NCBI RefSeq assembly: GCF_017815135.1
Contig: NZ_JAGJCF010000001.1
Span: 248,001 to 312,000, forward strand
Length of the DNA stretch: 64,000 nt
Source of the DNA: Jiella mangrovi
Lineage (GTDB): Bacteria; Pseudomonadota; Alphaproteobacteria; Rhizobiales; Rhizobiaceae
Reading direction: 5' to 3'
Below are positions 1 to 64,000 of the stretch, in pieces. Made by a program: the position numbers and the translations under genes. The notes under the pieces are model-generated. The model worked only from the letters and a program-made list of their open reading frames with translations, did no database searches and was not told the origin of the DNA. Every line of letters starts with the position of its first letter. The first letter of the stretch is position 1.

Positions 1-64
1 GGATCCATTCCAAATCCTGACCGGGACTGCAAGGCCACATTGAGCAGCCCAGACCCGAGGCAAA

Positions 65-92
65 AAGCACAAGGCACAAAGCACAAAGCACA
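65..92. repeat. Four tandem copies of a 7-bp unit
   Basis: The unit AAGCACA occurs four times head to tail (65-71, 72-78 as AGGCACA, 79-85, 86-92). It lies downstream of xylA, outside any gene. A short tandem array like this can vary in copy number by slippage. No function is visible. Confidence 0.8.
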
Positions 93-116
93 ACTGCGAC
101 GGGTCTTGGCATCGAT

Positions 117-133
117 CCCGGGTCAAGCCCGGG
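117..133 (-). terminator. GC hairpin downstream of xylA, REP-like palindrome
   Basis: CCCGGG at 117-122 pairs with CCCGGG at 128-133 around the loop TCAAG, 16 bases past the xylA stop. No T-run follows on the minus strand. The surrounding words (gatcccgggtcaagcccgg) resemble a palindromic repeat often scattered between genes in alphaproteobacteria. It could be a terminator, an mRNA-stabilising stem or a REP-type repeat. Confidence 0.45.
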
Positions 134-149
134 GTGACGACGGGCAGGC

Positions 150-1463
150 TCAAACGTAGCGGTTGACGATACCTTCGAGCAATTCCTGACGGCCCGACTT
201 CGGCTGCGGGTCGAGGGACAGGGCCCGTTCGGCGATCTGTTCGAGGCTCATCTCGCCGGCCAGCATCGCCTTGTTGCCCGGCTCGTTCCAGCCGGCATAG
301 CGCGCCTCGAGCGGCCCGGTCAGCGCCTCGTCCTTCAGCATCGCCTCGGCGGCGAGAAGGCCGCGGGCGCAGGCGTCCATCGAGGCGACATGGGCGATCA
401 GGAGATCGTCGGGATCGATCGACTGGCGGCGGATCTTGGCGTCGAAGTTCAGCCCGCCGGTCGAGAAGCCGCCATGCTTCAGCATCTCGTGGAAGACCAG
501 CGCCATCTCCTTCACGTCCATCGCAAACTGGTCGGTATCCCAGCCGAGGAGATCGTCGCCGCGATTGATGTCGAGCGAACCGAAAATGCCGTTGGCAAAG
601 GCGAGCTTGACCTCGTGATCGAAGGAATGGCCGGCGAGGATGGCGTGGTTCTGCTCGATGTTGAGCTTCACGTCGGCGGTGAGATCGTATTTCTGCAGGA
701 AGGCGTAGACCGTCGCGACATCGTAGTCGTACTGGTGCTTGGTCGGCTCCTTCGGCTTCGGCTCGATCAGGATCGGGCCGGCAAAGCCGATCTTGTGCTT
801 GTAATCGACGAGCATCGACATGAACCGGCCGAGCTGGTCGTATTCGCGCTTCATGTCGGTGTTGAGCAGCGTCTCGTAGCCCTCGCGGCCGCCCCAGCAG
901 ACATAGTTCGCGCCGCCGAGCCGATGGGTGGCGTCGATCGCCGCCTTCACCTGCCCGACAGCATAGGTGAAGACGTCCGGGTCGGGATTGGTCGCGGCAC
1001 CCGCCATGTAGCGGCGGTTGGAGAAGAGGTTCGCGGTGCCCCAGAGAAGGCGGACCTTCTCGCTTTGCATCTTCTCTTCGAAGATGTCGGTGATCACCTT
1101 CAGATTGTCGTTGGATTCCTGCAGGCTGTCGCCTTCCGGAGCGACGTCGACGTCGTGGAAAGCGAAGAACGGCACGTCGAGGAGACGGAACATCTCGAAG
1201 GCGACGTCGGCTTTCTTCTTGGCCAGCTCCAGCGCACCGCCGCCATGCATCCATGGCCGGTTGAAGGTCTCGCCGCCGAAGGGATCGCCGCCCGGCCAGG
1301 TGAAGGAATGCCAGTAGGCGACGGAGAAGCGCAGATGGTCCTCCATGCGCTTGCCCATCACCATCCGGTCCTTGTCGTAGAAGCGAAAAGCCAGCGGATC
1401 GCGGCTTTCCGCACCTTCGAAGACGACGGGTGCGCTACGGTCGAAAAAGCTTGCTGACGCCAT
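150..1463 (-). CDS. xylA: Xylose isomerase
   Basis: Converts D-xylose to D-xylulose in the cytoplasm using two divalent metals. The 437-aa product is the usual length of class II xylose isomerases. It carries the family blocks [46 protein letters not shown] and the metal-binding WDTDQF near the C-terminus. The frame is open further upstream, but ATG at 1463 is preferred: it has GGGAGG about seven bases upstream and begins MASASFF, as family members do. No xylulokinase or xylose transporter gene is adjacent, so the rest of the pathway must lie elsewhere. A GC hairpin follows the stop. Confidence 0.96.
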
Positions 1464-1559
1464 CAATGGGCCTCCCTGCTCAGCGGAATGAAGGTATACG
1501 CTGTCGCAAACTGGCCTAGGCGAGCGCTTCTTCAAAGGCAAGTCGGGAGTTCATTCGAC

Positions 1560-1604
1560 GGGCACTGTCTTAAGGGCTTGCAAGAAGGCTGCCCGACAGT
1601 GCCC
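1560..1604 (-). terminator. 10-bp inverted repeat after the sulfotransferase gene
   Basis: GGGCACTGTC (1560-1569) and GACAGTGCCC (1595-1604) are perfect inverted arms around a 25-base loop. It begins five bases past the stop of the sulfotransferase gene on the minus strand, between it and xylA. It lacks a T-run, so it is either a Rho-assisted terminator stem or part of the xylA control region. Confidence 0.45.
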
Positions 1605-1609
1605 CGCCA

Positions 1610-3352
1610 TCATTGCGTGGCCGGCATCGGCGAACCGAGCTTTTCGGCAAGCGGCGCGAGATGGGCCTCGAAGCGGCGCCACTCCTGCGAACTGCCGCGA
1701 TACATCGCCCGTTGAACCTGCGCGCGGCTCGCCGTTTCCACGCGGCGTTTGGTACGATGAAAGTCGAGACAGGCCGGTTCGAAGTCGAGGCCGCACCAAT
1801 CGAGCAGCGCGCGGGTTTCGGCTTCCTGATTTTCGGTGAGGGTCTCGTAACCAAGTTCGTAGATCGCTCCGGGCATCGCCCGGCTCCAGAAGGCCATCTG
1901 CTCGTCATGCAGGCAGTGGTAGCGGGCGAGGTCCTCCAGATCGTAGACGTAGCCGTTGGAATCCTCGGCGAAGAACTGGCGGAAGTTCGACCAGCAGGTC
2001 GCCATTTTGTCCCGGTTGAGATGAACGATCTTCGCTTCGGGAAAGATCAGCGGAATATAGCCGGCGAAGATGAAGTTGGCGGGCATCTTGTCGGTGACGA
2101 CCGGCTTGTCGCCGCCGATCTCCTCGAGCACGCGGCCGTAGCTTTGGCGGATCTTGTCGGCCGCCTCGCGCGCCTCGGCTTCGCTTCCCGTGGTCAGCGG
2201 CTTGAAGTGCCGGTGGATCGCATCACGAAGCGCGGTAAGTTCGCCGGCGCCATGAACCGTCGAATGGCTGGCGAGGATCTGCTCGCACAGCGTCGTTCCC
2301 GATCGCGGCATGCCGAGGATGAAGATCGGCCGCCGCGCCATCGCCGCGCTCGGCGTCGTGCCGGCGAGTTTCGATGCGAGACCGTTCTCGAACCCCTGGC
2401 GGACACTGGCGAAACTCACGGCCTGCGCTTCGATATCGTAGGGAAGCGTCTCGCGCTTGGCGCGATTGGCCGCGATAAAATGCGCGAAGGCCTCGTCGGT
2501 CTCGCCGGCCTCGTCCTGGGCCTTGCCGAGCGCGAAATGGAGATGCGCCAGGTCCGCATTCGACAGTGCAGGGGTTTTGAGCAGCGCCTGCATCTCCGCA
2601 ATATGCGGGTCGCCGGCTGCGTAACGCCGCATGCGGCTCAAGGTGAAATGGCTCTCGGCATGCGCCGGCCGACGCTTCAGGATCGCGGCAAGGCTCTCGC
2701 TGGCCGCAGCCGGATCGCCGAAGGCCATCTCGGCGAGTGCCCGGTCATGGCGAAGGGCAAGATCGTCCGGCGCAAGGGCGATGGCGGCTTCGAAACCTGC
2801 CATCGCGGCCTCCCGCTCTGACAGGGCGACGAGCGAGATGGCGCGCGAGCCGATGGTCTTGTAGTCGCGCGGGTCGAGCCGGATCGCCTCGTCGAAGGCG
2901 GCGACCGCTTCGCGATGGCGGGACAGCTTGGCGAGAACCGCGCCGAGATTGCGCTCCACCGAGGCGTCGCCCGGCGTCATCAGCGCCGCGAGGCGGAAAG
3001 CTCCCGCCGCCCGGTCGAACTGTTCCGTTGCCTGACAGGCGCCGCCGAGAAGCTTTGGCAGAACCGGAAACCGCGCAAAATGGGGCGCCAGCCTCGTCGC
3101 GCCGGCGATCACCTCGTCATGCAGCCCATCGGTATAAAGCGCCTTTAGTCGCTCCACCTGCGCCTCGGCGGGCAAGCGATCGGACGGAACATTGCGCCCG
3201 ATCGCCTCGAATTCCGCCATGAGCCGCCGCTCGCCGGGAAAACGCTTCAATTCCGCGCTGATCAGCGACAAGGCCTCGCCGTGCCGTCCCTTCTTGGCGA
3301 GCGTTCGGGCCTTTCTGACACTGCGGTCGAGGGGCATCGAGGATTGCGGCAT
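1610..3352 (-). CDS. TPR-repeat sulfotransferase
   Basis: A 580-aa protein with two parts. The N-terminal ~320 residues are tetratricopeptide repeats (for example a block with EAVAAFDEAIRLDP). The C-terminal part is a PAPS-dependent sulfotransferase domain opening with the 5'-phosphosulfate loop FILGMPRSGTTLCEQIL near residue 344. Such bacterial proteins transfer sulfate, or use the same fold, on small-molecule or glycan acceptors; the acceptor here is unknown. The longest frame starts with TTG at 3418. ATG at 3352 is preferred because CCGGAG sits six bases upstream. It stands alone between xylA and the Gfo/Idh gene, with no PAPS-synthesis genes nearby. Confidence 0.88.
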   Translation of the reverse strand: MPQSSMPLDRSVRKARTLAKKGRHGEALSLISAELKRFPGERRLMAEFEAIGRNVPSDRLPAEAQVERLKALYTDGLHDEVIAGATRLAPHFARFPVLPKLLGGACQATEQFDRAAGAFRLAALMTPGDASVERNLGAVLAKLSRHREAVAAFDEAIRLDPRDYKTIGSRAISLVALSEREAAMAGFEAAIALAPDDLALRHDRALAEMAFGDPAAASESLAAILKRRPAHAESHFTLSRMRRYAAGDPHIAEMQALLKTPALSNADLAHLHFALGKAQDEAGETDEAFAHFIAANRAKRETLPYDIEAQAVSFASVRQGFENGLASKLAGTTPSAAMARRPIFILGMPRSGTTLCEQILASHSTVHGAGELTALRDAIHRHFKPLTTGSEAEAREAADKIRQSYGRVLEEIGGDKPVVTDKMPANFIFAGYIPLIFPEAKIVHLNRDKMATCWSNFRQFFAEDSNGYVYDLEDLARYHCLHDEQMAFWSRAMPGAIYELGYETLTENQEAETRALLDWCGLDFEPACLDFHRTKRRVETASRAQVQRAMYRGSSQEWRRFEAHLAPLAEKLGSPMPATQ

Positions 3353-3507
3353 CACGGGCTCCGGTTCAGATCGTTCCCGAATGCCTAGCGCCCGTTCAGA
3401 TCGCGAAGCTTGCGTCAATGCGAATGACGAACGATTTCTTCACCTTAACATCACATCGCCATGGCCGACGGCGAAAACGTCGCGCCGCCGGTAGCCGCAC
3501 CGTCCGT

Positions 3508-4683
3508 CTAGCGCCCCAGCCGCGTCCAGGCTCCGTCCTCGTCCGAGGATTTCACGCAGGCCTCGATGAAGGCCAGTCCGTCGACCCCGTCCTCGATGCC
3601 CGGCAAGGCCAGACCATCCGGCGGCGCGCGCCCGGCCTCGGCTGCCCGGATCAGTTCGGCCGCTTCGCCGTAGATCGTCGCAAATCCCTCCAGATAACCC
3701 TCGGGATGGCCCGCCGGGATGCGGCTCACGGCCGCCGCCGCCGGGCCCGCACCGGCCCCGCCGCGGGTCAGGAGCCGTCTGGGCTCGCCGAGAGGCGTAT
3801 ACCAGAGCTTGTTCGGCTCCTCCTGGGACCATTCGAGCCCGCCCTTCTCGCCATAGACGCGCAGCGTCAGGCCATTCTCGTTGCCGACCGCCACCTGGCT
3901 CGCCCACAACATGCCCTTGGCGCCATTTTCGAAGCGCAAGAGCATCGAGGCGTTGTCGTCGAGCTGGCGCCCGGAAACGAAGGTCGAAAGGTCGGCGGAG
4001 AGCGTCTCCACCCTGAGGCCGGTGACATAGGTCGCAAGATTGTGGGCATGGGTGCCGATGTCGCCGATCGCGCCGCCCGCCCCGGCCTTTGCCGGATCGA
4101 CGCGCCAGCCGGCCTGTTTGGAGCCGGCGTCTTCGGCGCGCTCCGCCAGCCAGTCCTGGGCGTATTCGGCGACGACGACGCGGATCCTGCCGAGATCGCC
4201 GCCAGCCACCATCGCCCGCGCCTGCCGGATCATCGGATAGCCGGTGTAATTGTGGGTGAGGACGAAGACCTTGCCGGCCTTTCTGGCGATCGCTGCGAGC
4301 TCCTTCGCCTCGGCCAGCGTCGTCGTCATCGGCTTGTCGCAGATGACGTGGAAGCCGGCTTCGAGGAACCGCTTCGCCACGGGAAAGTGCATGTGGTTGG
4401 GCGTGACGATCGCCACCGCCTGGATGCCGTCGTCGCGAGCGAGCTCCGCCGTCGCCATTTCCTCATAGGTGCCGTAGCTGCGCTTGGAATCGAGCCCGAT
4501 CTCGGCGGCCGAGGCCTTGGCCTTTTCCGGCGTCGAGGAAAGCGCCCCGGCGACCAGCTCGAACTTGTCGTCGATACGGCTGGCGATCCGGTGAACCGCG
4601 CCGATGAAGGCGCCCTGCCCGCCGCCGACCATGCCGAGGCGGATGCGGCCGGCGTGAATCTCGTCGCGTCCTTCGATGGCCAT
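3508..4683 (-). CDS. Gfo/Idh/MocA family NAD(P)-dependent sugar oxidoreductase
   Basis: A 391-aa dehydrogenase for a sugar or inositol derivative. The N-terminus carries the dinucleotide-binding glycine motif GMVGGGQGAFIG. Near residue 100 comes the CDKPMTTTL block (family EKP-type motif), and in the C-terminal domain GDIGTHAHNLA supplies the probable catalytic His. The exact substrate cannot be read. It is the last gene of a three-gene minus-strand operon with a TIM-barrel isomerase at 5105-6166. Its ATG shares one base with the TAA of the small gene at 4683-5105, so translation is probably coupled. Confidence 0.9.
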   Translation of the reverse strand: MAIEGRDEIHAGRIRLGMVGGGQGAFIGAVHRIASRIDDKFELVAGALSSTPEKAKASAAEIGLDSKRSYGTYEEMATAELARDDGIQAVAIVTPNHMHFPVAKRFLEAGFHVICDKPMTTTLAEAKELAAIARKAGKVFVLTHNYTGYPMIRQARAMVAGGDLGRIRVVVAEYAQDWLAERAEDAGSKQAGWRVDPAKAGAGGAIGDIGTHAHNLATYVTGLRVETLSADLSTFVSGRQLDDNASMLLRFENGAKGMLWASQVAVGNENGLTLRVYGEKGGLEWSQEEPNKLWYTPLGEPRRLLTRGGAGAGPAAAAVSRIPAGHPEGYLEGFATIYGEAAELIRAAEAGRAPPDGLALPGIEDGVDGLAFIEACVKSSDEDGAWTRLGR

Positions 4684-5105
4684 TACAAACTCCTCTGGTA
4701 TGGCAGAACTGAATAAGCCTTAGAAACATACCTTTCTTGCAGTCCACCTTTCAGCCCTGCGCTCTGCGTGACTGTTCTGAGAAGGGTAATCAACTTTGCT
4801 CCATTTGGTGGAGGTGCGGATGTAAATTCATCAAATGCGTTCATCACCTCAGGTTCATCTGAGAAAACATAGGGTACTCGAGACAGCGCTTTATTGAAGG
4901 CATGAGCATCCAGCTCGGACACAGGAAAATTATCCTGCAACACAAACCGGTAAGCAATTAAATCGTCGACGAGAGAGACCTTTGCTCGCCGACGCTCTAT
5001 TTTCTCAATCGATATGTACCCATGGAAGTAAGCCCACATCGCCCCGGCAGAAGCCAAGAGGCCTGACACCAGCCCTCCAACAACTCCGCCCCAAAATCCG
5101 TCCAT
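4683..5105 (-). CDS. Small single-pass membrane protein wedged in the sugar operon
   Basis: A 140-aa protein, not assigned with confidence. A glycine-rich transmembrane helix lies at about residues 5-28 (GGVVGGLVSGLLASAGAMW). It is followed by a basic stretch (KIERRR) and a soluble helical tail of about 100 residues containing SRVPYVFSDEPEVMNAFDEF. That layout loosely recalls DUF6680-type proteins, but this is only a resemblance. Its ATG overlaps the TGA of the upstream isomerase by one base, and its TAA overlaps the next ATG by one base. The DNA is clearly more AT-rich than both neighbours, which suggests later insertion. No link to sugar metabolism is visible in the protein. Confidence 0.75.
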   Translation of the reverse strand: MDGFWGGVVGGLVSGLLASAGAMWAYFHGYISIEKIERRRAKVSLVDDLIAYRFVLQDNFPVSELDAHAFNKALSRVPYVFSDEPEVMNAFDEFTSAPPPNGAKLITLLRTVTQSAGLKGGLQERYVSKAYSVLPYQRSL

Positions 5106-6166
5106 CAGAAATTTCCGATTCCCAGCATCCGCTTGTTCGCCGCCTCGTCCGTTCCGCCGGACGCGAAATCGTCGAAGGCCTTTTCGGTGACGGTGATGAT
5201 GTGACCTGCGATGAAGGGGGCGCCCTCGGCGGCGCCCTGTTCGGCGTCCTTGATCGCGCATTCCCATTCGAGAACGGCCCAGGACGAATAGTCGTATTCG
5301 GCCATCTTGGAAAAGATCGCGGCGAAATCGACCTGCCCGTCGCCGAGCGAGCGGAACCGCCCGGCCCGCTTCAGCCAGGGCTGGAAGCCGGAATAGACGC
5401 CCTGCCGGCCGGTCGGATTGAACTCGGCGTCCTTCACGTGAAAGGCGCAGATGCGCTCGTGATAGATGTCGATGAACTCGACATAGTCGAGCATCTGCAG
5501 GGCGAAATGCGACGGATCGTAATTGATCTGGCAGCGCGGATGGTCGTTGCAGGCTGCAAGGAACATCTCGAAGGTCGCGCCGTCGAAGACGTCCTCGCCC
5601 GGATGGATCTCGTAGCCGACGTCGCAGCCGACTTCGTCGAACGCGTCGAGGATCGGCACCCAGCGCTTGGCCAGTTCCTCAAACGCGGTGTCGATCAGCC
5701 CCGCCGGGCGCTGCGGCCAGGGATAGAGGAACGGCCAGGCGAGCGCGCCGGGAAAGGTGACGTGGCTCGAAAAGCCGAAATGGCCGGACGCCTTCGCCGC
5801 CATCTTGAGCTGCTCGACCGCCCATTCCTGCCGGGCCTTCGGGTTGCCGCGCACTTCGGGCGCCGCAAAGCCGTCGAAGGCCTCGTCGAAGGCCGGATGG
5901 ACGGCGACGAGCTGGCCCTGGAGATGGGTCGACAGATCGGTGATCTCGACGCCCGCCTCGCGGCAGATGCCGGCGACCTCGTCGCAATAGGTCTTCGATT
6001 CGGCCGCTTTCTTCAGATCGAACAGTCGCCCGTCCCAGCTGGGGATCTGCACGCCCTTGTAGCCGTGGCCGGCCGCCCACGCGGCGATGGACTTCAGGTC
6101 GTTGAACGGCGCGTCGTCGCCGGCAAACTGGGCGAGGAAAATCCCCGGTCCCTTCATCGTCTTCAT
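5105..6166 (-). CDS. Sugar phosphate isomerase/epimerase, AP endonuclease-like TIM barrel (IolE-like)
   Basis: A 353-aa protein of the xylose-isomerase-like TIM-barrel superfamily, which isomerises, epimerises or dehydrates sugars and inositols. Metal-ligand blocks are visible: YEIHPGEDVFD, NYDPSHFALQ, FHVKDAEF and VLEWECA. ATG at 6166 is chosen over the frame opening at 6187 because GGGAGGAA is well placed upstream. It is the first gene of the operon with the Gfo/Idh oxidoreductase, a pairing common in sugar and inositol catabolic loci of this order. No transporter lies beside it, so the substrate is open. Confidence 0.87.
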   Translation of the reverse strand: MKTMKGPGIFLAQFAGDDAPFNDLKSIAAWAAGHGYKGVQIPSWDGRLFDLKKAAESKTYCDEVAGICREAGVEITDLSTHLQGQLVAVHPAFDEAFDGFAAPEVRGNPKARQEWAVEQLKMAAKASGHFGFSSHVTFPGALAWPFLYPWPQRPAGLIDTAFEELAKRWVPILDAFDEVGCDVGYEIHPGEDVFDGATFEMFLAACNDHPRCQINYDPSHFALQMLDYVEFIDIYHERICAFHVKDAEFNPTGRQGVYSGFQPWLKRAGRFRSLGDGQVDFAAIFSKMAEYDYSSWAVLEWECAIKDAEQGAAEGAPFIAGHIITVTEKAFDDFASGGTDEAANKRMLGIGNF

Positions 6167-6427
6167 GCTTTCCTCCCATCCCCGCATCCCGAGGATGCGC
6201 CGTTATGCGCCTCGCTTCTTTCGGCAAGGTCACAGCTGGCAAGGAACTTGGCACGGCCCGGCTGCAATTTGAAGGGGTGGCCGCGATCACCTGCAGATAG
6301 ACCTCCTCGCAAGTCTTTGACGCGAGCGTGATCGCCTTTCAGCCCTCGGATCCCGGCTTTGGCGCAACCAGTTGGACGTGGCGGGATTGCTCAATTTCAA
6401 GCGCATCGCCAATCGTGAAGGACGACC

Positions 6428-7360
6428 ATGGCAAACGACACCCCATTCCCCCGTCGCACGCTTTTGAAGGGTTCGGCCGCGATTGCCCTGTCCTCGCTCG
6501 GCCTTCCGGCTTTCGCGCAGGCGCCGGTGTCGTCGGTGCTGAAGAAGACGGTGCCTTCTTCGGGCGTCGAGCTGCCGGTCGTCGGCATGGGGACGTGGAT
6601 CACCTTCAATGTCGGCAACAACCGGGAAGCCCTGGCCGAATGCACCGCCGTGATGAAGGCGTTCTTCGCATCGGGCGGCCAGATGATCGATTCCTCGCCA
6701 ATGTATGGCTCTTCCCAGGCAACGGTCGGATACGGGCTGGAACAGCTTGGCAAGCCGGAGGGGCTGTTTCCGGCCGACAAGGTCTGGACGTCCGACGTTT
6801 CGGAAGGCGCCGGCCAGATCGAAGCGACCCGCGATCACTGGGGGGTGGATCGCTTCGGCGTCATGCAGGTGCACAATCTCCTCGGCTGGGAAGGCCATCT
6901 CGACACGCTCCAGGCGATGAAGGAGGAAGGCCGCATCGGCCATATCGGCATCACGACGTCCCATGGCCGGCGGCATGGGGAAGTTGCCGCGATCATGGAA
7001 AGCCGGCCGATCGATTTCGTGCAGCTGACCTACAACATCGCCGACCGCGAGCCCGAAGAGCGGCTGCTTCCGCTGGCGAAAGAGCGCGGCATCGCCGTCA
7101 TCGCCAACCGGCCGTTTAGGCGCGGCGGGCTGATCAGTGCGACGCAAGGTCAGCCGCTGCCGGGCTTTGCCACCGAGATCGGCGCCGAGACCTGGCCGAA
7201 ATTTCTCCTGAAGTTCATCGTCTCGCATCCCTCGCTGACGGTCGCGATCCCCGCGACACGGAGCGTCGCCCATGTCGAGGAAAACATGGCGGCGGCGCGC
7301 GGGCCGATGCCGGATGAAGCCATGCGCCGGAAGATGGCCGCGCATTTCGACAGTCTGTGA
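6428..7360 (+). CDS. Tat-exported aldo/keto reductase with an altered catalytic lysine
   Basis: A 310-aa aldo/keto reductase fold protein preceded by a twin-arginine signal (PRRTLLKG, then a hydrophobic run ending AFAQA), so it probably works in the periplasm. Of the family tetrad, the Asp (D88) and Tyr (Y93) in MIDSSPMYGSSQ and the His (H149) in MQVHN are present. The usual T-K-V block appears as WTSDV, so the catalytic Lys looks replaced; K118 lies a few residues earlier. NADPH-type reduction in the periplasm would also be unusual. The next gene (DUF6064) starts ten bases after its stop, suggesting an operon. Confidence 0.85.
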   Translation: MANDTPFPRRTLLKGSAAIALSSLGLPAFAQAPVSSVLKKTVPSSGVELPVVGMGTWITFNVGNNREALAECTAVMKAFFASGGQMIDSSPMYGSSQATVGYGLEQLGKPEGLFPADKVWTSDVSEGAGQIEATRDHWGVDRFGVMQVHNLLGWEGHLDTLQAMKEEGRIGHIGITTSHGRRHGEVAAIMESRPIDFVQLTYNIADREPEERLLPLAKERGIAVIANRPFRRGGLISATQGQPLPGFATEIGAETWPKFLLKFIVSHPSLTVAIPATRSVAHVEENMAAARGPMPDEAMRRKMAAHFDSL

Positions 7361-7370
7361 CGAGGCATTG

Positions 7371-8213
7371 ATGCTGGCAGACCTTTCGACCTATTCGCTG
7401 CGGGACTTCCTGCTCTTCGACGAGACGATCTATCGCGGGCTTTTCGGACAGCTGAACGCCGCCTTCTGGCCGATGGCAGCCGTCGCCATCCTTCTCGCCG
7501 TCGCCCTCCTCGTCTTCCGAAGACGTCGGCCGGGCGTTGCCGATCGCGGCGTCGCCGCGCTTCTCGCCACGGCCTTCGCGATCTCGGCGGCGCTGTTCTT
7601 CTTCGGCGTCTACGAGACGGTCAACTTTGCCGCGGTCTATCCCGGCTGGGGGTTCGTCCTGGAGGCTGGGCTCCTCCTCGTCGCGGTGTTTCTCTTACCC
7701 AACACCGGTGGATCGTCGAGCGCCCCCGCCAGCGCAAGCCCTGGTCGGACCGGCGTCTGGCTGGCCGTCGCCCTCGTCGTCTACGCCCTCTTCGGCCATC
7801 CGCTCGCGGGCTTTGCCGCGGGGCGAGCGTCCGCCGACCTTGAATGGTTCGCCCTCGCGCCCGCGCCGACGGCGCTGGCGGCGCTCGGATTTCTTGGCGG
7901 CTGGCGATCGCGCTGGCGTTTCGCGCTGATCGTCGTGCCGGTCGTCTGGCTTCTTCTCGATGCCCTGACGCTCTACGGCCTCGAACTGATGCCTGAAGCC
8001 GTCGCCCTGCTCGTGGCGACCGGGTTCGGCGTCATCGCGGCCTTGGTGCCGAGGCGGTCCAGCTTCGTGGAAACCGCCGCTGATCTGGGGCGCAGCGGGA
8101 TGGGAGACCCGGCAGAACCTGTCCGTCCCTTGCGCCAGGCGCGGCGACAGGGCCATGGGACAAGGCCCCGATCCGGCACCACCGGCCTTTTGCCGACGAC
8201 CAGCGCTCAGTAG
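7371..8213 (+). CDS. DUF6064-family multi-pass membrane protein
   Basis: A 280-aa inner-membrane protein with about seven hydrophobic segments. It opens with LSTYSLRDFLLFDETIYRG then LNAAFWP, the arrangement seen at the N-terminus of DUF6064 proteins. The family has no established biochemical role. ATG at 7371 is used because GAGG stands just upstream; the frame is open earlier, inside the aldo/keto reductase gene. The C-terminal ~45 residues are hydrophilic and low in complexity. Its end overlaps the convergent barrel-protein gene by seven bases. Confidence 0.75.
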   Translation: MLADLSTYSLRDFLLFDETIYRGLFGQLNAAFWPMAAVAILLAVALLVFRRRRPGVADRGVAALLATAFAISAALFFFGVYETVNFAAVYPGWGFVLEAGLLLVAVFLLPNTGGSSSAPASASPGRTGVWLAVALVVYALFGHPLAGFAAGRASADLEWFALAPAPTALAALGFLGGWRSRWRFALIVVPVVWLLLDALTLYGLELMPEAVALLVATGFGVIAALVPRRSSFVETAADLGRSGMGDPAEPVRPLRQARRQGHGTRPRSGTTGLLPTTSAQ

Positions 8214-8995
8214 CGAAACCACAGGGCGGAGATGATGCCCCGTTCCTTGAGGGCGTTGCTGCCGGCCACGGTGGCGAACCCACCCGCCTGGACCGACCAG
8301 CGGGAGCTCAGATCATAGACCACCGAGCCCTGGAGCTTGTGGGTGGAATAGGACCCACCGGAAACGGCGATCGTCGAGAAGGACTGGGCGAGTAACAGCC
8401 AGTCGCTCCAGGGGCGAAGGCCCGCCGTCAGGTCGATCCGCGCCTCGTCCGCGCCGCCCGCCCGAAAGCGATAGGCCGCCTGGCCGTCGACAAAGGCCGG
8501 CATTTCCCAAAGCGCAAACCCATAGCCGGCGAGAAGGCGCGGCTCGACGGCTGGGCGGCCGAAACCCTCGGTGTCAAATTTCTCCAGTCTGCCGGTCAGC
8601 TGCGCCGAGGTGACGAAACCGCTCGCCTCGTACAGTTTCAGTCGCGCTCCGGCGGCGAAATGCGAGAAGCCGGAGCGTGCATAGGCGGTGGCCCCGTCGT
8701 TTTCCCGTGCGAACTCGATGTCGCCGATGACGGTCAGCCGGTCGGTCCAGCCATGTTCGAAGAGCAGGCTCGCGGAGGATTTGGAAAATTTCGGCGCATC
8801 GTTCGGGTGCGGCGAAAACGCCCCGCTGGCGCTCGACGACACTCCGCTGGCGATCACCTGTCTCTTGCCTTTTTCGAGCGTCCAGGCGCCGCCGATCGCA
8901 GCCGTCGGTCCCGCGAGAAGCCCGGCGCAAACGGCCGTGATCGCGAAGGCGCGCCTCCCAGCTTCAAATCTCCCGCTTGCTATCGCTTTCGACAT
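8207..8995 (-). CDS. Putative outer-membrane beta-barrel protein
   Basis: A 262-aa protein with an N-terminal signal-like segment (AFAITAVCAGLLAGPTAAIGG). Alternating amphipathic strands typical of small outer-membrane barrels follow, and it ends in ALWFRY, an aromatic C-terminus of the kind recognised by the BAM machinery. The internal pattern resembles transporter/phenol-pathway-like barrel families, but no specific family is certain. It is convergent with the DUF6064 gene. Its promoter should lie in the 270-base gap before mutL. Confidence 0.7.
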   Translation of the reverse strand: MSKAIASGRFEAGRRAFAITAVCAGLLAGPTAAIGGAWTLEKGKRQVIASGVSSSASGAFSPHPNDAPKFSKSSASLLFEHGWTDRLTVIGDIEFARENDGATAYARSGFSHFAAGARLKLYEASGFVTSAQLTGRLEKFDTEGFGRPAVEPRLLAGYGFALWEMPAFVDGQAAYRFRAGGADEARIDLTAGLRPWSDWLLLAQSFSTIAVSGGSYSTHKLQGSVVYDLSSRWSVQAGGFATVAGSNALKERGIISALWFRY

Positions 8996-9265
8996 GCCAT
9001 GCGGGCCTTTTCGCGCCTGGTCCGTAAGCAGATATTATCTTAAGGTTGCATAATCCCGTAAAGCAATCATCAAGCCATGCCGATGGCCGCTTTATGCGGT
9101 TTTCCGGTCGCGACCATATGAAACGAGCGCGACGCCCGCTCGCCGGTGGAAAACCCGTTCCTGCAATGCCGCTTACGTCCTCCCGTGTTTGCCGGCACCG
9201 GCGGCCTCCACTAGAAGGACACGGGTGACCATCGTCCGATCGCCTGTCGGGAACGGAGCAACGCC

Positions 9266-11191
9266 TTGCCCATCGTCCAGCTCGACGAGCATCTGATCGA
9301 CCAGATCGCCGCCGGCGAAGTGGTCGAACGGCCGGCGAGCGTCGTCAAGGAACTCGTCGAAAACGCCATCGATGCCGGCGCGACCCGCATCGAGATCGCC
9401 ACGGCCGGCGGCGGCAAGACGCTTTTGCGCGTGACCGACGACGGCTGCGGCATCGACGAAAGCGAACTGGCGCTCGCCGTCCGGCGCCACTGCACGTCGA
9501 AGCTTTCCGGCGGGCTCGAGGAGATCGCGACGCTCGGCTTCCGGGGCGAGGCCCTGCCCTCGATCGGCTCGATCGCACGGCTCTCCATCCGATCGCGGGC
9601 AGCGGGCGCCGGCGCGGCCTACGAGATCGCCGTCGATCACGGACATTGCGACGGTCCTCGGCCGACGGCGCTCTCGCGGGGCACGGTCGTCGAGGTGCGC
9701 GATCTCTTCCAGAAGGTGCCGGCCCGGCTGAAATTTCTGAAAAGCGACCGGGCGGAATCGACGGCGATCACCGACGTCGTGAAACGTCTGGCACTCGCGG
9801 AACCGGAAATCCGCTTCGAAATTTCCGGACAGGACCGCACCACCACGGTCTTTCCGGCCGCCCGCGACATGGGGGAGAGGATCGCCCAGATCCTCGGCGA
9901 GGAGTTCTCGCAGAATGCGGCCGAGATCACCGCCGAGCGCGAGGATGTCCGCCTGTCCGGTCTTGCCGGCCTGCCGACCTTTTCCCGCGGCAACTCGCTG
10001 CAGCAGTTTCTCTTCGTCAATGGCCGGCCGGTGCGCGACAAGATGCTCGTCTCGGCGCTGAGGGGCGGCTATGCCGACGTCATGGCCAAGGACCGGCATC
10101 CGGTCGCGGTCCTGTTTCTGACCCTCGACCCGGCTTTCGTCGACGTGAACGTCCATCCCGCCAAGGCCGACGTCCGGTTTCGCGATCCCGGCCTCGTGCG
10201 TGGCCTGATCGTCGGCGCGCTGCGCCAGACATTCGCCGAAGCCGGCCTTCGCTCGTCCTCCGAGGGAGCTGCCGGGATCCTCGCAAGAATGCGGGCGAAA
10301 GCCGACCTCGTCACCCCGGCGCCACGCCGCTTCGACGGCTTTGCGCCCGGCGGCTATGCCGCAAACGCCCATGCCGCGCCGCGTGAAACGGGGAACGGGC
10401 ATGGCGCCTATGAGCCTGCGGCGTCGCCCTTCCGGCCCCTGGCATCGGCGGCAGAGGCCGCGGAGATGGAGCGCCGGCCGGCTCCGGTTTCCACCGGTTC
10501 GAGCCATGCCGAGACACGGTTCGCGGGGTTCGACGAGCCCGGCACGGCCTATTCAGCGGAAACCATCGAAGGCGCAGCCCCGGCCGGTGTGACGTCAGCC
10601 CCCGCGGATGACTTTCCCCTCGGCGCGGCGCGGGCGCAGCTTCACGGCAACTACATCGTGGCGGAGACCGAAAGCGGCCTCGTCATCGTCGACCAGCACG
10701 CCGCCCATGAGCGGCTCGTCTACGAGGCGTTGAAGGAAGCCATTCACGGCCGGGCGCTCGCTTCGCAGATGCTGCTGATCCCCGAGATCGTCGATCTGAC
10801 GGCGGAGGATGCCGAACGCCTCGCCGAACACGCCGAAGGTCTTGCCGCCCTCGGGCTGCACATCGAACGCTTCGGCCCGGCGGCAATCGCCGTGCGCGAG
10901 ACGCCGGCCATTCTGGGCCAGGGCGATATCGCCAAACTCGTCAGGGATCTTTCCGACGAGCTCGCCGAGTTCGGAACCAGCGATACGGTGAAAAGCCGGA
11001 TCGACCACATCGCCGCGACCATCGCCTGCCATGGCTCGGTCCGCTCCGGCCGCGTCCTCAAGCTCGACGAGATGAACGCGCTTTTGCGCCAGATGGAAAA
11101 AACGCCGTCTGCCAGCCAGTGCAATCACGGCCGGCCGACCTTCATCGAACTGGGGCTCGCGGACATCGAGAAGATGTTCGGGCGCCGATGA
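9266..11191 (+). CDS. mutL: DNA mismatch repair endonuclease/ATPase MutL
   Basis: The matchmaker of methyl-independent mismatch repair, linking MutS recognition to strand removal. The 641-aa product has the GHKL ATPase blocks in order: [19 protein letters not shown] and [15 protein letters not shown] Ser-domain, a variable Pro/Ala-rich linker (about residues 345-450) and a C-terminal dimerisation domain follow, with CHGSVRSG and CNHGRPT near the end. The start is TTG at 9266: the protein then begins [17 protein letters not shown], exactly the family N-terminus, with GGAGC upstream. DUF2093 follows. Confidence 0.97.
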
Positions 11192-11306
11192 TCGCTTGCG
11201 AGCAATCGTTTGATTTTGGCTGGTGAAGGGCGTAGTGCCGCTTCCAATTCCAGAAACGCCCTGCCCGAGGGCCATTGATTCCGTGCATTCTACCCCGAGG
11301 ATTTCC

Positions 11307-11513
11307 ATGAACCGTTTTGAAAATTCCGGCGAAGCGAAGCTGCGCTACGGAACCCCGGATTTTCAGGTAATCCGGGCAGGCTCCTACGTGCGCTGCGCGG
11401 TGACTGGCGAGTCGATCCCGCTCGATCTCCTTCGCTACTGGAGTGTCGAGCGTCAGGAAGCCTATGTCGACGCCGCCGCCTCTTTCAAGCGCGACCGCGA
11501 GACCCGCGGATAA
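11307..11513 (+). CDS. DUF2093 domain protein
   Basis: A 68-aa protein of a small alphaproteobacterial family. It contains the conserved core CAVTGESIPL and LRYWSVERQEAY, preceded by DFQVIRAGSYV. The short Cys-containing core suggests a compact, perhaps metal-binding fold, but no function is known. The ATG at 11307 has GAGG seven bases upstream and gives the family N-terminus MNRFE; an upstream extension of the frame was rejected. It is convergent with lpxK, leaving only 27 bases between the stops. Confidence 0.85.
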   Translation: MNRFENSGEAKLRYGTPDFQVIRAGSYVRCAVTGESIPLDLLRYWSVERQEAYVDAAASFKRDRETRG

Positions 11514-11540
11514 TCCTCAGGAGGCCGAGGCGAAAGACCC

Positions 11541-12587
11541 TCAGGACTTCGGCGAGATCTGCCAGCGCCGCCGCTCATAGGCGGCGAGCGTTTGCTTGAT
11601 GATGCGTTCGGAAACCGACGGATCGGAAAACTGAAGCGCCACGTCGACCACTGCGCAGTCCTTGCGAAAGGCGCGCGCGGCTTCGCTCCCCGTTTCGAGC
11701 CGCACCGCATCCTTGGCCGTCGTGGCGAGGATCAGCCCTTCCTGCGCCGCCTTCGCGGCGAGGTCGTCACAGTCGCTGTCGCTAAAGGCGTGGTGGTCGG
11801 GAAAATCGCGGGTGGCGACGATCTCGGCCCCGAGTTCTTCCAGCGAGGCGTAGAACTTGCCGGGATCGGCAATGCCGGCAAAGGCGAGCAGCCGCTCGCC
11901 GATCAGGATCTGGCGGGATTTGGGAACGAGGCGGGCCTCGAAGATCGGCTTGCCGGCCCGGGCCATCGCCCGCAGCGGCTCGAGGCGGTTTTCGCCTTCG
12001 CCAATGACGAGAAGCGCGTCGGCGCGGCGGATCTGGTCGATCAGCGGGGCGCGAAGCGGACCGGCCGGAATGACCCGGCCATTGCCGATGCCCCGGCGCG
12101 CATCGAGAGCGATCAGCGTATGGTCGATCTTGAGCCGCTGGCTCTGAAATCCGTCGTCCATGATGATGAAATCGACCTCGCGCTCGGCCATCAGCAGCCG
12201 CAACGCCGATGCCCGATCGGCCGAGACGGCCGTCGGAGCGAGGGCGGCGAGGAGAAGCGGCTCGTCACCGACGTCACGCAGGGTGTGCCTTGAAGGATCG
12301 ACGATCACCGCAGCCCGGCCGCGGCGCCCATGGCCGCGCGAGACGAAAGCCGGGCGCCGCCCAAGCGCCAGCGCGGCATCGGCGAGCGCCAGCGAGGTCG
12401 GGGTCTTGCCGCCGCCGCCGGCGACGAAATTGCCGACGCAAAGGACCGGGACGTCGAAGCGCGCGCGCCGGCCGGTCTCCAGATTGTGCCGGGCGATGGC
12501 GCCATAGATCGCCGCGGCGGGCCGAAGCAGGATCGACGCCGTCGATGCCGGCTTCCACCAGAAATGCGGCGCGCGCCCACCTCTCAC
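11541..12587 (-). CDS. lpxK: Tetraacyldisaccharide 4'-kinase LpxK
   Basis: Phosphorylates the 4' position of the lipid A disaccharide precursor to make lipid IVA, at the inner membrane. The 348-aa protein has the Walker A block GNFVAGGGGKTPT, SRGHGRR, and MDDGFQSQRL as the LpxK catalytic region. The N-terminus (PHFWW then a membrane-associating helix) is typical. The start is GTG at 12587, overlapping the waaA stop as GTGA, so it is translationally coupled. It is the last gene of the operon with waaA, the DUF374 acyltransferase, DUF4170, cysQ and pmbA. Confidence 0.95.
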   Translation of the reverse strand: MRGGRAPHFWWKPASTASILLRPAAAIYGAIARHNLETGRRARFDVPVLCVGNFVAGGGGKTPTSLALADAALALGRRPAFVSRGHGRRGRAAVIVDPSRHTLRDVGDEPLLLAALAPTAVSADRASALRLLMAEREVDFIIMDDGFQSQRLKIDHTLIALDARRGIGNGRVIPAGPLRAPLIDQIRRADALLVIGEGENRLEPLRAMARAGKPIFEARLVPKSRQILIGERLLAFAGIADPGKFYASLEELGAEIVATRDFPDHHAFSDSDCDDLAAKAAQEGLILATTAKDAVRLETGSEAARAFRKDCAVVDVALQFSDPSVSERIIKQTLAAYERRRWQISPKS

Positions 12588-13915
12588 GGATCGCCGGCGA
12601 CGCGGCCGCGTCGCTCCAGTCTCACCGAAAGCCGCAACGGATGCAGAAACGGATCGAGGGCAATGAGCGTGCGACCGAGGGCGCCGCGCATCTCGTCGAT
12701 GGAGCGAAGGGCCGCGCCGGCCATGGCCATGCGCTGCATCGGATCGACGAGCAGGCCGTCGACCTGTGCGGCGAGCGTGTCCGCGTCGCGAACGAGACGG
12801 GCCCCGCCGTTCTTCAACAGGCGCTGATAGGTGTCGCGGAAGTTCTGGACGTAGCGGCCGCTGAGAATTCCGGTCGCCAGCATCGCCGCCTCCATCGGGT
12901 TCTGCCCGCCCTGACCGGTGATCGACTTGCCGATGAAGGCGATCTCGGTCAGCCGCAGATAGACGCCGAGTTCGCCCATCGTATCGGCGAGGAAGATGTC
13001 GGTCTGCGCATCCGGCATCTCGCCGAGGCTGCGCCGCCGAACAGTCAGCCCCTTGTCGGCCAGCATCTTCACGATGGCGGATGCGCGATCCACGTGACGC
13101 GGCACGATGATCGTCAAGAGCCCTTCATGCCGTGATTTGAGCATGCCATGGACCTGCGCCACGATCTCCTCCTCGCCCGGATGGGTCGAGATCGCGGCGA
13201 AGCGGGGACGCGAGCCCAGCGCGGCGTCGAACTGGTCGAGGAAAGCGGCTTCGGCAGGAAGCGGGCCGGCATCGGCCTTGAGATTGCCCGCCATCGTCAC
13301 GGCCGGGGCGCCGAGGAGGCGAAAGCGCTCCGCATCGACGTCGGACTGGGCGACGACCTGGGCAAAGTTCTCGAACAAGGCCTCGGCCAGACGCGGCTTG
13401 GCTTTCCAGCGCTGGAACGAGCGATCGGACAGCCGCGCATTGACGAGGATCTGCGGGATCCGGCGGATCGCGAGCTCGTGGATCGTCAGCGGCCAGATCT
13501 CGCTTTCGGCGACCATGGCGAGATCGGGCTGCCAATGGTTCAGGAAGCGCCGGACCGCCGGTCTGACGTCGAGCGGGACATATTGGTGGATGACACAATC
13601 GGCCAGGCGCTCCTCGACGAGCTGTGCCGAGGTCGTGGTGCCGGTGGTCATCACCACGGACAGGCCGTCGGCCGCGATCGCGCGGATCAGCGGCGCGACC
13701 GCAACCGTTTCACCGACGCTCGCTGCGTGGACCCAGACGAGGGGCCCCACCTGTGGCCGCGCCTGGCCGGCGACACCGTAGCGTTCCTTCCGGCGAAGCT
13801 TGTCCTCCTTGCCGCGCGATGCGCGCCAGCCGACATAAGGTCTTAACAGCGGATAGGCGACGAGGCCCGCCAACCGATAGGCGGCGAAGGCGGCTCGGGT
13901 CATCGGATCGCTCAC
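12584..13915 (-). CDS. waaA: 3-deoxy-D-manno-octulosonic acid (Kdo) transferase
   Basis: Adds Kdo residues to lipid IVA from CMP-Kdo at the inner-membrane face. The 443-aa GT30 glycosyltransferase has the short N-terminal membrane anchor (YRLAGLVAYPLLRPY). The WVHAASVGET block follows, whose Glu is the family catalytic base. The donor-binding region includes IVPRHVDRA, FLADTMGELG and GQNPMEAA. It begins with GTG overlapping the upstream gene's TGA (GTGA at 13912-13915) and ends in a second GTGA overlap with lpxK, so the three genes are tightly coupled. Confidence 0.95.
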   Translation of the reverse strand: MSDPMTRAAFAAYRLAGLVAYPLLRPYVGWRASRGKEDKLRRKERYGVAGQARPQVGPLVWVHAASVGETVAVAPLIRAIAADGLSVVMTTGTTTSAQLVEERLADCVIHQYVPLDVRPAVRRFLNHWQPDLAMVAESEIWPLTIHELAIRRIPQILVNARLSDRSFQRWKAKPRLAEALFENFAQVVAQSDVDAERFRLLGAPAVTMAGNLKADAGPLPAEAAFLDQFDAALGSRPRFAAISTHPGEEEIVAQVHGMLKSRHEGLLTIIVPRHVDRASAIVKMLADKGLTVRRRSLGEMPDAQTDIFLADTMGELGVYLRLTEIAFIGKSITGQGGQNPMEAAMLATGILSGRYVQNFRDTYQRLLKNGGARLVRDADTLAAQVDGLLVDPMQRMAMAGAALRSIDEMRGALGRTLIALDPFLHPLRLSVRLERRGRVAGDP

Positions 13916-14727
13916 GCCCTGCGTCCGAGCAGTCGCTCGGCGGCGCTATTGGCCGCTTCGATGGCGATTGTGAGTTCCCGGCGCTTTTCTTCGAGCAGCG
14001 TCTCGCTGGCATCCGCCGGCACCGTGATCGGCTCGCCCATGACGACGGCGATCCGACCGAAGGGAAGCGGAATGCGGGCCTTGTCCCAGGCACTCTCGAC
14101 GATGCAATGGCGGCTGCTCAGGGCCGCCGACGGAATGATCGGCCGGCCGGAGATCTTCGCCAGCGTGACGATGCCGAGCCCGGCTTCGCGGGCGGTCCCC
14201 TTGGGAACGTCGGCGATCATGCAGATGCCGGTTCCATTTGCCAGAAGCCGGCGCATGGCGACCACGGCCCGGGCGCCGCCCTTGCGTCTCACGCGCGAGC
14301 GTTTCACGTCCGTGCGACCACCCGAGCCGCGAACGGTGGAGATCCCGAAGGCTTCGACGACGCGGGCATTGATCTCGGCGTCGGCGCTCCGCGACAGGAG
14401 CGCGGCATAGGGCAGATCGCGCGGCCGGAAGAACGGCGCGAGGAGATGCTGCCCGTGCCACAGGCCGACGATCGCCGGATGTTCGTCGTGCAGGATGCGG
14501 TCATAGTCGGCGGAGCCGGCAACCGGCCGCTGTGTCGCATGGACGAACTTCAGAACGCCGTAGACCGTGGTGCCGATACCTGCGACGGCAAATGGCGATC
14601 GCATCAGCCTCTTGAAGAGGCTGCTCCGGTTGCGCCGCAAGGGCTTTCCCCTCTCGCGCTCTGCCATGTCGGCCCGCGGGGCGCGATCCGCCGCGGCAAA
14701 CTCTTCATCCGACATGGTATGCGACAC
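13912..14727 (-). CDS. DUF374-type lysophospholipid acyltransferase-like protein
   Basis: A 271-aa protein of the DUF374 branch of the LPLAT acyltransferase superfamily, commonly found beside waaA in alphaproteobacteria. It has GLWHGQHLLAPF (corresponding to the family His motif, here without the classical HxxxxD spacing) and STVRGSGGRTDVK. A central block (MIADVPKGTAREAGLG) corresponds to the acyl-acceptor pocket. It probably acylates a lipid A or phospholipid intermediate; the actual acceptor is unproven. Start: GTG at 14727 has AGAGGG upstream; ATG four codons later is an alternative. Confidence 0.85.
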   Translation of the reverse strand: MSHTMSDEEFAAADRAPRADMAERERGKPLRRNRSSLFKRLMRSPFAVAGIGTTVYGVLKFVHATQRPVAGSADYDRILHDEHPAIVGLWHGQHLLAPFFRPRDLPYAALLSRSADAEINARVVEAFGISTVRGSGGRTDVKRSRVRRKGGARAVVAMRRLLANGTGICMIADVPKGTAREAGLGIVTLAKISGRPIIPSAALSSRHCIVESAWDKARIPLPFGRIAVVMGEPITVPADASETLLEEKRRELTIAIEAANSAAERLLGRRA

Positions 14728-14751
14728 GGAGACCCTCTGACATTGCGCCGA

Positions 14752-14982
14752 TCATTTCTGCGGATCGAGCAGCCTGTGCATGTGAACGATGAAATAACGC
14801 ATCGTGGCGTTGTCGACCGTCTGCTGCGCCTTGCTGCGCCATGCGGCGAGCGCTGAGGCGTAATCGGGGAAAATTCCGACGATATCAAGGCCCTCCAGAT
14901 CCTTGAACTGGACGGACGAGATGTCGGAAAGCTCGCCTCCGAAGACGAGATGGAGAAGCTGCTTGGGTTTTTCTTCCTGCAT
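14752..14982 (-). CDS. DUF4170 domain protein
   Basis: A 76-aa protein that starts MQEEKPKQLLHLVFGGEL and ends with the conserved MRYFIVHMHRLLDP. This short alphaproteobacterial family sits recurrently between cysQ and the DUF374/waaA genes. Its job is unknown; co-occurrence suggests a role with lipid A/Kdo assembly. ATG at 14982 is used; the frame extends upstream into cysQ but the family N-terminus begins here. Gaps of 43 bases to cysQ and 24 bases to the next gene support co-transcription. Confidence 0.85.
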   Translation of the reverse strand: MQEEKPKQLLHLVFGGELSDISSVQFKDLEGLDIVGIFPDYASALAAWRSKAQQTVDNATMRYFIVHMHRLLDPQK

Positions 14983-15025
14983 GGGCCAGATCCTGTTGCT
15001 GGAGTTGAGAAGGGCCTGTGAAAAA

Positions 15026-15829
15026 TCAGGCGGCGAGATTTCTTGCGATATCGCGCAGGCGGGGCGACAAGCCAAGGGCCCCGGCCACCATCACACCGTG
15101 GACGGAGGGGTCCTCGCCATAGCGCCAGCGCCGCCCGTCGACATCCTCGAACAATCCGCCCGCGCGCTCGAGAATGAGATCTGCCGCGGCGACGTCCCAA
15201 TCGTTCGCCCGCGGGCGAATGAGCGTGCCGTCGAGGCGGCCGCTTGCCACAAGCGCAAGCCGATAGGCAAGGGAGGGGATTACCGGAAGGGCGTCGACCA
15301 CACTGCGGTCGGCCGCCGCGATCCGGCGCAGGATCGAATCGGGTAAGGACAGGCGGATCGGCGTATTCCCCGGCGCGCCGCTGACGGAACAGGGCTTGCC
15401 ATTGAGAAGCGCCGGCCCCGTCGCCGTCGCCTCGAAGGTCTCCCCGCGCGACGGGACGTATACGACGCCGGCAACCGGCACGCCGCGCTCCAGAACCGCC
15501 ACCGAAACGCACCAGAATTCCTCGCCGCGCAGAAAGGCGCGGGTGCCGTCGATCGGATCGACCACGAACACCCGGTGCCGCAGCTCGGCTTCGCGCTCCT
15601 CCGCCGGCATCTCTTCCGAAACCCAGCCATAGCCGGGCCTTGCGCCGCCCAGGATCTCCTTCAGGCAGCGATCAGCGGCATAGTCCGCCTCGCTGACCGG
15701 CGAGTTGCCGTGCTTGTACCAGACCTGCGGATCCTTGCGGAAATAGCCCAGGGCGATTTCGCCGGCGCGTCTTGCCGCGTCGCGCAGCAGGACGAGATCG
15801 TCATCGAGGCTGGCCGCGAACTCCTTCAT
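15026..15829 (-). CDS. cysQ: 3'(2'),5'-bisphosphate nucleotidase, inositol monophosphatase family
   Basis: Hydrolyses 3'-phosphoadenosine 5'-phosphate (PAP) to AMP, recycling the by-product of sulfation and sulfate assimilation. The 267-aa protein carries the family metal motifs WVSEEMP, DPIDGTRAF and DWDVAAADLI. The length and the GEEFWCVSVAV block fit CysQ rather than inositol monophosphatase, though related substrates cannot be excluded. It starts four bases after the pmbA stop and leads into DUF4170 and the lipid A genes, a typical order in this group. Confidence 0.9.
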   Translation of the reverse strand: MKEFAASLDDDLVLLRDAARRAGEIALGYFRKDPQVWYKHGNSPVSEADYAADRCLKEILGGARPGYGWVSEEMPAEEREAELRHRVFVVDPIDGTRAFLRGEEFWCVSVAVLERGVPVAGVVYVPSRGETFEATATGPALLNGKPCSVSGAPGNTPIRLSLPDSILRRIAAADRSVVDALPVIPSLAYRLALVASGRLDGTLIRPRANDWDVAAADLILERAGGLFEDVDGRRWRYGEDPSVHGVMVAGALGLSPRLRDIARNLAA

Positions 15830-15833
15830 CGGC

Positions 15834-17174
15834 TCAATGCCCTGCCACGGTCATGCGGTCGACACGCATGGTCGGCGCGACGAGCGAAAAGCGCGTATCG
15901 AGATCGTCGGCAAGGGTCAGGCCAAGCAGCATGTCCCTCAGATTGCCGGCGATGGTGAACTCCGACACCGGCCGCGTCAGTTCGCCATTCTCGATGAGAA
16001 AGCCGGTGGCGCCGCGGCTGTAGTCGCCCGTGACGAGATTGGTGCCCTGGCCGATCAGCTCGTGCACGTAGATCCCGTTTTTCGTTTCGGCGATCAGCTC
16101 TTGCGGCGTCATCTCGCCGGGGCTGACGGAAACGTTGGAGGAGGACGGCGAGACCCCGCCGGACGAGCGCGCGCCGCGCCCATTGGTCGAAAGGCCAAGT
16201 TCCTTCGCCGTCGCCGTATCGAGGATCCAGGTCTTCAGGATTCCGTCCTCGACCAGCGCCATCGTCTCGCCGCGCACGCCCTCCCCGTCGAAGGGGCGAG
16301 AGCCCGGGCGACGCGTCAGAAGCGGCTCGTCGAGAATGGTGACGGAGGAAGGGAGCACCCTTTCGCCCATCCGGTCCTTCAGGAAACTCGTCTTGCGGGC
16401 GATCGCCGCCCCGTTGATCGCGCCGACCAGGCTACCGATCAGGCCGCGGGAGACCCTTGGATCGAAGACGATCGGGTAGCTGCCGGTCGCGACCTTCTGT
16501 GCGCCGATCCGTCGCACCGTGCGCTCGCCGGCCCGCCGGCCGATCGCCTCGCATGGCTCGAGGTCGCCGTAATGCATGCGGGAATCGAAGTCGTAGTCGC
16601 GCTCCATCCCCGTCCCCTCCCCGGCGATCACCGAGACGGAGCGGGAAAAGCCCGAGCGCATTCGCTCGCCGACGAAGCCGTCGGAGGTGACGAGAACGAG
16701 ACCGCTGGCGCCGGCCGAGACCGACGCTCCGCCGGAATTCGTGACGCCCGAAACGGCTCTCGCCGCGTCCTCCAGGGCAAGCGCCTGCTCGACCATGGCT
16801 TCGCTGGCAAGGCTCGTCGGATCATAAAGATCGAGATCGAGGCCATCGCTGGGAGCGAGCCGGTCCTTTGGCGCGAGCGAGGCGTAACGATCCTCGGGTG
16901 AGACTTTCGCCATCGCCACCGCGCGCTCGGCCAGCCTGTCGATATCGGCATGAACGTCGGCCGAGACCGTCGCGACCTTCTGGCCGACGAAGACGCGCAG
17001 CGCCAGATCCTCGCTCTCGGAGCTCTCGGTGTCCTCGACCTTGCCGAGCCTCACCTGCACCCCGCGGCCGAAGGAGCGCACAACCGCCGCATCGGCGGCG
17101 TCGGCGCCGGCTTTCCTGGCCGCCGCAATCAGCCGTTCGGCGGTGTTCGTCAGCCGCCTCGTATCCTCATCCAT
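15834..17174 (-). CDS. pmbA: TldE/PmbA-type modulator of the TldD/TldE protease
   Basis: A 446-aa member of the TldD/PmbA family. In other bacteria TldD and TldE form a heterodimeric metalloprotease acting on unfolded modified peptides and antitoxins. This copy is the TldE/PmbA type: it lacks the HExxxH zinc motif of TldD in the corresponding region (EAIGRRAGERT). It has the family C-terminal blocks SGGVSPSSSNV and GDYSRGATGF. It is first in the operon with cysQ and the lipid A genes. A TldD partner is not in this window. Confidence 0.9.
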   Translation of the reverse strand: MDEDTRRLTNTAERLIAAARKAGADAADAAVVRSFGRGVQVRLGKVEDTESSESEDLALRVFVGQKVATVSADVHADIDRLAERAVAMAKVSPEDRYASLAPKDRLAPSDGLDLDLYDPTSLASEAMVEQALALEDAARAVSGVTNSGGASVSAGASGLVLVTSDGFVGERMRSGFSRSVSVIAGEGTGMERDYDFDSRMHYGDLEPCEAIGRRAGERTVRRIGAQKVATGSYPIVFDPRVSRGLIGSLVGAINGAAIARKTSFLKDRMGERVLPSSVTILDEPLLTRRPGSRPFDGEGVRGETMALVEDGILKTWILDTATAKELGLSTNGRGARSSGGVSPSSSNVSVSPGEMTPQELIAETKNGIYVHELIGQGTNLVTGDYSRGATGFLIENGELTRPVSEFTIAGNLRDMLLGLTLADDLDTRFSLVAPTMRVDRMTVAGH

Positions 17175-17309
17175 CGCTTCGCCTACTGATCTTTTCCGTG
17201 GGACTATCTATTGTGCGGCGCATACAACGCAAGCTGCCCGCCCCGTCGCCACCTGCTATAATGGCGAACAGTCCAAACCAGCCCCTCACATAGGAACGAG
17301 TGCCCGCCT

Positions 17310-19202
17310 GTGGAACACGGATCAAGCGCCATTTTCCTCGAAGTGATCCTGCTGCTTGGTGGCGGCATCGTCGCCGGCACGCTGTTCAAGCGCATCGGTC
17401 TTGGCACCGTTCTGGGCTATCTCGCCGCCGGTATCGTCATGGGCCCGGTGCTCCGCCTGATCGGCGAGGGCGAGGAAATTTTGTCCGTCGGCGAACTCGG
17501 CGTCGTCTTCCTGTTGTTCATCATCGGCCTGGAACTGCGGATCGACAGGCTGTGGGCGCTGCGCAAGCAGATCTTCGGGATCGGCCTTGCCCAGGTCATG
17601 GTCAGCGGCTTCGTTCTTGCCGCCATCGGCTGGCTTGCGGTCGGCCTCGATATTCCCTCGGCGATCGTCGTCGGCTTCGGGCTGGCGCTCTCCTCAACCG
17701 CCTTCGGCATCCAGCTCCTCGACGAGGCCGGCGAGACGAATACCCGCCACGGTCAGGCTGCATTCTCGGTCCTGCTGTTTCAGGATCTCGCCGTCGTGCC
17801 GCTTCTCGCCATGCTGCCGTTTCTTGGCCCCGGCGGCGAGGACGCGCAAATCTCGCCGACGCAGATCCTTATCTCGCTTTCGGCGTTGGTCGCGCTGATC
17901 CTGGCCGGCCGGTTCCTGCTCAATCCGCTGTTCAGGCTGATGGCGTCTGCCGGCGCGCGCGAAGTGATGCTCGGAGCGGCTCTGTTCGTCGTTCTGGGAT
18001 CGGCGATGCTGATGCAGGAGGCCGGCTTCTCGATGGCGATGGGCGCCTTCATCGCCGGCATCTTTCTGGCCGATTCCTCCTATCGCCACGAGCTAGAGGC
18101 CAATATCGAGCCGTTCCGCGGGCTTTTGCTCGGCCTGTTCTTCATCGGCGTCGGCCTGTCGCTGGACCTCGAAGTCCTGAAGACGTCCTGGCCGATCATC
18201 CTTGCCGTCGCGCCGCTGATGATGATCGCCAAGGCGGCGATGCTCTACGGCGTGTGCCGGCTCTTCGGTGAATCCCACGGCCTGTCGCTGCGGGTCGCAA
18301 CGCTCCTGTCGCAGGCCGGCGAGTTCGGCTTCGTGCTGTTCTCGGCTGCCGCCGCCAATCGGATTTTCCCGGCCGAGACGTCGTCGATCCTCATCGCCAT
18401 CGTCTCCCTATCGATGGTTCTGACGCCGCTCTCCACATGGCTCGGCCGCAGGCTCGACCGGCCCGACGACGAAGAGGAAATGGAGGAGACTTTCGACGGC
18501 GCCGGGTCCGAAGTCCTGCTCGTCGGTTTCTCCCGCTTCGGCCAGATCGTCGCCCAGGTGCTGTTGTCGAGCGGCATCGACGTGACCATCCTGGACTCCT
18601 CCGTCGATCGCATCCGCACGGCCGAGCGATTCGGCTTTCGCATCTATTTCGGTTCCGGCGTCAGAAAGGACGTGCTGGAGGCGGCCGGCATCCGCAAGGC
18701 CGGCCTGGTCGCGGTCTGCACCAACAAGCGGGAGACGACCGACCGCGTGGTCGACATGATCCGCTCGGAATTTCCCAATGTCAGGCTCTTCGTGCGCTCC
18801 TACGACCGCAGCCACGCCTTGTCGCTGAGGGCGCGCGGCGTCGATTACGAGATCCGCGAAACGGTGGAATCGGCCTTGTCCTTCGGCGGCGCGACCATCG
18901 GCGCACTCGGCGTCGAGGAAGAGCTCGCCAGCCGCATCGTCGAGGATGTCCGGGGCCGCGACAACGCCCGGCTGAAGCTGCAGGAGGCCGAGGGCATCTA
19001 TGCTGGCAGCGACATGGTGACGACGAAGGTCGTCACGCCCGAGCCCCTGGTCAAACCGCGACCGGGCCTCCACGCCGTGGAGAAGATGCCGGACGGCGAC
19101 GATGACGGCTCGATCTTCGAGGATGATGCTCCGAAGCGCCGTCGTCGCGGGCGGCTGTTCGCCGGTCGCCGCAGACGGCCGGACCGCGTGACATCACGCT
19201 GA
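17310..19202 (+). CDS. CPA2-family cation:proton antiporter with TrkA-N domain (Kef/YbaL type)
   Basis: A 630-aa inner-membrane antiporter. About 12 membrane segments occupy residues 5-385. They include the family stretch FLLFIIGLELRIDRLWALR and the SVLLFQDLAVVPLL segment, whose QD pair is typical of Kef/YbaL ion-translocating cores. A TrkA-N Rossmann domain begins near residue 405 (VLLVGFSRFGQIVAQVL), and a basic tail ends the protein. It probably exchanges K+ or Na+ for H+ under redox or nucleotide control. The start is GTG at 17310 with AGGAACGAG upstream. A strong bidirectional terminator follows. Confidence 0.92.
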   Translation: MEHGSSAIFLEVILLLGGGIVAGTLFKRIGLGTVLGYLAAGIVMGPVLRLIGEGEEILSVGELGVVFLLFIIGLELRIDRLWALRKQIFGIGLAQVMVSGFVLAAIGWLAVGLDIPSAIVVGFGLALSSTAFGIQLLDEAGETNTRHGQAAFSVLLFQDLAVVPLLAMLPFLGPGGEDAQISPTQILISLSALVALILAGRFLLNPLFRLMASAGAREVMLGAALFVVLGSAMLMQEAGFSMAMGAFIAGIFLADSSYRHELEANIEPFRGLLLGLFFIGVGLSLDLEVLKTSWPIILAVAPLMMIAKAAMLYGVCRLFGESHGLSLRVATLLSQAGEFGFVLFSAAAANRIFPAETSSILIAIVSLSMVLTPLSTWLGRRLDRPDDEEEMEETFDGAGSEVLLVGFSRFGQIVAQVLLSSGIDVTILDSSVDRIRTAERFGFRIYFGSGVRKDVLEAAGIRKAGLVAVCTNKRETTDRVVDMIRSEFPNVRLFVRSYDRSHALSLRARGVDYEIRETVESALSFGGATIGALGVEEELASRIVEDVRGRDNARLKLQEAEGIYAGSDMVTTKVVTPEPLVKPRPGLHAVEKMPDGDDDGSIFEDDAPKRRRRGRLFAGRRRRPDRVTSR

Positions 19203-19247
19203 CGGATGGTGACGTCGAGGCCGATGCGCCGGGTGGCGATCACGGCA

Positions 19248-19281
19248 ATTGCCCGCCCGGAGCGATCTCCGGACGGGCAAT
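19248..19281. terminator. Strong bidirectional hairpin between antiporter and outer-membrane protein genes
   Basis: ATTGCCCG (19248-19255) pairs with CGGGCAAT (19274-19281). After one mismatch, CCGGAG (19257-19262) pairs with CTCCGG (19267-19272) around a four-base loop. It lies between two convergent genes and could stop transcription from either side. Confidence 0.75.
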
Positions 19282-19341
19282 CAGCTCTGTTCACGGGCAG
19301 GGAGAGAAGACCTTGCGTCCCCTCGCCCGCTGCCGGGTCAC

Positions 19342-20352
19342 TTACTTGTAGACCGGGGCAGGTTCGGCATAGATCGGAGCCGGCTCGGCATAGACCGAAT
19401 CCTCTGCCGCGTAGACCGGCTCGGGCCCCTTGCCCTTGCCGAAGCCCAAGCCGGCGCCGCCGCCGAACTCGTAGCGAAGGCCGGCACGGACCGTGTGGAC
19501 GTTGAAGCCGTTGTCGTGGCTCTGGACACCGCTTGCGCCGTTCGACCGGTCATCTTCGTCGTAGCCGAACGCCTTGCCGCCGGAAATGCGGGTGTATTTG
19601 TAGCCGGCGTCGAACTTCAGCTGCTGCGTGATGTCGATGGTTGCACCGGCCATGAGCGAGGAGGCAAACCGCCAGGACGATTCGCCCGGATGGACGCCGC
19701 GGTAGACGTCGTCTTCCGTGCCACACGGGCTGCCGCCACAGGAAATCGTATTGTTCAAGTCGTCATATTTGACGTGGGCGAAACCGAGGCCCGCGCCGAT
19801 ATAGGGGGTGATCCGGCCATAGGTGCCGATATCCACGTAAGCATTGGCCATCGCAGTCCAGACGGAGGCATGCGATGAATCGTCGTAGCGGCAGTTGTTG
19901 TCGGTCGGGTCGAGAGGACCGTAGGCCGGGTTGATCTCGACGAGATAGGCGCATTTGCTGGAGCCGCTGACGCCGGTACGGAAGTAGTCGAGCGTCAGAT
20001 CGGTGCGGAAATAGTCGTTGACGCGATAGCCGACGCCGACGCCAAAATTGGCACTGCCCTTCCAGGTTATGTCGTCGTAGTGCTCGGTGTTATCGATGCC
20101 CCGGGTCCAGCCGTCGTCATAAGTCTCTTCAGGACTGTCGCCCGGATTCCAGAAATTGTAGTAGCCGCTACCCTTCGACTTGAAATTATAGCCGACATCG
20201 CCGCGCAGATACCAGCCGGAGGTCTGAACCACGGGAGCTGGCGGCGGCGGCGGAGCATAGACCGGCTCGAGAATGTCGGCTGCATACGCTCCAGGGGCAA
20301 TCATCGACCAGGCACCAACCGCGGCGACGGTCGTCAAAAGCAGTTTCTTCAT
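19342..20352 (-). CDS. Outer-membrane beta-barrel protein with a YAEPAP tail
   Basis: A 336-aa porin/Omp25-like barrel. It starts MKKLLL and has a signal peptide ending SMIAPGAYAADI, then a proline linker (EPVYAPPPPPAP). Amphipathic barrel strands follow, such as GWYLRGDVGYNF, ITPYIGAGLGFAHV and VRAGLRYEFGGG. Small rhizobial surface antigens of this group usually end in a terminal aromatic right after the last strand. Here about 35 extra residues follow, with repeated VYAEPAP words and a final VYK. ATG at 20352 has GGAG upstream; the longer frame was rejected. An 11-bp inverted repeat lies in its promoter region. Confidence 0.85.
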   Translation of the reverse strand: MKKLLLTTVAAVGAWSMIAPGAYAADILEPVYAPPPPPAPVVQTSGWYLRGDVGYNFKSKGSGYYNFWNPGDSPEETYDDGWTRGIDNTEHYDDITWKGSANFGVGVGYRVNDYFRTDLTLDYFRTGVSGSSKCAYLVEINPAYGPLDPTDNNCRYDDSSHASVWTAMANAYVDIGTYGRITPYIGAGLGFAHVKYDDLNNTISCGGSPCGTEDDVYRGVHPGESSWRFASSLMAGATIDITQQLKFDAGYKYTRISGGKAFGYDEDDRSNGASGVQSHDNGFNVHTVRAGLRYEFGGGAGLGFGKGKGPEPVYAAEDSVYAEPAPIYAEPAPVYK

Positions 20353-20429
20353 TAGTGTCGTCTCCGTTGAGGTCGGCGCAATGGGCGTCACCGGATCGGG
20401 TGACCTCAAGGAACACGGTAAATCGGATT

Positions 20430-20465
20430 GGTTAACAGATGGTTTCGGGCCATAATCTGTTTACC
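20430..20465 (-). promoter_or_regulatory. Near-perfect inverted repeat upstream of the outer-membrane protein gene
   Basis: GGTTAACAGAT (20430-20440) and ATCTGTTTACC (20455-20465) are inverted copies with one mismatch and a 14-base spacer. They lie about 80-110 bases upstream of the ATG at 20352. A second dyad GTCACC...GGTGAC lies at 20387-20404. The 306-base gap 20353-20658 holds no gene; these dyads are the only structure seen. Protein binding is inferred, not shown. Confidence 0.45.
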
Positions 20466-20634
20466 ATATCTTGCCCGGCTAAAGGATTACGACTGCGCTG
20501 AACTTCAGTTTCACAAACAACCATTCGGCATCCAGTCCTGTCACGGAGCGCGTCCCGATCGCGACGTCGGAGCCATATCGCTTCAGCGCGGCCGACCGGT
20601 CTTGCGCGGACATCGGAGCACACCCCGCCGCAAA

Positions 20635-20656
20635 GCCGAAACGCCGCGACTTCGGC
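20635..20656 (-). terminator. Weak hairpin just after pstB
   Basis: GCCGAA (20635-20640) and TTCGGC (20651-20656) form a 6-bp stem, two bases past the pstB stop, followed on the minus strand by TTTGC. It is a short stem, so this is a tentative terminator of the pst operon. Confidence 0.3.
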
Positions 20657-20658
20657 GA

Positions 20659-21501
20659 TCACCCGAAGCGGCCGACCACGTAGTCCCGGGTGCGCTGCTG
20701 CTTCGGATTCTCGAAGATCTGCTTGGTCTCGCCATATTCGGCGAGTTCGCCGAGATACATGAAGGCCGTGCGGTCGCTGATGCGCTGCGCCTGCTGCATG
20801 TTGTGGGTCACGATGACGATCGTGAAGTCCTTCTTCAGCTCCGTGATCGTCTCCTCCACCTGACCCGTCGAGATCGGATCGAGGGCGGAGGCCGGTTCGT
20901 CGAAGAGGATCACCTCCGGCCGCGTGGCGATGGTGCGGGCGATGCAAAGCCGCTGCTGCTGGCCGCCGGATAGGGCGAGGCCGGAGGTGTGGAGCTTGTC
21001 CTTGACCTCGTTCCAGATCGCCGCCTTCTTCAGCGAGGACTTGACCGTCTCGTCGATCTCGGCCCGGCTCATCCTCGTGTTCATTCTGAGCGCGAAGGCG
21101 ACGTTGTCGTAGATCGACATGGGAAACGGCGTCGGCTTCTGGAACACCATGCCGACCCTGGCGCGAAGCCGGTTGAGATCGATGTTGCGGTCGAGGATGT
21201 TGTCGCCGTCGAGCATCACCTGGCCACTCGCCCGGTGGCCCGGATAAAGGTCGTAGATCCGGTTGAGCACCCGCAGAAGCGTCGACTTCCCGCAGCCGGA
21301 AGGGCCGATGATCGCCGTCACCTTTTTCTCGGGAAAGGCGATCGACACCTTCTTCAGGGCGTGGAACTGGCCGTAGTGGAAGTCGAGGTCGCGGACATCG
21401 ATCCGGGCCCTCACCGCCTCCATGCTCGCCTTCTCGTGCGCGGCCTTCTCGGCCTCATAGGCCTGGTGTTTGGCCAGTTCCGTGGTCAGGAGATCGCTCA
21501 T
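20659..21501 (-). CDS. pstB: Phosphate ABC transporter ATP-binding protein PstB
   Basis: The cytoplasmic ATPase of the high-affinity phosphate importer. The 280-aa protein has Walker [10 protein letters not shown], the signature LSGGQQQR, Walker [11 protein letters not shown] and the H-loop VTHNMQ. An N-terminal extension of about 30 residues ([16 protein letters not shown]) precedes the ABC core. Its ATG overlaps the pstA stop as ATGA. It is the last gene of the run: phoU, which usually follows pstB, is absent, and an outer-membrane protein gene comes next. Confidence 0.97.
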
Positions 21502-22340
21502 GCCCGTTCTTTCTTCGTCGTCAGGAGCCGCGCGAGGATCGAAAGCGACAGCACGGCTATGGTGATGAGGAGCGCCCCGGCCCAGGCGAGAGCCTGCCAG
21601 TTGTCGTAAGGCGAAAGCGCGAACTGGAAGATGGTGATCGGCAGCGAGGCTAGAGGCGCGTTGAGATTCCAGCTGAAGAAATTGTTCGACAGCGACGTGA
21701 ACAAAAGCGGCGCCGTTTCGCCCGAAATGCGGGCGAGGGACAGGAGGATGCCGGTGATGATGCCGGCCCGGGCGGAGGAATAGATCACCTTGCGGATCAC
21801 CATCCAGCGCGAGACCCCGACCGCAAGGCCGGCCTCGCGCAGCTGGTCCGGTACCAGCCGCAGCACGTCCTCGGTGGTCCTGACGATGATCGGCACGACG
21901 AGGATGGAAAGGGCGACCGTGCCGGCATAGCCGGAGAAATGGCCCAGCGTCACGACGAGAAGCTGGTAGACGAACAGGCCGACGATGATCGACGGCGCCG
22001 ACAACAGGACGTCGTTGATGAAGCGGATGATCGAGGAGAGCTTCGAGAACCGCCCGTATTCGGCGAGATAGGTTCCGGCGAGAACGCCGACCGGCAGGCC
22101 GATGGCCATGGCGAGGGCGGTCATCATCAGCGAGCCGACGATGGCGTTGCGCAGTCCGCCGGGTTCCTGTGGTCCGGGCGTATCCTGGGTGAACAGCGAC
22201 AGGTCGAAGGAGGAGATGCCGCGGATGAAGAGGTAGCCGAGGATGATCGCAAGGACGAGGAGGCCGAGCGCGGCCGCCATCGTCGTCAGCGACATCATCA
22301 CCGTGTTGACGAGCTTGCGTCTGGCGAGTTTCGATTCCAT
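21498..22340 (-). CDS. pstA: Phosphate ABC transporter permease PstA
   Basis: One of the two membrane subunits of the phosphate importer. The 280-aa protein has six predicted membrane helices and the BPD_transp_1 coupling region around [19 protein letters not shown]. It starts five bases after the pstC stop and overlaps pstB by four bases, so pstC, pstA and pstB are one transcript. Confidence 0.95.
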
Positions 22341-22345
22341 GGCGG

Positions 22346-23317
22346 CTACTCCCCGGCCTTCTTCTTCATTTGCCTCAGCATCAGCTGGGCGGCGGACAGG
22401 ACGGCGAAGGTGATGACGAACAGGACGAAGCCCAGCGCGATCAGCGATGAGGTGTAGATGCCCGCGGTAGCCTCGGTGAACTCGTTGGCGATCGCCGCCG
22501 AGATCGTCGTTCCGGGCGACAAGATCGACGAGGGAATGCGGTGGGCGTTGCCGATCACGAAGGTGACCGCCATGGTCTCGCCAAGGGCCCGGCCGAGCGC
22601 CAGCATGGTGCCGCCGACGAGGGCGCTGCGCACATAGGGAATGATGATCGAACGATTGACCTCCCAGCGGGTCATGCCCATCCCGAAGGCCGCCTCGCGC
22701 AGGACGCTCGGAACGGTCAGGAACACCTCGCGGGCGGTCGAGGCGATGAACGGGACGATCATCATCGCGAGGATCAGCCCCGATGTCAGAAGGCCGATGC
22801 CGTAGGGCGGGCCGAAGAACAGGAAGCCGATGCCCGGGATGGCGCCGAGGGTTGAGATGATGGCCGGCTGGACCACCGTCTGCATGAAGGGCGCAAAGAC
22901 GAACAGACCCCAGATGCCGTAGATGATCGAAGGAATGCCGGCGAGGAGCTCGATGGCGATGCCGATCGGCCGGCGGAGCGGGCGCGGACAGGTCTCTGTC
23001 AGGAAGATCGCAATGCCGAGGCCGACCGGAACGGCGATCAGCATGGCGATGAGCGAGGTGACCAGCGTGCCGTAGAGCGGCGCCAGCGCGCCGAATTTTT
23101 CGGTGACGGGGTTCCAGGATTCGGTGACGAAGAAGCCGAGGCCGAACGTCCTGAGCGCCGGCCAGGCGCCGACCAAGAGCGAGATGAAGACGCCGATGAG
23201 GACGGCGAGGACGATGGCGGCCGCGCCGAAGGTGACACCGTGGAAGATCCTGTCAGCGTCGATCCCGCCCGAACCGGATGCTCGCCCGTGCCGATTGCCT
23301 TCGATCGCCAGACTCAT
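22346..23317 (-). CDS. pstC: Phosphate ABC transporter permease PstC
   Basis: The other membrane subunit of the phosphate importer, 323 aa with about six membrane helices and the coupling loop [19 protein letters not shown]. The family block [17 protein letters not shown] is present before the second helix. A 76-base gap with a stem-loop separates it from pstS, a common way to keep the binding protein more abundant than the permease. Confidence 0.95.
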
Positions 23318-23348
23318 GGCTGCTCCTCGATCGTAAAAATACAGATAT

Positions 23349-23374
23349 GGCGGGGCCCCCGAGAGGTCCCCGCC
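23349..23374 (-). terminator. Stem-loop between pstS and pstC
   Basis: GGCGGGG (23349-23355) pairs with CCCCGCC (23368-23374). It lies in the 76-base gap after pstS. It probably acts as an attenuator or 3'-end stabiliser that raises PstS relative to PstCAB. Confidence 0.6.
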
Positions 23375-23393
23375 GATATTCGAAGGAAGGCGA

Positions 23394-24446
23394 TTACATC
23401 TTGGCTTCGTAGACCGGCTTGCCGTCAGCCTTGATCTCGCGCCACTCCTGCTCGATCTCCTTGACGACCTTGTCGGGCATCGGGATGTAGTCGAGCTTCA
23501 GGGCCATCTTGTCGCCCTTGGCATAGGCCCAGTCGAAGAACTTCAGCGCTTCGGCGGAATTCGCCGCGCTCTCGGCATCCGAATGCATGAGGATGAAGGT
23601 GGCCGCGGTCATCGGCCAGGTTTTGGCGCCGGGCTGGTTGGCCAGGATGACGCCGAAGCCGGGCTGGCTCGACCAGTCGGCATTTTCGGCGGCGGCTGCG
23701 AAGGCGGATGACTTCGGCGCGACGCGCTTGCCGGCCTTGTTGATCATGTCGGTGTAGGTCATCTTGTTCTGCAGCGCATAGGCGTACTCGACGTAGCCGA
23801 TCGAGTTCTGCGTCTGCTCGACATTGGCCGCGACGCCCTGGTTGCCCTTGGCACCGACGCCGACCGGCCATTCGACCGAGGTGTTGACGCCGACCTCGTC
23901 CTTCCACTCCGGGTCGACGTCGGCGAGATAGGTGGTGTAGTTGAAGGTCGTGCCCGAACCGTCGGAGCGGTAGACGACGGCGATCGCCGCATCCGGGAGC
24001 TTGGCCTTCTTGTTGAGCTTGGCGATCGCCGGATCGTTCCACTTGGTGATCTTGCCCATGTAGATCTCGGCGAGGGTCTTGCCGTCGAGAACGAGTTCAC
24101 CCGGCTTGATGCCCTTGATGTTGACGACCGGTACGATGCCGCCCATCACGGTCGGGAACTGCACGAGGCCGTTCTTCGACAGCTCGTCGCCGCCGAGCGG
24201 CTTGTCGGACGCGCCGAAGGTCACCGTCTTGGCTTCGATCTGCTTGATGCCGCCGCCCGAACCGATGGCCTGGTAGTTCAGGCCCGTGCCGGTCTTCTTC
24301 TTGTAGGCCTTCGCCCAGTCGGAATAGATCGGATAGGGGAAGGTGGCGCCGGCGCCGGAAATGTCGGCGGCCTGCGCAACCGAGGCAAAGCCGATGGCGG
24401 CGAGAACGGCGGCGGACAGCGCCGTCGTCATGAGGCGGTTCAACAT
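23394..24446 (-). CDS. pstS: Periplasmic phosphate-binding protein PstS
   Basis: Captures phosphate in the periplasm for PstCAB. The 350-aa precursor has a signal peptide ([17 protein letters not shown]) and then the mature PstS block [17 protein letters not shown]. The phosphate-contacting loops [12 protein letters not shown] and a [10 protein letters not shown] region follow. ATG at 24446 has AAGGAG upstream; the frame is open for another 112 codons but those show no family signal. The gene leads the pstSCAB operon. Confidence 0.96.
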
Positions 24447-24763
24447 GGAAGTCTCCTTGGAGAGGGGATGATCGAGGATCCAAAGCCGGATGCTCGGAAA
24501 TGGCCGCCGCGGTCCCTTGGACGGACGCGGCTCGTCGGCCCGGGGGGACGGCCCCTCCAGCCCGGACGATGCGAAATCGCGCCGGCGCGGCGTGCCGCCG
24601 CACGATGCCGAACCGAGATTCCGGAAAGACCGACCAAGACGAGACCCTGGACCAACCAACACACGCCGCATCGTGCCGGGATCAGACCTTCCGGCAGCGG
24701 ACCATGAGCCTGCCGCCGTCGCCGGCCCGGTCGCCGATGCGCCCGGGTCCCATGGGCCTGCTT

Positions 24764-24782
24764 TGTAAAGCTTATGTGACAA
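24764..24782 (-). promoter_or_regulatory. Candidate PhoB box upstream of pstS
   Basis: On the minus strand TTGTCAC (24776-24782) is followed after four bases by GCTTTAC. This is the spacing of two 7-bp repeats in the Pho box (consensus CTGTCAT). The first repeat fits well, the second poorly. It lies about 320 bases before the pstS ATG, implying a long leader if it is used. Confidence 0.4.
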
Positions 24783-25100
24783 CGATCATTAACGCGCTGC
24801 CAGGCGGGCGACACTTTCGCGGTAAAAGTATAGAAACGTAAGGTGTTACCGCCTTGCGGCAGCGAATATTACATCTTGGTAAGAAAATGCGGCACAGGTA
24901 CTTTCGCGCGCCAGAAGGGCATGGTGCAACCTGAAGATGCCAGCCGGCCAAGACCTGCCGGCGATCCTGAAGATTCCGGCAGGAGAGCGCCCCGAACCAT
25001 GAGGTCTTCGCTAAGCCGCGCGCCTGGAGAACGGCGGATCGTCACCGGGCTCGATCTATGACCTTATGGACGAACCGGCCCGCGAATTCGACCGCCTATC

Positions 25101-25122
25101 GGGCACCCGTGACGGGTGTCCC
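25101..25122 (-). terminator. Hairpin downstream of glmM
   Basis: GGGCACCCG and CGGGTGTCC (one G-U pair) form a stem ending 12 bases past the glmM stop. It has no T-run, so it may need Rho or only protect the 3' end. Confidence 0.5.
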
Positions 25123-25133
25123 TGTCGCGGGCT

Positions 25134-26480
25134 TCAGGCAGCCGCCGTGCTCAGGGCGCCGACGATATCGTCCACCACGGCGTTGACGAGGACTGCGTCG
25201 TCGCCCTCAGCCATGACCCGGATCAGCGGTTCGGTCCCCGACGGGCGGATCACCAACCGGCCGCCATTGCCGAGCCGGTCCCGGCCTGCCGCGATGGCGT
25301 TCTGCACGGCGTCCCTTTGAAGCGGCTCGCCCTCGCGATAGCGCACGTTCTTGAGGATCTGCGGGACCGGTTCGAAGCGCCGGCAGACCTCCGAGACGGG
25401 GCGACCCTTGCGGCGCACGACGGCGAGGATCTGGAGCGCCGAGACGAGCCCGTCGCCGGTCGTTGCAAAATCCGACAGGATGATGTGGCCGGATTGTTCG
25501 CCGCCGACATTGTAGCCGTGCTGGCGCATGTGCTCGACCACGTAGCGATCGCCGACCTTGGTGCGGGCAAGCTGCAGCTTCCTGGCCTCGAGAAAGCGCT
25601 CGAGCCCGAGATTGGACATGATCGTCGCGACGATGCCGCCGGCCGAGAGGCGGCCGTCATCGGCCCAGCTTTCGGCGATCACCGCCATCAGCTGGTCGCC
25701 ATCGACGATGTCGCCCTTCTCGTCCACGATCAGAACCCGGTCCGCATCGCCGTCGAGCGCGATCCCGATATCGGCCCGCACCTCCCTCACCTTCGAGATC
25801 AGTGTGGCGGGAGCCGTCGAGCCGCAATCGCGGTTGATATTGACCCCGTCCGGCTCGACGCCGATCTTCACGATCTCGGCGCCGAGCTCCCACAGGACCT
25901 CCGGCGCGACGCGGTATCCGGCACCGTTGGCGCAGTCGATCGCAACCCGCATGCCCTCGAGCGACAGGTCGCGCGGCAGCGTGCGCTTGGCAAATTCGAT
26001 GTAGCGATAGATGTCGCCATCGACGCGCTTGGCCCGGCCGATATCCGCCCCCATCGGCATTCGCGTCGAAAGATCCTCGTCGATCAGCCCGGCGATCTCG
26101 GCCTCGATCTCGTCGGAAAGCTTGTAGCCGTCCGGCCCGAACAGCTTCATGCCATTGTCTTCGAACGGGTTGTGCGATGCCGAGATCATCACCCCGATGT
26201 CGGCCCGAAGCGAGCGGGTCAGCATGGCGACGGCCGGCGTCGGCATCGGACCGAGCAGAAAGACGTCGACGCCGGCGGCGGTGAAGCCGGCCACCATGGC
26301 GTTCTCGATCATGTAGCTGGAACGGCGGGTGTCCTTGCCGATGACGACGCGGTGGCGATGGTTGCCGCGCCTGAAGACGATCCCGGCGGCCATGCCGACC
26401 TTCATCGCGACCTCGGCCGTCATCGGATGGCGGTTGGCTGTGCCGCGGATGCCATCGGTTCCAAAATAACTCTTGGCCAT
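25134..26480 (-). CDS. glmM: Phosphoglucosamine mutase
   Basis: Interconverts glucosamine-6-phosphate and glucosamine-1-phosphate for UDP-GlcNAc, feeding peptidoglycan and lipid A. The 448-aa protein begins [13 protein letters not shown] as the family does. It has the phosphoserine loop [13 protein letters not shown] (catalytic Ser102), the metal-binding DGDADRVL and the C-terminal phosphate loop [15 protein letters not shown] at 26480 has AAGGA upstream. It lies downstream of ftsH on the same strand, as in many proteobacteria, but a good terminator at 26764-26790 suggests it has its own promoter. Confidence 0.97.
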
Positions 26481-26818
26481 GGGGTCCTTACTCTTCACGT
26501 GCGTTCCGAGCGCTCGGCAGCGGCAAAGCCCCTGCCCGTCACGCCCTAGAGCGCCCCTGCGTCCTTGCGGACGCACAACGGGGCCGCAGGTCTTTCAAAT
26601 CGGCGCACCGTGCGTCTGAAAAATCGCTACCGATCTTCCCGGCCAATGCTCCGGCGCCTCCAACTGCCGAGACCGAAATCCCGGGACTGACCGATATGAC
26701 TGACAGTTCTTGAAGGAAACGCAAATTTCACGATCACCGGATGGTTGCCGGAGCCCGTCATGCAAAGAAAAGGCGACCGCATGGGTCGCCGTTTCTTCGT
26801 CGCAAGCTCGCATCGCGA
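26481..26818. other. 338-base gap between ftsH and glmM
   Basis: It contains the ftsH terminator (26764-26790) near one end and the likely glmM promoter region near the other. I see no gene or RNA in it. Confidence 0.6.
26764..26790 (-). terminator. Rho-independent terminator of ftsH
   Basis: On the minus strand GGCGACC-CATGC-GGTCGCC is followed directly by TTTTCTTT. The stem lies 28 bases past the ftsH stop. It is a textbook intrinsic terminator. Confidence 0.85.
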
Positions 26819-28738
<1,920 letters not shown>

Positions 28739-28856
28739 TACTCTTCCTGAGTCGGCGGAAAGGGCCGCGTCGCGAACCCCTCGAAGATAAGTGCTGCAGC
28801 GCCCGTTGCCAACATCCTGCCCGGAATTTGCGGCGAAAAGCCGAGCGAGCCGTCGA

Positions 28857-30242
28857 TCATGGTGAGGAAGCCGTTAGGCTCCGTGGTAAAGGCAGATCCC
28901 GGCTGAAACTATGGAGCGCCAGCGGCCAGAGATCGAGGGCCGCGACAGATGGGCCCAGCCGTCCCGCCACGCTTGCCGGAGCAGCAATGGGCGCCCCGGC
29001 AGCGTCGACCAGGACGGGGAGGCAAAGCTGGCGCCGGCCGCCAAGCCCGAGCGCGCCGAGCGCAACCAGCCTTGCGCCCGGCACTTCCCGCCAGCGGGCG
29101 ACATCGACGACGAAACGCCCGTCGAAGACCGTCGGCCATTGCATCCGCGGCGAAAAGCCCTCCCGCAGCCGCCGCGCTTCTAACAGCGCAAGCCCGGCGA
29201 TCCCGTTGCGCCCGGCCTCGCGGAAGAAGACGACCTCGCCGTCGCGATGTTCGACGAGCGCCCCGCCGATCGAGCGGACGGCTCTCTCCCCGTCGTTCTT
29301 CCGGGCGCGAAAGGAAGAGCGAAGCCAGACTACAACTTTTCGTGCAGCCGAAACGGAGGGTGGCGCGCTGTTCCCGGAGGCAGCGGTAACGGCGCGAGAG
29401 ACGAGATGGGCGGCACAGCGATCGGAAAGACCGGCCAAAACCGAGGTTTCGAACGCGATTGACCCGTCAGGCGCGAAGCGTAAACGGCCTGATCGCTCGA
29501 TATCCGAAAGGAAGTCGGCAAAGCCGCGTTCAGCCGCTTGGCGAGCGCGCTTGCAGCGACGAAGGCGGATGCCCGATCGGCTGCAGCTCCCGCCGGCCCG
29601 TGCCAGCGAAAGCCGGATCCGGGCACGGTCGTATCGTGGATCGCGGTTCGACGGGTCGTCGACGGCCGTCACCCCCTCGGCGGCGACCGCCATGGCCAGA
29701 TCCTCGCGGGGGAAGTCGAGAAAGGGCCGGCCCAGCAGCACGTCCGGCCCGAGCCAGCGCAGCTTGCGCATCCCGGCCGATGCCAGGATGTCAGCGCCAC
29801 GTTCACGCCGCATCACATGGGTTTCGATGTCGTCGTCGCGGTGATGGGCGACGAGGACGAGGCCGAGATCATGGGCTCTTGCATGGCCGAGCAGGAACTC
29901 GTAGCGGGCATCACGCGCATGCGCCGAGAGATTTCCCTGGCCGTCCCAGCCGTTCCACACGAGCGTTTCGTGCGAAAGACCATGACGTGCGGCGATGGCG
30001 GCGACGAATTCGGCCTCGCGCGCCGATTGCGGCCGCAAGCGGTGGTCGACGGTGGCGACGCGGATTTCGATCCCGCCCATGCCGGGCGATTGGCGCGAGG
30101 CGGATGCGGCGAGGAGAAGAGCGAGGGAATCCGGTCCGCCGGAAACGGCAAGGAGAACGCCGCGACAAGGTCCGATCCGGCGCATGGCAGCTTCGACGCA
30201 GTTGGCGAAGGCGTTGCTGAGGGAGAGATCACCCGGTGGCAT
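28857..30242 (-). CDS. tilS: tRNA(Ile)-lysidine synthetase
   Basis: Modifies C34 of the CAU-anticodon isoleucine tRNA to lysidine so that it reads AUA. The 461-aa protein has the PP-loop [14 protein letters not shown] near residue 30, VDHRLRPQS, and HHRDDDIET of the N-terminal catalytic domain. C-terminal substrate-binding domains follow. The order cpoB-tilS-ftsH on the minus strand, with gaps of 71 and 118 bases, suggests co-transcription with the end of the Tol-Pal series. Confidence 0.94.
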
Positions 30243-30313
30243 GGCATTGGCGCGAGAAGCGCCGGACGGCTCGTCTGGCCCGGAGGCTTTCGCCGAACGG
30301 TCCGCCGTGCCGC

Positions 30314-31324
30314 TCAGCAGCTGGCGGCCTTTTCTTCGTCCTTCAGCTTGCGCCGGACGTTGTCGCTCATCTGCGGGTAGCGGCGCGAGACTTCCTTGAA
30401 GGTCACGCAGGCGGTGTCGCGATTGTTCAGCTTGGCAAGCGACATGCCGAGCTTCAGCATCATGTCGGGCGCCTTGGCGCTCTTGGGATGCGATTTCTGC
30501 GCATCGAGGAAGACCTCGGCGGCATCGGCATATTTGCTCTGCTGGTAGAGACTTTCGCCCAGCCAGTATTCGGCATCCGGCGCGTCCTTGGCGTTCGGAT
30601 AGGTCTGGGCGTATTGGCGGAAGGAGGCCTCGGCGCGGCCGTAGTCTCCGGCCAGAAGATAGTTGTAGGCGAGATCATACATGTCGCGGGGCCCGTCGGC
30701 CTGAATGCTCGCGACGGTCGATGAATCCGAGGATCCATTCTGACCGCTGCCGCCCGAAGCGCCGGAGGCCTGATCCCGAGCGCCGCCGGTGGCGGTCGTG
30801 TCGAGGCCATCCGACAAAAGCTTGCCGATATCGTCTTCGCCGCCGGGCGTCGCCGAGGCTGTCGCCGACGATGGCGAGGTGGCCGGCGTACCCGCGTCGC
30901 CGCGACGCTCGTCCGGCTTCGCGGCGGGCGGTGCCGAGCCGCCCCCCTCGAGCTGCTGGAAGCGGAACTCGGAGTCCTCGCGATATTTGCGCATGTCTTC
31001 CTGGGCCTGGAGCAGCTGGAAGCTCAGCTCCTCGACCCGGCCGTTGAGCCGGCGCATCTCGTCTTCGAGCTGATTGATCCTCACCACGAGGTCGCCGGAC
31101 TGGGCGACGCGCACGGGTCGCTCGTCAGCCCTCGTGCCAGAGGCCGAGTTCGGCACGGTCCCCAACTCGGCGGTCGGAACCGAATATCCCGGCGACGCCG
31201 ATGGCGCAGTCGGCGTCTCGAACACGCCCGGCAGGTCGAAGGCCGAAGCGGCCGTCGGCGCGAGCATGGCAAGCAGTCCCGCGGCAGCCATGCTGCGGCG
31301 AAGCATCTTCACTGTCATCTCCAT
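30314..31324 (-). CDS. cpoB: Tol-Pal coordinator of cell division, CpoB/YbgF
   Basis: A periplasmic factor that links peptidoglycan synthesis with Tol-Pal constriction in the models studied. The 336-aa precursor has a signal peptide (GLLAMLAPTAASA). A coiled-coil follows (VVRINQLEDEMRRLNGRVE), then a Ser/Gly/Asp-rich linker, and C-terminal TPR repeats (DMYDLAYNYLLAGDYGRAE, DAEYWLGESLYQQSKYADA). ATG at 31324 has GAGGGG five bases upstream. It follows pal after a 313-base gap. Confidence 0.93.
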   Translation of the reverse strand: MEMTVKMLRRSMAAAGLLAMLAPTAASAFDLPGVFETPTAPSASPGYSVPTAELGTVPNSASGTRADERPVRVAQSGDLVVRINQLEDEMRRLNGRVEELSFQLLQAQEDMRKYREDSEFRFQQLEGGGSAPPAAKPDERRGDAGTPATSPSSATASATPGGEDDIGKLLSDGLDTTATGGARDQASGASGGSGQNGSSDSSTVASIQADGPRDMYDLAYNYLLAGDYGRAEASFRQYAQTYPNAKDAPDAEYWLGESLYQQSKYADAAEVFLDAQKSHPKSAKAPDMMLKLGMSLAKLNNRDTACVTFKEVSRRYPQMSDNVRRKLKDEEKAASC

Positions 31325-31637
31325 TCGTTCCCCTCAGCCGGGCCCCGCGGCACACGCCAGCGAAAGGCAAGCTCATCCGCCGTCCGGCCGCAATCCTCGA
31401 CGGACAGCCAGACTCTGGCGCGGCAGCAATCCTAAGGCAAGCATGGAACGAGGGAGTTCGGCCAAAGTTTGACGCGCGGCATCATTCCAGAGCTGCGGGG
31501 ATGCCGGCTCCGACCGCCGGTCCGATCCGCCCCCGCACTGATGGCCGGAGTGTTCCGGCGGCGGGCGGCCCGCCACCGGCTGGAACTCGTCCGCCTGATC
31601 GGCGGGGCGCGAACGCCCTCGCCGCCGGCGTTTCAGG
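31325..31637. other. 313-base gap between pal and cpoB
   Basis: This GC-rich gap has several overlapping short inverted repeats near 31558-31575 (GGCGGGC/GGCCCGCC) that may slow or end transcription after pal. I see no coding sequence or RNA gene in it. Confidence 0.5.
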
Positions 31638-32168
31638 TCAGCTCGAGGGGCCGCCGAGAACGGTGACGGCGCGGCGATTCTGCGACCAGCAGGAGATGTC
31701 GTCGCAAACGGCGACCGGCCGCTCCTTGCCGTAGGAGATGGTGCGCATCCGGTTGGCGGCGACGCCGAGCGACGCGAGATAGTCGCGGGTCGCCGAAGCG
31801 CGGCGAGCGCCGAGAGCAAGGTTGTATTCGCGAGTGCCGCGCTCGTCGGCATGGCCTTCGATGGTGATCGGGTACTGCGGATGCTGGTTCAGCCACTGCG
31901 CCTGACGCTGCAGCGTCTGCTGCGCCTGGGCGTTGATGTCGGAGGAATCGGTTGTGAAGAAAATCCGGTCGCCGACATTGACCGTGAAGTCCTGGGGCGA
32001 GCCGGGGGTGACGTTGCCTGCCCCGCCGATGCCGTTCGCTCCGCCGAGGCCGAGGCCCGAGGCGCTGTCGGGCAGCCCATCCTTCTTGCTCGCACAACCG
32101 GCGATGAGGAGGCCTGCCATAAGAGCGACGACGATGCGTCCTTTGCCGTAAGAGACCATGCTCAGCAT
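31638..32168 (-). CDS. pal: Peptidoglycan-associated lipoprotein Pal
   Basis: An outer-membrane lipoprotein that binds peptidoglycan and the Tol complex. The 176-aa precursor has a type II signal ending in the lipobox LIAGC. A Gly-rich linker leads to an OmpA-like domain with the peptidoglycan-binding region IEGHADERGTREYNLALG and RRASATRDYL. Start at ATG 32168 (MLSMVSYGKG) because AAGGAG lies six bases upstream; a seven-codon longer frame exists. A CtrA-like box lies about 60 bases upstream. Confidence 0.96.
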   Translation of the reverse strand: MLSMVSYGKGRIVVALMAGLLIAGCASKKDGLPDSASGLGLGGANGIGGAGNVTPGSPQDFTVNVGDRIFFTTDSSDINAQAQQTLQRQAQWLNQHPQYPITIEGHADERGTREYNLALGARRASATRDYLASLGVAANRMRTISYGKERPVAVCDDISCWSQNRRAVTVLGGPSS

Positions 32169-32225
32169 GGCGAACTCCTTCAATTTCAAGGTATTTTCGT
32201 TATCGAAGGCTTACCACGTCCAAGC

Positions 32226-32240
32226 TTAACAAGCGGTAAA
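32226..32240 (-). promoter_or_regulatory. CtrA-like box upstream of pal
   Basis: On the minus strand TTTA-N7-TTAA approximates the CtrA site TTAA-N7-TTAAC. The 12-mer TTAACAAGCGGT at 32226-32237 recurs exactly upstream of tolQ (36753-36764). The box lies 58 bases before the pal ATG, a plausible promoter position. Binding is inferred from the family motif only. Confidence 0.45.
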
Positions 32241-32456
32241 ATCGATTGATCGCAAACCTCTTGAGCCCGTCCCGCGGCAGCCTTTTGGCAAAGCGCGATG
32301 AAAGACGCCGCTCGGCAACGTTTGCCGCCCGGCTGATGCGTTTTTGCAACGATCCCGGTCTTTATGCGCCGAGGCTTGCGCCGGGCTGGGACGACCGATG
32401 ACCCGCCGGCCCGCGCAGGTGACGATCGCTTCGAGGACAGAGCACTCGCTGCGGCC

Positions 32457-32483
32457 GGCGCGCGGACTTTTTCGCCGCGCGCC
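32457..32483 (-). terminator. 9-bp hairpin downstream of tolB
   Basis: GGCGCGCGG (32457-32465) and CCGCGCGCC (32475-32483) form a perfect GC stem 12 bases after the tolB stop. No T-run follows. It probably separates tolB from pal, which has its own promoter signals. The rest of the 327-base tolB-pal gap (32169-32495) shows no gene. Confidence 0.6.
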
Positions 32484-32495
32484 TCGTTTCACGGA

Positions 32496-33806
32496 TCAGT
32501 CGAGCAGCGGCGACCAGGCCGGATCGGACGCATAGCCCGGTGTCGGCACGACCTGATCGTTATAGCCGGTCAGGTCGATGGAATGCAGCTTCGGACCGCC
32601 GGCGCCCTTCTGGTCGCCGAAATACATCAGGACGCGGCCGTTCGGGGCCCAGGTCGGACCTTCGTTGTGAAAGCCCGAGGTCAGGATCCGCTCGCCGGAG
32701 CCGTCGGGGCGCATGACGCCGATCTGGAACTGGCCACCGGTCTGCTTGGTGAAGGCGATGAGGTCACCGCGCGGCGACCAGACCGGCGTCGAATAGGTGC
32801 CGTCGCCGAACGAGATGCGCTGCTGATTCGAGCCGTCAGCGCCCATCGTGTAAAGCTGCTGGCGGCCGCCGCGATCGGATTCGAAGACGATGCGCGTTCC
32901 GTCCGGCGAATAGGACGGCGAGGTGTCGATCGCGTTGGTCGAGGTCAGGCGCGTCGTCGCCCGCGAGCGCAGATCCATGGCGTAGATGTTGGCGTTGCCG
33001 TTCTGCTGCAGGCTCATGATCACCCTTTGACCATCGGGCGAAAAGCGCGGCGAGAAGGTCATGCCCGGGAAGTTGCCGACGATTTCCCGCTGGCCGGTCT
33101 CAAGCTGCAACAGATAGACCCGCGGCTCGCCATTGCCGAAGGACATGTAGGTGATCTCCTGACGGTTCGGCGAGAAGCGCGGGGTCAGGACGAGGTCGCG
33201 GCCGTCGGTCAGATAGCGCACATTGGCGCCATCCTGATCCATGATGGCGAGCCGCTTGACCCGGTTCGCCTTGTCGCCGCTCTCGGCGACGAAGACGACG
33301 CGGCTGTCGAAATAGCCCTTCTCGCCGGTGATGCGCTCATAGATCGCGTCAGCGATGATGTGGCCGACCCGGCGCCAGTTGTCGGGGTTGGTATAGAACT
33401 GCTGGCCGTCCAGCTGCTGGCCGGCGAAGGTATCCCACAGACGGAACTCGACGCGCAGCCGGCCGTCGGCCTCGGGCGACACCCGGCCGACGACGAGCGC
33501 CTGGGCGTTGATCACCGTCCAGTCCTGAAAGCTCGGGCTGGCATCAGGCCCGAGCCCCTTCTGGATGAAGGCCGCCGGATCGATCGGCGCGAACAGGCCG
33601 GAGCGCTTCAGATCGGCGGAGACGACGTCCGAGATCTTCTTGCCGAAGCCGTCACCCGACTGGAAATCGGCGATGGCGATCGGCAGCGGCTGGACGTTGC
33701 CCTGGGTGATGTCGAGTTCGACGACCGCCGAGGCGGGCGTCACCGTGGCAAAGACGCCGGCGAGCATCAGAACGGCGGCGCACAGGCGCGTGATGATGGT
33801 ATGCAT
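32496..33806 (-). CDS. tolB: Tol-Pal beta-propeller protein TolB
   Basis: A periplasmic partner of Pal in outer-membrane constriction. The 436-aa precursor has a signal peptide ([20 protein letters not shown]), the TolB N-terminal domain ([19 protein letters not shown]) and a propeller with repeated [16 protein letters not shown]-type blades. ATG at 33806 has GAGGGGAA upstream; the open frame continues 67 codons further upstream without family signal. It follows tolA after 225 bases. Confidence 0.96.
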
Positions 33807-34031
33807 CGGCGGATATTCCCCTCTTGTGCGGCCGCGGCGCACCATCGGTGCGGCGGCAACGCTTGTAAGTCTTGAACCGGTGATCCGCACGGCTGTTGCC
33901 GCCTCCCCCGAAACCCGGCATGTCCAGTCTCGTCCTGCAGGCCTGCTCGCCTTTGCCCGACGCCCTTGCTCAAGCGCTCTTAGTAAGTGGCTTTCGGGAT
34001 ATTTCATGGCGAGCCCGACCGGTCCAGGCGA

Positions 34032-35147
34032 TCAGAGCATCTGGCTCGGGTCGAAGTTCAGGATCACCTCCGACCAGGTGTCGTATTTCTCCGGCGGAAG
34101 CCGGTATGGCGCACAACGGATGACCGCGCGCAGGGCCGCCTCGCCCGCCGCCCGCTCGATGGTCGAGCCATTGCCGCCATCGACGAGGACGGGCCGGCCC
34201 TCCAGCCCGCCCGAGGGATCGAGGCGCATCTGGATCGTCACCCGAAGCGATCCGGCTTCCGAAACGCCGGCAGGCGGCGACCAGCACTGGCTGACCTGGC
34301 CACGCAATGCGTCCATCTCGCTTTGCGACAGCTTGGCGCCGGTATTGCGCTGGCCACCGAGCGAGGCTTGCTGTTGCGAACGCTTGGCGCCGCCGCCGGC
34401 CGATTTCTCCTTGTTGAGAAGCGCCGCGATCTGGTCCGGATCGAACTGGCTTTCCTCTTCCGCCGGCTGGCGCGGCTTCTCGACCGGCTTGTCGGGCTTT
34501 TTCGTCTCGCTTCGCTGGAGCTGCGGCGGGCTCGTCCGCGTCTGCGGAACCGGCCCGCTGTCGGGCAGGGACGCGACCTCCTGCTGTTCCGGTTTGGGCG
34601 CGGGCTGTTCCTCGGGCTTGGGCTCGGGCGTCGACTGGGATTGCGCCGAGGCGATCGCCTCTTCGATGGGATCGCTCTCCTCCGGCTCGGGCTCGCTTGG
34701 CGCGGGCTCGGCGGGCGCCGCCGCCTCGGCAGGCTGCGGTGCGGGTTCAGGCCGCGGCGTCGGGACGACTTCGGGATCAGGGACGGGCTCGGGCGGAGCC
34801 TCCGGCGATGGAGGCGGCTCGGCAGCGGCCGGCGCCGCAGTCTGCTCGACCGGCTTCTCGCGCTCGTTCGGGGTCGGCGGCGTTTCGAGATCGACGGAAT
34901 TGTCGCCGACATTCTGTGCCGGCTCGGGCGTTTCGGGCCTTGCCGTCGGTTCCGGCGCCGGCGTGTCGGTGACCGGCGCTTCCTTCTGGCCGACCAGCGA
35001 CTGGGAGTACTCCTCCACCGGTACGAGTTCGACGGGAAGCGAATCGACGGCCGCCACCTGCAGCGGTTCGGGCGCGCTCAAAGACCACAGCCCCCAAGTG
35101 AGGACCGCGGCATGCAGAACAGCGGAAACGACGAGGCCGGCTCTCAT
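34032..35147 (-). CDS. tolA: Tol-Pal energy-linking protein TolA
   Basis: Spans the periplasm from the inner-membrane TolQR motor to TolB/Pal. The 371-aa protein has one N-terminal membrane helix (GLVVSAVLHAAVLTWGLWSL). A long Pro/Glu-rich extended middle (about residues 45-230) follows, then a TonB/TolA C-terminal domain with QVSQCWSPPAG and VTIQMRLDPSGGLEG. Sequence is diverged outside the anchor and C-terminus, as usual for TolA. It follows tolR by 16 bases. Confidence 0.92.
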   Translation of the reverse strand: MRAGLVVSAVLHAAVLTWGLWSLSAPEPLQVAAVDSLPVELVPVEEYSQSLVGQKEAPVTDTPAPEPTARPETPEPAQNVGDNSVDLETPPTPNEREKPVEQTAAPAAAEPPPSPEAPPEPVPDPEVVPTPRPEPAPQPAEAAAPAEPAPSEPEPEESDPIEEAIASAQSQSTPEPKPEEQPAPKPEQQEVASLPDSGPVPQTRTSPPQLQRSETKKPDKPVEKPRQPAEEESQFDPDQIAALLNKEKSAGGGAKRSQQQASLGGQRNTGAKLSQSEMDALRGQVSQCWSPPAGVSEAGSLRVTIQMRLDPSGGLEGRPVLVDGGNGSTIERAAGEAALRAVIRCAPYRLPPEKYDTWSEVILNFDPSQML

Positions 35148-35163
35148 TTGGGGCTCGTGTCAC

Positions 35164-35610
35164 TCACGCCTTGGTGTCCTGGTCGGTCACGAGGCCGATA
35201 TTCTTGAAACCGGCGGCATTGATCCGCCCCATGATCTGCATCACCGTGCCGTAATCGGCCGACCTGTCGCCCTTGACGAAGATGCGCTCCTGATAGCCGG
35301 TCTTGGCGATCTGCTCGAGCTTCGGCACCACCTCGTCGACGGCGATCTCGGTGTCGTTGATGTAGACCTCGCCCTTGGCGTTGACGGAAATGGTGATCGG
35401 CTGGCTCTCCGAGTTCAGCGCCTTGGCCTGGGTCTTGGGCAGCTCGATCGGCACGCCGACGGTCAGCATCGGCGCCGCCACCATGAAGATGATCAGGAGG
35501 ACGAGCATCACGTCGACCATCGGGGTGACGTTGATCTCGCTCATCGGGGCACGGCGCGAATGCCCGCGACGCGAACGTCTGGCGCCGCCACTGCCCATCG
35601 ACATTCCCAT
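35164..35610 (-). CDS. tolR: TolR proton-channel subunit (ExbD/TolR family)
   Basis: With TolQ it forms the proton-driven motor of the Tol-Pal system. The 148-aa protein has a short cytoplasmic N-terminus. The conserved EINVTPMVDVMLVLLIIFMV helix carries the channel Asp, and a periplasmic domain with VFVKGDRSADYGTVMQIM follows. It starts 52 bases after the tolQ stop. Confidence 0.95.
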   Translation of the reverse strand: MGMSMGSGGARRSRRGHSRRAPMSEINVTPMVDVMLVLLIIFMVAAPMLTVGVPIELPKTQAKALNSESQPITISVNAKGEVYINDTEIAVDEVVPKLEQIAKTGYQERIFVKGDRSADYGTVMQIMGRINAAGFKNIGLVTDQDTKA

Positions 35611-35662
35611 GATCTATCCCCTTTTCGCGTCTGTCCTGGCCGGGCCGAAAATGCCGGGCGGC

Positions 35663-36382
35663 TCAGCGCTGCTGCGTGAGCTTCTCGTCGATCTGCCGCG
35701 ACAGGATCGCGGAGAACTCGTCGGCGAAGGCTTCAAGCCGCATACCGAGCTTGCCGGCGTCGGACGACAGCTTGTTGTAGGCGACGACCGCCGGGATCGC
35801 CGCGACGAGGCCGATCGCCGTGGCCAGCAGCGCTTCGGCGATGCCGGGCGCGACGACCGCAAGGCTCGTCTGCTGCGAGCCGGCGATCGCCTGGAACGAC
35901 GTCATGATGCCGATCACCGTGCCGAACAGGCCGACGAAGGGTGCCGCCGAGCCGACCGTGGCAAGAAAGCCGAGCCGCGATTCGAGCGAGTCCATCTCGC
36001 GGGCGAGCGTCACGTCCATCGCCTTCTCGATGCGCTGCTGCAGGCCGATCGGCGAGCGGGCGCCCTTCTCGAAGGATTTCTTCCACTCGCGCATGGCGGC
36101 GACGAAGAGCGCGCCCATGCCCGAAGTCCGGCGCTCGGACAGCGTGTGATAAAGCTCTTCCAGCGACTGCCCGGACCAGAAATGGCTCTCGAACTTGTTC
36201 AGCTGGCGCCGAAACGCGCCGTAGCGCATGATCTTGTCGATGATGATCGCCCACGACCAGATCGAGGCCACGAGCAGGCCGATCATCACCAGCTTGACGA
36301 TGAAGCCCGCCTGCCAGAACAGATCCCAAAGGGAAACCGATCCCGCAGCATGCAGCGCTTCCTGAGCGATTTGCCCGTCCAT
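35663..36382 (-). CDS. tolQ: TolQ proton-channel subunit
   Basis: The other motor subunit of Tol-Pal, of the MotA/TolQ/ExbB family. The 239-aa protein has three membrane helices: near residues 15-40, then FLATVGSAAPFVGLFGTVIG and EALLATAIGLVAAIPAVVAYN. A cytoplasmic loop connects the first two. ATG at 36382. It stands 434 bases downstream of ybgC on the same strand, and that gap holds a CtrA-like box. Confidence 0.96.
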   Translation of the reverse strand: MDGQIAQEALHAAGSVSLWDLFWQAGFIVKLVMIGLLVASIWSWAIIIDKIMRYGAFRRQLNKFESHFWSGQSLEELYHTLSERRTSGMGALFVAAMREWKKSFEKGARSPIGLQQRIEKAMDVTLAREMDSLESRLGFLATVGSAAPFVGLFGTVIGIMTSFQAIAGSQQTSLAVVAPGIAEALLATAIGLVAAIPAVVAYNKLSSDAGKLGMRLEAFADEFSAILSRQIDEKLTQQR

Positions 36383-36816
36383 TGTCGATCGTGCCCCTCA
36401 AACAAACCGATCACCGGCCGCAGAACCGTCTCGTCCTGCCCGGTGGTAAAACTTTCTTGCATCCGCTCTCGTGCGGCAGGCGGTCCCGGCCGCCGGCCGG
36501 GATTGCGCAACAGGCAGTGCCACCGACACGCCTCGGATGTCCCGACCCTTCATACGGCACCCCTGGCAACAGCGATCGAGCGGCTTGATCCGACATCCCC
36601 GCTCCGTCGCACGAGCGCCGAAGCCACTGCCGGAGCTCGTTTCACAAGTTTTGCGCGAACCGTATCCCCTCACCCGCTTTCACAAGTGATTCCGGTGAAA
36701 GCATGGCGAAATCGACTCAAATCCGCCGTTATCCGTTGTGGACCCGCTATGGTTAACAAGCGGTTACGCCAGACGCTATGGCAACGTGACGATCTGAGCC
36801 CTTTTGGGGCCCGGCC
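36383..36816. other. 434-base gap between ybgC and tolQ
   Basis: In many proteobacteria ybgC abuts tolQ; here the genes are far apart. The gap contains a CtrA-like box (36752-36767) and the 8-mer CGCTATGG twice (36745-36752, 36774-36781). Short frames here lack ribosome sites and family signals. It probably carries an independent tolQ promoter. Confidence 0.55.
36752..36767 (-). promoter_or_regulatory. CtrA-like box upstream of tolQ
   Basis: On the minus strand GTAA-N7-TTAACC matches TTAA-N7-TTAAC with one mismatch. It shares the core TTAACAAGCGGT (plus strand) with the box upstream of pal. This would tie tol-pal expression to the cell cycle, as CtrA does for division genes in related bacteria; binding here is inferred. 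Confidence 0.45.
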
Positions 36817-37263
36817 TCACTCTGCGCCAGCGGGCGCCAGCACCTCGAGAACGCGGGGCGGCATCCGCATCGGCTTGCCTTCCGGCGAGATCACCGCGAC
36901 CTTCACCTTCGCCTCGATCAAAAGCTCCTCGCCGCGCGAAATGCGCTGGTCGAGCAAAATGCGCGCCCCGCCAAGCTGGCGCGTCGTCGTCGTCACGGTG
37001 AGAACGTCGTCGATCCGCGCCGGGCGCAGGAAATCGAGCTCCATGCGCCGAACGGCAAAGGCCATTGGCGCGCCGAACGCGCCGCTCATCAATTCGCGAT
37101 GGCCGATGCCCTTGAGGCGCAGGAAGTCCGAGCGCCCGCGCTCCAGAAAATGCAGGTAGCGAGCGTGATAGACGACGCCGGAGAAATCGGTGTCCTCGAA
37201 ATAGACGCGAACCTCGAGGCGATGGCCCTCCTCGGTCAGACGGCCGGCAAGCGCGGACGTCAT
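36817..37263 (-). CDS. ybgC: Tol-Pal-associated acyl-CoA thioesterase YbgC
   Basis: A hot-dog fold 4-hydroxybenzoyl-CoA thioesterase family protein linked to phospholipid metabolism and the Tol-Pal system. The 148-aa protein has the family active-site block VYFEDTDFSGVVYHARYLH (catalytic Asp) and FLERGRSDFLR. ATG at 37263 has GGAAAGG upstream. It begins the Tol-Pal series, though the gap to tolQ is unusually long. Confidence 0.94.
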   Translation of the reverse strand: MTSALAGRLTEEGHRLEVRVYFEDTDFSGVVYHARYLHFLERGRSDFLRLKGIGHRELMSGAFGAPMAFAVRRMELDFLRPARIDDVLTVTTTTRQLGGARILLDQRISRGEELLIEAKVKVAVISPEGKPMRMPPRVLEVLAPAGAE

Positions 37264-37402
37264 TTTCGACCTTTCCGAATTTTCATCTTCTGCATCATGG
37301 GCTTGGCATTTCGGGAGAAATATCGGTGAAATCGTGTCATCGGCCTGTCACCTATGGTCGTGCAGAACGGCGCATCTTCAACGCCCAGACACGGGAGGCA
37401 CC

Positions 37403-39586
37403 ATGCCGCGCCACGTCACTGCCGCGCTTCTTGCCACGACCATCCTTGCCACCGCCGGCGCCGCCAGCGCCGAACCGGTGTTCAATCGCATCGCATCCTT
37501 TCCGGTGGCGAGCAACCTGCCGGCCGACGCGAAACCGGACACCGAAACCTCGGCCGAGATCATCACCGTCAGCCAGGATGGCATGACGCTGATCTATTCC
37601 GACAGCCCGGCCGGCGGCATCGGCATGGTCGACATCACCGATCCGAAAGCGCCGAAGCCCGGCGGGTTCATCGCGATGCAGGGCGAACCGACCTCGGTCG
37701 CGGTGGCCGGCCCGGACGTTCTCGTCGGCGTCAACACCTCCGAAAGCTTCACCAACCCGTCGGGCCGCCTCGCGGTCGTCAGCGTTTCCGACAGAAAGGA
37801 AATCGCCTCCTGCGACCTCGGCGGCCAGCCCGATTCCGTAGCAGTGTCGAGGGACGGGAAATTCGCCGCCGTCGCCATCGAGAACGAGCGCGACGAGGAC
37901 CTCAACGACGGCGAGCTGCCGCAGATGCCCGCCGGCTACGTGACGATCTTCGATCTGAAGGACGGCGCGCCGGACTGCGGCTCGATGAAGAAGGTCGAGA
38001 TGACCGGCCTGTCCGACATCGGCGGCGACGATCCGGAGCCGGAATTCGTCGATTTCAATTCCAGGAACGAGATTGCCGTCACGCTGCAGGAAAACAACGC
38101 CATCGCCATCGTCGATGCGGCGACCGGCACGGTGACGAACCACTTTTCCGCCGGCACGGTGGATCTGAAGAACATCGACACCGAAGACAATGGCGAGATC
38201 GCGCTGACCGGCTCCCAGGACGGCCGCCGCCGCGAGCCCGACGCCGTCCAGTGGATCGACGACGACCGGCTGATCACCGCCAATGAAGGCGACTACAAGG
38301 GCGGCTCGCGCTCCTTCACCGTCTGGAACAAGGACGGCACGGTCGAATACGAGAGCGGCCCGGCCTACGAATACGAGCTGATCCGCGCCGGCCACTATCC
38401 CGACAAGCGCTCCGACGCCAAGGGCATCGAGCCGGAAGGCCTCGAGGTCGCGACATTCGGCGGCAAGACCCTCGCCTTCGTTCTTTCCGAACGCGGCTCG
38501 ACCGTCGGCGTCTATGACGTCTCCGAAGGCGACCCGAAGTTCCTCCAGCTGCTGCCCTCGGGCATCGCGCCCGAAGGCGCCGTCGCCATTCCGTCGCGCA
38601 ATCTGCTGGTCACGGCCAACGAAGCCGACCTCGTCGAGGATGGCGGCGCCCGCAGCCATGTGATGCTCTACGAGCGGGCCGAGGGAACGCCCGCCTATCC
38701 GATGATCGTCTCGAAGGATCAGGACGGCCTGCCGGTCGGCTGGGGCGCCCTTTCCGGCCTCGCCGGCGACCCGGAAGACGCTTCGAAGCTCTTTGCGGTG
38801 TCGGATTCCTTCTACAAGAACCAGCCGCGTATCTTCACCATCGACACCTCCGCAAAGCCGGCGACGATCACCGGCGCGATGACCGTCACCAAAGACGGCG
38901 AGCCGGCGAAGAAGCTCGACCTCGAAGGCATCACTGCCGATGGCAAGGGCGGTTTCTGGCTGGCGAGCGAGGGCAATCCCGAGAAGGACATCCCCCATCA
39001 GATCCTGCATGTCGACGGCAAGGGCGCGATCATCGAGGCCGTGGCGATGCCGAAGGAACTGACCGACCAGTCGACCCGCTTCGGCGCGGAAGGCATCACA
39101 ATGGATGGCGACCGCCTCTGGATCGCCATCCAGCGCGAGTGGAAGGACGACGAGAAGGGAACGGTGAAGCTTCTTTCCTACGAGCCGGGCTCGAAAAAAT
39201 GGAGCGCCGTCCGCTATCCGCTGGACACCGCCGAAAAAGGCTGGGTCGGCCTGTCGGAGATCACCGCCCATGACGGCGCGCTCTATGTCATCGAGCGCGA
39301 CAACCAGATCGGCGATGCGGCGAAGGAAAAGAAGCTCTTCAAGGTCTCGCTCGATGGTGTGACCCCGGGCGCGATCGGCTCCGACCTTCCGATGGTGACC
39401 AAGACCGAGGTCCACGACTTCATCCCGGATCTCTCGGCCACCGGCGGCTATGTCGTCGACAAGATCGAGGGCTTCACCTTCGCCAAGGACGGCACCGCCT
39501 ATGCCGTCACCGACAATGACGGTGTCGACGATTCTTCCGGCGAGACGCTGTTCTTCAAGGTCGATCTCTCAGGCTCCTCCATGTAA
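37403..39586 (+). CDS. Exported esterase-like activity of phytase family protein
   Basis: A 727-aa secreted protein with a signal peptide (LLATTILATAGAASA). Repeated beta-propeller strands follow (GGIGMVDITDPKAPK, ETKF-like blades) and a C-terminal esterase-like phytase module around DLEGITADGKGGFWLASEG and GAEGITMDGDRLWIA. The family is proposed to hydrolyse phosphate esters in the periplasm, which would fit with the nearby Pst system, but activity is inferred. The ATG has GGGAGG upstream; a 23-codon longer frame was rejected. A strong terminator follows. Confidence 0.85.
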   Translation: MPRHVTAALLATTILATAGAASAEPVFNRIASFPVASNLPADAKPDTETSAEIITVSQDGMTLIYSDSPAGGIGMVDITDPKAPKPGGFIAMQGEPTSVAVAGPDVLVGVNTSESFTNPSGRLAVVSVSDRKEIASCDLGGQPDSVAVSRDGKFAAVAIENERDEDLNDGELPQMPAGYVTIFDLKDGAPDCGSMKKVEMTGLSDIGGDDPEPEFVDFNSRNEIAVTLQENNAIAIVDAATGTVTNHFSAGTVDLKNIDTEDNGEIALTGSQDGRRREPDAVQWIDDDRLITANEGDYKGGSRSFTVWNKDGTVEYESGPAYEYELIRAGHYPDKRSDAKGIEPEGLEVATFGGKTLAFVLSERGSTVGVYDVSEGDPKFLQLLPSGIAPEGAVAIPSRNLLVTANEADLVEDGGARSHVMLYERAEGTPAYPMIVSKDQDGLPVGWGALSGLAGDPEDASKLFAVSDSFYKNQPRIFTIDTSAKPATITGAMTVTKDGEPAKKLDLEGITADGKGGFWLASEGNPEKDIPHQILHVDGKGAIIEAVAMPKELTDQSTRFGAEGITMDGDRLWIAIQREWKDDEKGTVKLLSYEPGSKKWSAVRYPLDTAEKGWVGLSEITAHDGALYVIERDNQIGDAAKEKKLFKVSLDGVTPGAIGSDLPMVTKTEVHDFIPDLSATGGYVVDKIEGFTFAKDGTAYAVTDNDGVDDSSGETLFFKVDLSGSSM

Positions 39587-39901
39587 TCGGCGAAAGCTGT
39601 GACGATTTTCGGCCGCCGGTGTCTGCAAGGCATCGGCGGCCGAAGCCGTTTTTGGAGCGCTGTGGCGATCGTCGCCAGCCTCGCCGCCATCGCGGCTTGG
39701 CCCTTCGCCGCCACCCGGTGACCAGAGACTGCGGTTTTCCAGGACCTTTCGGCCCCTGCAATGCAGCGGCGAAACGAGAAGTTCAGCTTGGCCGACACAT
39801 GGCACTTCTCTATACTGCATAGCGAAAAGGCGGGGACGAGGGGCGCCAGCTTCTTGAGCATTTGCGCCTCATCCCTTCGTCGCAGTTGCGAGCAGTCAGC
39901 C
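39587..39901. other. 315-base gap before the Rieske oxygenase gene
   Basis: It contains the terminator at 39608-39653 and then leader sequence with the partial dyad TCTATACTGCATAG near 39809. No clear -35/-10 pair or strong ribosome site was found for the next gene, and no other gene is seen. Confidence 0.5.
39608..39653 (+). terminator. Intrinsic terminator after the phytase-like gene
   Basis: TTCGGCCGCCG (39608-39618) pairs with CGGCGGCCGAA (39634-39644), followed by GCCGTTTTT. An 11-bp GC stem with a T-run 22 bases past the stop is a convincing terminator. Confidence 0.85.
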
Positions 39902-41065
39902 ATGAACGTCCACGATCCGAAGCTTTCCCTCTCGCCGGCCGACGAACTCGCGGCCAATGTTTCCGTGCCGTTCGAGGCAGCGCGGGCGATGCCGAAATCC
40001 GTCTACACGACGCAAGATTTTCTCGACCAGGAACTCGAGCACATCTTCGCCAAGGAGTGGCTCTGCGCCGGCCGGGCGGACGCGCTCTCGGAGCCGGGCT
40101 CCTATCTGACCATGGAGATCGCCGGCGAGCCCGTGATCGTTCTGCGCGACCGGGACGGCGAGCTGAGAGCCATGTCGAATGTCTGCCGCCACCGCATGTC
40201 GACCATGCTCCAGGGGCGCGGGACCGTGCGCGCGATCGTCTGCCCCTATCACGCCTGGACCTACAATCTCGACGGCTCGCTGCGCGGCGCGCCGGCAATG
40301 GGGGCCAATTCGAGCTTCTGCAGGAGCGAGATCGCGCTGCCTCAGATCCGCTGCGAGGAATGGCTCGGCTGGATCATGGTGACGCTCGATCCCGACGCTC
40401 CGAGCCCCGCCGAACGGCTGAAGGACGTCGAGAGCCTGGTCGGCTATCTCGGCATGGAGAACTACGTCGAGACCTTCCGCGAGGAACATGTCTGGGACAC
40501 CAACTGGAAGGTGCTCGCCGAGAACTTCATGGAGAGCTACCACCTGCCGGTCTGTCATTCCGGCACCATCGGCGGTTCGGCCGACGACCTGATGGAGATG
40601 ACGCTGCCGGAAGGCACCGAGGCCTTCAACTATCACTTCATCCTGCGCAACGACTCCGTGCCGCTCGCCCTCGCCCATCCTAACAACACGACGCTTGTGG
40701 GTGATCAGCGCCGCACGACCTGGCTCCTGTCGATCTACCCCGCTCTCTTCATTTCGCTGACCAACGGCTATTTCTGGTATCTCAGCCTGCATCCGGACGG
40801 GCCGGGAAAGGTCAAGATCCTCTACGGCGGCGGCATGTCGCCCGATTATGCGGGCGATCCCGAAGCCCGCAAGCACTTCGACGCCGTCAAGGCGCTGCTC
40901 GACGACGTCAACGAGGAAGATCGCGGCTGTACCGAGAAGGTCTACAAGGGGCTCTCCGGCCGGCTCGGCGATCCGGGCCCGCTGTCTCATCTGGAGCGGC
41001 CGAACTTCGAGTTCGCGCAGTATGTTTCACGGCAGATCGAGGCCGGCCGCAAGCAGGACGCCTGA
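39902..41065 (+). CDS. Rieske non-heme iron oxygenase, alpha subunit
   Basis: A 387-aa oxygenase that would hydroxylate or N-demethylate an organic substrate with O2. The Rieske [2Fe-2S] ligands are CRHRMS and CPYHAW in the N-terminal third. The mononuclear iron site is seen in ENFMESYHLPVCH. It resembles the GbcA/stachydrine-demethylase-like single-component branch more than two-subunit ring dioxygenases, but the substrate is unknown. No ferredoxin reductase is adjacent, so electrons must come from elsewhere. ATG at 39902 gives MNVHDPKLSL; its ribosome site is weak. The ureohydrolase gene follows after 61 bases. Confidence 0.88.
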   Translation: MNVHDPKLSLSPADELAANVSVPFEAARAMPKSVYTTQDFLDQELEHIFAKEWLCAGRADALSEPGSYLTMEIAGEPVIVLRDRDGELRAMSNVCRHRMSTMLQGRGTVRAIVCPYHAWTYNLDGSLRGAPAMGANSSFCRSEIALPQIRCEEWLGWIMVTLDPDAPSPAERLKDVESLVGYLGMENYVETFREEHVWDTNWKVLAENFMESYHLPVCHSGTIGGSADDLMEMTLPEGTEAFNYHFILRNDSVPLALAHPNNTTLVGDQRRTTWLLSIYPALFISLTNGYFWYLSLHPDGPGKVKILYGGGMSPDYAGDPEARKHFDAVKALLDDVNEEDRGCTEKVYKGLSGRLGDPGPLSHLERPNFEFAQYVSRQIEAGRKQDA

Positions 41066-41126
41066 TCCGGCACGGCCGCAGGCACGACCACCCTGCGGCC
41101 AACCACCTTCACCGAAAGACCAGACC

Positions 41127-42086
41127 CTGAGTAGTGATTCCTCCCGTTTCCAGCCGGCGGATGCCGGCGCCGTCCCGCGCTTTGCCGGACCGGCCACCTT
41201 CATGCGGCTGCCGATAGCGACCCCGGCCGAGATCGACATCGCACTGGTCGGCGTGCCGTTCGACGGCGGAACGACAAACCGCACCGGCGCCCGCCACGGG
41301 CCGCGCGAAATCCGCAATCAGTCGAGCCTGACGCGGCGGGTGCACCATGTCGGCCTGACGTCACCCTTCGATCTCGTCCGCGTTGCCGATTGCGGCGATG
41401 CGCCGGTCAATCCCGTCGACAAGGAAGAAAGCCTCGCCTCGATCGCCGGCTTCTTCGAGGCGATCCGCGACGGCGGGGCGATCCCGCTGACGGCGGGCGG
41501 CGACCATCTGATCACGCTTCCGGTCCTGCGCGGCCTTCATCGCGGCGCGCCGCGATCGCTGATCCATTTCGACGCCCATACCGATACCTATGACGAGATC
41601 TTCGGGACGAAATACAATCACGGCACGCCCTTCCGCCGCGCCGTCGAAGAGGGTCTGCTCGATCCGAAGCGGATGGTGCAGATTGGCCTTCGAGGCGCGA
41701 TCTCGGACGCTGCGAACTACGACTTTGCCAGGGCCGCGGGCATCCGGATGATCTTCATCGAGGAGCTGATGGCGCGCGGCGTTGCCGAGGTGATGGCCGA
41801 AGCGCGGGAAATCGCCGGGACGGGCGAAACCTACGTCTCCTTCGACATCGACGTCATCGACCCCGCTTTCGCGCCCGGCACGGGGACGCCTGAGATCGGC
41901 GGTATCACGACGTTTCAGGCGCAGGCGCTGGTGCGCGAACTCGCCGGCGTCGACATCGTCGGGGCCGACCTCGTCGAGGTCTCGCCGCCGCTCGATCCGA
42001 GCGGCCTCACGGCGCTGACCGGCGCGACGATGATGTTCGAACTTCTCTGCGTCATGGCGGAGGCCGCCGAGCGCCGCCGCTCATAG
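41127..42086 (+). CDS. Agmatinase/ureohydrolase family protein, apparently with a CTG start
   Basis: A 319-aa member of the arginase/agmatinase family, which splits a guanidino group into urea and an amine using two Mn ions. Metal-ligand blocks are GGDHLITLP, HFDAHTDTYD and SFDIDVIDPAFAPG. Family members begin a little before PRFAGPATFMRLP. In this frame no ATG, GTG or TTG precedes that block closely. CTG at 41127 (then SSDSSRF) is the best start, with ATG at 41202 as a truncated alternative. It is co-directional with the Rieske gene and overlaps argE-like by six bases at the stop. The guanidino substrate is not determined. Confidence 0.85.
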   Translation: MSSDSSRFQPADAGAVPRFAGPATFMRLPIATPAEIDIALVGVPFDGGTTNRTGARHGPREIRNQSSLTRRVHHVGLTSPFDLVRVADCGDAPVNPVDKEESLASIAGFFEAIRDGGAIPLTAGGDHLITLPVLRGLHRGAPRSLIHFDAHTDTYDEIFGTKYNHGTPFRRAVEEGLLDPKRMVQIGLRGAISDAANYDFARAAGIRMIFIEELMARGVAEVMAEAREIAGTGETYVSFDIDVIDPAFAPGTGTPEIGGITTFQAQALVRELAGVDIVGADLVEVSPPLDPSGLTALTGATMMFELLCVMAEAAERRRS

Positions 42087-43229
42087 CCCGGCTTCGAGCC
42101 TGTCGATGATGGCGTCCAGCATGGCGTCGCAGCGGGTGAGCTGTTGCCCGCTGACGAATTCGTCCGGCCGGTGGCCCTGATCCATCGAGCCGGGACCGCA
42201 GACCACCGTCGGGATGCCCGCCGCCTCCGAGAACAGCCCGCCTTCGGTTCCGAAGGCGACCTTGATCGTGGCGTTGCCCCCGGTCAACGATTTGACGAAG
42301 GCGACGATTTCGGCATCGACGCCGGTGTCGAGCCCCGGATAGCCGCGGGTCGTCTCGATGGCGATTGCAGCGTCCCCGTCGCCGGTCTCGGCGACGATCC
42401 GCGCCGCGTCGTCCTTCAAACGCCCGATCAGACCGTCCGGGTCGTCCGCCGCCAGATACCGGATCTCGAAATCCACCTCTGCGTGGTTCGGCACGATATT
42501 GGGGCTGGTGCCGCCGGCGATGCGGCCGACATGCAGCGTCGTATAGGGAATGTCGTAGTCGTCGTCGCGCGCTCCGCTCCGCGCGACCTCGGCCTGAAGA
42601 TCGCGGACGGCCTTCGAGAAGTCGGCGGCAAGATGCAGGGCGTTCATCGCCTTGGGTGCCAGCGCCGTGTGGCCTTCCCGCCCCCGGCAGGTGGCGCGGT
42701 AGAAGCCCTTGCCCTTGTGACCGGTCGCAACCTTCAGTTCGGTCGGCTCGCCGACGATGCACATCAGCGGCTTTACCGGGGCCTTGGCGAGAATGCCGAC
42801 GAGATCGCGCACACCGATGCAGCCGATCTCCTCGTCATAGGAAAGCGCCAGATGCAGCGGCGTCTTCAAGTCGCGCTTCGAGGCGCGCAGGGCGGCGGCG
42901 ATCGCCGAGGCGACGAAGCCTTTCATGTCGGCGGTCCCGCGCCCGTAGAAGCGCCCGTCCCGTTCCGTCAGCGCGAACGGGTCGACGGTCCAGTCCTGCC
43001 CCTCGACCGGCACGACGTCCGTATGACCGGACAGCATCACGCCCGGCACGCCCTCGGGGCCGATGGTCGCAAAGAGATTGGCCCGCTCGCCGCTTTCGTG
43101 CCGCACCCAGTCGAGCCGCGCGCCGGCGTCTTCGAGCAGCGTCGCGACATATTCGAGGAGCGGCATGTTCGGGGTTCGCGACAGGGTCGGAAAGGCGATC
43201 AGGCGCTCGAGGATGGCAAGGGTCTGCAT
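42081..43229 (-). CDS. argE: M20 deacylase, ArgE-type acetylornithine deacetylase
   Basis: A 382-aa zinc amidohydrolase that removes an N-acyl group from an amino acid. Metal and catalytic blocks are VMLSGHTDVVPVEG, YGRGTADMKGF and LSYDEEIGCIG, with the dimerisation domain in the middle. The C-terminal CGPGSMDQGHRPDEFV matches ArgE. Real substrate may be N-acetylornithine or another N-acyl compound; the setting beside a ureohydrolase and amino-acid importer favours catabolism. ATG at 43229 chosen; the 50-codon upstream frame has no family signal. Convergent with the ureohydrolase. Confidence 0.88.
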   Translation of the reverse strand: MQTLAILERLIAFPTLSRTPNMPLLEYVATLLEDAGARLDWVRHESGERANLFATIGPEGVPGVMLSGHTDVVPVEGQDWTVDPFALTERDGRFYGRGTADMKGFVASAIAAALRASKRDLKTPLHLALSYDEEIGCIGVRDLVGILAKAPVKPLMCIVGEPTELKVATGHKGKGFYRATCRGREGHTALAPKAMNALHLAADFSKAVRDLQAEVARSGARDDDYDIPYTTLHVGRIAGGTSPNIVPNHAEVDFEIRYLAADDPDGLIGRLKDDAARIVAETGDGDAAIAIETTRGYPGLDTGVDAEIVAFVKSLTGGNATIKVAFGTEGGLFSEAAGIPTVVCGPGSMDQGHRPDEFVSGQQLTRCDAMLDAIIDRLEAGL

Positions 43230-43406
43230 GAGATTTCGGCCTCTGGATTGACGATGGCGACGCTCGCGTGTCGCGCAAAGCGATACAAGCCATGCCGGTA
43301 GCGTTTCAACGAGGGTCAGAGAAGGCGGCGCTCTATCTCGACCAATGGCCTCCGGGTTATATGTAAGCCGGACAACCATCTCATACCCGACCGATGAATC
43401 CCCGCC

Positions 43407-44912
43407 ATGTCAAAGCCAGACGCGTCTTTTCCCCATGAGGAAGACGCCGTGCAGAGGAATTCGCGCCAGAACTTCCTCGCCATCTTTCCCTCGATCGTGT
43501 TGCCGATGTTCCTAGCGGTCGTCGACCAGACGATCGTTGCGACAGCGCTTCCCGCCATTGCGACCTCGCTTGGCGAGGTCGATCGTCTGTCCTGGGTGGT
43601 GGTGTCCTATCTCGTGTCGACGACCATCGCAGCGCCAGTCTACGGCCGTCTCGGAGATGTTTTCGGGCGCCGCCGGCTGATGTTCGTCGCCCTGGCGATC
43701 TTCATGGTCGCGTCGATCCTCTGTGCGCTCTCCACCGACATCATCATGCTGACGGCGGCGCGCATCCTGCAGGGCGCCGGTGGCGGCGGTCTGATGACGC
43801 TGTCCCAGGCGCTGGTCGGCGAAGCCATCCCTCCGCGTGACCGGGCGCGCTATCAGGGCTATCTCGCCACCGTCGCCGTCACCTCCAGCGCCCTCGGTCC
43901 GGTTGCCGGTGGGTTCCTGACCGAGCATTTCGGCTGGCAGTCGGTCTTTCTCGTCAACATCCCGATCGGGATCGGCGCCGTCTTCATGACCATGCGGCTG
44001 CCCGACCGGACGGGCACCGGCGAGCCTTTCCGCTTCGACACCCTCGGGCTGATCTTCTTCGCCGCCTTCATCGCCTCCACCCTGATCATGCTGGAAGAGG
44101 CGCAGCAGCTGGCCTCCGGCAAGTTCCTCGCGCCGGTCGCGCTCGCCGTTCTCGCCCTGACGGCGGTCGTTCTGCTCGTTCGGCGCGAAAAGCGCGCCCC
44201 CTCGCCGCTCCTGTCGATCCCGCTGATGAAACATCCGGCGATCTGGCGCTGCGACGGCCTGGCGGCCTGCCACGGCGCCGCTTTGGTGGCGCTGATCACC
44301 TTCCTGCCGCTCTATTATCGCATGGTCCATGGCGCGACGGCGGCCGAGACCGGCCTTTTGCTGTTGCCGATGACCATCGGGATCGGCGTCGGATCTCTGA
44401 CCACCGGCCGTATCGTCGGGCGGACCGGGCAAACGGCGATCTACCCGTCCGTCGGGCTGGCGCTGGTCTCGCTCGGCATTTTGGGCGCGGCCATCCTTTC
44501 GCCGGAGCTTGGTGCTGTGACGCTCTCCTGGAGCTTCGGGCTGATCGCTGTCTGCATGGGCACGGTGATGGGCGTCGTGCAGCTCACCGTTCAGCTCGCC
44601 TCCGGCAGGGAACAGCTCGGCGCAGGCGCTGCGACGGTGCAGTTCTCCCGTTCGCTCGGCGCCGCCGTCGGCACGGCGCTTGTCGGAACCGTCCTGTTTG
44701 CAACGATGACCCATGCCAACCCCGAAGCGGGTCAGGCGTTCGGCCGCGTTCTGCAAGGCGGGCCGCAGGCGCTCGACAGTCTTGCGGCCGCTCAACGCGC
44801 GGCCATCACCGAGGGCCTCGACGCGGCTTTTCGAAACGCGTTTCTCTGCATTGCCGGCTTCGCGTGCCTTGCCACCGGCCTTGCCTGGACGCTGCCGATC
44901 CGGCGGATCTGA
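43407..44912 (+). CDS. DHA2-family MFS drug/metabolite exporter (EmrB/QacA type)
   Basis: A 501-aa inner-membrane proton antiporter with about 14 helices. Motif A is YGRLGDVFGRRRLM between helices 2 and 3, and motif C is around TSSALGPVAGGFLTEHFGW. It probably expels toxic or metabolic compounds; the substrate is unknown. ATG at 43407 has a weak ribosome site, whereas GTG at 43449 has GAGGAAG ideally placed, so the protein may start 14 residues later. It stands alone, divergent from argE. Confidence 0.9.
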   Translation: MSKPDASFPHEEDAVQRNSRQNFLAIFPSIVLPMFLAVVDQTIVATALPAIATSLGEVDRLSWVVVSYLVSTTIAAPVYGRLGDVFGRRRLMFVALAIFMVASILCALSTDIIMLTAARILQGAGGGGLMTLSQALVGEAIPPRDRARYQGYLATVAVTSSALGPVAGGFLTEHFGWQSVFLVNIPIGIGAVFMTMRLPDRTGTGEPFRFDTLGLIFFAAFIASTLIMLEEAQQLASGKFLAPVALAVLALTAVVLLVRREKRAPSPLLSIPLMKHPAIWRCDGLAACHGAALVALITFLPLYYRMVHGATAAETGLLLLPMTIGIGVGSLTTGRIVGRTGQTAIYPSVGLALVSLGILGAAILSPELGAVTLSWSFGLIAVCMGTVMGVVQLTVQLASGREQLGAGAATVQFSRSLGAAVGTALVGTVLFATMTHANPEAGQAFGRVLQGGPQALDSLAAAQRAAITEGLDAAFRNAFLCIAGFACLATGLAWTLPIRRI

Positions 44913-45454
44913 CGGCTCTCCCATCCAAGGATTCCGGGCGGGTTCAGCCGCTTCCCCCGCAGTTTTCGCTGACCGGCTCGCCTTGCTTCATGCTTAGACA
45001 TAATACCCCGCCTCGCAAGCCGTAGCCGCAGCCTGGAGGCCAGACTGCCGACGATCCATGCGGAATGCGCTTTCGCCGGGACGGCTGGCGAGAGAATGTC
45101 TGGCTCGGCATCGAAGCTGCGCGCATCGCATCCGCCGCGCAGGATCAGAGCGACGGTTCCTGGATGACCGGTGCCTCACCGTCGGCGGTGGACTACGCTC
45201 GAGTGCAGCGGCCCCGGCGTTTCGCGGACAGTTGGGATCATGCAAGGAGACGATCTCTGCAAGGTTTCAGGCTGCGGTAGTAGGGCTGGCATCGCTGGCA
45301 TGACGGCGCGACCGCGCCTCCGGCCTGATCAAAATTTTCGCTCTTTCGTTTCTGCCGAAATATTGACATGCTGGGCGGAACAGGCTTGCTTATGTCTAGA
45401 CTTGAACAGCGCGGCCAACCGGCGCGCGATCCTTTACCTCGACGGAGACACGGG
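44913..45454. other. 542-base gap between the exporter and the amino-acid ABC operon
   Basis: The last ~90 bases hold a promoter and operator-like palindrome (45364-45402). A 71-codon open frame at 45065-45280 shows no family signal or convincing ribosome site. I see nothing else recognisable. Confidence 0.5.
45364..45402 (+). promoter_or_regulatory. Promoter and GntR/HutC-type operator of the ABC transporter operon
   Basis: TTGACA (45364-45369) is followed 18-20 bases later by an AT-rich -10-like GCTTAT. The palindrome GTCTAGAC (45395-45402, within TGTCTAGACT) overlaps the start region. GntR-superfamily operators commonly follow GT-N-AC symmetry, and a HutC-type regulator gene ends this gene run. 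Repression by that regulator is an inference. Confidence 0.55.
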
Positions 45455-46297
45455 ATGAACAAACGCTTCCTGATGAAGGCGGCCCTCGGGCTCACGCTGG
45501 CCCTCGGCCTGCCGCTTGCCGCGCCTCTGGCCGCCCATGCCGAGGACACGCTCGCCAAGGTCAAGTCCACCGGCGTTCTGAAGGTCGGCACCGAGACCGC
45601 CTTCGCGCCATTCGATTTCATCGACACGTCCGGCGAGCATGTCGGCCTCAATGTCGATATGTTCGACGAGATCGGCAAGGAGCTCGGCGTCAAGATCGAA
45701 TGGGTCACCCTGCCCTGGGACGGTGTCTTCCCGGCTCTCGAGGCCGGCAAGTTCGACATCGTCGCGGGCCCCGCGACCATCACCAAGGCGCGGGTCGAGC
45801 GCTATCGCTTCACGGTGCCGATCGCCGAGGCGACCGTTGCCCTTCTGAAGCAGGCCGGCGACGATTCCATTGAGAAGCCGGAAGACATTGCCGGCAAGCT
45901 CGTCGGGTCCGGCAAGGCGACCGCCCAGCTCGCGCAGCTGCAGGAATTCGGCAAGACGCTCAAAGGCGGCGTCGAGACCCGCGAATATGTCAGCTTCAAC
46001 GAAGCCTATGCCGATCTCGCCGCCGGCCGCATCGTCGCCGTCGCGAACTCCCTGCCCAACATCGCCTATGTCGCCCAGCAGCAGCCCGATACCTTCGCGG
46101 TCGTGAAGCCCGCCTTCGGCGAGCCGAGCTATTTCGGCTTCATCGGCACCAAGAAGCCCGAAGACGCCTCGCTGATCGACGCGGTGGATGCCGCCATCCT
46201 CAAGATGAAGAAGGACGGCCGCATGGAAAAGCTTCAGGAAAAGTGGTTCGGCACGACCTTCGACACGCCCGACACGGTCCCCGAGCCGAAGGTCTGA
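45455..46297 (+). CDS. Polar amino-acid ABC transporter substrate-binding protein
   Basis: A 280-aa periplasmic binding protein of the SBP_bac_3 family. It has a signal peptide (ALGLTLALGLPLAAPLAAHA). Then VLKVGTETAFAPFDFID opens lobe 1, and DIVAGPATITKARVERYRF follows. Near the end comes SLIDAVDAAILKMKKDG, the usual C-terminal helix. The ligand is probably a polar amino acid or related amine; context with a ureohydrolase hints at a guanidino or N-acyl amino acid. ATG at 45455 has GGAG upstream. First gene of the ABC operon. Confidence 0.92.
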   Translation: MNKRFLMKAALGLTLALGLPLAAPLAAHAEDTLAKVKSTGVLKVGTETAFAPFDFIDTSGEHVGLNVDMFDEIGKELGVKIEWVTLPWDGVFPALEAGKFDIVAGPATITKARVERYRFTVPIAEATVALLKQAGDDSIEKPEDIAGKLVGSGKATAQLAQLQEFGKTLKGGVETREYVSFNEAYADLAAGRIVAVANSLPNIAYVAQQQPDTFAVVKPAFGEPSYFGFIGTKKPEDASLIDAVDAAILKMKKDGRMEKLQEKWFGTTFDTPDTVPEPKV

Positions 46298-46322
46298 TCC
46301 GCACGGCCGGCAAGTAACCCAT

Positions 46323-46348
46323 ACGGCCGCGCCCAACCGCGCGGCCGT
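46323..46348 (+). terminator. Stem-loop between binding-protein and permease genes
   Basis: ACGGCCGCG (46323-46331) pairs with CGCGGCCGT (46340-46348), followed by TTCCTT. It lies in the 80-base gap after the binding-protein gene. It probably limits read-through so that the binding protein outnumbers the permeases. Confidence 0.65.
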
Positions 46349-46377
46349 TTCCTTAAGCAAGGCATGGAAGGCCGCCT

Positions 46378-47019
46378 ATGTCCTTCAAATTGTTCGAGCT
46401 GATGCTCTGGGCGGCGGGTTACACCGTCGTTCTCAGCGCCATCTCGATCGTGATCGGCCTTACCATCGGCCTTTGCGTCTGTGCGGCCAAGCTCGCCAGA
46501 AGCCGGGCCCTGTCGATACCCGCGACGGTCTTCATCAGCTTCTTTCGCGGCGTCCCGCTGCTCGTCCAGCTGCTCCTGATCTACAATCTTCTGCCGGCGA
46601 TCGGCATCTCCGTCCCGAGCGTCGTCGCCGCCGTCATCGGCCTGTCGCTCTGCACGGCCGCCTATCAGGCCGAGAATCTGCGCGGGGGCTTCAACAGCGT
46701 GCCGAAGGGCCTTCTTGAAGCGGCCGACATGGTCGGGCTATCGCCCTGGCAGCAGCTGAAACGCATTCGCGCGCCGATCGCTCTTCGGCTGACCCTTCCC
46801 GCGCTCGTCAACGAGGCGATCCTGATCCTGAAAGCCTCCTCGCTGATCTCGGTCGTCGGCGTCATCGAGCTGACCAGGATGGCGCAGAATCTTTCGGCCA
46901 GCACATACAGGCCGCTCCTGTTCTATTCCGTCGCGGGCGGGCTCTATCTCGTCATCTGCTGGACCGTTGCCGGCGGCGGAGCCCTTGCCGAAAGGCTGAC
47001 CCGGACGAGCCGCGCATGA
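46378..47019 (+). CDS. Polar amino-acid ABC transporter permease
   Basis: A 213-aa His/Glu/Gln/Arg-type permease with about five helices. The coupling loop is EAADMVGLSPWQQLKRIRAPIALRL-like (key residues EAADMVGLSPWQQ). It contains FISFFRGVPLLVQLLLIYN, the typical opening of helix 3. Its end overlaps the next permease by four bases (ATGA at 47016). The two permeases should form a heterodimer. Confidence 0.92.
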   Translation: MSFKLFELMLWAAGYTVVLSAISIVIGLTIGLCVCAAKLARSRALSIPATVFISFFRGVPLLVQLLLIYNLLPAIGISVPSVVAAVIGLSLCTAAYQAENLRGGFNSVPKGLLEAADMVGLSPWQQLKRIRAPIALRLTLPALVNEAILILKASSLISVVGVIELTRMAQNLSASTYRPLLFYSVAGGLYLVICWTVAGGGALAERLTRTSRA

Positions 47020-47684
47020 GCCTCGACTTCGGACTGATCATCGAACAGATGCCGGACATTCTCTCCGGCCTTTGGGTGACGCTGTGGATCTGGGTCGTCG
47101 CGTCGATCCTCGGCGCGGCTCTCGGCTTTCTCGTCGCGGCAGCCCGGCGCTACGGCCCTGCCCCGCTCGACTGGCTTTTGAAGCTCTATGTCGAGATCCT
47201 GCGCGGCAACCCGTTCCTCATCCAGCTCTTCCTTCTTTATTTCGGCGGCCCCTTCATCGGCCTGAGGCTTGAGCCGATCCCGGCCGGCCTGATCGGGCTG
47301 ACGATCTACGCGTCGGCCTATTTCTCCGAGATCTTCCGCGCCGGCTTTCAGGCCGTCCCCCGCGGCCATGTCGAAGCGGCGCAATGCGTCGGCCTGTCGC
47401 GAAGCCAGATTCTGCGCCGCATTCTCCTTCCCGAGATGACGATGCTGGTCCTGCCGCAATGCGTGAACATGGCGATCATCCTGATCAAGGAGACCGCCAT
47501 CCTGTCGATCATCACCGTCCCGGAAATGACCATGGTGATCGGCGCGATCGGCTCGCAGCAATATGCCTTCGTCGATGCCATGTTCCTTCTGGCGATCTTT
47601 TACTGGGTGCTGGTCGAGATCTGCGACTGGCTCGGCCGCCGCGCCGAGGCCAAGCTCTCCAAATTCAGGTTTGCCGTGACATGA
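47016..47684 (+). CDS. Polar amino-acid ABC transporter permease
   Basis: A 222-aa permease of the same family with YVEILRGNPFLIQLFLLYF and the coupling loop VEAAQCVGLSRSQILRRI. It pairs with the preceding permease. Both ends overlap neighbours by four bases as ATGA, showing tight translational coupling with the ATPase gene. Confidence 0.92.
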   Translation: MSLDFGLIIEQMPDILSGLWVTLWIWVVASILGAALGFLVAAARRYGPAPLDWLLKLYVEILRGNPFLIQLFLLYFGGPFIGLRLEPIPAGLIGLTIYASAYFSEIFRAGFQAVPRGHVEAAQCVGLSRSQILRRILLPEMTMLVLPQCVNMAIILIKETAILSIITVPEMTMVIGAIGSQQYAFVDAMFLLAIFYWVLVEICDWLGRRAEAKLSKFRFAVT

Positions 47685-48529
47685 GTTCCACCGCGCCCAC
47701 CCGGACACCCCATGCCAATTCCCCCGAGCCGCATGCGGCGACGGCCCCCGCAGTCGCGGTGAAGGGCGTCGGCAAGACGTTCGGCGCGACCGAGGTGTTG
47801 AAGGGCATCGACCTCACCGTCCCGGCCGGAGCGACGACCTGCCTGATCGGGCCCTCCGGCTCGGGCAAGTCGACGCTGTTGCGCTGCATCGCCTTTCTCG
47901 AAGAGGCGACGAAGGGCACCATCACGATCAAGGGCGATCCGCTCGGCTTTGCCGAGGCGGCGAACGGCCAGCGCACGCGGCTTTCGCCCCAGAACATCCG
48001 CTCGGTGCGCTCGCGCATCGGCATGGTGTTCCAGCAGTTCAATCTCTGGCCCCACATGACGGCGCTCGGCAATGTCTGCGAGGCGCTCGTCACCGTTCGC
48101 AAGATGAAGCGCAAGGAGGCCGAGGAGCGCGGCATGGCGCAGCTTTCCCGCGTCGGCCTCGAACATCGCGCGACGCACTATCCGTCCGAGCTTTCCGGCG
48201 GTCAGCAGCAGCGCGTCGCCATCGCCAGAGCCCTTGCCCTCGACCCGGAAATCCTCCTCTTCGACGAGCCGACCGCCTCGCTCGACCCCGAACTCACCGG
48301 TGAGGTGCTCAACGTCATGCGCGATCTCGCAGGCTCCGGCATGACGCTGCTCGTCGTCACCCACGAGATCGGCTTTGCCGCGACGGTCGGCGAGAGCATC
48401 GCCTTTCTCGACCACGGTCGCCTGCTTCTCAACGGCACGCCGCGCGAGGTGTTCGGCGAGCCCCGCCATCCGCGCCTCGCGCAGTTTCTCGAGACCTATC
48501 TCGATCGCGGCGCAGCGACGCTGCTCTGA
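47681..48529 (+). CDS. Polar amino-acid ABC transporter ATP-binding protein
   Basis: A 282-aa ATPase with Walker A LIGPSGSGKSTLL, Q-loop GMVFQQFNLWPHM, signature [14 protein letters not shown], Walker B ILLFDEPTASLDPE and H-loop VTHEIGFA. An extra ~22 residues rich in Pro/Ala/His precede the ABC core. ATG at 47681 overlaps the permease stop. The long frame upstream of this ATG was rejected because it lies inside the permease gene. Confidence 0.94.
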   Translation: MSSTAPTRTPHANSPEPHAATAPAVAVKGVGKTFGATEVLKGIDLTVPAGATTCLIGPSGSGKSTLLRCIAFLEEATKGTITIKGDPLGFAEAANGQRTRLSPQNIRSVRSRIGMVFQQFNLWPHMTALGNVCEALVTVRKMKRKEAEERGMAQLSRVGLEHRATHYPSELSGGQQQRVAIARALALDPEILLFDEPTASLDPELTGEVLNVMRDLAGSGMTLLVVTHEIGFAATVGESIAFLDHGRLLLNGTPREVFGEPRHPRLAQFLETYLDRGAATLL

Positions 48530-48635
48530 CGCATGGGATTTTGCGCATCGTGCTGTTCGAAAAGCCGGATCTCATCCTCGGGTCGATGCCTCGGACCGGC
48601 CCCGAACCGATGGTGACACGGAAAGAAGACAGCAC

Positions 48636-49382
48636 GTGACACGGCAGCGAGCACCGGCAGGAGCGGGCGGGGCCAAGCCTTCGCTGCACCAGATGATCCG
48701 CGCCGATCTGGAGGCCAAGATCTTCTCGGGCGAGTGGCCGCCTGGAACCCAGATCCCGTTCGAGGAGGATCTCGCGGCGGGCTACGGCTGCTCGCGCATG
48801 ACCGTCAACAAGGTCCTGACGCAGCTCGTCGCGGCAGGCGTCATCGAGCGCCGGCGCAAGGCCGGCAGCTTCGTGCGCCGGCCGCACTCCCATTCGGCGG
48901 TGCTTGAAATCGTCGATATCCGCCGCGAGGTCGAGGCGCTTGGCCTTGCCTATCATTTCGAAGTGGTTCGCAGCGCCGTCCGGCCCCTGGCGGCCGCCGA
49001 CGAGGCGCGGCTCGCGCTTCCGGCAGGCGCTCCGATTCTCGAGATCACCTGCCGGCATTTCGCCGCGCGCCAGCCCTTTTGCCTCGAAGACCGGATCATC
49101 AGCCTCGATGCGGTGCCCGAAGCCGCGGAGATGGACTTTTCCGATCTCTCGCCCGGCGCCTGGCTCGTCTCGCGCATTCCCTGGTCGAGCGCCGAACACA
49201 GGATTCGCGCGGCCGGCGCCGACGTCCGCGAGGCCGCGGCCCTTCTCATCGATGCCGGCACGCCCTGTCTCGTGATCGAAAGGCGAACCTACGATCAGGA
49301 CCGCCCGATCACCCATGTCCGCCTCACCTATCCCGGCGACGGCCACGAAATGATCGCCCGCTTCGCCCCGAACGGCGCCTGA
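48636..49382 (+). CDS. GntR-family transcriptional regulator, HutC/UTRA type
   Basis: A 248-aa regulator. The winged helix-turn-helix spans about residues 20-90, with YGCSRMTVNKVLTQLVAAGV as recognition region and RRRKAGSFVRRP as the wing. The UTRA ligand-binding domain fills the rest, ending THVRLTYPGD. HutC relatives repress histidine-utilisation genes with urocanate as inducer; here the ligand is unknown. GTG at 48636 has GGAAAGAAG upstream; an ATG is absent nearby. It follows the ABC operon by 106 bases and probably controls it through the palindrome at 45395. Confidence 0.88.
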   Translation: MTRQRAPAGAGGAKPSLHQMIRADLEAKIFSGEWPPGTQIPFEEDLAAGYGCSRMTVNKVLTQLVAAGVIERRRKAGSFVRRPHSHSAVLEIVDIRREVEALGLAYHFEVVRSAVRPLAAADEARLALPAGAPILEITCRHFAARQPFCLEDRIISLDAVPEAAEMDFSDLSPGAWLVSRIPWSSAEHRIRAAGADVREAAALLIDAGTPCLVIERRTYDQDRPITHVRLTYPGDGHEMIARFAPNGA

Positions 49383-49706
49383 CCGGGTCAGTCAGTTCGG
49401 CCACACAGCAACTGTGTGGAGAGCGGCCTGGAACGGGCGCTTTCAGGCCGTGTGCGGAGATCAAACATTTTGGAAACTGGCGCGCCCTGACGGACCAACT
49501 TCGAACCGTTTTTCCCAGCTTTTCAATGAATTGCAAAGCTGGGACCGTGTGCTGGCGGAGACTTCGCTAGCAGGGCCGAAACCGCCGTCACCCTGACGAC
49601 GCGGGCTGACATTATGCCCTCATACCTTCCCGTTGTTTCAAACCGGTTGACGAATTGCAGTCGCGTAGAGCGGTCTTTCGTCGTCCCTTTGCCTCGACGG
49701 ATTATC
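49383..49706. other. Palindrome-rich gap upstream of mobC: candidate origin of transfer
   Basis: This 324-base gap marks the change from chromosomal genes to the mobile element. It has a perfect 8-bp hairpin CCACACAG-CAA-CTGTGTGG (49401-49419). It also has an interrupted palindrome at 49514-49543 (arms CCCAGCTTT/AAAGCTGGG with inner CAAT/ATTG). GCGCCCT at 49482-49488 equals the core of the IncQ-type nic region. Such features beside mobC and a relaxase gene suit an oriT. The first hairpin could instead terminate the GntR gene. No tRNA was seen at this junction. Confidence 0.5.
49514..49543. repeat. 30-bp interrupted palindrome in the oriT candidate
   Basis: CCCAGCTTT (49514-49522) and AAAGCTGGG (49535-49543) are perfect arms. 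Inside, after one mismatch, CAAT and ATTG extend the stem around a GA loop. Relaxases commonly recognise such a hairpin beside the nick site. Confidence 0.75.
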
Positions 49707-50123
49707 ATGAAAACGAAGACCAGAACGAAGCGTGGCAGCGTTGCCGCACCTATATCGCTGCGCCTGACGCCGGAAGAGCGTGCTCAGCTCAAGATCGCCG
49801 CAAAGGGACAATCGCAGAGCTCTTATATCCGGCAACGGCTATTCTCCGGTTCGGATGACGCTAATAGTCCCGACCTTGCCTTCTCCGCCGAGCAGCGCCT
49901 ACGCCCGGCGGACAGGCAAAGGCTTCTTGTCCAAATTCTCGCCAATCTCGGCAAGGCCCAAATCGGCGCCTCGCTTGTGGAGCTCTCAGAGGCGGCACGC
50001 CTCGGCGTACTACCGTTAACGCCGGACATATTGACCGAACTTCGCGCCGCTTGCGCGCATGTGACCGAAATCCGTTCGATGTTGCTGCGAGCGCTTGGCA
50101 TGGGAACCGGAAGCACGTCATGA
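49707..50123 (+). CDS. mobC: MobC-like relaxosome accessory protein
   Basis: A 138-aa DNA-binding accessory factor of plasmid mobilisation. The N-terminal block APISLRLTPEERAQLKIAAK then SQSSYIRQRLF is the ribbon-helix-helix-like start of MobC proteins. A helical C-terminal half (LVQILANLGKAQIG) follows. ATG at 49707 is favoured for its basic MKTKTRTKRG start, though the frame is open to 49614. Its TGA overlaps the relaxase ATG as ATGA. Confidence 0.82.
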   Translation: MKTKTRTKRGSVAAPISLRLTPEERAQLKIAAKGQSQSSYIRQRLFSGSDDANSPDLAFSAEQRLRPADRQRLLVQILANLGKAQIGASLVELSEAARLGVLPLTPDILTELRAACAHVTEIRSMLLRALGMGTGSTS

Positions 50124-51424
50124 TTCTGAAGGGCAGCCAGCGCGGCCATCCGCGCCAACTCGCCAGGCACCTCCTGAACTGGCGCGACAACGACCATGTT
50201 GAGGTGCATGCGATCGAGGGATTCATCTCGCGCGACCCAGCAGGTGTATTTCAGGAAATGGCGGCGCTGGCAAAGCCCACCAAGTGCGTCCAGCACATGT
50301 TTTCGCTGTCGCTCTCGCCACCTGCAGATAAGCAGGTGATGATCCAAGACTACGAAGACGCAATCCAAATGGCTGCCGAACGGCTCGGCCTTGATGGCCA
50401 GCCAAAGATCGTGATCTTTCATGAGAAAAGTGCCCGCCGCCACTGCCACGTGGTGTTTTCGCGCATCCAAGCGAGTGAAGAGAAGGTAAAGTCCATTAAT
50501 CTACCATTCTACAAGGAACGCCTGCGCGACGTTTCACGAGAGCTTTATCTCACGCATTCCTGGCAGCTTCCCAAGGGATTGCGTGATCCCGCTCTCACCG
50601 ACCCGCGAAACTACGGTCTTGAGGAATACCATGTCGCCCTGCGAACCAAACGTGATGCGCGCGAGATCAAAGCGACGCTGAAATCATGCTGGGAACGTTC
50701 CAACAGCCGAGCGTCGTTCATCACTGCGCTCGAAGAAAAGGGATTCCATTTGTGTCGGGGCGATCGGAGGGGTTTTGTTGCAATCCACTGGGGTGACCCC
50801 GATGCTATATTCTCTCTCAGCCGCTGGGTTGATCAGAAGACAAAATCACTGCGCGCGAAGCTAGGAAACGCAGATGAGTTGCCGTCAATCGCCGAGATCA
50901 GGAGCATGGTGCGCGGCATCACATTTGAGAAACATCGCCAATTAGTCGCCGAATTAAACAAGGATATGGCGCTACAGGCGTACATGCTCAACACAGAGAG
51001 AAAGGACCTTGTCGCTCGTCAACGCAGGGCTCGACAAATTCTGGAGCATCGGCAAGCAGACCGCCGCTTGTTAGAAGCCGAAAGTCGTCAAAAACGCCTC
51101 CGAGCTGGCCTGCTGGGTTTATGGGACTGGGTTATCGGAAAACGCTCAGCGATGAAGAAAGCGAATGCTGTCCTGTCTAAGCAATGCGCAGCTCGCGATG
51201 ACACGGAACGCTCTGCTCTTAAACAGGCTCAATACCATGAAATTAGAAAAATCAATAACCGCATTGCTGGATTGAAAAATTGGTATGAATATAAAATAAC
51301 TACGCTCTCAAGCATATTGAATTACACCGATTTTCCAAAAGTTTCTATCGAAACGCTCTATATATATCATAATCTAGAAGAACACGACAGACCTGTTATT
51401 ATAGAAGAGATGAATATCTCCTAA
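50120..51424 (+). CDS. MobA/VirD2-type relaxase
   Basis: A 434-aa mobilisation nuclease that would nick oriT and pilot the strand. It starts MILKGSQRGHPRQLARHLL, the usual opening of MobP-class relaxases. The three-histidine metal motif is HEKSARRHCHVVFSR (H101, H108, H110). The C-terminal 130 residues are basic and helical. ATG at 50120 overlaps the mobC stop by four bases. The 3' third of the gene turns AT-rich, matching the cargo region that follows, so the end of the protein may be of mixed origin. It is convergent with the NTPase gene. Confidence 0.9.
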   Translation: MILKGSQRGHPRQLARHLLNWRDNDHVEVHAIEGFISRDPAGVFQEMAALAKPTKCVQHMFSLSLSPPADKQVMIQDYEDAIQMAAERLGLDGQPKIVIFHEKSARRHCHVVFSRIQASEEKVKSINLPFYKERLRDVSRELYLTHSWQLPKGLRDPALTDPRNYGLEEYHVALRTKRDAREIKATLKSCWERSNSRASFITALEEKGFHLCRGDRRGFVAIHWGDPDAIFSLSRWVDQKTKSLRAKLGNADELPSIAEIRSMVRGITFEKHRQLVAELNKDMALQAYMLNTERKDLVARQRRARQILEHRQADRRLLEAESRQKRLRAGLLGLWDWVIGKRSAMKKANAVLSKQCAARDDTERSALKQAQYHEIRKINNRIAGLKNWYEYKITTLSSILNYTDFPKVSIETLYIYHNLEEHDRPVIIEEMNIS

Positions 51425-51473
51425 ATAAGCGAACCTTATCCGCCTATTTGGCCATCCGGCAATTCCGTTTCAT

Positions 51474-54400
51474 TTAATTTTCTAAATCACCCTCAACTCC
51501 TCTGACAATGTATTCGACAACGTTCGAATGTCCATTTCGGGATGCCAACATCAGCACATTATGCCCACCAGCTACTTCAACATCAGGGCTGAGACCTAGT
51601 TCAATCGCCTTTTTATACATGTTCAAATGACCATTATCGGCCGCGAGAGCTAGCAAATTATAATTCGAATTATCGCACTCCTCATAACTGGCTCCCATTC
51701 TTATAAAAAAATCAACTAGCTCTAAATGGCCATTTGCGCCAGCGGCTAGCACTGGCGAAAGGCCCGTATCCGTACGACTTCTTATTTCGCCCGGATTTCT
51801 CTCAAGAATTGCCCTACAGACATCGATATTTCCTTTACTAGCCGCAATATTTATGCTGGACCAGCCATCACGAGCTCGGATTGAAACGTCGGCACCTAAA
51901 TCAATTAAATACAACGCAATTTCCAAGTGCCCATTCGCGATCGCATGTATTAAAGCCGTACAATTCTCATTGTCTCTCGCGTTGATATCAATCCGGTGGT
52001 TTAAGTTTTCGCCATGACGTTCATTCTCTCCCACCCCCTCGCTTGCGTCTCGTGAGCGTTTTCCTTTCGCTTCTGAAGGTTGATTCATTCTCCAATCCCC
52101 ATTGGCACCCGAAATGAGAGTCCTTACAAACGTTTCACGTCCAAGCTCGCACGCAAACATCAACAACGTGATATTGCGGGACAAAGCCCTGACCTCCGGA
52201 TTCGCACCTGCGCGCAGGAGTAGACAGAGCGTCTGCACGTTGTTTCCCAGACATGATGCGAAAAGCGCAGTGGTGCGATCTGTCGTCTTGCGCGCCTCAA
52301 CGTCCGCCTGTGCTTCAATCAAATATTCTACGATATTATCGTAGCCACCAAAGCTTGCGGTCATCAATGGCGTCAACCCGTCATCGACGCAGCCAGCGTT
52401 TACCGAGGCACCTTTCCCGTGTAGGAATTGAACAATCTCAAGATGTCCTTTTTCTGCCGCCACAAAGAGGGCTGTAATACCGCTCTCGCCACAATGCCGG
52501 TTCACATCGGCGCCCAGTTCAACGAGCCACTGAACGACATCGAGGTGGCCATCCCTGCAAGCAACCAAAAGCGGCGGCCAACCATACTGCCAGCCCTGCT
52601 CAACATCAAAATTAAATACGTCTTGTATTGCTTTTAGCAATTCCAGCCTACCAAGCATAACAAACGGAATCAATTTTGACGTACCCACACAGCACGTTTC
52701 GAAAAAAGAACTCAATAATTCTTCAATTGGGTCCAAATCTGCGTCATTTATGACACCGGATCTAAGTCGAATATCCAAATAGATAAGATATGTTGCGACC
52801 GCATATAAGGAAAAAGGACCTTTCAGAGCCGCTCTAATCGTGTCTATGTCCACTTCGTCCAGGAACATGTCTTCGATCGCGGGTTTGCGCAAATGCTGAA
52901 CCATATCCGCGATGCGGATACGTGCCATCAGTGCGATTTGACTAGCAGTTGGGTTCGCTCTAATCGACTCCGAAGCAAGAAATCTAGAAAAATTGCGCCA
53001 GGCGTAGGAAACTTCTTCCAGTCTTTGGTTCTCGTTTATGAGATTTTGAGTTAATCGCTGCGTAGTTGCCATGAAATTGTAAAAGTATTCGTTATCCATA
53101 TGATGATAATCGACGCAAAAAATCATATCGTAAAATTTTCTCTCGACGTCTCCGCAATACGATAACTCTTGTAGAAAATACAGGAAAAAACTCTCCCCGA
53201 GTATGTCGGGCTCAAAAGGATTCAGAACATCATCTCGCTTTGACGAAACAATCCGTTTGGCGTGCGCCTTGATACGAGCGGACGGAGAAAGTTTGTGCTG
53301 ATGTCGCTTAATTTCGGGAGGTAGATTTTCCTCTAAGTGGAAAAATTCTACACCACGGAGCAGCGTCGCAGCGGATACGTACGCACCGACCCAGTGACCT
53401 AGATTTGGTCTAGAGTCGTCTGGTGCCGCCTGCGCCCAAGGCCTCCTAGTTGAACTTTCAAAGTAGTATTTTATTAAATCGCGACGGGTCCAGTTCGAAA
53501 TTTCGCGCTTCTCCTTTAATGCCTGGCCCATTAAAGCTGCAAATAGGGGATGACGAACCGCATCAGGGTTTTCTGCATGGTCACCCATCGCTATTAGATG
53601 TTTTGTCGCATCAACAATCTCGTTGCTTTCAGGAGATATAGGGTTTTCTGGTGTACTAGCGGTCGAAGATATCACATTGGCGAGCAGGCCGTCTGCAGTC
53701 CGGTCCGCTTTTATATATAGAGGACTTCCCCGATAGATTAGGGTTTTCCTTGCGTGATCTACAGTTTTTTGATCGTGAAATATTTTTGACCAGATTGGGT
53801 CGGAGCGCAGAACGTCAGGATATATGTGATCAATAAGAAGCAGGCGAATTTTCTTATTGCAACGATAGTTGGAAAATCGATCCGATATGACGTGAATAAC
53901 GTCATCAAAAAAGGTAGTATAATCAATTACAATTATTGTATTTCGCGCAGGATTCCACTCGGTCCAGACGTTTATGTCGCGTTTGTGAACAAAGCCGGCA
54001 TCCCAAACTTCGTTTGCTTCATTTGGGATGTAATCTTTCATCCACTGAGATACTAGACGTGTCTTGCCAGCGCCCGAAGGGGCAATGATCGCCCATATAA
54101 GAAATGGCCGATCATCGTGAACAAATTGGTGGAGCTGGTCAATCTCGTCGAAACGATGTGTTAGCGGAATAGTAAAGTGATTATGGGGGTTAAGCCAGAC
54201 ACCCTCGTCAGCATTTGTATCCTCTGCCTCTTCTTTTGTCACATATTGCGGCCATGCGAATGGCGCCGTGGGGTGAATCGGTTTCTGTTTTGATTCGACG
54301 TGTGTCTCTATGAGGTGCGAGGGAAGCGCCAAGAACCGCTCGCCCATTGATTTTCTCAGTTCTATGTTGGCATTAATCTCACGCGAATATCCAACGTACT

Positions 54401-54695
54401 CAGGTTGAAGGATAATATAATAATGAAAGGCGGATGCTTTCATTGCATGACCGTTGCCTCTCTGAAGTTCGTCTCTAAGATTTAGATCTTCAGATGACCA
54501 GTCGAGTGGTCGCCCGCACGCTTGGGCACTTTCAATGGCGGTTTGACGTACAAGCTTTAGTAGTGCGTGAAAATTCTTGCCGCCAGGGGCGATTTTGCTA
54601 ATCCGCTTATACAAATATATTTTATTAGGGTTGTTACGCCCCATATATTTAGCTTCAACGGAATTTAGAAATTCCGGGAAGTGCACTGGCTCCAT
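51474..54695 (-). CDS. STAND-like P-loop NTPase with C-terminal ankyrin repeats
   Basis: A 1073-aa soluble protein, function not known. Residues 1-180 match no domain I recognise. A P-loop NTPase follows with Walker A IIAPSGAGKTRLV (K211), Walker B NTIIVIDYTTF (about 252-262) and a second hydrophobic strand IRLLLIDHIY (about 283-292). About 350-700 is helical. Residues 701-1065 are about ten ankyrin repeats (for example GWPPLLVACRDGHLDVVQWL and NGHLEIALYLIDLGADV), broken by a hydrophilic insert near 865-903. The three-part plan is that of STAND signalling ATPases, used in antiphage defence and in conflict systems. The gene is much more AT-rich than its surroundings and sits as cargo in the mobile element, 49 bases after the MORN-like gene. 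Confidence 0.85.
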   Translation of the reverse strand: MEPVHFPEFLNSVEAKYMGRNNPNKIYLYKRISKIAPGGKNFHALLKLVRQTAIESAQACGRPLDWSSEDLNLRDELQRGNGHAMKASAFHYYIILQPEYVGYSREINANIELRKSMGERFLALPSHLIETHVESKQKPIHPTAPFAWPQYVTKEEAEDTNADEGVWLNPHNHFTIPLTHRFDEIDQLHQFVHDDRPFLIWAIIAPSGAGKTRLVSQWMKDYIPNEANEVWDAGFVHKRDINVWTEWNPARNTIIVIDYTTFFDDVIHVISDRFSNYRCNKKIRLLLIDHIYPDVLRSDPIWSKIFHDQKTVDHARKTLIYRGSPLYIKADRTADGLLANVISSTASTPENPISPESNEIVDATKHLIAMGDHAENPDAVRHPLFAALMGQALKEKREISNWTRRDLIKYYFESSTRRPWAQAAPDDSRPNLGHWVGAYVSAATLLRGVEFFHLEENLPPEIKRHQHKLSPSARIKAHAKRIVSSKRDDVLNPFEPDILGESFFLYFLQELSYCGDVERKFYDMIFCVDYHHMDNEYFYNFMATTQRLTQNLINENQRLEEVSYAWRNFSRFLASESIRANPTASQIALMARIRIADMVQHLRKPAIEDMFLDEVDIDTIRAALKGPFSLYAVATYLIYLDIRLRSGVINDADLDPIEELLSSFFETCCVGTSKLIPFVMLGRLELLKAIQDVFNFDVEQGWQYGWPPLLVACRDGHLDVVQWLVELGADVNRHCGESGITALFVAAEKGHLEIVQFLHGKGASVNAGCVDDGLTPLMTASFGGYDNIVEYLIEAQADVEARKTTDRTTALFASCLGNNVQTLCLLLRAGANPEVRALSRNITLLMFACELGRETFVRTLISGANGDWRMNQPSEAKGKRSRDASEGVGENERHGENLNHRIDINARDNENCTALIHAIANGHLEIALYLIDLGADVSIRARDGWSSINIAASKGNIDVCRAILERNPGEIRSRTDTGLSPVLAAGANGHLELVDFFIRMGASYEECDNSNYNLLALAADNGHLNMYKKAIELGLSPDVEVAGGHNVLMLASRNGHSNVVEYIVRGVEGDLEN

Positions 54696-54744
54696 AGTGA
54701 GCCACCTCTTTCACGTGAGCTAAGCTGCCTTGCGAGCCGGTCTG

Positions 54745-55281
54745 CTATCGCGGTCGGAGACTTAGTAGATATAGCAGCGGCGACAATGCTTTAGTTTTTT
54801 CGGGAAGCCATGCCGGATCGAAGCCGTCAAATGGTATAATCCGTCCGTCTTCATCGTATGCTGTCCCGTCAGGGTCGAAAGAGAAATAGGCATGTCGATC
54901 ACCGCTTCGATAGTGTTTTCCGTTTCGGCAAAATTGTAATTCTGACAATGTGCCGGTCCGTTCGTCAAATGCTATTGTCGATGGGCGGTCGCCAAAACGG
55001 CTTGGTACCCCGTGTCGAGCCCAGCAGTACATTGTTGCCTCATTTGTGGTTTGGCTGAAATAGATTGCGCTCGGCAAATCGTCTTCTCGATGAGCCCCAC
55101 CGGCCTTTTTCCAGAAGGCCGAAATTAGATTGCCTTCCTCATCTAGAACCACCCGCGCGGGAAGGTCACCGGGTCCTTCGGTCTCATTTCGAGAATTGGT
55201 CCAATTGATCCAGGTCAGCTTGTTTGTCGCTTCGCTGAATGCCGTCTCAAGTCGGTGCTCCTGCTTGTAGGTTTCTCCCAT
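54745..55281 (-). CDS. MORN/YwqK-like repeat protein upstream of the ankyrin NTPase
   Basis: A 178-aa protein with about four imperfect repeats of a theme with key residues HR..D-P-(S/A)..I-x-F/D..G. Examples are GGAHREDDLPSAIYF, PSRFGDRPSTIAF and KHYRSGDRHAYFSF. This resembles MORN or YwqK-type antitoxin repeats, an assignment by pattern only. No catalytic residues or membrane segments are seen. ATG at 55281 has a weak ribosome site. It is co-directional with and 49 bases upstream of the NTPase gene, so the two are probably co-expressed as a partner pair. Confidence 0.65.
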   Translation of the reverse strand: MGETYKQEHRLETAFSEATNKLTWINWTNSRNETEGPGDLPARVVLDEEGNLISAFWKKAGGAHREDDLPSAIYFSQTTNEATMYCWARHGVPSRFGDRPSTIAFDERTGTLSELQFCRNGKHYRSGDRHAYFSFDPDGTAYDEDGRIIPFDGFDPAWLPEKTKALSPLLYLLSLRPR

Positions 55282-55456
55282 ACATACAGATTACCGAAAC
55301 GCACAGCCGTCTCGCAAAAACGTCACAGAAAATGCAACCGGGACGGGGACTTAGCAAAGTCCGGACTTGTCCCCCAAAATCCGTACTTTTGTCCGGTATG
55401 CAATTTTGACGGCCCCGCTAGGCTGCCTTCATTTCCATGCGAATGAAGGAAACGAC
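55282..55456. promoter_or_regulatory. Divergent control region with two dyads
   Basis: This gap lies between the MORN-like gene (minus) and the 58-aa gene (plus). GGACTT-AGCA-AAGTCC (55347-55362) is a perfect short hairpin. CCGGAC (55361-55366) and GTCCGG (55391-55396) form a wider inverted pair, with the word GTCCGG repeated directly. They could be operators for one or both transcripts. No regulator gene is identified beside them. Confidence 0.4.
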
Positions 55457-55633
55457 ATGACCACGAGTTCGAACCGCATCCACAAACACTGTCCGCTCGT
55501 TGAGGCCGTCCTGGACCGGCTTGTCGCCCAAGAACGGCGCATTCAGGAACTTGAGCGCGAGAGGATTGAAACCGCCCGCCTTGTTGGCCAAGTGATTATG
55601 AACCAGCAGGAGGGCTCATCCAATGACTTTTGA
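55457..55633 (+). CDS. Small coiled-coil protein
   Basis: A 58-aa protein with a charged helical core (VLDRLVAQERRIQELERERIE has heptad spacing). It is not assigned to a family. ATG at 55457 has GAAGGA upstream. Its last 11 bases overlap the start of the GNAT-like gene in another frame, implying coupled translation. It could be an accessory or antitoxin-like partner of that protein. Confidence 0.6.
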   Translation: MTTSSNRIHKHCPLVEAVLDRLVAQERRIQELERERIETARLVGQVIMNQQEGSSNDF

Positions 55634-56348
55634 GCCCGCGAATGAAAACGGAGCCGCTTCTGGCGCGGCTCCGGTTCGGTTCGCACTGGAAGGCGCGACG
55701 ACGATTTTCGTCAATCGCCATTCCGGCTTGATGTTGAGCTGCATTGAGCCGTTTGCAAACGCCGAAAGCCTCGATGAAACGAGCAATGCCAAGCGGCTAT
55801 TTGACCGGACGCGTTGCGATAAACGCGGTCATGCGTTCCTGCGCGACTACCGTCCCGCCGACCTGCTCGATAGGCAAGCGGTGCTTGTCGTCGCGAAGGA
55901 CGGCGGCCGCACGGCTGGAACGGCTTTTGGTTGTCCGCTGGGCGAGCGCGACTTCAAGATCGGCGGGCTTGTCGTCGATCCGGCCTATGCCGGCCAAAAG
56001 CTGGCGACGGGCTTGATCGCGGCCCTCGTCCTGCACGGTCAGACTGTTCATGGGCAGTTTCGGGAAATCATCGCCGGCATCCGGCGTCTACCGGACGACC
56101 GGTTGAACGAGGCGTCGCGGCGCAGTTTTGACCGGCTCGGCTTCCTTTTGGAAGTCGATATCCAGAAGGTCGAGCTGTGCGGCACGTATGAGGACCGTCA
56201 TCTCATGTCCTCGGCGGAGTTCGCGGACGGCAGGGCACCCTATGTCCGCCGCCAGTGGATGGTCGCGGAGGGGTCAATCGCAGAAGCCCATAGCCGGGCG
56301 TTCCTGCGCCAGTGGACGCAAGCGGTCTTGCCGCTGCCGCTCACGTGA
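55623..56348 (+). CDS. GNAT-like N-acetyltransferase
   Basis: A 241-aa protein with a GNAT-type acetyl-CoA core: KIGGLVVDPAYAGQKLATGL holds the motif A pattern (strand, then VxP and a glycine-containing loop before a helix). A C-terminal segment with RRSFDRLGFLLEVD follows. The substrate is unknown. It lies in the mobile element just left of the transfer genes. GNAT enzymes in this setting may act as toxins or modify self-proteins; no evidence decides. ATG at 55623 overlaps the preceding small gene. Confidence 0.6.
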   Translation: MTFEPANENGAASGAAPVRFALEGATTIFVNRHSGLMLSCIEPFANAESLDETSNAKRLFDRTRCDKRGHAFLRDYRPADLLDRQAVLVVAKDGGRTAGTAFGCPLGERDFKIGGLVVDPAYAGQKLATGLIAALVLHGQTVHGQFREIIAGIRRLPDDRLNEASRRSFDRLGFLLEVDIQKVELCGTYEDRHLMSSAEFADGRAPYVRRQWMVAEGSIAEAHSRAFLRQWTQAVLPLPLT

Positions 56349-56423
56349 CCGGCTTCACCCGGCCGGCGGCAGCCGTTGGCTGGGTTCCTTTTCCGGCCTC
56401 GCGTCGACATCCGCCGGCGGACC

Positions 56424-56696
56424 TCAATTCAGGCTTTTCCGCCTGATCTCGGCGATCAGATCATCCAGCCGATCGGCTTGTTCGCCGAATATCGCGGCGA
56501 CGGTCGCGCAATAATCCCGTAGCACGAACACATCGTTTTGCCGGGCCAGGCGGCCCAGCAGGGCTTGGGCGGCGGCGTAGGCCAGTTCCGCCGTGTCCAG
56601 CCCGTACCGACCTTCAATCTCGGCAAAGCCCGATTGAAGCGAACCCTCGATCCGGGGATCCGAATGGGACGGCTCGTCCCGCAGCTCTCCATCCAT
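56424..56696 (-). CDS. Small hypothetical protein divergent from the transfer genes
   Basis: A 90-aa protein starting MDGELRDEPSH and ending in a helical tail (DRLDDLIAEIRRKSLN). ATG at 56696 has AAAGGAAA five to nine bases upstream, which supports it as real although the frame is open much further. No family recognised. It is divergent from the 170-aa gene at 56733, leaving only 36 bases for two translation starts. Confidence 0.55.
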   Translation of the reverse strand: MDGELRDEPSHSDPRIEGSLQSGFAEIEGRYGLDTAELAYAAAQALLGRLARQNDVFVLRDYCATVAAIFGEQADRLDDLIAEIRRKSLN

Positions 56697-56732
56697 CGCA
56701 ATTTCCTTTCTCAAATCAAAGAGGTGGCAGTC

Positions 56733-57245
56733 ATGCCCAATGATGATCTCAAACCTTGGCGCTCGCGCGCAAATTCCGACTTCTCGCGCAAGGTCGATGG
56801 GCCGGACCGGCAACGCGAAGCGCCCGACATGCTGGGACAATTTCCGGACCGCGACGAACTCGATCAGCGCATCCGCCAGCTCGATCCCGACAACCGGGCG
56901 AAAGTCGATGCCATCGTCCAGCACGGTCAGGACCGGCTCGGCCGGGAGATGACCGCGCAGAAGCGCTCCCGGCAGTTTCGGGAGATGCGGGAAGAGAACC
57001 AGCGGCTTCGCGATCTCGTCCAGAATCATGTCCGGGAAATCGACGGCATTCCGTTCGATGCCAAGGAAGAAATCGCCCATATCAAACAGCAGGCGCAACG
57101 CGCGGTCGAGGATCGCGAAGAGCATTATCTGGAGAACGTCCGCACCGACGTGCGCTACTCGATCGAGCAGGCACTGCACGAGGCGGAACACCCCCAGCAG
57201 GACCACGGCAACCGGGACCATGACCGGGAGGACCCGGATCGGTGA
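56733..57245 (+). CDS. Charged helical protein upstream of the coupling protein
   Basis: A 170-aa, very polar protein with long helices (REMTAQKRSRQFREMREENQ) and an Asp/His/Arg-rich tail. Composition is typical of TraD/TraG-partner relaxosome proteins, but no family is certain. ATG at 56733 has GAGGTGG upstream. It ends in a GTGA overlap with the coupling-protein gene, so the two proteins are probably made together and may interact. Confidence 0.7.
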   Translation: MPNDDLKPWRSRANSDFSRKVDGPDRQREAPDMLGQFPDRDELDQRIRQLDPDNRAKVDAIVQHGQDRLGREMTAQKRSRQFREMREENQRLRDLVQNHVREIDGIPFDAKEEIAHIKQQAQRAVEDREEHYLENVRTDVRYSIEQALHEAEHPQQDHGNRDHDREDPDR

Positions 57246-58930
57246 GCCCGTTCTGGTCCGGGTCCGCGCTCGCTGTCGCCGCTCGGGCGACGGCGGCCGG
57301 GCTGACACTCTGGGCACTGGGCGCCTTCGCCCAAGGGCTCGGCTTTTCGTTCGTCGCCTGGTGCGCCTATGGGCTGCTAGCATACTTCGGCCTCGCGGCG
57401 GTCTGGTATCTCGTCCGGCGCTGGCGGGACGCCCGTGCCCTGGCGGCCGTGCTGGAGCCGACCGGCCTCTACGGTCATGGCCATATCGCGGATGAAGCCC
57501 ACGTCGCCGAATACGGACTTGCCGACCCGTCCTATGACGGATCGGGCCTTTTCCTCGGCGCGGTCGGCCAGACCATCCTGAGCTACAAGGGATATTCTCA
57601 CGTATCGGTCCGCGCGCCGAACGGCGGCGGCAAATCGGAATCTCTTGTCATGACCAATTGCCTTGGCCTTGGCGCCGACCGCAATCTCGTCGTGACGGCC
57701 AAAGGCGGCGAGGTCGCCAGCATCACGTTGCGTCACCGGCGCGACCGTCTCAAGCAGAATGTCGCGATCATCAATCCGTGGAGGATCGACGATCTGCCGA
57801 ACTTCGATTTCAATCCGCTTCAAGTGCTGGTGCGCATGGCCGCGACCGGCGATCCCGAGATCGTCGATTTCGCGCGGGCAATCTTCTCCGTCCTGGTCCC
57901 GGAGCCCGAACAGTCGGGCGACAACAAGTTTTTCCGGGAAGCCGCCAAGGACTTGCTGGTGTGGCTCGCCATCGCCCTCGCTTATTGGGAGGCGGAGACT
58001 GGTGAACTGGTCTGCAACCTCCCATATCTCTACCGCGTCATCGGCGGCGGTGATGAGAGTCTCGGGCCCTGGCTCGTCCGCATGCAGTCCACGGACGCCG
58101 GCAGCGGTCTTCTGAAGGTCGCGGCCGGCCGGATCACGGCGAAGGCCAAACGCTCCGAAAAGACCTTCGAGAATGTCCTGAGCGAAGCGCAGAATGCGCT
58201 GGCGATTTTCGACCCGCATGGGCCTTTGGGCCGGGCGATGGAATATTCCGACTTCGATCCGCAAGACCTCAAGAACAAGAAGATGTCGATCTACATCGTC
58301 GCGCCGCCGGAGAAGCTGATCGGCGAGTACGGCAAATGGATGGGACTGGTCGTCGATGTCCTGATCCGCACCTGCCTGCAGGCACGCAAGGCGGAGCCCC
58401 GCGTGACGTTCCTATTGGACGAGTTCGCCAACTTATCCACGACAGCGCTGCCCGCTATTCTGCCCGCCCTTTATATCGGCAGGGCCTATGGGACTCAGAT
58501 CGTAACCTTCGTCCAGGACCGGCGCTCCTACGAACGATACGGCAAGGAATCTTCCGCCTTCGATACGCAATGTGACGTGATCTGCAGCTGGGGTGTGCGC
58601 GACCTGAACGATGCCGAGTGGATCGAGAAGCGCAGCGGACAGGCAAGCGTCATCACCGAATCCGGCACTATCCCGGCTGACGCATCCTCCGGCGATCTCG
58701 ACACAGGCCGGGCCTCGATGGGCCTCTCCGAAAAAGCCATCCCGGTCATCCGCAAGGACCAAGCGATCCAGCTTCCGGACCACACGCACCTGATTTTCTA
58801 CAAGAACAAGGCCCCGATCCTGGCCGATCTGATCAGCTACAAGATGGTCGATCCGTGGGTACGGCAGGCCGATATTCCGCAGGGCGATCCGGAGCGCTTC
58901 CCGATCCGCTTCAAACTCAAAGGGCGCTGA
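57242..58930 (+). CDS. Type IV coupling protein, TraG/VirD4 family
   Basis: A 562-aa inner-membrane ATPase that would bring the relaxosome to the transfer channel. Two N-terminal membrane helices (about 10-35 and 38-58) are followed by Walker A VRAPNGGGKSES (125-134) and Walker B TFLLDEFANLS (389-399). The TraG block GHGHIADEAH precedes them. The start is GTG at 57242, overlapping the previous stop. The rest of a mating-pair apparatus (VirB4/VirB11-type ATPases) is not in this window, so the element may be mobilisable, or those genes lie beyond the end. Confidence 0.92.
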   Translation: MSPFWSGSALAVAARATAAGLTLWALGAFAQGLGFSFVAWCAYGLLAYFGLAAVWYLVRRWRDARALAAVLEPTGLYGHGHIADEAHVAEYGLADPSYDGSGLFLGAVGQTILSYKGYSHVSVRAPNGGGKSESLVMTNCLGLGADRNLVVTAKGGEVASITLRHRRDRLKQNVAIINPWRIDDLPNFDFNPLQVLVRMAATGDPEIVDFARAIFSVLVPEPEQSGDNKFFREAAKDLLVWLAIALAYWEAETGELVCNLPYLYRVIGGGDESLGPWLVRMQSTDAGSGLLKVAAGRITAKAKRSEKTFENVLSEAQNALAIFDPHGPLGRAMEYSDFDPQDLKNKKMSIYIVAPPEKLIGEYGKWMGLVVDVLIRTCLQARKAEPRVTFLLDEFANLSTTALPAILPALYIGRAYGTQIVTFVQDRRSYERYGKESSAFDTQCDVICSWGVRDLNDAEWIEKRSGQASVITESGTIPADASSGDLDTGRASMGLSEKAIPVIRKDQAIQLPDHTHLIFYKNKAPILADLISYKMVDPWVRQADIPQGDPERFPIRFKLKGR

Positions 58931-59152
58931 CAAGCGGCTGGTGAGCGCCGTATCGGCGCTTCGCCTCCGCGCATCCTGCCTCTTTTCCTGACGATGCGCC
59001 GCTGACGGCAGGGCGTCACCGCGATCCCGTCTCCCCTTCCGCCATGCGTCCCGCGTGGCCCGACCCGTCGCGCCGCTATCCAGGCGTGACCCTGCCGCCG
59101 CTTGGCCCAAAGCGCGGCTTTTCCTCCCCAACCACCAAAAAAGGAGATTTCA

Positions 59153-59503
59153 ATGCGCAAGCGTAAAATCCCGCGCGGCGGCGTGCTCGATGCCGTCGAT
59201 AGCGTGCCCATCACGCGAAGCCGCGCCGCCCCCGGCTTTCTGCCGTCCGCCTTCGCGCTGGTCACCATGCCGCTGGTTCTGGCCGCCGTCGTTCACCAGA
59301 CCGGCCTCCCGGCCCTTCGCTTCCAATACACCTACACCGGTACGCGAGAAGCGCGGCACGATCTCAGCTGCGATTACCTGACCGTCACCGGCATCCGCCG
59401 CGTCAGCCCGCCCCCCTACGGCATCAACCAGTGCGGTGTCATCGCCTGGTTTCCGGTCGAGTGGGACCGGCTCCCCATCCCCTTCATGTCGTCCGGAGAC
59501 TGA
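59153..59503 (+). CDS. Transfer-cluster membrane protein, unknown
   Basis: A 116-aa protein with a basic start (MRKRKIPRGG) and one membrane helix (SAFALVTMPLVLAAVV). A short periplasmic part contains two cysteines (SCDYLT, NQCGVIAW), which could form a disulfide. No family recognised. ATG at 59153 has AAGGAG. It opens a five-gene run of small membrane proteins after the coupling protein. Confidence 0.65.
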   Translation: MRKRKIPRGGVLDAVDSVPITRSRAAPGFLPSAFALVTMPLVLAAVVHQTGLPALRFQYTYTGTREARHDLSCDYLTVTGIRRVSPPPYGINQCGVIAWFPVEWDRLPIPFMSSGD

Positions 59504-59507
59504 TCCC

Positions 59508-60707
59508 ATGCGAAAAGCAACTATTCTCGCCGGCCTCATGGTGCTGGCGCTCATCTCGGCACTGGCGAACTATGTCGGCCTCGACATGATGATCGGCTCC
59601 GACAGTCTGTGGTGGAAGGGGTTCAGCGCCGTCATCGCCTTCGGCGTTTTCGTGACGATCGCGCTCTTCTGGCACATGGCGTTCGCGATCGTGCCGGACT
59701 TGCCCCGGCTGCGGGATCGCATCGCGGGGTGGGTCACCACCTATGCCGGTGCGGCCTTCCTAGTCGGCCTCTCGACGCTGTGGAACGTGGCGGCCCTCGG
59801 CGGCAATGAGGCGCGCGACGCCAGCCTGTCCGGCACGGTCGCGTCGGTCGAACGCTTTTTGGCCGACACTCTCTCGACTTCCGCGGATTTCCAGCCGCTG
59901 ATCCTCTCCCTCGGCCGTCTCGACAGCGAACTTACGATGAAGTCCGATTGCGAGCGCACGGCGGGCTGTATCACCGGCAGCGCCGGCGCAGGCGGGATTT
60001 CCGCGCTTATCGGCCAACTCGCCTCCAAGGCCAAAACCATCAAGGGCTCGGCGGAGGAAGCGCAAACCGTCTACGCGAAGCTCGGCGAGCGGGGCGCGGC
60101 CTGCATCGCGACAATGCGGGTCATGGCCAATTCCGGCGCCACGATCGAGGACCGCGCCGAAGGCGTCGCCCAGGGCGCCGATTGCGTCAATCAGGTAGCC
60201 GCCGAACTCCAGAATATCGAGGCCGGGCCGTCCATCCGTCATGCCCTCCTCACCTTCACCGATGGCGCCATTCTGCCGATCACGATCAAGACGGACAAGC
60301 AACGCGCGGCGGCGGATGCCGCGCTGGCCGGAATTTCTCAGACGGCGGCAAGCCTCGCGGGCTCGATCCCCGAGGTGAGCGCGGCGCAACCGGAACCGCC
60401 GGTCATCGCCCGGCCCAATCCGATCCAAGCCGTCCTGACGCATTACGATGCGATCCTGCCCGCCTGGGTCACCGGTATCAGCCTCGATCTCGTGCCGCTG
60501 GTGCTCCTCTCCTTCCTCTCGATCCGCGCAGCCGCCGATCGGGTGAATCCGGAGGCCAGGCTCCTGCGCACGCCGCTTGGCGACGTGCTGGATTCGGCGA
60601 AGCTGGTCGAGCGCATCGGAGCGCATCGTCCGGGAACGGTGGAGTACCTGCCGCCGGAACGCACGCCGCCCGGCTTCTTCTTTCCGCCGCGGAGAAAGCG
60701 GTCATGA
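59508..60707 (+). CDS. Multi-helix membrane protein of the transfer cluster, unknown
   Basis: A 399-aa protein with three N-terminal helices (ATILAGLMVLALISALANYV; GFSAVIAFGVFVTIALFW; TYAGAAFLVGLSTLWNV). A long helical external or periplasmic domain with paired cysteines (SDCERTAGC) follows. A fourth helix lies near residue 345 (LDLVPLVLLSFLSI), and the tail is proline-rich (PPGFFFPPRRKRS). No family recognised. ATG at 59508 lies four bases after the previous stop; it overlaps the next gene as ATGA. Confidence 0.65.
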   Translation: MRKATILAGLMVLALISALANYVGLDMMIGSDSLWWKGFSAVIAFGVFVTIALFWHMAFAIVPDLPRLRDRIAGWVTTYAGAAFLVGLSTLWNVAALGGNEARDASLSGTVASVERFLADTLSTSADFQPLILSLGRLDSELTMKSDCERTAGCITGSAGAGGISALIGQLASKAKTIKGSAEEAQTVYAKLGERGAACIATMRVMANSGATIEDRAEGVAQGADCVNQVAAELQNIEAGPSIRHALLTFTDGAILPITIKTDKQRAAADAALAGISQTAASLAGSIPEVSAAQPEPPVIARPNPIQAVLTHYDAILPAWVTGISLDLVPLVLLSFLSIRAAADRVNPEARLLRTPLGDVLDSAKLVERIGAHRPGTVEYLPPERTPPGFFFPPRRKRS

Positions 60708-61156
60708 GGGGGGCCCTCTTACTCCTGCGCGATTACGCCGCCGTCTATCTGACGGCGGCCCTCGTCGGCTCCCTCGTTGCCGCCGACATGATGAGCGCGT
60801 CCGGCCTGACCGTATCCGATCTCTGCGCCAGGCTGGCGCGCTGGCCGGACACGGCCAGCGCCGGAAAGCCCGGCGAAGTCCGGAACTACGTGCTTTTCAC
60901 CGAAGTGCCGTTTGAGGGGCGCACGGTCGTCACCGGCACCCGCTACGCTTCGAACGGCGATCAGACGATTACCGAGCAGTGGTGCTACCTGAGCGGAGAC
61001 GACAGGCCGGGTGCCATTGCCTCGCGGTTGCCGCTCGCGACCAAAGTGAACGGCAGCGTCACTCTCTCCCCCTTCAAGCGCGATGCCCTCGCGGTCTTCG
61101 GCCTCGACCGGGACGCCGTGAGGGCCCTCGTCGCGTCTCACTGCCGGTTCCAATGA
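60704..61156 (+). CDS. Transfer-cluster membrane protein, unknown
   Basis: A 150-aa protein with an N-terminal helix (YAAVYLTAALVGSLVAADM) and an exported-looking domain with three cysteines (DLCARL, EQWCYL, ASHCRF). Its ATG overlaps the preceding stop (ATGA at 60704). Co-translation with the 399-aa membrane protein suggests a complex. No family recognised. Confidence 0.6.
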   Translation: MRGALLLLRDYAAVYLTAALVGSLVAADMMSASGLTVSDLCARLARWPDTASAGKPGEVRNYVLFTEVPFEGRTVVTGTRYASNGDQTITEQWCYLSGDDRPGAIASRLPLATKVNGSVTLSPFKRDALAVFGLDRDAVRALVASHCRFQ

Positions 61157-61168
61157 AAGAGGTTCATC

Positions 61169-61663
61169 GTGTTCGAACGCCTTACCCACCTGTTTCCGCC
61201 CGCGCTCCTCGCCGGCCTCGCCATCTATGGCGGGGTCTGCTTTCTGTGGCTCCAGCCGATGGTCGAACGGCGGCTTGCTGCGCGAAACTATATCCCCGCC
61301 TGCGAGCGCGGATTGCTTGTCGCCGCGAAGGCCAGAGATAACCGGCAGCGCCAGGCCGAAGACGATGTCGGCTTGCTTCTCGACATGCTGCGCCAGACGC
61401 CTTTCGGCCAGATTCCCGGCGCGATGGAGCCCGTCGAACGGATGGGCGAATATGCCCGCCGCAAAGCCCGGTTGCCCGAGCGAACGATCGATCACAGCTC
61501 CCTTTGTGCCTGCGCGGTCGGAACGGCCTTCGCGGGCCAGAGCTTGCCGATGCTGCTCCACGTCATGAGCGGGCGAACATACAGGCCAGCGTCTCTCGAT
61601 AATCTTCCAGGCGATACCGCTCGCGCGCTGCGATCCGGTACGTGCACCTATGCCGGCACATAG
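61169..61663 (+). CDS. Transfer-cluster membrane-anchored protein, unknown
   Basis: A 164-aa protein with one N-terminal helix (LLAGLAIYGGVCFLWLQP). A helical charged domain with cysteines (IPACERG, SSLCACAVG, SGTCTY) follows. The start is GTG at 61169 with AAAGAGG upstream, 12 bases after the previous stop. No family recognised. Confidence 0.6.
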   Translation: MFERLTHLFPPALLAGLAIYGGVCFLWLQPMVERRLAARNYIPACERGLLVAAKARDNRQRQAEDDVGLLLDMLRQTPFGQIPGAMEPVERMGEYARRKARLPERTIDHSSLCACAVGTAFAGQSLPMLLHVMSGRTYRPASLDNLPGDTARALRSGTCTYAGT

Positions 61664-61674
61664 AGGAACAAGCT

Positions 61675-62091
61675 ATGGACCCCATCCTCCTCGCGGTACC
61701 CCGCTATGGTGTCACCGTGACAGCGCGGTTTCTGCGCACAAGGCTCAAGGACCAAGCGCTGGCACCGATCACCGCCGTCCGTATCGGCCGCGACCCGCTA
61801 TGGCTGGCGCTCGCCAGCGGCCTTGGTCTGGCGATGTTCGGGTTTCAGTTCGGCGATCTGCTCTATCCGGGTGAACGGGCGGCGCTGATGATGATCGGCG
61901 TTCTGCTGCTCGCCGGCGGCTATGCGGTCGCCTCGCTCCATCTCGGCACGCCGCATGTCGAACGCACCATGCTGTGGGCAGACATCTGGACGATTCGCAA
62001 AGTCCGGGACGCTCTCGCCGAAGCACGCGCCACGGGCGAGCGGCCGGCAGGGGGAGTCATGGAAATGGAAGATGAGGCGAAAGAAGGATGA
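61675..62091 (+). CDS. Two-helix membrane protein, DUF6232-like
   Basis: A 138-aa protein that begins with a short beta-rich block (VTVTARFLRTR, ITAVRIGRDP). Two hydrophobic segments follow (WLALASGLGLAMFGFQFG; LMMIGVLLLAGGYAVASL). The layout matches DUF6232 proteins, which have no known role; the match is by eye. ATG at 61675 has AGAGGAA. Last plus-strand gene of the run; convergent with the coiled-coil gene. Confidence 0.6.
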   Translation: MDPILLAVPRYGVTVTARFLRTRLKDQALAPITAVRIGRDPLWLALASGLGLAMFGFQFGDLLYPGERAALMMIGVLLLAGGYAVASLHLGTPHVERTMLWADIWTIRKVRDALAEARATGERPAGGVMEMEDEAKEG

Positions 62092-62136
62092 CCCGCCGAA
62101 AGCGCGCCTCATGGAGGCGAGCGCAGAACCGGAAAT

Positions 62137-62868
62137 CTAAAGGTTCAGCGTCTCGAAGCGGTTTGCCGGAATAGGCGTTTCCGCTGCCGGAGCGATGGAC
62201 TTGGTGAAGCTGCCTGACAGGTTCGGAATCTGCGGCTCCTCGTAACCGGGCATGTGGCGTTTCACTGCGTCCGGCATCTCGAAATCCAGATCGTCTTTCA
62301 TCTGATCGAGGTCGGCCTTGCTGATTCCGTCCTCACCGAGTCTCTCACGCGCGACGTCGAGCTTTTCCTGATATTCGAGCAGTTCGCTGCGCTCGGCTTC
62401 AAGGCTCTCCCAATTATCGAGCTGGGCTTTGTACGGCTCCCATTTCGTGTGGAAGTCGGCGATTTCGTCGGGACTGAGGACGCTGGGATCAAGCTCGGCA
62501 CCGAACTCATCGAAAACTCGGGTGCCGTCTTCGGTCTTGAAGACCCGGCGTCCGTCTTCGCTCACGTAGGCCTTTGCCAGCATGTCATCGAGCCGCTCTT
62601 TCGCCGCATCGAGCTCGACGCGATTTTCTTCAATCGCTTCAACGACAGCCGTGTCATAGGTATCGAGCTGAACTTCGAACTCGGCGATCTCCACGTCCGT
62701 TGCCAGTACGACCGCGCTGATGGCATCCAGCGTATCGTCCAAACGGTCGGACGCTTCATCCTTCCGGCGTTGTTTCTCCTGCTGCTGACGAAACTGCACC
62801 TGCCGGCGGTGCCATTCGGCGCTCTCCGAAAGGGCCTTGTTCCAGCTCGCAGCAACGTTCAGGTTCAT
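62137..62868 (-). CDS. Coiled-coil protein of the mobile element
   Basis: A 243-aa protein dominated by charged helices (RRQVQFRQQQEKQRRKDEA; RLDDTLDAISAVV; YEKLD-like runs), with a beta patch in the middle (DGRRVFKTEDGTRVFDEFG). No family recognised. ATG at 62868 overlaps the TGA of the upstream secreted-protein gene as ATGA; a four-codon longer frame exists but that overlap favours this start. Possibly a structural or relaxosome-associated protein. Confidence 0.65.
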   Translation of the reverse strand: MNLNVAASWNKALSESAEWHRRQVQFRQQQEKQRRKDEASDRLDDTLDAISAVVLATDVEIAEFEVQLDTYDTAVVEAIEENRVELDAAKERLDDMLAKAYVSEDGRRVFKTEDGTRVFDEFGAELDPSVLSPDEIADFHTKWEPYKAQLDNWESLEAERSELLEYQEKLDVARERLGEDGISKADLDQMKDDLDFEMPDAVKRHMPGYEEPQIPNLSGSFTKSIAPAAETPIPANRFETLNL

Positions 62869-63221
62869 TCCGCCCCGCATTCCCGCTTGATCAGAGCGTA
62901 GATGATGGCAGCCGGGTATTTGTCGCGGTAATTCGAGTAGGCCGACATCACCTGACGAACGGCCTTCTCATTGTCTGCATAGTACCAGTCGTACATGCAT
63001 TGGACGCGCGGGCTTTCGCCGCCCGCCTGCAAGGCTGTGTGGTACATCAAGCCTTCGAGGATTCCGGAGGTATAGGCGCCCACTTCACGCGATTGCATGT
63101 TGTCGAGAACGACGCCCGCCGTCATCGCGGTGTCGGCCTGAGCCGCGCCGCCCATGAAAAGCATAGCGCCAGCAACGGCGCTGATATTCTGTGTGGCTGA
63201 TGCGGTATTACGACCCCACAT
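62865..63221 (-). CDS. Small exported protein, Rap1a/Tai-like by pattern
   Basis: A 118-aa precursor with a signal peptide (SAVAGAMLFMGGAAQA). The mature part has VGAYTSGILEGLMYHTAL, RVQCMYDWYY and a C-terminal Cys (IKRECGAE). This recalls the Rap1a/Tai immunity fold (small helical domain with a disulfide), but is only a pattern match. Translational overlap with the coiled-coil gene suggests a two-protein unit. If it is an immunity-type protein, its toxin is not seen here. Confidence 0.55.
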   Translation of the reverse strand: MWGRNTASATQNISAVAGAMLFMGGAAQADTAMTAGVVLDNMQSREVGAYTSGILEGLMYHTALQAGGESPRVQCMYDWYYADNEKAVRQVMSAYSNYRDKYPAAIIYALIKRECGAE

Positions 63222-63244
63222 AAAGGACCGTTTTCGTTTATTAT

Positions 63245-63274
63245 TTGCAAGTAGCGCACGAATTTATGTATAAT
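63245..63274 (+). promoter_or_regulatory. Promoter of the recombinase gene
   Basis: TTGCAA (63245-63250), an 18-base spacer and a perfect TATAAT (63269-63274) point to the recombinase. It lies about 125 bases before the ATG, leaving a leader with two dyads. Confidence 0.6.
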
Positions 63275-63293
63275 CTTGATAGTAATAGGATTT

Positions 63294-63328
63294 CCGCGAA
63301 TTTCGCGGGGTTGCCCGGTCTGACGGGC
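63294..63328. repeat. Two dyads between promoter and recombinase: possible res-like site
   Basis: CCGCGA-ATT-TCGCGG (63294-63308) and GCCCG...CGGGC (63313-63328) lie side by side upstream of the recombinase. Serine recombinases often act on, or repress from, such paired sites next to their own gene. They may simply be leader hairpins. Confidence 0.35.
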
Positions 63329-63397
63329 GCAGAGCACGGAAAGGGTCGATTATGTGGCGCAAATAGCGTCAATCAGCATATCAAATCACTGATTTAG

Positions 63398-64000
63398 ATG
63401 AAAAAGATTGCCTACATACGTGTGTCGACCACCGAGCAGCGTCCCGATCGTCAGATTGATGGGCTGCAGGACATCTGCGACGAGCTTCATATCGAAACCT
63501 TGTCGGCTGTCAGTAAGCAGCGGCCTGTCTTCGACACGGCCCTCCAGCGCCTTGAACCTGGCGACATATTCGTCGTCTGGGACCTTGATCGGGCGTTTCG
63601 CTCGGTCATCGATGCACTCACGGAAGCCGAAAAGCTGCGCGAGCGCGGCGTCGGGTTCCAGATCGCCAATCTCAGTATCGACACGACTTCACCGGCTGGG
63701 ATGTTTGTCTACACAATTGTTTCAGCCTTGGCGGAATTCGAGCGGCGGACATTGTCACAGCGGACCAAAGAGGGACTGGAAGCCGCCCGCCGACGCGGCA
63801 AGCGCCTTGGAAGGCCCCCGAAGATCAGCCCCGAGCAACTTGAGAAAGCCAAGGAACACCTAAAGAATGGAGTTACGCCCAGCAGCGTCGCAAGCGAATT
63901 CGGTGTGGCCCCGTGGAGCCTTCGGCGCGCATTGAGGCGAGGCCCCTTCGCAAATGTCCAATTGCCCTCCGAAGAAGTGGACAATGTTGACCTCACTCGC
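63398..64000 (+). CDS. Serine recombinase (resolvase/invertase family), cut by the window end
   Basis: The first 201 codons are present with no stop before the end of the sequence. The N-terminal catalytic block is AYIRVSTTEQRPDRQIDGL (nucleophile in RVS). FVVWDLDRAFRS and EFERRTLSQRTKEGLEAAR follow, with RRGKRLGRPP leading to the C-terminal helix-turn-helix (VTPSSVASEFGVAPWSLRRAL). Such enzymes resolve cointegrates, invert segments or move elements. ATG at 63398 gives the standard N-terminus; its ribosome site is poor. It probably maintains or moves the mobile element. Confidence 0.92.
   Translation, partial: MKKIAYIRVSTTEQRPDRQIDGLQDICDELHIETLSAVSKQRPVFDTALQRLEPGDIFVVWDLDRAFRSVIDALTEAEKLRERGVGFQIANLSIDTTSPAGMFVYTIVSALAEFERRTLSQRTKEGLEAARRRGKRLGRPPKISPEQLEKAKEHLKNGVTPSSVASEFGVAPWSLRRALRRGPFANVQLPSEEVDNVDLTR

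Follow-up and report, generated by a model that had tools for sequence, protein, structure and literature searches.

A STAND-like ankyrin-repeat NTPase and a small repeat protein encoded by a recurrent gene pair in mobile-element cargo: a candidate defence module

Two genes between a relaxase and a coupling protein

Why would a mobile element carry, among its genes for DNA transfer, a large ankyrin-repeat NTPase and a small repeat protein? The question is raised by the window analyzed here, a stretch of 64,000 nucleotides of Jiella mangrovi DNA. The original prediction, made from the letters of the window, had read the two genes as AT-rich cargo of a mobile element, and Pfam bears this out, placing a MobA/VirD2-type relaxase (E 1.5e-13) on one side of the 1073-aa gene and a T4SS coupling protein (E 5.5e-38) on the other. 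GC content is 44-49% per kb at 51-55 kb, compared to 60-70% per kb in the first 50 kb. Both open reading frames and the Walker motifs lie where they had been proposed, and Pfam detects the ankyrin repeats (Table 1). The 178-aa and 1073-aa frames are separate and 49 bp apart on one strand, and a common transcript is predicted as likely; promoter-like sites numbered 6, against 6.7 in shuffles.

Table 1. Coordinates of the gene pair, its motifs, and neighbouring element genes within the window
Feature	Position	Strand	Basis
NikA-like relaxase accessory protein	49614..50123	+	Pfam NikA-like E 0.00013, below cut-off; beside relaxase in L010
Element relaxase, convergent with NTPase gene	50120..51424	+	Pfam Relaxase; start set from L010 alignment; 49% identical to L010 relaxase over 401 aligned positions
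1073-aa STAND-like NTPase with C-terminal ankyrin repeats	51474..54695	-	ORF and translation, motifs, Pfam ankyrin matches, homologues
Ankyrin-repeat region, putative sensor, about residues 700-1065	51501..52598	-	Pfam; limits approximate
EPDILGES motif, residues 495-502	53190..53213	-	Kept in distant NTPase family
Walker B-like TIIVIDY, residues 253-259	53919..53939	-	Motif; IDY invariant (six aligned homologues)
Walker A APSGAGKT, residues 205-212	54060..54083	-	Motif; G208, G210, K211 invariant (six aligned homologues)
N-terminal domain, residues 1-150, seems to travel with small partner gene	54246..54695	-	Strict leave-one-out profile (weak); L123/L011 domain swap
178-aa repeat protein, conserved partner gene, YwqK-like by resemblance only	54745..55281	-	ORF; partner-profile loci
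GNAT-family protein, next larger gene beyond pair	55623..56348	+	Pfam; relatives in L010, L121, L122
VirD4-like coupling protein	57242..58930	+	Pfam T4SS-DNA_transf

The ankyrin repeats of the large protein score far above the Pfam cut-off (Ank_2, E 9.9e-52), its NTPase region matched AAA_16 only, below threshold (E 0.086), and its N-terminus had no Pfam match at E up to 1. The family nSTAND_NTPase5 (PF25199) gave no match in the window protein itself up to E 1, and it matched the P-loop region of core relatives (L008, E 7.2e-7; L120, 7.7e-6; L010, 3.2e-5), all below the curated cut-off. A P-loop with Walker A and Walker B motifs, kept in homologues, is set in a large multidomain protein, and the parts around the kept core are exchangeable: Ank, Sel1, TPR, or nothing recognised at the C-terminus, and unrelated N-termini on a core that is 56% identical. 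Judged by these sequence features, the NTPase core is STAND-like and a putative ATPase, with nSTAND_NTPase5 as its nearest, subthreshold Pfam family. Relatives keep this core while their C-terminal repeats change, as the proposed effector-switch-sensor plan would have it.

Avs proteins combine an N-terminal output, a STAND NTPase, and a C-terminal repeat sensor. The window protein is alike in plan, but it matches no Avs model (PADLOC, E up to 1), the putative sensor is of ankyrin or Sel1 type, and there is a dedicated small partner gene. PADLOC returned PDC-M72A, Ankyrin, and MzaA, with which the protein shares ankyrin repeats, but the best stretches were confined to the repeats (residues 697-810), in agreement with the earlier view that no known Avs, Thoeris, or CBASS set fits. 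These PADLOC matches, those in NCBIfam, and the ankyrin-driven plasmid matches (36 records; 135 records) cover the repeats and were mostly set aside. The N-terminal 698 aa matched six plasmid records at E up to 1, from which CP049029.1 (E 1e-6) was used, and no phage record. A Sel1-type relative matched 797 plasmid records, the best 15 of the 797 all via the Sel1 part. Sequence searches of the PDB with the N-terminal half, the ankyrin-clade profile, the partner, and the N-domain brought up no usable match; no PHROGs match scored below E 0.07, and 600 candidate stretches of viral contigs held no relative. Genome contigs yielded no match with a single protein as query and at least two with an alignment. 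In the titles and abstract openings of the literature matches listed, we recognised nothing as this pair.

The small protein had been taken for a MORN/YwqK-like protein, an identity that we could not uphold: it has no Pfam match at E up to 1 and no domain or enzyme signature recognised in Pfam or NCBIfam, and neither a MORN nor a YwqK model appears among the Pfam/NCBIfam matches of this protein or of its scanned relatives. Together with two relatives, it found no plasmid match. The YwqJ-YwqK LXG toxin-antitoxin pair of Bacillus subtilis likewise puts a small protein next to a larger one (PMC8321402, as far as the accessible part of that source goes), but homology of the small window protein to YwqK is not established. 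In the accessible portions of PMC8195603 and PMC7159879, the term MORN is absent from both, YwqK from the latter, and Sel1 from the former.

Recurrence of the gene pair

Overlapping samples of 297, 385, and 249 genomes were searched with a profile of the small protein, which picked up 11 loci that were not in its training sets. Eight of them have a large receptor-like gene as direct neighbour, in the company of related element genes, and these newly found paired loci are spread over seven families of one class. In all, the pair is present in 14 loci (window, L010, L044, L084, L101/L142, L102, L012, L120, L121, L122, L123, L124, L137, and L138). Because 13 loci besides the window hold a related gene pair, the pairing exceeds chance, and the two genes form a real module; absence of co-occurrence elsewhere, which had been named as refuting the original prediction, is thereby contradicted. 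With eight of the 11 new loci paired, it is very improbable that an ordinary ankyrin protein and an unrelated hypothetical gene became adjacent by accident; the three unpaired profile matches (G546, G638, and G847) would favour it, but they are of a different type, tandem HREDGPAV-type proteins. In the 13 loci where it could be measured, the intergenic gap measures 10-76 bp with both genes on one strand; L044 is the exception, its genes being divergent and 142 bp apart; wherever the pair is codirectional, the small partner gene comes first.

The large partners include STAND proteins with ankyrin, Sel1, or TPR repeats, NACHT-like proteins, and proteins without an NTPase. Ten paired NTPases do not form one clade against nine unpaired ones (AU p 1e-43; long branches present), and the NTPase core and the partner showed no co-divergence in a mirror-tree test (9 pairs, r -0.03, p 0.47). 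Frame breaks in relatives had been named as a point against the prediction, and some were found: L102 has an interrupted large gene, L137 apparently has one, the case of L120 is doubtful, and the L083/L100 copy, which is unpaired or of undecided pairing, is likewise split. In the other 11 of the 14 paired loci the large gene is unbroken.

In all 14 paired loci, the fetched stretch contains one or more BLAST-level relatives (E up to 1e-3) of backbone genes from the window or L010 element, and the carriers are read as a family of mobilizable or conjugative elements, most likely of Alphaproteobacteria. The pair is sited among known defence genes. In L012 such genes adjoin it; in L081 an Avs3a gene sits about 1 kb away from a related relaxase; related elements contain Gabija, type I RM, AbiE, LmuB, and SoFic; and GajA/GajB and Eco29kI-type RM genes lie just right of the window. 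The cargo proteins scanned with PADLOC were hand-picked, and one of them, the 569-aa cargo protein of L124, had no PADLOC match. A Sinorhizobium locus near coupling-protein genes (L009), with a STAND-like ankyrin protein and a patatin-like neighbour, was judged by eye to belong to another family and rejected.

The N-terminal domain and the small partner

Which part of the large protein does the small one accompany? A single case, L123 and L011, bears on this. The two STAND homologues are 56% identical over 612 aa and have no similarity in their first 173 and 105 aa, respectively. L123 is paired, whereas L011 has no partner gene nearby, and its genome (G066) yielded none at E 1e-6. Since the partnerless protein keeps the core but has an unrelated N-terminus, it seems to be the N-terminal domain that the small protein accompanies.

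Profiles agree in part. The large protein of L124, which lacks an NTPase, has an N-domain in common with the STAND proteins (leave-one-out rank 1, E 0.0053; rank 1, E 0.067 and 0.15 with training on NTPase-bearing rows only), and the NTPase-less 395-aa partner in L122 shares an N-terminal subtype with the STAND protein of L102 (E 7.5e-4 and 2.3e-5, in windows chosen by eye). The window N-domain ranked first but weakly (E 0.1), those of L044, L122, and L123 failed the test, and those of L137 and L138 found no match either. All leave-one-out figures come from a strict test; a looser version, whose alignment was built with the left-out row, looked better and was not relied on. We dropped the idea of one detectable N-domain common to all partners, as there are at least two subtypes without a match to each other. 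The copy search covered the type-1 profile only, which matched 5/279 genomes at one place each, all training loci, with no second copy. No catalytic motif was recognised in the N-domain.

Possible functions of the pair

We favour, with a probability of about one half, a two-gene sensor-switch module, probably for defence against viruses or rival DNA, in which the part of the repeat protein is to restrain (or complete) the output of the N-terminal domain. The large protein would be a STAND-type ATPase whose ankyrin repeats sense a trigger, whereupon the NTPase would change state and most likely oligomerise. The N-terminal domain would be the output part and the small repeat protein its dedicated partner, which, as the most likely mechanism, would dock on that domain and hold it inactive until the sensor fires. 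Once released, that domain would stop the growth of the infected cell or kill it, and so protect the population and the element. The defence role, inferred by us as by the original prediction, is now supported by the neighbourhood. To our knowledge, most STAND immune proteins described so far work without such a dedicated small partner.

The same defence module might work with the partner in the opposite role, the N-domain being a non-enzymatic adaptor like the effector-associated domains (EADs) and the repeat protein a recruited effector or scaffold that acts after the receptor has assembled. EADs, according to the accessible parts of PMC8195603 and PMC7159879, are small N-terminal domains, non-catalytic and joined to STAND modules, in conflict systems with exchangeable parts, a likeness to the architecture found here. 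The logic of PMC8195603, as far as seen in that part, would suit an N-domain without a recognised catalytic motif and a partner gene that accompanies STAND, NACHT-like, and NTPase-less proteins alike. Yet EADs occur in several copies and act by homotypic contact (Kaur and colleagues, PMC8195603, same part), whereas the companion here is a repeat protein and the type-1 N-domain has no second copy in the five genomes that it matched. As the small partner also lacks a recognised domain or enzyme signature, we think this arrangement somewhat unlikely.

A module that lies among transfer genes may also have a role in transfer, and the pair could serve the element itself through transfer regulation, entry exclusion, or stabilization (addiction) rather than phage immunity. 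The backbone-gene relatives at every paired locus suit this explanation. So does the gene order, given that antitoxin genes often come first in their pair, and so do L102 and (apparently) L137, where the partner frame is intact beside an interrupted large gene. Breaks, however, fall by chance more often in the NTPase gene, since it is several times longer than the partner gene. Only a minority of elements carry the pair, the partner being found in 7/297 genomes and the relaxase in 50/297 (E 1e-30), and known defence genes are found close to related relaxases and, in L012, next to the pair. We regard service to the element as unlikely.

Returning to the sensor-switch defence module, we tentatively suggest a wider reading, which is possible though less probable than not: the repeat-protein partner and its matching N-domain may constitute a new immune output module, plugged onto receptors as varied as STAND-ankyrin, STAND-Sel1, STAND-TPR, NACHT-like, and NTPase-less Sel1 or ankyrin proteins. 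The sensor, and even the ATP switch, would then be interchangeable, with the guarded output constant. If this is true, a partner that follows its N-domain across switches and sensors would show by what means these receptors are held in a safe state or acquire their output. L123 and L011 offer a natural domain-swap test of the idea, and the neighbourhood of this relaxase is worth searching for further defence systems.

A small gene upstream of a STAND-like ankyrin gene

The two genes lie on a common strand, the large one 49 bp downstream of the small one. The large protein carries a Walker A motif at residues 205-212, TIIVIDY at 253-259 and EPDILGES from residue 495, and its C-terminus consists of ankyrin repeats (Pfam Ank_2, E 9.9e-52), which are the main source of its PADLOC and NCBIfam matches; the small protein had no match in PADLOC or NCBIfam. 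The original prediction had placed an AT-rich pair between relaxase and coupling-protein genes, and two measures agree with it: GC content is 44-49% per kb across the pair and 60-70% per kb in the first 50 kb of the window, and by Pfam the flanking genes encode a relaxase and a VirD4-like coupling protein. Its description of the small protein as MORN/YwqK-like comes down to a resemblance; no such Pfam or NCBIfam model matched any scanned member. In the literature, YwqK is named with YwqJ as a putative toxin-antitoxin pair (PMC8321402), a YwqK domain appears in a T6SS-effector figure legend (PMC7970981), ankyrin-repeat immunity proteins are catalogued (PMC3482391), and EADs and STAND modules are treated (PMC8195603 and PMC7159879). 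By term check, MORN is absent from both of the latter papers, YwqK from PMC7159879 and Sel1 from PMC8195603.

The paired genes of the window
Feature	Length	Position	Strand	Basis
Small repeat protein	178 aa	54745-55281	(-)	ORF and translation
Large STAND-like ankyrin protein	1073 aa	51474-54695	(-)	ORF and translation

Seven loci of the ankyrin-clade NTPase were found, and the small gene is directly upstream in six (the window, L010, L044, L084, L101 and L102). At L101 it is truncated by the contig end, and another piece ends a second contig of the same genome (L142); the seventh locus, L083/L100, starts 67 bp before its first ORF, so that any upstream gene would fall outside the contig. The small gene is divergent at L044 and codirectional in the other 12 measured pairs, with 10-76 bp between the listed ORFs. 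A STAND protein with Sel1 repeats (L012) is also paired (E 4e-10). A partner profile built from six small proteins, searched against 297 genomes from the order at E 1e-6, gave eight loci in seven genomes, three of them training loci. All five new ones (L120-L124) adjoin a large gene, which at four encodes an NTPase and/or repeats; at L122 the neighbor is a 395-aa protein of no recognized type, followed by an ankyrin protein. An 11-row profile matched six of 385 class genomes (E 1e-5), of which two were in training (the window's own genome and G501), two were new and paired (G357, G460) and two new and unpaired (G546, G638). Among 249 phylum genomes it matched three, the new ones being paired G905 and unpaired G847, where two adjacent matches were counted as one locus. 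The co-conservation that the original prediction proposed to check in other mobile elements was borne out: of 11 loci outside the training sets, 8 are paired, spread over seven families within one class (the genome samples overlap). The three unpaired loci are tandem HREDGPAV-type proteins, two from one genus. A four-row profile found no partner near any of eight distant NTPase-core loci (L011, L013, L103-L108); at L008, another such core, the annotated upstream neighbors are transposases.

The mobile element and nearby defense genes

L010, which belongs to a different family of the order, keeps the gene order of the window (NikA, relaxase, pair, GNAT, coupling protein), and the two relaxases are 49% identical. 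Relatives of the backbone of either element, at least one at BLAST level, occur in the fetched stretch of all 14 paired loci, the L012-type coupling protein being labeled by eye; at L084 there is just one, distantly related to the 118-aa gene. To the right of the window, L144:154-8791 (G000:C12) encodes GajB-like (E 1.1e-172) and GajA-like (E 3.3e-203) proteins, a C5 methylase with an Eco29kI-type restriction enzyme, and ArdC, all apparently in the same element as the pair. A large serine recombinase ORF (L144:14130-15923) overlaps an opposite-strand tRNA-Arg(CCG) gene, a possible attachment site. Because of these genes, the conserved element genes and the recombinase at a tRNA, the pair appears to reside in a defense-rich integrated mobile element. 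Window positions 62137-62880 (weak JetA and Ppl matches) and 62865-63221 (the 118-aa protein) have relatives in several paired elements. L044:1173-4001 encodes a 942-aa fusion of a relaxase to an AAA_30/RecD-like helicase; the window's relaxase is 457 aa long and that of L010 423 aa.

PADLOC was run on 13 cargo proteins hand-picked from maps of 39 relaxase loci, L012 and L124, a choice from which no rate is derivable. It identified Avs3a (L081), GajA and GajB adjoining the STAND pair of L012, a type I REase and MTase (L052), AbiEii and AbiEi (L058), LmuB (L064 and, more weakly, L060), SoFic (L045) and a weak type II REase match (L047); the 569-aa protein of L124 had no match. At the relaxase loci, the distance from the relaxase to the matched genes downstream is 0.15 to 6.3 kb. 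Other relaxase loci carry, by eye, non-defense cargo such as the efflux-pump-like gene set of L073. The window's own genome has a second relaxase of the same family, and ~2.2 kb from it a 1246-aa protein (L075:4746-8486), also among the 13, whose single PADLOC match was the marginal PDC-S73.

Homologs of the large protein and their N-termini

Beyond its own genome, the large protein matched in 4 of 100 relatives (E 0.001), and a three-row profile in 10 of 384 other class genomes (E 1e-5); a genome_contigs search gave at least two loci, one being L083, treated as one locus with L100 (a contig of G477). The P-loop, IDY and the P.L.E of EPDILGE are invariant in six aligned homologs, and the C-termini vary, with Sel1, TPR or other repeats instead. 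The commonest Pfam STAND model was nSTAND_NTPase5, every match under its cut-off. L102 and L083/L100 have an interrupted large gene, as perhaps does L120 and apparently L137, where a 304-aa ORF with the P-loop precedes one of 778 aa that gave no BLAST match to the family. Several ankyrin repeats at L044:4033-5200 look near-identical by eye, as if duplicated recently. A Sinorhizobium plasmid may hold another ankyrin-receptor pair: close to fragments of coupling-protein genes, a gene that looks patatin-like by eye precedes one for a STAND-like ankyrin protein of 1628 aa (L009:4529-10532).

Paired STAND proteins carry ankyrin, Sel1 (L012, L121), TPR (L120) or no recognized repeats (L123). The L138 protein is a NACHT/NPHP3-like NTPase (NPHP3_N E 3.2e-4, under cut-off), and that of L124 has Sel1 repeats and a hydrophobic stretch without, by eye, a P-loop. 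Monophyly of ten paired NTPases against nine unpaired ones was rejected (AU p 1e-43, on a tree with long branches). L123, which is paired, shares 56% identity over 612 aa with L011 and no similarity upstream of residue 174/106; L011 has no partner gene nearby or elsewhere in its genome (partner profile, E 1e-6). This is a natural N-terminal swap, a single case and not a series.

In strict leave-one-out searches, 8 of 11 paired N-termini ranked first among 2,656: the window's (E 0.1), L010 (3.4e-6), L084 (2.7e-7), L101 (6.7e-5), L012 (5.1e-6), L121 (1.1e-10), L120 (2.5e-9) and L124 (0.0053). Those of L044, L123 and L122 failed. The controls L011 and L102 had no match, and of seven unpaired N-termini six fell far down the list and L106 was absent. 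L102 and L122 have a second N-terminal subtype in common (sequence windows picked by eye), into which L123, L137 and L138 do not fall and which had no match to the other subtype, type 1. Every match of the type-1 profile, in 5 of 279 genomes, was a training locus; the scan gave neither a new locus nor a type-1 domain without a partner.

A predicted action on the N-terminal domain

STAND proteins combine a sensor, an NTPase switch and an N-terminal output, and by this plan the large protein would divide its roles likewise. Our main inference from sequence is that the small protein may act on the N-terminal domain of the large one, because of the L123/L011 swap, the L124 protein and the subtype shared by L122 and L102. 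The small protein could either restrain this domain or be recruited by it. Since no type-1 domain was seen without a partner and the one close partnerless relative has exchanged its N-terminus, we would lean, on thin grounds, toward restraint.
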